This document shows, piece by piece, positions 1-64,000 of a stretch of DNA of 64,000 nt. The notes below the pieces were generated by a model. The model saw nothing but the letters and a program-made list of their open reading frames with translations, was not told the origin of the DNA and did not search any database. Every line of letters begins with the position of its first letter. The stretch's first letter is position 1. The DNA comes from Candidula unifasciata (taxonomy: Eukaryota > Mollusca > Gastropoda > Stylommatophora > Geomitridae): contig CAJHNH020008002.1 in NCBI GenBank assembly GCA_905116865.2, forward strand, positions 137,001-201,000. The letters are read 5' to 3'. The position numbers and the translations under genes were made by a program.

Positions 1-868
1 GGACAGAGGAGACATGATCTTTGTTGTCAGGACAGAGGACATAATCTTAGTTGTCAGGACAGAGGAGACATGATCTTAGTTGTCAGGACAGAGGAGACAT
101 GATCTTTGTTGTCAGGACAGAGGAGACATAATCTTTGTTGTCAGGACAGAGGAGACATAATCTTAGTTGTCAGGACAGAGGAGACATGATCTTTGTTGTC
201 AGGACAGAGGAGACATGATCTTTGTTGTCAGGACAGAGGAGACATGATCTTTGTTGTCAGGACAGAGGAGACATAATCTTTGTTGTCAGGACAGAGGAGA
301 CATAATCTTAGTTGTCAGGACAGAGGAGACATGATCTGTGTTGTCAGGACAGAGGAGACATGATCTTTGTTGTCAGGACAGAGAGGTCATGATCTTAGTT
401 GTCAGGACAGAGGAGACATGATCTTAGTTGTCAGGACAGAGGAGACATGATCTTTGTTGTCAGGACAGAGGAGACATGATCTTTGTTGTCAGGACAGAGG
501 AGACATGATCTTAGTTGTCAGGACAGAGAGGACATGATCTGTGTTGTCAGGACATAGGAGACATGATCTGTGTTGTCAGGACAGAGGAGACATGATCTTT
601 GTTGTCAGGACAGAGGAGACATGATCTTGGTTGTCAGGACAGAGAGGACATGATCTTGGTTGTCAGGACAGAGAGGACATGATCTGTGTTGTCAGGACAG
701 AGAGGACATGATCTTGGTTGTCAGGACAGAGAGGACATGATCTGTGTTGTCAGGACAGAGAGGACATGATCTTGGTTGTCAGGACAGAGAGGACATGATC
801 TTGGTTGTCAGGACAGAGAGGACATGATCTGTGTTGTCAGGACAGAGGAGACATGATCTTTGTCAAAA
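1..868. repeat. 29-bp minisatellite, cut by window start
   Basis: About 30 copies of a unit beginning ggacagaggagacatgatct, with a second subtype (agagaggacatgatcttgg) enriched toward the right end. Lies 3' of gene 1. Confidence 0.97.
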
Positions 869-1382
869 TGGAGCCTGTACTTGAACTGTTGAGTTTCATA
901 ACGCTGGGATCTTCTGATGTAGGGTTTGACAAAGTTGTGTGAGATGATGTGATGTGTGGTTTCACAAGATGTGGGGGTTTCACTCACATGCCTGTACAAG
1001 CCGCACATGCACTCACACTGGTCACACAGCTGCACAAATCAAACTCAAGTCAATGATCAGAGAACAATAAATGTATTTGTAAGAAACAATTCTACATCTG
1101 TGACCACAATAAAGAGTAAATGGTCTCTGCTACTACAAAACATCAAAAACTAAATAAGGTGAACAACGGAACTAGTTAACATCCATGCTAACAAAATATA
1201 CAGACTGGACACGGTCAGAAAACATGGATGTACTCAGATCTGTGTGTCTATGGGAGCAACTGTACAAATGTTGAAACAGATACGAGGTATCAGCATGGAA
1301 TGTTCAGATTCAGTTCGTGGATATGTTTGCTACAGGACCAGAAATCTCTCCACATGTCCACCAAGGTGACGCTAGCATCTGT
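869..1382. other. non-repetitive sequence, no gene seen
   Basis: About 0.5 kb of single-copy AT-rich sequence between two arrays. Only short frames without recognisable protein similarity. Could be distal 3' UTR or flank of gene 1. Confidence 0.5.
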
Positions 1383-1545
1383 TACCAGACAACCACAGTG
1401 AGGCCAGCTTGTGTTACCAGACAACAACAGTGAGGCCAGCTTGTGTTACCAGACAACCACAGTGAGGCCAGCTTGTGTTACCAGACAACCCCCCAGTGAG
1501 GCCAGCTTGTGTTACCAGACAACCACAGTGAGGCCAGCTTGTGTT
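1383..1545. repeat. 32-bp repeat, 5 copies
   Basis: Unit begins gttaccagacaaccacagtg. One copy carries a small cc insertion. Confidence 0.95.
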
Positions 1546-1953
1546 GTGCTGTTACTGGAGATCTTAACTTCAGTCTCACACACACAGCAGATGGTGCAGC
1601 AATGCCATCTCCACATATGCCTTATGTGACATTCTGCTAGATGTCACTTCAGCTCTCCACAAAAACACACAACCAATTTGTTCTAGTCCAGAACAGGATA
1701 AAACTAGCCTATAACAAACGTTGGTCCCAGTGCTAACATGTTTGATCCAATGAGTTTAGGGCAAGGCCAGAGATCACATAAAGCAAGATATAACATTTAA
1801 TTCTTTTGCCCTGTAAATATTTTTTTTAAATGTCCTTTTTCAAAACTGGGTTAAAAGAAACATACCCCCTTTTAATTCTCAAAAGTTCGCCCTAAAAGCA
1901 AACCCATTAAAAAAAGCAGAAGGAATGAGCCTTGGTCAATTTGTATACAACAT

Positions 1954-2320
1954 GGCAGGGACTGAAACCCACGACCACCGAGCAGACAGGCAAGTCTGGT
2001 GGCCCCTGCCCCATGGCGGGGACTGAAACCCACGACCACCGAGCAGACAGGCAAGTCTGATGGCCCCTGCCCCATGGCGGGGACTGAAACCCACGACCAC
2101 CGAGCAGACAGGCAAGTCTGATGGCCCCTGCCCCATGGCGGGGACTGAAACCCACGACCACCGAGCAGACAGGCAAGTCTGATGGCCCCTGCCCCATGGC
2201 GGGGACTGAAACCCACGACCACCGAGCAGACAGGCAAGTCTGGTGGCCCCTGCCCCATGGCGGGGACTGAAACCCACGACCACCGAGCAGACAGGCAAGT
2301 CTGGTGGCCCCTGCCCCATC
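1954..2320. repeat. 61-bp repeat, 6 copies
   Basis: GC-rich unit containing cccacgaccaccgagcagac, nearly identical between copies. The three-frame openness of the minus strand here comes from the repeat and not from a gene. Confidence 0.96.
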
Positions 2321-3329
2321 GTGGCAGTCAAATCATGAAATCATTCATTAATATTTGTCAGTGAATTTTACAAGCATCCTAACTGTTGCTATGTGACTAC
2401 ATACACATTTTAGCATAAATGAGTGCTTTCCTTCCCTGATGACAGACACGGTTTTGTTGACTAAGCCTTGAGAAAGTGACCATCATTTAAGATTTCCACA
2501 GATGAAATTTCTCACTTGAAATAATAAAATAAAAACCACAGCCACCATATCGACACAAAATGCCAGTACCAGAGCTGTTATACAGGTGTAGCGGCCACAG
2601 ATTTTCTGTCATCAAAAAAACTTAAATGCCGGGAACACGGCTGTGTCGGTGCCATGGGTTTACAGATTCTGGGTGTCACCAGATGAGGCAATCTGGTCGA
2701 CATGTCCCAGCAAGCTTGACAGGTCTCTTCCCCCAGCAAATATGTCTAGCTGCTGGCAGCACACAACCCAGGTGGAAGGGTAATAGTTTCCTAATATCAA
2801 CATGAATACTTCTGGATTATTATGTTTGCCAGACACCCAACACATGTAGAGTCAGTGAAGGGACTGGCAGCACAAATATACAGCAAATAAATGCAACGCA
2901 ACTCTTCTCCTGACATGCAACAATAATATCACTTCAAACAACAACAATATCATTCATTTTTCAGGAATATCTAACTTTGTGGCTCTGGTGCAATAAATTT
3001 CTAATATGACTTCCTTCCCAACCTTCAAAAATGAACAGTGAAATTTGACAGTACAATAGAGAACTGAAGGTCAAAATACTGTAGCAGGAAGTTGACTTAA
3101 ATATGACATCTGACAAGAAGATGACATGGCAACCTCAGTCAAATCTAAATTATGTATGATTGACTGTATGCTGAAACAACATGCAGACAAATGAATTATG
3201 TTGTTGGTTTGGTCTAATCTTATCTGTGAACCACTGCTGTTTATCTGCTGACTATGTCTGCACATGAACACCGCCACACCTGTCAGTTCAGTTTCCAGTG
3301 GCTCTCTGTCAGCTACACCAGCTTTAACA
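2321..3329. other. single-copy AT-rich sequence, no gene seen
   Basis: About 1 kb without a recognisable coding region, RNA gene or element. Confidence 0.5.
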
Positions 3330-3620
3330 ACAACTGCAGCTGTGACAGTATCTCATTTGCAGTTGTGTTACACCAATAGCTGTGACAGTATCTCATTTGG
3401 AGCTGTGTTACACCAACAGCTGTGACAGTATCTCATTTGGAGCTGTGTTACACCAACAGCTGTGACAGTATCTCATTTGGAGCTGTGTTACACTAACAGC
3501 TGTGACAGTATCTCATTTGGAGCTGTGTTACACCAACAGCTGTGACAGTATCTCATTTGGAGCTGTGTTACACTAACAGCTGTGACAGTATCTCATTTGG
3601 AGCTGTGTTACACCAACAGC
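3330..3620. repeat. 40-bp repeat, about 7 copies
   Basis: Unit begins tgtgacagtatctcatttgg; very low divergence. Confidence 0.96.
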
Positions 3621-4660
3621 TGCTGCTGTGTTGACTAAATGAATGGCACACAAGCAAAGACAACACACAGCTGTACTAACAGCAGATCTGGCAATAGGAA
3701 AGTAACACCAGCCACGCGTGTCTACATAAGGAGCAGATTTTGAAGGCATCAAACACAAGAACAAAAATACTAGATTAGTGCGATTTAACAAGACACAAAC
3801 ACATTCATATGAGAAACAAAAATGTACAACAGCATCTGTGAAGACAAAAAGAACATATACAATATCATATGTATAGACCACAAAAGACACCTATGATTAT
3901 GAATGCTACACAGCTGACAGCCACATACAAGCCCGACCTACTTGTAAACATTTGGTTGTCCATCTGTCAGAAACCTAGCGAACTGGCCAGCACTGGCCGT
4001 AGAATATGAGTGGACAACATCAAGCAACGATTCTCTCACAATGTCAATATTCAACTACTTTCCCAGTCCGAAACAAACAAAAACCTGGTTAAGATATTGC
4101 AGACGTGGTGTATATTCTCGTATAAAATTCTTCAAAACAAAACTGGAAACACAAGCAGGGAAATCACGGTGATGACACAAACTTTCTTTTGTTGGTGACA
4201 AGTGATCAATCTTTTCTGAACACTGACATCTGTGATTCTAATGACATATCACAACCTCACACACACACACACTCACTTATGACATATCACAACCTCACAC
4301 ACACACACAATCACTTATGACATATCACAACCTCACACACACAAATCACTTATTTCAGTGAAAATTTTTAGGTGAAACATACAAATTAGAAAAACAAAAA
4401 CATTTCAAATATTGATATGGTATATTAACGGCATCTCGAATGATAATACACGAACCTAGACAAATGACATCTCAAATGATAGTATATTAACTTAAAAATA
4501 GCTCAAATCTCACACATAAACCTAGAAATAATGAGAAAAACCTAGACATACTGTCACAGATAGCAGTGCAATCGAATGTTGATGTGTGTGGAGATGACAG
4601 ACAAGTCTAGATATTACTAGATGGAACTGGACTACATGCAAACAGACAGCATATTCAGAT
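3621..4660. other. probable 3' UTR or flank of gene 1
   Basis: Sequence directly 3' of the gene 1 stop codon. It contains three copies of a tcatatgac/CA-rich repeat at 4250-4350 (cttatgacatatcacaacct). Otherwise single copy, with no coding region seen. Confidence 0.5.
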
Positions 4661-37169
<32,509 letters not shown>

Positions 37170-37215
37170 GACGACTGTGCCTGGCTGTAGAGGGCGCTGC
37201 CTGTTAAATGAGAGT

Positions 37216-37227
37216 CACGTGACGTCA
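37216..37227. promoter_or_regulatory. overlapping E-box and CRE upstream of gene 1
   Basis: CACGTG (37216-37221) runs into the full palindromic CRE TGACGTCA (37220-37227), about 50 bp upstream of the gene 1 ATG. Vertebrate alpha1 promoters are known to use an ATF/CREB-type element. Activity here is inferred from position and sequence only. A 5' UTR location is also possible. Confidence 0.5.
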
Positions 37228-37264
37228 CCGATGAAATTAAGAGCCGGGTCTTGCGAAATCTCCT

Positions 37265-37271
37265 CCCGCCC
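37265..37271 (-). promoter_or_regulatory. GC-box (Sp1-like) upstream of gene 1
   Basis: GGGCGGG on the gene strand about 96 bp upstream of the ATG and 40 bp upstream of the CRE. It would fit a TATA-less housekeeping-type promoter. Inference from motif and position only. Confidence 0.35.
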
Positions 37272-38324
37272 TCTTGTCTGTCTGTCGGTCTCTGTGTCTG
37301 TCTGTCGATCTCTCTCGCTCTCTGTGTGTGCTTGATTGCTGCCTGTAAATCTTAAAAAACTTCCAAGTCCTCTATCAACAAAAGATAGAAGAAATAGCCG
37401 ATTTCTGGTCAATGTAACTATGAAATGCCTGCTGTAACCTCTGACTGCAGGACACAAGCTAGACTAGAAGACAGGACCCGACCGTCGGCACGCCATCGAC
37501 CAGGGAGCACGACTGAACTATGGCAGAGATACCATGAACCCGCGTTTGTTTTATAATTTGTTTGCCCTTCATTCATCCTTGTCTCATCAGGCGGACCGTC
37601 ATGTCACAGATTTACTTGCTGCCACGGAGGGGAGGGCGTGACATGTAATGTTGGCGAAGTTGCCGCTGTGTCTTGTCCTGCTGTGGGAATTACTAGAGGA
37701 CTTCTGCGGCGACTAACGGCCATTGACACATCTCACTGAACATGTGTATACAAAGGCATCTTCCAGCTAGCTTTTTGCATAACTCCCCCCCCCCCCCCCC
37801 CCGGTTTGTCTGGCTTGGCACCCCTGTCCCTAGCTATGTGTAACCTGACACCCCCCCCCCCCCCGCTCCTGTCCCTAGCTGTGTGTAACTTGGTATCCCC
37901 CCCCCCTCCCTCTCTGCCCCTAGTTTGTGTGCATTGACACCCCCTTCCTACCCAACTAGGCTGGTTTTGAGTTTCCAAACCATGCATACATTTACAGTCA
38001 GATATATGGCGAGAGGAACTGGATACCGCAGCTCGTTCAGCCATGACGGAACGTGTCTAAATGTTCAGCGTTTGATAGTTTACAACAATTTCCGTTCACT
38101 AAACTACACGTTTTCTGAAAGTCGTTGTCTTCTCATTCATGATGTGTGTGCGTGCGTGTGTCGTGTTCGTGTGTGTGTTTGACGTAAGGCCCCGGGTAAT
38201 CAATCTTAGCCTTCAATCATTAGCACCGGGCTCTGAACAATCAATCATAACGGGATAATCGTCCGCCCTGGATTCCAGAAAAATATCAAAGGTGGACAAT
38301 CATTGGCACTATGCTACAACAATC

Positions 38325-38575
38325 AAGCATAAGTAGACAATGGTCGACACTAGACAATCAAGCATAAGTAGACAATCGTCGACACTAGACAATCAAGCAT
38401 AAGTAGACAATGGTCGACACTAGACAATCAAGCATAAGTAGACAATCGTCGACACTAGACAATCAAACAGTTAGTCTATCATTAGTTTACTAGGCTATAA
38501 CAATCAAACAGTTAGTCTATCATTAGTTTACTAGGCTACAACAATCAAGCATAAGTGGACAGTAACTGACATTAT
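38325..38575. repeat. about 40-bp repeats
   Basis: Four copies of acaatcaagcataagtagac then two of a acagttagtctatcattag unit. Confidence 0.9.
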
Positions 38576-38935
38576 GATTTAACAATCAATGGCTGACCTC
38601 CGAATAACGGTCCCAAATTATCGAGGCCAAAAATTTACCCTAACAGGGTCTCAGTCACATGTGAATTTCGGACTTCCGGCGACTACCGACACCGCCGAGA
38701 GTCTCTCACACGCCGCTACGCGGGTTAGGATGAACAAATAGCCGTGATTTAATGTGACAAACAATGAAGTCATCGTTTGCTACTCCAGCAATCTCAAGAC
38801 AGTCTGACCTGTGTAGAGCTAGTGGTCACACAATAGCCGCCATGTTCGCTCAAATATATTCTGAGACCTAGCTTCCAGTTCAATACAGTTCATAGAAACT
38901 TAATTTCACTCAGCAAAAATATAACATATTTGAAA

Positions 38936-39175
38936 AGAAAGCCTGAGCTCTAGTGGTCAGCCTTTACAAGTGAGCACATTAAAGGCATTGAACATCACCT
39001 TCATAGGCACACCTTCAGTCCAACTGACTTGTCTGGAAGGAAGAGCTTGAAAAGAAAGCATTAGTTCTAGTGGTCAGCCTTTACAAGTGAGCAGATTATA
39101 GGCATTGAACATCACCTTCATAGGCACAGCTTCAGCCCAACTGACTTGTCTGGAAGGAAGAGCTTGAAAAGAGAG
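38936..39175. repeat. two tandem copies of about 120 bp
   Basis: gtggtcagcctttacaagtg and attgaacatcaccttcatag occur twice. The second copy runs directly into the LINE reading frame, so the duplication includes part of the LINE (KEELEKRG). Confidence 0.85.
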
Positions 39176-39892
39176 GCGTGACCATGGGTATCTCTAAAAC
39201 TAAAACCATGGTGATCTCAAGAGAGGACAAGAAACACCAGATCATGATGGTACAGTATGCATTGGAGCAGGTTAACCAGTTCAAATACCTTGGAGTTGTA
39301 TTAGACCGAAATGGAGGCATTAAGACTGAGCTGGCTACACGAAAAGCAGCTGCTGGGAGACTCTTCCAGGCCATAAACCGAGGGTTTCTTAGCAAAAGAG
39401 AAACTGTCAAGAGGACGAAAATGGCTGTTTACCGCTCTACCTATGTACCAGTCCTGACCTATGGGTGTGAGTCATGGGCAATGACAGCTCACAGAAGCCA
39501 GCTGCAGGCCTCGGAAATGAGATATCTGAGAAAGGTGGTCCAAGTGTCAAGAAGGGACTAAGTCCGCAATTAGACAATACATCAAGATCTTGATACCCAG
39601 TCCTTACAAACCCGAGTGGATCAGTCACAGTTACGATGGTTTGGACATGAATGCAGAATGGGAGAAAATCGGCCACCATGGCAGGCATGGGAGGCTAAGA
39701 ACCAGGGAACCAGACCTCCAGGACGACCTAGGGTGCGCTGGGAAGACAACATCCGACAGTCCCTGACTGACAGAGGACTGGAATGGAACAAAGCCAGAAA
39801 GAAAACTGCTGATAGAGACGTCTAGCGATTTATCTCGCAAACCTTTACACCCCAAGGTAGAAGAGGAGCTACTAAGCAAGCAAGCAAGAAAA
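39145..39892 (+). mobile_element. 5'-truncated LINE, same family as 29383-30990
   Basis: Plus-strand MGISKTKTMVISREDKKH, FKYLGVVLDRNGGIKTELAT, VYRSTYVPVLTYGCESWAM and PPGRPRVRWEDNIRQSLTDR; ends with an (agca)n tail. Only stops near 39560 and 39575 and a few near the end break it. It lacks the RT fingers and palm. Confidence 0.88.
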
Positions 39893-41560
39893 TCACCTAC
39901 CGGATGTTATGTCTAGATTGTAAACAAATTATTTTTAAACAAAAAACAGACAACTGAAGTTTCATTAGTATTTTTATTGTAACAAATTTGGCACTGGAAA
40001 AGTAAATTGTATATTGATGAAAATGTTAAATTAAATAATTAAATGTTTGAAATGTGTTAATGAAAAAGATGTATGATTGCTTTTATTGTTCATATCACTT
40101 TGTATCTAACAAAACGGACGTGACAATGACATTAATGATAGATAACAACAAAATGAATGGACTTTTAATTATTATTATGTACAAATAAATAATTTCAAAT
40201 GAATAATTGGGATACTTGAATAGACCGGGAAAAGGTAAATTATAAGAAAGAATGATGGGTAGATGAAACCAGCAAAAATATGAGAATCGGATCAAGCTCC
40301 CTGAGAGGGGGAAACATGAACATTCAACTGAGAAGGACGCTATTTTGGACTGGTCCAGTGAGTGCATATAGTGAAGGTGTGACTTTTGCATGTTTTTGAT
40401 TATTATTCTACAGCCGTAATGGACTTCCGCACCAAATGAAGGGTGTCTTAGGGCGTTGTTCTGTCGTTAGGCAGACTTTGGGGTGGGATGGAAAATGTGC
40501 AGAGCCGATATGGTCTTCTGCGCTAGTTAGGAATGTCTTCGGGTGGTAATCCTATTAGGCTATATGGTGCTCACTGGGTGCAACAACTGGTGATGTTACA
40601 AGTGGATTTCAGGGTCAACCTAAGTAAAGGTAAGCCCTAACCAACAACCAAGTTTGAAAGTGAGAACGGTCCACGTCATTATATTAAAGGATTCCTCAAC
40701 CATAAAGAGGTAGCAATGGGGAAAACAGTTTTTTTTTTCCCTCAATGAGAAGCGGAGTATGTACTGATGAGAATCCCATGGAAAACCGGCTAGCGTCTCA
40801 TTGATGACGTAGAAGGTCAAAAGACCATAGGAAATAAGGGACACCGGTAAATTATGTGTTTAGTGTATTTCGTGTTTTATTGAACTGTGATAAGCGGAAA
40901 GCATGAGATTGGAACGAACGTTTGAAAGCTAGAGAGGATAGGAAATCAGTTGATGTTTGGACACGTATGTGAGCGGTCGGATGAAGAGAAAGACTGTGAA
41001 GAATGCAGATTGCCTGAGTTCATGTAGTAGTTGTCTGGACGCTGAGAGACATAGCGGTGTGGATGTGAGCGAATCTCAAACGACTGCAGAATTCTCTTAG
41101 ATTCTGCTGTGTGGAAATGCAAGTGCAAGCGACTGGCATGAACGTACAGTCTGAAAAGTAATTGCATCTAGATTCGAGTTGTGATGTTTTTGAAGCAGTA
41201 TTTATAATTGGGCTCTTGTTTTATTGAAGAGAACACAGAACATGACCGGACAGTACAGGTGTTGGATTGGCTAATAAAATTAATAATTGCCGTGTTTGTC
41301 ATCTGACGAGTTCATTCTAACTGTTTACAATAAGGAAAGAAAGAACAGGATTTTGATGCGCCGAGATAAAACCTAGATGGAGCAACATTGCAAAGATGAT
41401 GGTATTCAAGATTAGCTGTTGGGAAACATCATGGCTCGTTATCAAGATAGTCAGTGCACACTTCGAACAACAGAGGCAATGACGATTATTGTCACACACC
41501 ACCAAGAAGAGAATGTACAACACTAGACTAACGTTTTACATCAAACGTTCACAAAGTAGG
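39893..41560. other. AT-rich single-copy intergenic sequence
   Basis: About 1.7 kb. Short frames on both strands have no recognisable similarity. No RNA gene seen. Confidence 0.5.
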
Positions 41561-43190
41561 ACGTGAGCATAAACACCGCGAAAACTGAGGGATTGAGGAT
41601 AGGCAGAAAACATGATACTATGAACGTTCATGTTAACGGTACTACAATGAAACAAGTATGAGAATTCAAATATCTAGGCAGCATATTTACGGAGGACGGC
41701 AGACTCGATAGAGAGATAGAAGCCAGAGTACAGAAGACAAATGCTGTTATCAACCATAGCACCCACTGCCTAGACACCCAAATGTTTTCCTTCCAGCAAA
41801 TCAGCAAATGAAAAATAACGTCTTTATCCCTACTTTATGTTATCGATGCGAAATATGGACAACGAATAGGGCACTAGAAAAAAATAACTACATTTGAAAT
41901 ACGCTGTTTTCGAAAGGTCACTTACAATACAAGAAGAGGCAGGGTTAATAGTTAACTGACACACAGGGAGTCAGAAATGAACCCTGGTAACGGCATAAAG
42001 TGAAAGCTGGAATACAAGGTCCGACAATTAAGTAATGAGACTGATTTTATTATGGCCAAGACAAAAATGCCTTTTATGAAGCAAAGAAAAGGCAGCCTAC
42101 GTTTATGATCTGGCAACTTTTCATTGCCGCCTGATAAGCAAACAACAAACAAGCCGCCATTTTATTGACCTAGTCAGAGTTGCATTGTTACGTAATCAGT
42201 ATGGGACAAAAAGCTAACATTAAATTCTGTTTAAAACACACACACAAAATGTGCTGCTAAGACAGATGAACTGATGTGACAAGTTTATAGAAATAATTGT
42301 TTATCTGGTGCATAGATTTGCAGGTGGTATTCGCGATTCAAAAATGGTGTAGAAATAATTACTAATGCGACTAGACATGGAAGCCCAATTTCTGTTTGTA
42401 ATGATGAACCCATTGCAAAAGTCACAGAACTGATACAAGAAGATCGCTGTTTTACTGTCAGAATGATGGCAGATTGAATCTGATGTTACCAGAGAGACCT
42501 TTCGTAAAATTTTAGTGCAAGATTTTGGCAAGAAAAAAGTTGCTTGCAGCTTTGTATCGCATTCGTTGTCTGATGACCAAAAACAACAGATTGAATACCC
42601 ACGAGACATAATCAAAACAGGAATTTTTGGCCCCCAAAAAATGTGTTCTCAACCATCCATCCCATTCCCCAGATTTGTCTCCCTGTGATTATTTTATATT
42701 CCCTAAATTAAAGTTATCATTTAAAAGACGCTTTTTTGACACCCATAGGGCCGTAACATTGACTTTAAGGGCCATAGCAACAAAAGAACTACAGCGGTCG
42801 TTCCAGTGTTTGTTAGATCGTGCTACTCACTGTAATAATGCACAAGGGGTTTACTTTCAATAAAATACATTTTATATCTTCAACTGTTGATTATTTTAAT
42901 TTTTATGGAATTTAGTCTCATTACTGAACTTAATTGTCAGATCTTGTATATTGGCTGACAGAGAATGAAAAGGTTCGGCCATCTAGTGAGAAGCAGCCAG
43001 ACCAAACGGAATATGGGACTTTCTACAGCATCTGGGAGGAAGACCAGAGGAAGACCAGGAAATTATGGATAAATGTTGTATATGAAACCTGCAAAAAGAT
43101 GAAACATCCATCACTCAGGCAACCGGAGAAGCGCAAGACGAATACAGAAAACCTCCTGGGTTTGTTTTTGGCCATTTGGTAAATCATAAA
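41560..43190 (+). mobile_element. decayed LINE interrupted by a mariner element
   Basis: Left part reads EFKYLGSIFTEDGRLDREIE and ITTFEIRCFRKVTYNTRRGR. The right part, after the mariner, reads RFGHLVRSSQTKRNMG and SGRKTRGRPGNYG. Together they form the C-terminal half of a LINE polyprotein with stops and frameshifts. A different family from 39145-39892. Confidence 0.8.
42015..42946 (+). mobile_element. internally deleted mariner-family DNA transposon
   Basis: Terminal inverted repeats CAAGGTCCGACAATTAAG (left) and CAAGATCTGACAATTAAG (right, reverse complement), each followed by TAATGAGACT. They are flanked by TA at 42013-42014 and 42947-42948. Inside, mariner-like KWCRNNY/NATRHGSPIS and RETFRKIL segments come before SPDLSPCDYFIFPKLKLSFK, which holds the last catalytic Asp. 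The middle, including the first two catalytic Asp residues, is missing. Stops present; non-autonomous. Confidence 0.88.
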
Positions 43191-45100
43191 ATAAGAACTG
43201 TGGTACAAAATGTGCAGATTTTAGGTTCTTTATCAACTTCAATTTAATGTCGACGTGTAAATAGTAAACTGACTGACTGACTTTCTACCCCACTAGGACA
43301 TCACACAAGCGATAAACACCCGATGACACCATATGGATGATGATCGCCGTTGAGAGGTCCCTGAAACCGCCTTTCAGACAATTGGCCATAGGCTATTTAT
43401 GGCCTGCCTATATTGCGGCCCCTAGCAAAAGCCAGGGTGGGGCCTCAAATAACAAAAAAAAATTGGTCCTAAAACGGACGAAACACTTATTATATGGTAA
43501 TTATGTGTAAATAGTAAAGTGTTACTTCACATTTTATTCTGAAAGTGCAGTTGAGAGCAGTGTTACAACATGGAGTTATTTGCCAGGATGTCATTCAAGG
43601 ACTCGTGCAACTTTACACACGTGTGTAAAGGTAAAGGTAAAGTCGGGAGATGTGAACCAGCTTCCTGTCACACGGTTATAATCCATAAGTGCTTTGCCAC
43701 CAGTACGGACAGCTGATAAACTGTCCGCCTGTGTCGCCGTCCGCACGTAACTCCGTAGCTACAGCGTCGTTCATACATTCACCTCAGAGTGTGTGTGTCT
43801 GCAATCAAGTTGATGTCATCGCATGCAAGTTAGTAATGGTGAAGACATTCAGAAATAAAGAGTACGGAAGGGAGAGAGAAAAAAAAGCACACACATCAGC
43901 AAGAAAATCTGCCATTGTGTATAGAAGCCAGATTTGAATCTCTGTGTTGCTGTTGTTCTGAATGCTTCTATTGTCTAGTGTGTAACCTGTGTTTCTCATG
44001 CAGTGTTCCAGTCTGTGTGATGTTTTTGATCCTTCGCTTTTAATATGCCGTGTATTACACACTACTGGAGTAAGCAGACGGGTTCACTTGTGACAAATGC
44101 TGCACACTTTTGTATTTTTAATTTATGGTCTAACAATAACTTGAAGACGTTATAGGAAACACAGTTAGGAAACTGTTCCCCATCTACAGACATCGTCTAG
44201 GCCGCTTGCTGTAAAGTTGTTACCTGTAATTATTTTATTAGACACGGCACTTGTGTCAGTCCTGAGTCCCACAACCTGCCCCCCCCCCCCACACACACAC
44301 ACATTCATGCACACGCGCACACACACACCACCCACAATAGGACCTAACCACTTGTCGCTTGCCTGTAGTGGCCGATGAAGGTGACTTTCTGGTAACCTTG
44401 AAGACAGGTCGACAAGGCGTGCACGACCGGGTCTAGTGTCAGGCCCAGCTCTATCAAGTGCCTGTGAAAATTTTCCAGCCAGCCAAAGTGTGGCCAGGTA
44501 ATAAAGACATATATTTCTATTGTTTTATGTCGTTGCCAAAAATAGCCAGCTGACATATCAGACAGGCCGCTACTTCGTGTTCCGTGTTTTCACCTGGCAA
44601 GCTGCTAGCGTCGCCTAATGCTGGTCTGTCGGTGTTCGGTTTGAATCCCGGATCCTTTTAGGGTTCTGGGTTTCGACCCTTCCTCCTAAAAAAGAGAAGA
44701 AAATTGTCAGAAAGATAAAATGATCGCTCTTCTTCTTCTCTGTTAGAGTCAAGCAAAGCTGATATATTTGTGCCTTTTGGTTTGGTCTCTACATCTGAGC
44801 TAGATTCAATCAATAGATTTGAGTTAGTGGCCACATTTCCTCCAAGTGCCGACACCATCTGCATCCCTTTCTCCCAAGGTTGATACTGCCTAGTCGTCCC
44901 CGCCCCCTACCTGTCAGGGAAAGCAGAAGTAACGACCAAGAGGATCTGTCATTGCAGAGCAGATATATGGTGCTAGTTAGTTGCTTATCTTTTACAGTAC
45001 GTTGCAGAACCAATCTTAACATTTTTTTGGCTGTTGCGGGTTTTCTATGCAAGTTTACGTCCAGTAGTTTGTCATTGCTTTCTGGAACATGGTGCTGCTT
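43191..45100. other. single-copy intergenic sequence
   Basis: No gene recognised. A tRNA B-box-like GGTTTGAATCC at 44639-44649 could belong to an old SINE, but no paired A box or tail is convincing. Confidence 0.45.
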
Positions 45101-45114
45101 ATTTTTTTTTTTAA

Positions 45115-45345
45115 ATCAAGCTACCTACCTACCTACCTACCTAGCTACCTAGCTATTTATTCATTTATTTATCAAGCTATCTATTTATTTATCAAGCTAT
45201 CTATTTATTTATCAAAGCTATCTATTTATTTATCAAAGCTATCTATTTATTTATCAAAGCTATCTATTTATCTAGCTGTCTAGCTATTTATCTAGCTGGC
45301 TATCTACATAGATAGCTGGCTAGCTACCTACCTACCTATCTTTCT
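45115..45345. repeat. (CTAC)n and tatttatttatcaagc repeats
   Basis: Tetranucleotide tract followed by about six units of ctatttatttatcaaagcta. Confidence 0.93.
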
Positions 45346-45589
45346 ATCCAACTGTCTGGGAGTTTTTCTTCTCCCTTAACCTACATTTCTAAGGATCCAG
45401 TTTGGACAAGAGATCCCATTGTTATCGTCCTGGTCTTAGACCACAAAGTATTTCTACACAAAAGATCAAGTAGAGGTAGGGGTAGACCATAGATATATAA
45501 TAGAGACACCTAGACTACACCAGAGAGTTGTGACTTCTGTACTTGAGACAACCAGCACAAGCTCTCAGTCAAGTGACTAAACAGCTGCT

Positions 45590-45825
45590 ATCTCGCTGAT
45601 CTTTGTGCATGACTAGGAGAAAGTCCTACAAGGACATGGAAAAATTATTCTGTCTCGCTGATCTTAGTGCGTGAGTAGGAGAAAGTCCTACAAGGACATA
45701 GAAGAATTATTATGTTTCGCTGATCTTTGAGCGTGAGTAGGAAAAAGTCCTACAAGGACATGGAAAAATTATTCTGTCTCGCAGATGTTAGTCCTTGTGT
45801 ATGAAACTAGTCCTGCAAGGACATG
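45590..45825. repeat. 61-bp repeat, 4 copies
   Basis: Units contain gagaaagtcctacaaggaca and ttattctgtctcgctgat. Confidence 0.93.
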
Positions 45826-46274
45826 ACATGTACACTGACTCCTTACATTTAAAAAAAGAGTGCAGGTAGGATATTGTATGTGACCTTTCACCTGTTAGTC
45901 CTCCAGTTGTCCTCTACTATCCGTCACCTATGTCCGGATGTGCCAGTTTCCTGGTCTCAGTTTCAAGCCTGCATTATTTTGTGAGGGTAAAGTAATAGAA
46001 TAACAGCACGTCGGTTGTAGTAATGTAGCTGTATACAACTCAGGCTTGAAGGCGGACAGGGGGACAGGGGGATTCTTTGCATTAGCGAGTGTGCTTGTAT
46101 GTGTGTGTGTGATTGTATGCCTGTATGCGTGTGTGTGTGTCCTAATGATGCGGGACAGGTAACGTGGTAACGGCATTCTTGCAGCAGACCATGCAGTGCC
46201 ATGCTACACGCATCATTTGCTAGATCACGTCTTTATGATGCTTTCTAGTAGCCTTCTGCAGCTCATTTCCCTCT

Positions 46275-47480
46275 TTTGACGCACAGGGAGCCAGAGGTGA
46301 ACTCAGGGAGTCAGAGATAAACCCAGGGAGTGACACACAGGGAGTCAGAGATAAACACAGGGAGTGACACACAGGGAGTCAGAGATGAATCTAGGGAGTG
46401 ACACACATGGAGTCTGAGATGAGCCCAGGGAGTGACACACATGGAGTCTGAGATGAGCCCAGGGAGTGACACACATGGAGTCTGAGATGAGCCCAGGGAG
46501 TGACACAAGGGAGTCAGAGATGAACCTAGGGAGTGACACACAGGGAGTTAGAGATGAACCCAGGGAGTGACAAACATGGAGTCAGAGATGAATCTAGGGA
46601 GTGACACACATGGAGTCTGAGATGAGCCCAGGGAGTGAAACAAGGGAGTCAGAGATGAACAAAGGGAGTGACACAGGAATTTAGAGATGAACCCAGGGAG
46701 TGACACACAGGGAGTTAGAGATGAACCCAGTGAGTGATACACAGGGAGTTAGAGATGAACCCAGGAAGTGACACACGGGGAGTTAGAGATGAACCCAGGG
46801 AGTGACACACGGGGAGTCAGAGTAGAACCAAGGGAGCTAGAGATGAACGCATGGAGTCCTAAATGAACCCGGGGAGTGACACGGAGGGTTTCAGAGATGA
46901 ACCTAGGGAGAGACACACAGGGAGTCAGAGATGAACCCAGGGAGTCAGAGATGAATGCAGGGAGTGACACACAGGGAGTCAGAGATGAACCCGGGGAGTG
47001 ACACACAGGGAGTCAGAAATTAATCCAGGGAGTGACACACAGGGAGGGACAAACAAGGAGCCAGAGATGAACCCAGGGAGTGACACGCAGAGAATTAGAG
47101 ATGAACACAGGGAGTGACACACAGGGAGTCTGAGGAGAACCCAAGGAGTTAGAGATGAACCCAGAGAGTCAGAGATGAACGCAGGGAGTGACACACAGGG
47201 AGTCATAGATAAACCCGGGGAGTGACACACAGGGAGTCAAAGATTCATCCAGGGAGTTACACACAGGGAGTCATAGATGAACCCAGGGAGTGACACGGAG
47301 GGAGTTAGATATGAACCCAGGGAGTGACACACAGGGAGTCAGAGGAGAACCCAGTGAGTTAGAGGTGAACCCAGGGAGTCCGAAATGAACCCGGGGAGTG
47401 ACATGCAGGGAGTCAGATATTAAACCAGGGAGTGACACACAGGGAGTTAGAGATGAATCTAGGGAGTGACATGCACACAC
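46275..47480. repeat. about 34-bp intergenic minisatellite
   Basis: About 35 diverged units of gggagtcagagatgaaccca plus tgacacaca. A short stretch of the same type (acacagggagtcagaaatga) sits at 41961-41985 beside the mariner. Confidence 0.94.
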
Positions 47481-47489
47481 ACCACAGAA

Positions 47490-47625
47490 AGAGAGAGGGC
47501 CACCACACAGCTGGGGGCTGGACACAGCTAGAAACTGAAGCCACTACACAGCTGGGAGCTGGACACAGCTAGAAACTGGGGCCACCACACAGCTGGGAGC
47601 TGGACACAGCTAGAAACTGAAGCTC
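47490..47625. repeat. about 43-bp repeat, 3 copies
   Basis: cacagctgggagctggacac units adjoining the 34-bp array. Confidence 0.92.
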
Positions 47626-49080
47626 CCTGTTAAATTCGTGGCAGCGCACCTACCACACAGTTAAAGAAATCCTGAGACTGGACTTGACCCGAGGCCGAGG
47701 CTTGTGTGGAGAACATAACACGTCGGAGATAGTGTGAAACATTAACATCCGAGTTTAGGGGAAATCTGAGCTGGAATAGACGCTTCGTCCACGGACACAA
47801 GATGACTATTGACTGACAGATCGTCAAGTGTCGGGAGGGGGTTGTGGAGAGCGGACTAGCCGGTGGAAACTGGAATGTAGCGGCAGTCACCAGCCCTAGC
47901 CATCTCAGGCTCACATCTGCTTACACTGCTGGAGTTGGGGGGAGCCGGGAATGAAGTTGTCAACATGCAGAATTTGTGGAGCCGTGTAGAAGAACCTAGC
48001 AGATATCACAGAATGATTGCCATGTAGCGAATATGGCTGGGGTTTATCTGTTAGTGACCTCAGAAGAAGAAAACTATGCTTGTATTTTGGTCACGTAAAA
48101 TAACTTGCGGCTGCCGGTTAATTTATGGGTCCCAACAGTTGCCTAATCAGATTATAAACCCGATAGGGTTGAGCGACTCGCTGATAACGCTGACCCAGTT
48201 TTGGCAGCCAGAGAATAGCAACAAGTGAAGCGTGGAGGAGAGTGCATACACCAGCACAGCAAAACGCTTCTTCATCCGTTTCCTGTTCTTTATTCTTTCC
48301 CTTGGCCGTCTGTTCCCCCCCCCCCCCCCCCCAAAAAAAAAAAAAAAACGTTGACGTCAACAGGAAACACCTTCAGAATTGCGAGCTAAGTACAGGAAAT
48401 ATTAAAAACTAACCTGGCAAGTCAGTTGTCTTTAAATCTCCATGGCTGAACCAGTTGTGTTGCGTGACACTGTGTACAACTGTATACTGCGATGAGGCTA
48501 GCCAGTTACCGATTACCTCCATGTTCAGCCAGGTTGTAAGGACTTAACTTTTTTTGTTCGGGGCTAGCGCTTTGAAGGTCGGGGGTTTCTTTTTACAAAT
48601 GCAGTTTACAGTGATCGCCTTTTGAGCTCCAGAGTTAATGCATGCTTTGTGCGACCCTGCCCGCAGACCCAGCTCTATGGGATAAAACCTGGCGTAGTAA
48701 GGTAATTCTCTCGACTAACTTTGTTGATGACCAGCAGTCGATCTCAGCCCCCCCCCCCCCAGACAACAGACACACACACATACGCAGACAATTAGGAGAC
48801 AATGAACTTAGCTGAGTCAGAAAGAGAGAGAGAAAAAGAGAAACAGGGATACAACACTGAGGAGTATGGGGCGCGTGCTAGTGCATGCACAGCTAATGCT
48901 AGTCACAGAATAGCTTGCCCTTGTTCCTGTGACATGAACCGGCTGACAGCAGATAATTGCCCCATGCCAGGGCAGTCACACACCCAACAATGGCTGAAGT
49001 ACAGGCCCGCACGCTGCTGTTACATTACGTCCTTCCTACGTCTTTGGCACCACCCCTGTCATGTCTTTGAGGTCGCCCCT
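47626..49080. other. single-copy intergenic sequence with homopolymer tracts
   Basis: No gene seen. C18 followed directly by A16 near 48316-48350, and a C12 run near 48749. Confidence 0.45.
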
Positions 49081-49084
49081 GAAA

Positions 49085-49285
49085 TGTCTGCCCCACTGTC
49101 CATATAATGTATGTTCGTGCAAAGTATCTCTCATAGAGTGTCTGGGACACTGTCCATATAATGTATGTGCGTGCAAAGTATCTCTCAGAGTGTCTGGGAC
49201 ACTGCCCATATAATGTATGTGCAATGTATGTCCGTGCAAAGTATCTCCCAAAGAGTGTCTGGGACACTGTCTCTGTTATGTTTGT
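49085..49285. repeat. about 58-bp repeat, 3 copies
   Basis: gtctgggacactgtccatat units; followed at 49310-49340 by A12 then a G20 run. Confidence 0.92.
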
Positions 49286-49439
49286 GTGTATGGGGGGATC
49301 AACCACTCTGTAAAAAAAAAAAGGGGGGGGGGGGGGGGGTGTAATTTCATGAATGGGGCAGGTGAATGGGGGAACAGGCCTGTCGCCACGATATTGAAAT
49401 AACTCAGCCCCGACCTTTTCTAGTTAAACAGATCAAATG

Positions 49440-49995
49440 TTAGAAAGCCTGGCAGGCAATATTGAAAAATCTGAAACAATGTTAGAAAATCTGAAAGAAA
49501 CAATGTTAGAAAATCTGAAAGAAACAATGTTAGAAGATCTGAGACAATGTTAGAAAATCTGAAAGAAACAATGTTAGAAGATCTGAGACAATGTTAGAAG
49601 ATCTGAGACAATGTTAGAAAATCTGAAAGAAACAATGTTAGAAGATCTGAGACAATGTTAGAAAATCTGAAAGAAACAATGTTAGAAAATCTGAAAGAAA
49701 CAATGTCAGAAAATCTGAAAGAAACAATGTCAGAAAATCTGAAAGAAACAATGTCAGAAAATCTGAAAGAAACAATGTCAGAAAATCTGAAAGAAACAAT
49801 GTCAGAAAATCTGAAAGAAACAATGTCAGAAAATCTGAAAGAAACAATGTCAGAAAATCTGAAAGAAACAATGTCAGAAAATCTGAAAGAAACAATGTTA
49901 GAAAAACTGAGACAATGCTAGATAACCTGAGAGACAATGTTAGGAAATCTGATAGACTGTTAGGAAATCTGAAAGACTGTTAGGAAATCTGAAAG
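49440..49995. repeat. 24-bp minisatellite
   Basis: aatgtcagaaaatctgaaag units, with attaga and atcaga subtypes. Open in several frames because 24 is divisible by 3. Confidence 0.96.
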
Positions 49996-50004
49996 ACTGA
50001 AAAT

Positions 50005-50175
50005 ATGAGAGCCAAGTACCATCAGTTCACTTACTAGCAAGATGGTCTTGGGTTCAAATCCATATCCAGAAGGATTCTTTATAATTGATCCATGTTCCTA
50101 GGTCAACCTAGACCAAAATGGGTATGTAGTAATCTCCTGGGAAGTAAAGGTGACCAGCATGATGCTGACCAGCAT
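50005..50175 (+). mobile_element. SINE-like fragment with tRNA B-box
   Basis: B-box GGTTCAAATCC at 50051-50061, then a body ending gggaagtaaaggtgaccagc. A matching tail (ggaaataaaggcagccagca, then tgatg) occurs at 53620-53648. This resembles the tRNA-derived SINEs known from molluscs. Family assignment is from memory. Confidence 0.6.
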
Positions 50176-50515
50176 CCATCAAGTGGCGACTGCTCTATCC
50201 ATCAAGTGGCGACTGCTCTATCCATCAAGTGGCGACTGCTCTATCCATCAAGTGGCGACTGCTCTATCCATCAAGTGGCGACTGCTCTATCCATCAAGTG
50301 GCGACTGCTCTATCCATCAAGTGGCGACTGCTCTATCCATCAAGTGGCGACTGCTCTATCCATCAAGTGGCGACTGCTCTATCCATCAAGTGGCGACTGC
50401 TCTATCCATCAAGTGGCGACTGCTCTATCCATCAAGTGGCGACTGCTCTATCCATCAAGTGGCGACTGCTCTATCCATCAAGTGGCGACTGCTCTATCCA
50501 TCAAGTGTCGACTTG
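50172..50515. repeat. 23-bp minisatellite, about 15 copies
   Basis: catcaagtggcgactgctct units, essentially identical. The first unit shares its catca start with the SINE tail, so the array may have been seeded at the SINE end. Confidence 0.97.
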
Positions 50516-50814
50516 TCTATACAAATATGAAGTACTAAATACACATTAAATGTGACTATAAAACTCAATGGAGGGAATAGAACAAATGGACACAAACTAA
50601 GGAGAAATGTTTTGACCAAAGTCTTTATCAATCAACCACACATTAGAATGCTTACTATAAAAATAGAGTAATTCTAGACAACTTAATTGCAATGATAGCA
50701 AAACACAAACTTTCCTGGAATGATCAATGTAACAGAAATCTTTTTTAATGCTCATGTTCCATTTTCAAGGAATGAAAGTTATGGTGCACAATCTTGGGCA
50801 CCCACTGTCCATGC

Positions 50815-52300
50815 TGGCTCCCACACAGACACTGTCTTTGACGTTCTCTCCCACCCAGACTCTGTCCATGCATGCTCCCACCCAGACACTGTCTTTGATG
50901 TTCTCTCCCACCCAGACACTGTCTTTGATGTTCTCTCCCACCCAGACACTGTCTTTGATGTTCTCTCCCACCCAGACACTGTCTTTGATGTTCTCTCCCA
51001 CCCAGACACTGTCTTTGATGTTCTCTCCCACCCAGACACTGTCCTCCACCTTCTCTCCCACCCAGACACTGTCCTCCACCTTCTCTCCCACCCAGACACT
51101 GTCCTCCACCTTCTCTCCCACCCAGACACTGTCCATGCATGCTCCCCCACCCAGACACTGTCCATGCATGCTCCCCCACCCAGACACTGTCCATGCATGC
51201 TCCCCCACCCAGACACTGTCCATGCATGCTCCCCCACCCGGACACTGTCCTCCACCTTCTCTCTCACCCAGACACTGTCCTCCACCTTCTCTCTCACCCA
51301 GACACTGTCCTCCACCTTCTCTCTCACCCAGACACTGTCCTCCACCTTCTCTCTCACCCAGACACTGTCCTCCACCTTCTCTCTCACCCAGACACTGTCC
51401 TCCACCTTCTCTCCCACCCAGACACTGTCCTCCACCTTCTCTCCCACCCAGACACTGTCCACCACCTTCTCTCCCACCCAGACACTGTCCTCCACCTTCT
51501 CTCCCACCCAGACACTGTCCTCCACCTTCTCTCCCACCCAGACACTGTCCTCCACCTTCTCTCCCACCCAGACACTGTCCTCCACCTTCTCTCCCACCCA
51601 GACACTGTCCTCCACCTTCTCTCCCACCCAGACACTGTCCTCCACCTTCTCTCCCACCCAGACACTGTCCTCCACCTTCTCTCCCACCCAGACACTGTCC
51701 TCCACCTTCTCTCTCCCACCCAGACACTGTCCTCCACCTTCTCTCCCACCCAGACACTGTCCTCCACGTTCTCTCCCACCCAGACACTGTCCTCCACGTT
51801 CTCTCTCACCCAGACACTGTCCTCCACGTTCTCTCTCACCCAGACACTGTCCTCCACGTTCTCTCTCACCCAGACACTGTCCTCCACCTTCTCTCCCACC
51901 CAGACACTGTCCTCCACGTTCTCTCCCACCCAGACACTGCCCTTCACGTTCTCTCCCACCCAGACACTGCCCTTCACGTTCTCTCCCACCCAGACACTGC
52001 CCTTCACGTTCTCTCCCACCCAGACACTGTCCTCCTCCTTCTCTCCCACCCAGACACTGTCCTCCACCTTTTCTCCCACCCAGACACTGCTCTCCACCTT
52101 CTCTCCCACCCGGACACTGCTCTCCACCTTCTCTCCCACCCGGACACTGTCCTCCACCTTCTCTCCCACCCGGACACTGTCCTCCACCTTCTCTCCCACC
52201 CGGACACTGTCCTCCACCTTCTCTCCCACCCGGACACTGCCCTCCACCTTCTCTCCCACCCAGACACTGTATGTTCTCCCACTGTTGTCCATATTCTCTA
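50815..52300. repeat. 30-bp minisatellite, about 49 copies
   Basis: cacccagacactgtcctcca plus cttctctc(c). Subtypes (tttgatgttctctc, catgcatgctccc, cacgttctctc) form runs. Frames of 300-550 codons are open on both strands because the 30-bp unit lacks stops. Confidence 0.97.
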
Positions 52301-52848
52301 TCACCCTGAAACTGTCCTTGTTCTCTCACATACTATGTTCTTTCACACCCTGACACAACGGTCTTGCACATATTGTAGAAAGTCTCCAATGGCTATACTA
52401 CGTCTGCACTGAATGTCTAAGCTGCACACACAATACAAGATGGTCGACACATTGACAGATTCTACAATGTAATATGGCGGGATGGTTAATGGCAGTGACA
52501 ACACAAGATGGAAGACATTGACATAAAAAACAAACAAATAGGAAATAGCCTGCCTGCAAAACTCTCTGGAAAAAAAAGTGCCTGCAAAATGTAAGGAACC
52601 AGTAGGTCTGTATGTGGTGAGGAAGTTCCACAAAACTGATTCCAAACTTATTTCTGTGTGTGTGGGTGTGTGTAGGTGTGGGTGTGTGTAGGTGTGGGTG
52701 GGTGTGTGTGTGGGTGTGGAGGTAGCTACACTGACAAAATAGGAACATTTACAAAACTGCCGCCATCTTTAGTTCACTTATTTTCTACAATTGACCTACA
52801 TTCAGTATTTACAGGAACTTGTAGTCTCAGCTGACAAAACTATGCCAG
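52301..52848. other. probable 3' UTR of gene 2
   Basis: Directly 3' of the gene 2 stop. GT-rich tract (gtgtgggtgtgtgtaggtgt) at 52655-52725. No AATAAA identified on the gene strand. Confidence 0.5.
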
Positions 52849-52969
52849 CTAGTAATATGTCTCTCTCTCGACAAAGCCTCCTGGACTTCTTCGCAGTATC
52901 AGCTTGCGCAGCTCGTCATAGACGACAATGAGCAGACTGTAAGGAAGAGGAACCAGCCACCAGGTGAAC
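52849..52969 (-). CDS. ATP1A: gene 2 last coding exon
   Basis: 121 nt. [39 protein letters not shown], stop TAG. Six differences from gene 1 in 39 residues, mostly conservative. Confidence 0.95.
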
Positions 52970-55900
52970 CTGTTAGAAGAGACATACAATGGTAATAGCT
53001 CCATAGCTTTTCACAATGATCCGTCAGGTAAGACGCAACAGGTGGTAATGAGTTCATTTATTACAGTGATTTAAACAGACTACTCTGTTACATGTTCTCT
53101 TTCAGACAAAAATAACAAAATTAGCCTGAGCACACCAATCATGAACACTAATTCTCCCTTCTTAGCATCCACCGGCAGTAAACTCTGGGAGTTGTTCATC
53201 CATATGTAGAGTTTAATCTAGTTGCTGATTTGGTTTATTTTTAGATGCAGATTGATTGCTTCCTCACCTCACAGGCAAATTCACCAGCTTTGAAGAAAAC
53301 ATCTTTAGTTAGTCAACTTTCATGATATGCTTGTGGGCCGGGGGAGGGAGGGGGAAGGGATGTCAGTTTATTCTCAACTCCCCCAACCCAAATGGGCCCT
53401 AGCACCCACATGAAGACAACCATCCTAAACAAAATGATCGTGTAAAGACAAAGCAATAGTTGAAGATTCTAGAAGGTGACATGTAGAGGTCACATGTAGA
53501 GGTCACATGTAGAGGTCACATGTTCACTGGCTGGTCTGAAAGTAACAACAGGTAGATTTGGACACAGAAATCTTGGCTCTCAAGATTCAGCCAGCCTTAA
53601 AAATTGTACCTGAAAATGTCTAGGAAATAAAGGCAGCCAGCATGATGTGCACAACACCTGATGAGTGCTGGCTAGTTGATACAAACACTAAGTCTGTGCT
53701 AGTGTTGCATAAAGAGTCCTTTACTCTATGTATGAGTGGTTGGTACACATGCGTGGTTGGTACACATGAATGTACACATGCATGGTTGGTACACATGTAT
53801 GTATATATGAGTAGTTGGTACACATGTACATATGAGTGGCTGGTACACATGAACGTAGGAGTGGGTGATACACATTTATGTAGGAGTGTGTCTATTTTAT
53901 AAGCTATAATTGTTATCTATTGTCCCTCTGAGAATGTGTCTATTTTCTGTTATCTATTTGTTATCTATTGTCCCTCTGAGAATGTGTCTATTTTCTGTTA
54001 TCTATTTGTTATCTATTGTCCCTCTGAGAATGTGTCTATTTTCTGTTATCTATTTGTTATCTATTGTCCCTCTGAGAATGTGTCTGTATTTGCATAACTA
54101 TATTTGTTATCTATTGTCCCTCTGAGAATGTGTCTGTGTTTTCTGAGCTTTATTTGTTATCTGCTGTTTCTCTGATGCTGTGTCTGATAGTCATCTGTAT
54201 ATCAAGCCATGAACAGCTATTAAAGATGAGATATCCACAAAGTAGATAACCACCCACTTGTGTTTCTAAAATAGATATAAGCTCCAATTTGTATTATAGT
54301 TTGCATTTTTGAAATAGCCATTACCAGAACTTGTATTGCTGAAGTAGATATCTCCAGTCAGGAATTTCTAGAATAAATATCCAACCATGACATGTAGTTC
54401 TTAAATAAGCATAGTGCCTTTCCTAAACAGTTAAGTCCTGAATGTCTGAAGTAGTTGTAACTGAGCTCCTGAATGTCTGAAGTAGTTGTAACTGAGCTCC
54501 TGAATGTCTGAAGTAGATGTAACTAAGCTCCTGAATGTCTGAAGTAGATGTAACTGAGCTCCTGAATGTCTGAAGTAGTTGTAACTGAGCTCCTGAATGT
54601 CTGAAGCAGTTGTAACTGAGCTCCTGAATGTCTGAAGTAGTTGTAACTGAGCTCCCAAATGTCTGAAGCAGATGTAACTGAGCTCCCGAATGTCTGAAGT
54701 AGTTGTAACTGAGCTCCCAAATGTCTGAAGCAGATGTAACTGAGCTCCCGAATGTCTGAAGCAGATGTAACTGAGCTCCCGAATGTCTGAAGCAGATGTA
54801 ACTGAGCTCCTGAATGTCTGAAGCAGATGTAACTGAGCTCCTGAATGTCTGAAGTAGTTGTAACTGAGCTCCTGAATATCTGAAGTAGTTGTAACTGAGC
54901 TCCTGAATGTCTGAAGTAGTTGTAACTGAGCTCCTGAATGTCTGAAGTAGTTGTAACTGAGCTCCTGAATGTCTGAAGTAGTTGTAACTGAGCTCCTGAA
55001 TGTCTGAAGTAGTTGTACCTGAGCTCCTGAATGTCTGAAGTAGTTGTAACTGAGCTCCTGAATGTCTGAAGTAGTTGTAACTGAGCTCCTGAATGTCTGA
55101 AGTAGTTGTAACTGAGCTCCCTAATGTCTGAAGTAGTTGTAACTGAGCTCCCAAATGTCTGAAGTAGTTGTAACTGAGATCCTGAATGTCTGAAGTAGTT
55201 GTAACTGAGATCCTGAATGTGTGAAGTAGTAACTGAGCTCCTGAATGTCTGAAGTAGTTGTAACTGAGCTCCTGAATGTCTGAAGTAGTTGTAACTGAGC
55301 TCCTGAATGTCTGAAGTAGTTGTAACTGAGCTCCTGAATGTCTGAAGTAGTTGTAACTGAGCTCCTGAATGTCTGAAGTAGTAACTGAGCTTATCTTTTA
55401 AACAATAAATAAATAAATAATGTTTTTAAAACCAAATGATAAAATTTTAAACTATCAAGTTATGAAACTATAAATGATAACAACGTGAATCTAACCTGAG
55501 AGGCTGCAGTCGCAGAGCTGTGTCCAGTCCGGGACAGTAACAGAGAAATATGGCCAGACATGTCTCAAAAAGCAGTGCAAAGTTGAGGTGATGATTTCTA
55601 AAATTTCAACCAGGCAAAAGAAATTAGATCACTACTTTATATACAAAATCTCAAAGGTGACCAGATGTGCAAGCCACCCAGAATGTACACAAGCCACCCA
55701 GAATGTACACAAGCCACCCAGAATGTACACAAGCCACCCAGAATGTACACAAGCCACCCAGAATATACACAAGCCACAAGCCACCCAGAATGTACACAAG
55801 CCATGCAGTTAGCTCCAGCTGCTACCCTAAATGCATTATAAGCAAATCTAAGTTGTCCTTGAACACATGTCATTATTCTCTCAGCTGTTTGCTTTTCAGA

Positions 55901-58900
55901 TGATTTTAGTATTACTCTAATTGCTCTTCAGATGCATTTTCTTGTCTACCTGTGTGTGTGTGCACATGCATGCACCAGTTAATAGTTGAATAGTTAAGGG
56001 GGCAGTCCTATCTAAACTCCGTCAGTTACACAGACAGTGGTTTGAGTCATTGCAAAACTCTCCAGAGTGTGCAGTTACCTTCATATTTGTCCTAGGGCAT
56101 GCAGGCGTTGTTACTGAAAGAACTGATAGACTGGTAAATGTTACATTAATTGAAAATGGCCAGCCCATGGATCACGCAGACATTGTCAATGCCCTTAGAG
56201 AGATAGGACGTTCCAAGGAGTTTGGAAGCAACGTGTCCACATCACTGATAAGAATACCAGAACTGGGAGTAAAGATCAGCACAGCCAAGCATGAGAAGCA
56301 CACCGGATGCACAAAAAGTCTTGTCAACCAGCATAGGACTGGCACTATTAAACGTGCAACGCTGATGAATATGTTGAGAGGGGAATCTGATCACTATGGA
56401 TGTGTCGGGAGTGCTGTAAAGCTAATCCAACTCATAACTTTTATTGGGAGTTTGTGTATAGCTGGATGATTGATGTGAATTTTTAAAAAAAAATGAATGG
56501 TTAATGTGATTTTGAGTGTATCTAAATGGTTAATGGAGGTTTGTGTATAGCTGGATGGTTAATGGGAGTTTGTGTACAGTTGTGAGGTTAATGGAAGTTT
56601 GTATACAGCTGTGAGGTTAATGGAAGTTTGTGTATAGCTGTGAGGTTAATGGAAGTTTGTGTACAGCTGTGAGGTTATTGGGAGTTTTGTGTTTGTGAGG
56701 TACAGCTGTGAGGTTAGTGTATAGCTGTGAGGTAATGGAAGTTTGTGTATAGCTGTGAGGTTAATGGAAGTTTGTGTACAGCTGTGAGGTTAATGGAAGT
56801 TTTTATACAGCTGTGAGGTTAATGGAAGTTTGTGTACAGCTGTGAGGTTAATGGAAGTTTGTGTACAGCTGTGAGGTTAATGGAAGTTTGTGTACAGCTG
56901 TGAGGTTAATGGAAGTTTGTATACAGCTGTGAGGTTAATGGAAGTTTGTGTACAGCTGTGAGGTTAATGGAAGTTTGTATACAGCTGTGAGGTTAATGGG
57001 AGTTTGTGTACAGCTGTGAGGTTAATGGGAGTTTGTGTACAGTTGTGAGGTTAATGGAAGTTTGTGTGCAGCTGTGAGGTTAATGGAAGTTTGTGTACAG
57101 CTGTGAGGTTATTGGGAGTTTGTGTACAGCTGTGAGGTTAATGGAAGTTTGTATACAGCTGTGAGGTTATTGGGAGTTTGTGTACAGTTGTGAGGTTATT
57201 GGGAGTTTGTGTACAGTTGTGAGGTTAATGGAAGTTTGTGTACAGTTGTGAGGTTAATGGAAGTTTGTATACAGCTGTGAGGTTAATGGAAGTTTGTATA
57301 CAGCTGTGAGGTTAATGGAAGTTTGTATACAGCTGTGAGGTTAATGGAAGTTTGTGTACAGCTGTGAGGTTAATGGAAGTTTGTGTACAGCTGTGAGGTT
57401 AATGGAAGTTTGTGTACAGCTGTGAGGTTAATGGAAGTTTGTGTACAGCTGTGAGGTTAATGGAAGTTTGTGTACAGCTGTGAGGTTAATGGAAGTTTGT
57501 GTACAGCTGTGAGGTTAATGGAAGTTTGTGTACAGCTGTGAGGTTAATGGAAGTTTGTATACAGCTGTGAGGTTAATGGAAGTTTGTATACAGCTGTGAG
57601 GTTAATGGAAGTTTGTATACAGCTGTGAGGTTAATGGAAGTTTGTGTACAGCTGTGAGGTTAATGGAAGTTTGTGTACAGCTGTGAGGTTAATGGAAGTT
57701 TGTGTACAGCTGTGAGGTTAATGGAAGTTTGTGTACAGCTGTGAGGTTAATGGAAGTTTGTGTACAGCTGTGAGGTTATTGGGAGTTTGTGTACAGCTGT
57801 GAGGTTAATGGAAGTTTGTATACAGCTGTGAGGTTAATGGAAGTTTGTATACAGCTGTGAGGTTAATGGAAGTTTGTATACAGCTGTGAGGTTAATGGAA
57901 GTTTGTGTACAGCTGTGAGGTTATTGGGAGTTTGTGTACAGCTGTGAGGTTATTGGGAGTTTGTGTACAGCTGTGAGGTTATTGGGAGTTTGTGTACAGC
58001 TGTGAGGTTAATGGAAGTTTGTGTACAGCTGTGAGGTTAATGGAAGTTTGTGTACAGCTGTGAGGTTAATGGAAGTTTGTGTACAGCTGTGAGGTTAATG
58101 GAAGTTTGTATACAGCTGTGAGGTTAATGGAAGTTTGTATACAGCTGTGAGGTTATTGGGAGTTTGTGTACAGTTGTGAGGTTAATGGAAGTTTGTATAC
58201 AGCTGTGAGGTTATTGGGAGTTTGTGTACAGTTGTGAGGTTAATGGAAGTTTGTGTACAGTTGTGAGGTTAATGGAAGTTTGTATACAGTTGTGAGGTTA
58301 ATGGAAGTTTGTATACAGCTGTGAGGTTAATGGAAGTTTGTGTACAGCTGTGGAGGTTAATGGAAGTTTGTGTACAGTTGTGAGGTTAATGGAAGTTTGT
58401 GTACAGCTGTGAGGTTATTGGGAGTTTGTGTACAGCTGTGAGGTTAATGGGAGTTTGTGTACAGTTGTGAGGTTAATGGAAGTTTGTATACAGCTGTGAG
58501 GTTAATGGGAGTGTGTATACAGCTGTGAGGTTAATGGAAGTTTGTATACAGCTGTGAGGTTAATGGAAGTTTGTGTACAGCTGTGAGGTTAATGGAAGTT
58601 TGTGTACAGCTGTGAGGTTAATGGAAGTTTGTGTACAGCTGTGAGGTTAATGGGAGTTTGTGTACAGCTGTGAGGTTAATGGAAGTTTGCATACAGTTGT
58701 GAGGTTAATGGGAGTTTGTATACAGTTGTGAGGTTAATGGAAGTTTGTGTACAGCTGTGAGGTTAATGGAAGTTTGTATACAGCTGTGAGGTTAATGGGA
58801 GTTTGTATACAACTGTGAGGTTAATGAAAGTTTGTGTACAGATAGATGTTAATGGGAGTTTGTGTACAGATAGTTGTTAATGGGAGTTTTTGTACAGCTG

Positions 58901-61787
58901 TGAGGTTAATGGGAGTTTGTGCAGAAATACCTCTGTCTCTCAGTCAACCACCTAATGATGGGTAAATAGCATTCAAAGAAACAGATTTCCTAACTTGGGC
59001 ATCTAAGTCCACTGAATTTAACTGTAAATATCTGTTCCACAGGAAGCCTGCTCAACGACACATGGGAATCACCTCCCCTCGTCTTTCACTAGAGAGTATC
59101 AGAATCGCAAAGTCCTCCTTGTCCCATCAATAATTTTTTTTCCCAAAACAAATATTTTATCTGTACATAATTTGTCCCATTAAATGTCACTTCTTTAAAG
59201 TCAACAGGGACCTAGGGGTCACAAGGTGGACTGTGACTGGACATGCAAGTCCACTAATAGAACACTGACCAGCTGAGGAATCCAATCACTCGTTGTTGGA
59301 GGTTATCAAAGTCTGACTTCATTCCTTGATGGAAGAGTGACAGACAGACAACAGACTTAACTTCATTCCTTGATGGAAGAGTGACAGTCAGACAACAGAC
59401 TTAACTTCATTCCTTGATGGAAGACTGACAGTCAGACAACAGACTTAACTTCATTCCTTGATGGAAGACTGACAGTCAGACAACAGACTTAACTTCATTC
59501 CTTGATGGAAGACTGACAGTCAGACAACAGACTTAACTTCATTCCTTGATGGAAGAGTGACAGTCAGACAACAGACTTAACTTCATTCCTTGATGGAAGA
59601 CTGACAGTCAGACAACAGACTTAACTTCATTCCTTGATGGAAGAGTGACAGTCAGACAACAGACTTAACTTCATTCCTTGATGGAAGACTGACAGTCAGA
59701 CAACAGACTTAACTTCATTCCTTGATGGAAGAGTGACAGTCAGACAACAGACTTAACTTCATTCCTTGATGGAAGACTGACAGTCAGACAACAGACTTAA
59801 CTTCATTCCTTGATGGAAGAGTGACAGTCAGACAACAGACTTAACTTCATTCCTTGATGGAAGACTGACAGTCAGACAACAGACTTAACTTCATTCCTTG
59901 ATGGAAGAGTGACAGTCAGACAACAGACTTAACTTCATTCCTTGATGGAAGACTGACAGTCAGACAACAGACTTAACTTCTTTCCTTGATGGAAGACTGA
60001 CAGTCAGACAACAGACTTAACTTCATTCCTTGATGGAAGAGTGACAGTCAGACAACAGACTTAACTTCATTCCTTGATGGAAGACTGACAGTCAGACAAC
60101 AGACTTAACTTCATTCCTTGATGGAAGACTGACAGTCAGACAACAGACTTAACTTCATTCCTTGATGGAAGACTGACAGTCAGACAACAGACTTAACTTC
60201 ATTCCTTGATGGAAGAGTGACAGTCAGACAACAGACTTAACTTCATTCCTTGATGGAAGACTGACAGTCAGACAACAGACTTAACTTCATTCCTTGATGG
60301 AAGCACAGTCAGACAACAGACCTAACTTTATTCCTTGATGGAAGAGTGACAGTCAGACAACAGACTTAACTTCATTCCTTGATGTACAGAGTAACAGACA
60401 GACAACAGACTTATCCTTGATGGAAAAGTGACAGACAGGCAAGACTCACATCATTCCTTGATGGAAGAGAGACAACAGGCTTACAACATTCCTTGATTTA
60501 CAGAGTGATAGAGAGACAACAGACTTACAACATTCCTTGTTTGAATAGAGACAGACAGACAACAGACTTAAAACATTCCTTGATGTACAGAGTGACAGAC
60601 AGACAACAAACTTACAACATTCCTTGATGTACAGAGTGACAGACAGACAACAGACTTACAACATTCCTTGTTTGAACAGAGTGACAGACAGAAAACAGAC
60701 TTACAACATTCCTTGTTTGAACAGTGACAGGCGCCTGGTCTTGCAGATGATGAGGTCAGCCCACTGGACAATGACAATGGAGACAAAAAAGGCTGTGTGA
60801 CAGGTCTGTTCCAGCTTCTTTCTCTGTGTGTAGGTCTGAGGAAATACAAGCAGATTGTTAGACTGTGTGTAGATCTGAGGAAATACAAGCAGATTGTTAG
60901 ACTGTGTGTAGTGTCTGAGGAAATACAAGCAGATTGTTAGACTGTGTAGGTCTGAGGAAATACAAGCAGATTGTTAGACTGTGTAGGTCTGAGGAAATAC
61001 AAATAGATTATTAGACTGGGTGTAGGTCTGAGGAAATACAAGCAGATTGTTAGAATGTGTGTAGTGTCTGAGGAAATACAAGCAGATTGTTAGACTGTGT
61101 AGGTCTGAGGAAATACAAGCAGATTGTTAGACTGTAGGTCTGAGGAAATACAAATAGATTATTAGACTGGGTGTAGGTCTGAGGAAATACAAACAGATTG
61201 TTAGACTGTGTGTAGATCTGAGGAAATACAAGCAGATCGTTAGACTGTGTGTGGGTCTGAGGAAATACAAGCATATTGTTAGACTGGGTGTAGGTCTGAG
61301 GAAATACAAGCAGATCGTTAGACTGTGTGTAGGTCTGAGGAAATACAAGCAGATTGTTAGACTGGGTGTAGGTCTGAGGAAATTCAGATTGTTAGACTGG
61401 GTGTAGGTCTGAGGAAATACAAGCAGATTGTTAGACTGGGTGTGGGTCTGAGGAAATACAAGCAGATTGTTAGACTGGGTGTAGGTCTGAGGAAATACAA
61501 ACAGATTGTTAGACTGGGTGTAGATAAACAGTTGAAACAATATGCCATGCAGATGCCATGACTGTCCTGTTGGGTGTGACAGAAGCAGTCTGTAACATAA
61601 CTTATTTCTTACCCATTCCTGGCCGTATGAATCTTCCAAGTTATTGATGCCAACAGAGTCCCATTCCTCACGTATGCCGATTAGTCTAGACATCCAGAAG
61701 CCATTCTCTCCCATGACAACAATGTATGTGAAGAATCCAGCCAGTGCTTGAATCATTCCAATCTGTCCATATGTCATACTGATTAAC
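52849..61787 (-). CDS. ATP1A: second Na+/K+-ATPase alpha gene, last four coding exons (gene 2, partial)
   Basis: Four exons at 61613-61787, 60705-60835, 55496-55597 and 52849-52969 encode the C-terminal 175 residues of an alpha subunit (M7 to the end). Lengths and phases are identical to gene 1 exons 16-19. By hand alignment there are 28 differences in 175 positions, about 84% identity. The frame is intact and ends ETYY then TAG. The upstream exons are beyond 64000. Same orientation as gene 1, so this is a tandem duplicate. The differences are mostly conservative and the core motifs are kept, which suggests a working paralogue and not a pseudogene. Introns carry minisatellites unrelated to those of gene 1. 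Confidence 0.95.
52970..53905. other. gene 2 last intron, 5'-distal part
   Basis: Mostly single copy. Contains three tandem gaggtcacatgta units at 53480-53520, a SINE tail at 53620-53648, and short tggtacacatg repeats at 53745-53875. Confidence 0.6.
53905..54165. repeat. 46-bp repeat, about 5 copies
   Basis: tgtccctctgagaatgtgtc units in the last intron of gene 2. Confidence 0.94.
54425..55395. repeat. 31-bp minisatellite in the last intron of gene 2
   Basis: About 31 copies of ctgaatgtctgaagtagttg plus eleven bases, about 100 bp from the donor of the exon at 55496. Confidence 0.97.
55496..55597 (-). CDS. ATP1A: gene 2 exon matching gene 1 exon 18
   Basis: 102 nt. [20 protein letters not shown] and [14 protein letters not shown], donor GTTAGA. 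The most diverged of the four exons (9 of 34 residues differ from gene 1). Confidence 0.95.
55665..55805. repeat. 20-bp repeat, 7 copies
   Basis: aagccacccagaatgtacac units. Confidence 0.96.
56005..56468 (+). mobile_element. retrotransposon RNase H-like C-terminal fragment
   Basis: Open plus-strand frame: [20 protein letters not shown] resembles the last RNase H motif (HAGxxxNExAD) with its key residues eroded. It is followed by [20 protein letters not shown] and [20 protein letters not shown]. Antisense to gene 2, in an intron. Family recognition from memory; the frame is uninterrupted but lacks the rest of the element. Confidence 0.6.
56470..58925. repeat. 29-bp minisatellite, about 82 copies
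   Basis: The largest array in the window. gtgtacagctgtgaggttaa plus tggaagttt, with gtatac, gttgtg and attggga variants scattered throughout. Confidence 0.97.
58926..59319. other. single-copy intron sequence
   Basis: About 0.4 kb between the 29-bp and 44-bp arrays. No gene or element recognised. Confidence 0.5.
59320..60700. repeat. 44-bp minisatellite carrying the exon donor border (gene 2)
   Basis: About 30 copies. On the gene strand units contain CTGTCACTCTTCCATCAAGG then AATGAAGTTAAGTC, a copy of the 3' end of the exon at 60705-60835 plus its donor. The five or so units nearest the exon keep AATGTTGTAAGTC, identical to the real border. The distal ones read AATGAAGTTAAGTC. Confidence 0.94.
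60705..60835 (-). CDS. ATP1A: gene 2 exon matching gene 1 exon 17
   Basis: 131 nt. [20 protein letters not shown] to RLSLFKQGM, donor GTAAGT. The codon completed with the next exon gives Leu (TT+A), where gene 1 and the family have Lys. Both borders of this exon have been captured by minisatellites: 39-bp units on the acceptor side and 44-bp units on the donor side. Confidence 0.93.
60836..61530. repeat. 39-bp minisatellite of complete 3' splice modules (gene 2)
   Basis: About 17 units (35-39 bp). On the gene strand each reads CTAACAATCTGCTTGTATTT, CCTCAG, then ACCTACACACAG. That is a consensus branch site, a pyrimidine tract, the acceptor, and the first 12 bases of the exon at 60705-60835. 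Most units are 39 bp (13 codons), so use of an upstream unit could keep frame. Confidence 0.95.
61613..61787 (-). CDS. ATP1A: gene 2 exon matching gene 1 exon 16
   Basis: 175 nt. [39 protein letters not shown] and [11 protein letters not shown]; donor GTAAGA. The acceptor plus the first 12 exon bases are the seed of the 26-bp array immediately upstream. Confidence 0.95.
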
Positions 61788-62825
61788 CTGTGACATAGAC
61801 AATACTAATTAACCTGTGACATAGACAATACTGATTAACCTGTGACATAGACAATACTAATTAACCTGTGACATAGACAATACTGATTAACCTGTGACAT
61901 AGACAATACTGATTAACCTGTGACATAGACAATACTAATTAACCTGGGACATAGACAATACTGATTAACCTGGGACATAGACAATACTGATTAACCTGGG
62001 ACATAGACAATACTAATTAACCTGGGACATAGACAATACTGATTATCCTGGAACATAGACAATACTGATTATCCTGGAACATAGACAATACTGATTAACC
62101 TGGGACATAGACAATACTGATTAACCTGGGACATAGACAATACTGATTAACCTGTGACAGACAATACTGATTAACCTGGGACATAGACAATACTGATTAA
62201 CCTGGGACATAGACAATACTAATTAAAATGTGACATAGACAATACTGATTAACCTGGGACATAGACAATACTGATTAACCTGGGACATAGACAATACTAA
62301 TTAACCTGGGACATAGACAATACTAATTAACCTGGGACATAGACAATACTGATTAACCTGGGACAGACAATACTGATTAACCTGGGACATAGACAATACT
62401 GATTAACCTGGGACATAGACAATACTGATTAACCTGGGACATAGACAATACTGATTAACCTGGGACATAGACAATACTGATTAACCTTAGACATAGACAA
62501 TACTGATTAACCTGGGACAGACAATACTGATTAACCTGGGACATAGACAATACTGATTAACCTGGGACATAGACAATACTGATTAACCAGGGACATAGAC
62601 AATACTAATTAAAATGTGACATAGACAATACTAATTAACCTGTGACATAGACAATACTGATTAACCTGGGACATAGACAATACTAATTAACCTGGGACAT
62701 AGACAATACTAATTAACCTGTGACATAGACAATACTGATTAACCTGGGACAATACTAATTAACCTGGGACAATACTAATTAACCTGGGACAATACTAATT
62801 AATCTGAGACAATACTAATTAATCT
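61788..62825. repeat. 26-bp minisatellite carrying the exon acceptor (gene 2)
   Basis: About 40 units. On the gene strand each reads TATTGTCTATGTCCCAG then GTTAATCAGTAT, the acceptor and first 12 bases of the exon at 61613-61787. GTTAATC also fits a branch site about 22 nt before the next AG. Confidence 0.95.
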
Positions 62826-62839
62826 GAGATATGAACTAC

Positions 62840-63512
62840 TTTTCTCAACTCATGGAATGCCTCGTGGCATCAGGTCAAGAGGATGTCTCTGGAACAGGCT
62901 CTTTTATTCGCTTTGTATAAAACACTTTTCATTGTTTCTGATATTTCTGTGGTCCATCTTCTGCGTGACCAACCTCTAGCTCTGTTGCTGCTGTTTCTGT
63001 ATAACTTTGCTCTTTTTGGTGCCCTGTCTGTTGCCAATAATTTTACATGACCGTTTTATTTGTTGTCTATCTATAAAGTGCAGTATTGGTTCTGTGTTGA
63101 CTCTCCTCCTGATATCAACGATCCTAAGTTGATCTTTCCTCATAACAACTAGCACAGTACATAAACATTTCATTTTGTCGCGACTATTTTCCTTCTATCT
63201 TCTGAAGACAGTGTCCATGTTAGACAGTAATAGCACAGCAATGGTAAGAATATTGTGCTGAACAGGTGTTCTTTTAGTACTTCATAATCACATACTTGCA
63301 TTTCAAAATTGGTGCCATTTGGACTAAAACTTGACTGGCTTTATTACATCTTTGCTGAAATTCTGTACTAATTCTTTCGTCTTCTGAAAAAATGCTCCCC
63401 AGTACGTAAAATCCTTCGCCTGTTTAAGCTGGTGTTAATCAATTTTAATATTGGCTTTTCTTCCTTTCCTGGAGAAAGTCATCGCTTTTGGTCTTTATAT
63501 CACAGTTGTAGC
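62840..63512 (-). mobile_element. decayed LINE fragment
   Basis: Minus-strand RPKAMTFSRKGRKANIKIDD, LKQAKDFTYWGAFFQKTKEL, DQLRIVDIRRRVNTEPILHF and IDRQQIKRS, the post-palm part of a LINE RT, with frameshifts. Same strand as gene 2. Confidence 0.75.
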
Positions 63513-63679
63513 ATTCCGAGGGGAGTCTATTAATATGAACATGCATGAACATACATGAAAATACATGAACATACAGTAATAAACCATTTCTTTATCTAGC
63601 GGTACGCAGTACCAACACCTTTCTTCCAGCACTACTGTAATAGACACTTTATGATGAGTACCAGCAGTATTGTACTGGT

Positions 63680-63770
63680 CACAGACACACACACAGTAAT
63701 GCACTGACCACAGACACACACACAGTAATGCACTGACCACAGATACACACACAGTAATGTATTGACCACA
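63680..63770. repeat. about 30-bp repeat, 3 copies
   Basis: cagacacacacacagtaatg units. Confidence 0.9.
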
Positions 63771-63779
63771 CAGACTAAT

Positions 63780-64000
63780 AACTAACCAGCATTGTCAAAC
63801 TAGCGCTTGTAGACAGTGCTGTCAAACTAGCGCTTGTAGACAGCGCTGTCAAACTAGCACTTGTAGTCAGCACTGTCAAACTAGCACTTGTAGTCAGCGC
63901 TGTCAAACTAGCACTTGCAGACAGTGCTGTCAAACTAGCACTTGCAGACAGCATTGTCAAACTAGCACTTGTAGACAGCATTGTCAAACTAGCCCTTGTA
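63780..64000. repeat. 27-bp minisatellite, cut by window end
   Basis: Eight copies of cttgtagacagtgctgtcaa plus seven bases, in the next upstream intron of gene 2. Confidence 0.95.

What the first reader, a model, noticed from the sequence alone, without database searches (positions are those of the whole stretch)
60836..61530. About 17 tandem, complete 3' splice-site modules in front of one exon
Each unit on the gene strand holds CTAAC, then about 20 nt with a pyrimidine-rich stretch, CAG, and the first 12 bases of the following exon (ACCTACACACAG). The unit is therefore a self-contained acceptor with an exon stub. Most units are 39 bp, so choosing an acceptor one or more units upstream would add 13-residue blocks ([17 protein letters not shown]) in frame between EW and TYTQRKK, with no stop in the commonest unit. 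Either the spliceosome discriminates between near-identical sites, or the protein has length variants in the M7-M8 extracellular region.
Basis: partly seen in the sequence, partly recalled or inferred. Interest (0 to 1): 0.88.

Follow-up and report, generated by a model that had tools for sequence, protein, structure and literature searches.

The report
Tandem array of duplicated splice acceptors
In a land snail's sodium-pump gene the signal that marks where an exon starts is repeated 18 times in a row, a kind of repeat described before in lancelets, and the copy touching the exon is probably the one used, which makes it a natural test of how cells choose among near-identical splice sites.

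Summary
The array is real. On the minus strand, 18 branch-point/polypyrimidine/CAG modules lie in a 777-nt intron of a Na,K-ATPase alpha gene: 17 decoys, then the authentic acceptor (intron end 60836). The organism is almost certainly the land snail Candidula unifasciata. Its public protein P0010 equals my 18-exon model letter for letter and so uses the exon-proximal acceptor. The in-frame-block reading fails for 16 of 17 decoys; only the nearest adds 13 residues without a stop. The array fits a known kind: lancelet "mirages", minisatellites duplicating an exon/intron boundary (PMC3087553, passages). Junction-spanning arrays also sit at 10 of 98 splice sites of four ATPase genes, this one included, and in my judgement at 5 of 100 sampled myosin/kinesin exons. 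The focal decoys are as good as the real site: 9 of 17 are identical from branch point to AG, and 16 of 17 score at least as high. Choice must rest on context, most likely exon definition favouring the exon-proximal copy. New here: the lineage (no mollusc case among the listings I saw), the density, and a graded natural experiment. No RNA was examined.

The parts
60824..61523 (-). Focal array: 18 acceptor modules (17 decoys + authentic), period 39, reaching 12 nt into the exon
60705..60835 (-). Gene A exon 16 of the P0010 model ([17 protein letters not shown]...), 131 nt; authentic acceptor at intron end 60836, donor GGAATGTT|GTAAGT at 60704
   Evidence: model equals P0010
61613..61787 (-). 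Gene A exon 15 (...EDSYGQEW), 175 nt; donor GTAAGA at 61612
59316..60730 (-). Donor-side array of the same exon: 44-bp unit, 32.6 copies, 26 nt of exon end inside. Of 32 stub copies in the first 1400 intron nt, 3 keep GTAAGT, 23 read GTTAAG (mostly after a paralogue-like exon end ATGAA), 6 are other
61776..62751 (-). Acceptor-spanning array of exon 15: 26-bp unit, 37.8 copies, 12 nt of exon inside; AG intact in 34 of 37 scored copies
26413..28285 (-). Paralogue B, acceptor-spanning array (intron B3): 41-bp unit, 46.2 copies, 16 nt of exon inside; AG intact in 45 of 45 scored copies
12864..13102 (-). Paralogue B, acceptor-spanning array (intron B13): 43-bp unit, 5.7 copies, 9 nt of exon inside; homologous array in gene A intron 13
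7361..7987 (-). Paralogue B, array flush with the acceptor of the exon equivalent to the focal one: 78-bp unit, about 8 copies, 1 exonic nt; not counted as junction-spanning
52849..61787 (-). 3' part of Na,K-ATPase alpha gene A (last 4 of 18 modelled exons); the other 14 lie upstream of the window on the same contig
4661..33683 (-). Na,K-ATPase alpha gene B (paralogue), 18 modelled exons, 1007 aa; the upstream boundary of its first modelled exon was not mapped

Best explanation
The array is a minisatellite grown from a tandem duplication that straddled an exon/intron boundary, the kind called a 'mirage' in lancelets. The founding unit held the branch point, polypyrimidine tract, CAG and the first 12 exon bases, and repeated unit gains and losses made 17 extra copies inside the intron. 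The copy touching the real exon keeps the coding sequence and is the acceptor in use. Because flanking introns are long (777 and 5,107 nt) and the exon short (131 nt), the exon is most likely recognised across itself. The acceptor nearest the authentic 5' splice site and the real exon body is then chosen, and rare use of a decoy mostly yields a stop codon. SHOWN by sequence: the array, the intact signals, the other junction-spanning arrays, and the frame consequences. INFERRED: the duplication route, exclusive use of the proximal site (public annotation only), exon definition, and decay of mis-spliced RNA.
For: Array and junction anatomy. Junction-spanning arrays at 10 of 98 splice sites of four ATPase genes: 7 acceptors, 3 donors. 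In two other families taken by match rank and not by repeats, I judge 4 of 60 myosin-head exons and 1 of 40 kinesin exons to carry them, all on the donor side. Splice signals stay intact in most decoys: AG in 17/17, 34/37, 45/45, 14/15, 23/25, 3/4, 3/4 and 3/5 of the eight acceptor arrays (only copies within 6 mismatches of 24 nt were scored, which favours intact ones). Local sequence cannot discriminate at the focal exon: 9 of 17 decoys are identical from CTAAC to AG, one (+61334) over 30 nt up and 12 nt down, and 16 of 17 score at least as high as the real site on a matrix from the 48 other real acceptors. The public protein equals the exon-proximal model. Lancelet precedent in which duplicated splice sites do not disturb splicing: passages of PMC3087553 and PMC3902484. 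Exon-centred proximity rule, with two identical 5' splice sites resolved exclusively to the exon-proximal one in minigenes: passages of PMC9225289.
Against: No RNA was examined. P0010 comes from an annotation that is mainly homology-based (GeMoMa with RNA-seq introns, combined by EVM; passages of PMC8496239), so minor isoforms are not excluded. For 3' splice sites PMC9225289 finds an overall preference for the upstream site, which long introns only reduce. Decoys are not equal to the real site everywhere: on the matrix, decoys at or above the real site were 8 of 37 in A14, 7 of 25 in D7, 9 of 15 in A13, 43 of 45 in B3, 26 of 28 in D10, and in the smaller sets 1 of 4 (A10 acceptor), 2 of 13 (A10 donor), 3 of 5 (A16), 1 of 4 (B13) and 2 of 5 (D11). 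In the donor array behind the focal exon most copies (23 of 32) have an altered donor, so there the sequence may discriminate. Excess of arrays at junctions is only moderately supported: 10 seen against means of 4.65 (P 0.012) and 2.55 (0 of 4000) under two simple nulls, and two of the ten, A13 and B13, are not independent. Length polymorphism and normal splicing, both features of lancelet mirages, could not be tested.
Confidence: 0.8

Rival explanations
1. Functional length variation: decoy acceptors are used and add 13-residue blocks to the M7-M8 loop of the pump.
For: The nearest decoy gives an open, in-frame +13-residue product; 10 of 17 units are 39 bp.
Against: The other 16 decoys hit stops. 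No insertion at this point in 119 readable of the 120 best homologues. Paralogue B has a different 78-bp array, and B, C and D show no acceptor-junction copies at the equivalent acceptor. P0010 lacks the block. From recall, the SYGQ motif beside the insertion point contacts the beta subunit, so an insert should be harmful.
Confidence: 0.07
2. Assembly artefact: the array is created or strongly mis-sized by long-read assembly.
For: The draft rests on PacBio (25.6x) and ONT (2.1x) long reads with Illumina data (passages of PMC8496239), and tandem arrays are hard to assemble exactly.
Against: The array (~700 bp) is far shorter than the PacBio read N50 of 9.9 kb. Units are individually marked, with a four-unit block (units 9-12 and 13-16) duplicated with small differences. 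The same architecture recurs at other loci. Copy number may still be approximate.
Confidence: 0.05
3. Regulatory sink: the tandem acceptors bind U2AF/U2 snRNP and slow or tune splicing of this exon, so the array is kept for expression control.
For: Two alternative 3' splice sites can be occupied at once and concurrent occupancy inhibits splicing (abstract of PMC5389562). AG is intact in 17 of 17 focal decoys.
Against: No acceptor-junction copies at the equivalent acceptor of paralogues B, C and D. Intact signals are also expected from young or homogenised arrays. Arrays fill 66% of the bases of the 20 introns inside the window whether or not they reach a splice site.
Confidence: 0.06
4. Splice-junction-targeted mutation: the duplication process itself prefers exon/intron boundaries, rather than arrays merely reaching boundaries because introns are full of them.
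For: 10 junction-spanning arrays of 103 against null means of 4.65 and 2.55.
Against: Small, partly non-independent sample; nulls ignore packing and selection; the myosin/kinesin sample gives only 5 of 200 edges.
Confidence: 0.3

Closest known systems
[quoted passage not shown] PGBD5 repeats likened to them)
   Same: Tandem copies include splice signal and exon stub; both 5' and 3' boundaries affected; unit sizes overlap (Adh3 10-72 bp; here unit spacings 26-61 bp); normal exon retained (PMC3087553 and PMC3902484 passages).
   Different: Mollusc rather than cephalochordate; up to 46 copies here against 6 and 3 repeat units in the two BflGb6 haplotypes; five junction-spanning arrays in gene A, two in B, three in D, none in the part of C mapped; splicing here not tested by RT-PCR.
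Intron gain by tandem duplication of AG/GT proto-splice sites (Rogers model, as cited in PMC3087553)
   Same: Tandem duplication carrying splice signals.
   Different: No new intron is seen: genes A and B have 17 mapped introns each; the duplicates sit inside existing introns.
NAGNAG and other short tandem acceptors (recalled)
   Same: Several AGs compete for one exon.
   Different: Here each AG has its own branch point and tract, 35-40 nt apart, 18 in series.

Membership tests
Mirage (boundary-spanning minisatellite) | Tandem repeat spans an exon/intron boundary | tested here: met
   12 exonic nt inside the array at the focal acceptor; 10 of 98 splice sites in four genes
Mirage (boundary-spanning minisatellite) | Repeat units carry AG or GT splice signals | tested here: met
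   AG 17/17 at the focal array; other arrays
Mirage (boundary-spanning minisatellite) | Both 5' and 3' boundaries can be affected | tested here: met
   7 acceptors and 3 donors by TRF; both sides of gene A exon 16
Mirage (boundary-spanning minisatellite) | Normal mRNA splicing persists | not testable with these tools
   No RNA held; the public protein P0010 equals the normal-splicing model
Mirage (boundary-spanning minisatellite) | Length instability between haplotypes or somatically | not testable with these tools
   The 26-nt module occurs only at this locus of the assembly, so no second haplotype to compare
Mirage (boundary-spanning minisatellite) | Described taxon: cephalochordates | tested here: not met
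   Contig length 437,821 equals that of the Candidula unifasciata contig holding P0010, and P0010 is encoded here letter for letter. This concerns where the kind was described, not its mechanism
Intron gain by tandem duplication | A new intron position appears | tested here: not met
   Genes A and B each have 17 mapped introns, and the 17 exon pairs after the first have equal lengths

The most novel reading that the evidence does not exclude
In this snail a duplication process strikes exon/intron boundaries preferentially and often, leaving thousands of splice sites with strings of near-perfect decoys. Correct splicing survives only because the spliceosome reads exon context and proximity rather than site sequence, and the distal copies preserve older versions of the exon edge. 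As a rough extrapolation, 5 of 200 sampled edges, applied to two edges of each of the 147,783 annotated CDS exons (PMC8496239), gives on the order of 7,000 sites.
Probability: 0.3. Interest if true: 0.75.

Novelty: new member of a known kind. Interest (0 to 1): 0.55.

Why it matters
Splice-site choice among identical competitors is usually studied in designed minigenes. Here a genome supplies the experiment in series: 17 decoy acceptors, nine identical to the real one from branch point to AG, at distances of 39 to 651 nt, with a string of decoy donors behind the same exon. RNA-seq that already exists for this species (PRJEB41346, named in PMC8496239) could measure choice by distance and by exon context. 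The arrays may also keep older exon edges, and they show how introns can grow through their splice sites without breaking genes.

Tried and rejected
A first gene-model script failed; one search ran with three exons wrong or missing, mended. In gene D, 2 of 13 introns were unmapped and left out; the D10 donor was first placed from a weak match and then checked by eye.

Sampling of myosins and kinesins: TRF flagged 10 of 100 loci as overlapping the match edge (L052, L071, L073, L081, L083, L090; L099, L110, L126, L132). On reading the sequences I kept five: L052, L073, L081, L090 and L110 (in L110 the exact donor was not settled, but the repeat holds the exon end). I dropped L071 (ends just before the AG), L083 (short chance-like repeat), L099 (begins after the donor), and L126 and L132 (match read through intronic repeat). 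Further loci with repeats near an edge or weak junction copies, not counted: L039, L049, L050, L054, L056, L067, L086, L089 and L109, L114, L117, L119, L125.

Literature: ten searches ran (one search failed on a term). Several lists were cut, for example 10 of 357 papers. I opened passages of four papers and the abstract of one; the rest were seen as listings only. The only boundary-spanning minisatellites I saw were in lancelet papers; the library lacks most subscription journals.
Full report
WHAT IS THERE. On the minus strand of the window, two Na,K-ATPase alpha genes stand in tandem. Gene B (4661-33683) has 18 modelled exons and 1007 codons before the stop. Gene A has its last four modelled exons in the window and fourteen more upstream on the same contig. 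The 49 mapped introns of four genes all begin GT and end AG; the mapper allowed only GT or GC and AG. Its map of gene B agreed with the manual one at 17 of 17 introns. The focal array fills 89% of the 777-nt intron between gene A exons 15 and 16.

THE ARRAY. There are 18 copies of TTTCCTCAG, each with an upstream branch-point-like CTAAC (16) or CTAAT (2). Seventeen are decoys and the eighteenth is the authentic acceptor. Unit lengths are 39 (10), 37 (3), 35 (2) and 40 (2). Units 9 and 13 are identical, and units 9-12 and 13-16 form a duplicated four-unit block with small differences, as expected from multi-unit slippage or unequal exchange. The exon stub in the decoys is most often ACCTACACCCAG (6 of 17); the real ACCTACACACAG is in 1 of 17.

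THE FOCAL DECOYS ARE NOT WEAKER THAN THE REAL SITE. Nine of 17 are identical to the real acceptor from CTAAC to AG, and the 26-nt module occurs nowhere else in the assembly. The decoy at +61334 is identical over 30 nt upstream and 12 nt downstream. On a position matrix from the 48 other real acceptors, 16 of 17 decoys score at or above the real site, itself a weak site (16th percentile of 49). Whatever chooses the real site is not its own sequence. This is not so in every array: in A14 only 8 of 37 and in D7 only 7 of 25 decoys reach the real score.

CONSEQUENCE OF A WRONG CHOICE. Only the nearest decoy gives an open product, with 13 extra residues. Acceptors 1-3, 13 and 14 also lie a multiple of 3 away but meet a stop; the other eleven are out of frame and meet stops. 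Among the 120 best listed homologues (of 8000 scored) no insertion was seen here: 108 matched the uninterrupted pattern, 11 more were uninterrupted on reading, and P0109 could not be read.

ORGANISM AND ANNOTATION. The window lies on contig C6979 of G000, 437,821 bases long. P0010, an unnamed partial protein product of Candidula unifasciata, is listed on a contig of exactly that length. The 18 joined exons of gene A give P0010 letter for letter, 1011 of 1011 residues. It therefore uses the exon-proximal acceptor. The genome paper (passages only, PMC8496239) describes assembly from PacBio, ONT and Illumina reads, gene prediction by homology with RNA-seq introns, and a median intron of 2,025 and exon of 129 bases. 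It gives 1.29 Gb in 8,586 scaffolds, while G000 holds 1.34 Gb in 7,176 contigs, so the held set is not exactly the one described; I did not resolve this.

IT IS ONE OF MANY. In 49 mapped introns of four ATPase genes, tandem repeats of period 10 or more fill 53.7% of intron bases in 103 arrays. Ten of these run at least 4 nt into an exon: acceptors A13, A14, A15, B3, B13, D7, D11 and donors A10, A16, D10. By direct junction copies the acceptor of A10 also has 4, and A6 has one that I take as chance. Seven of the 49 introns, in genes C and D, have no array at all. Two other families were then sampled in order of match score, with 220-250 nt of flank: the first 60 of 74 myosin-head matches and the first 40 of 122 kinesin matches. 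TRF flagged 10 of these 100; after reading I keep five donor-spanning arrays, L052, L073, L081, L090 and L110, that is 5 of 200 edges and none on the acceptor side. Flank repeat fractions there were 12.2% and 10.8%.

WHY BOUNDARIES. Two simple nulls that move each array or its founding unit along its own intron expect 4.65 and 2.55 spanning arrays; 10 were seen. The excess is suggestive, not firm: A13 and B13 share one array through what looks like gene conversion, since the last 60 nt of exon 13 and the first 60 nt of exon 14 are identical between A and B, while the other exon ends compared are 67-98% alike.

HOW IT MOST LIKELY WORKS. The exon is short and both neighbours are long introns, which in the framework of PMC9225289 (passages) means recognition across the exon, with the two sites nearest each other across the exon preferred. 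There, two identical 5' splice sites were resolved exclusively to the exon-proximal one. For 3' sites that paper finds an overall upstream preference that long introns only weaken, so the acceptor case is less certain. Exon 16 of gene A is flanked by decoy acceptors on one side and decoy donors on the other, and in both cases the annotated site is the exon-proximal one. On the donor side, however, 23 of 32 stub copies have GTTAAG and only 3 keep GTAAGT, so sequence may help there. The purine-rich AGAAAGAAGCTGGAACAG after the stub may act as an enhancer; that is inference. The abstract of PMC5389562 reports that two acceptors can be occupied at once and that this inhibits splicing, so a cost of the array is possible.

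THE ARRAYS AS A RECORD. In the donor array behind exon 16, distal copies read AATGAAGTTAAGT, like the exon end ATGAA of paralogues B and C, while the live gene A exon reads ATGTT. The focal stubs ACACCCAG likewise share CCCAG with B and C. The simplest reading is that distal copies keep an older exon edge. The residue after QGM does vary among homologues (K in 52 of 95 sites read, L in 12, P0010 among these), so the direction of change is inferred from the paralogues.

COMPARISON WITH THE KNOWN. Lancelet 'mirages' are the same kind of object (passages of PMC3087553 and PMC3902484). The original Adh3 paper was not found under the identifier that I tried. The listings of my ten searches showed no molluscan case that I recognised, within the limits of that library and of cut lists. 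The finding is therefore a new member of a known kind, in a new phylum as far as I could see, dense, and well suited to test splice-site choice.

Noticed in passing
59316-60730: Donor-side array of the same exon; distal units preserve a paralogue-like exon end (ATGAA) with an altered donor (GTTAAG, 23 of 32 stub copies), 3 copies keep GTAAGT.
   Followed up: partly
Genes A and B, e.g. window 12521-13439 and its gene A counterpart upstream of the window: Mosaic similarity between the tandem paralogues (exons 2, 3, 7, 9, 10 near 95% nt identity, 11 and 13 near 92%, the other ten compared 73-85%, exon 1 not compared) suggests gene conversion that carried a boundary array with it.
   Followed up: partly
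L026/L027 region, C480:212493 and 216361: ATPase gene D: a donor array of 28 scored copies, all with GTAAGT and all in frame and open if used, and an acceptor array of 25 scored copies.
   Followed up: partly
4661-33683 and 52849-64000, with L029-L032: Tandem repeats of period 10 or more cover 57-75% of genes A and B (L032 47%, between the genes 37%) against 13% in five other 5-kb stretches (2-27% each) and 4-24% around genes C and D. Why this locus is so rich is unexplained.
   Followed up: partly
P0002 and P0016: Physella acuta also holds two alpha proteins, both listed on a contig of 129,361 bases, so the tandem pair may be old.
   Followed up: no
P0001: The Plakobranchus protein model holds a stretch beginning [14 protein letters not shown] and ending MQPLR twice in tandem, perhaps alternative exons fused by annotation.
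   Followed up: no
13568-14373 and 42288-42860: Open frames that look by eye like reverse transcriptase and mariner-type transposase pieces (translations; labels recalled, not searched).
   Followed up: no
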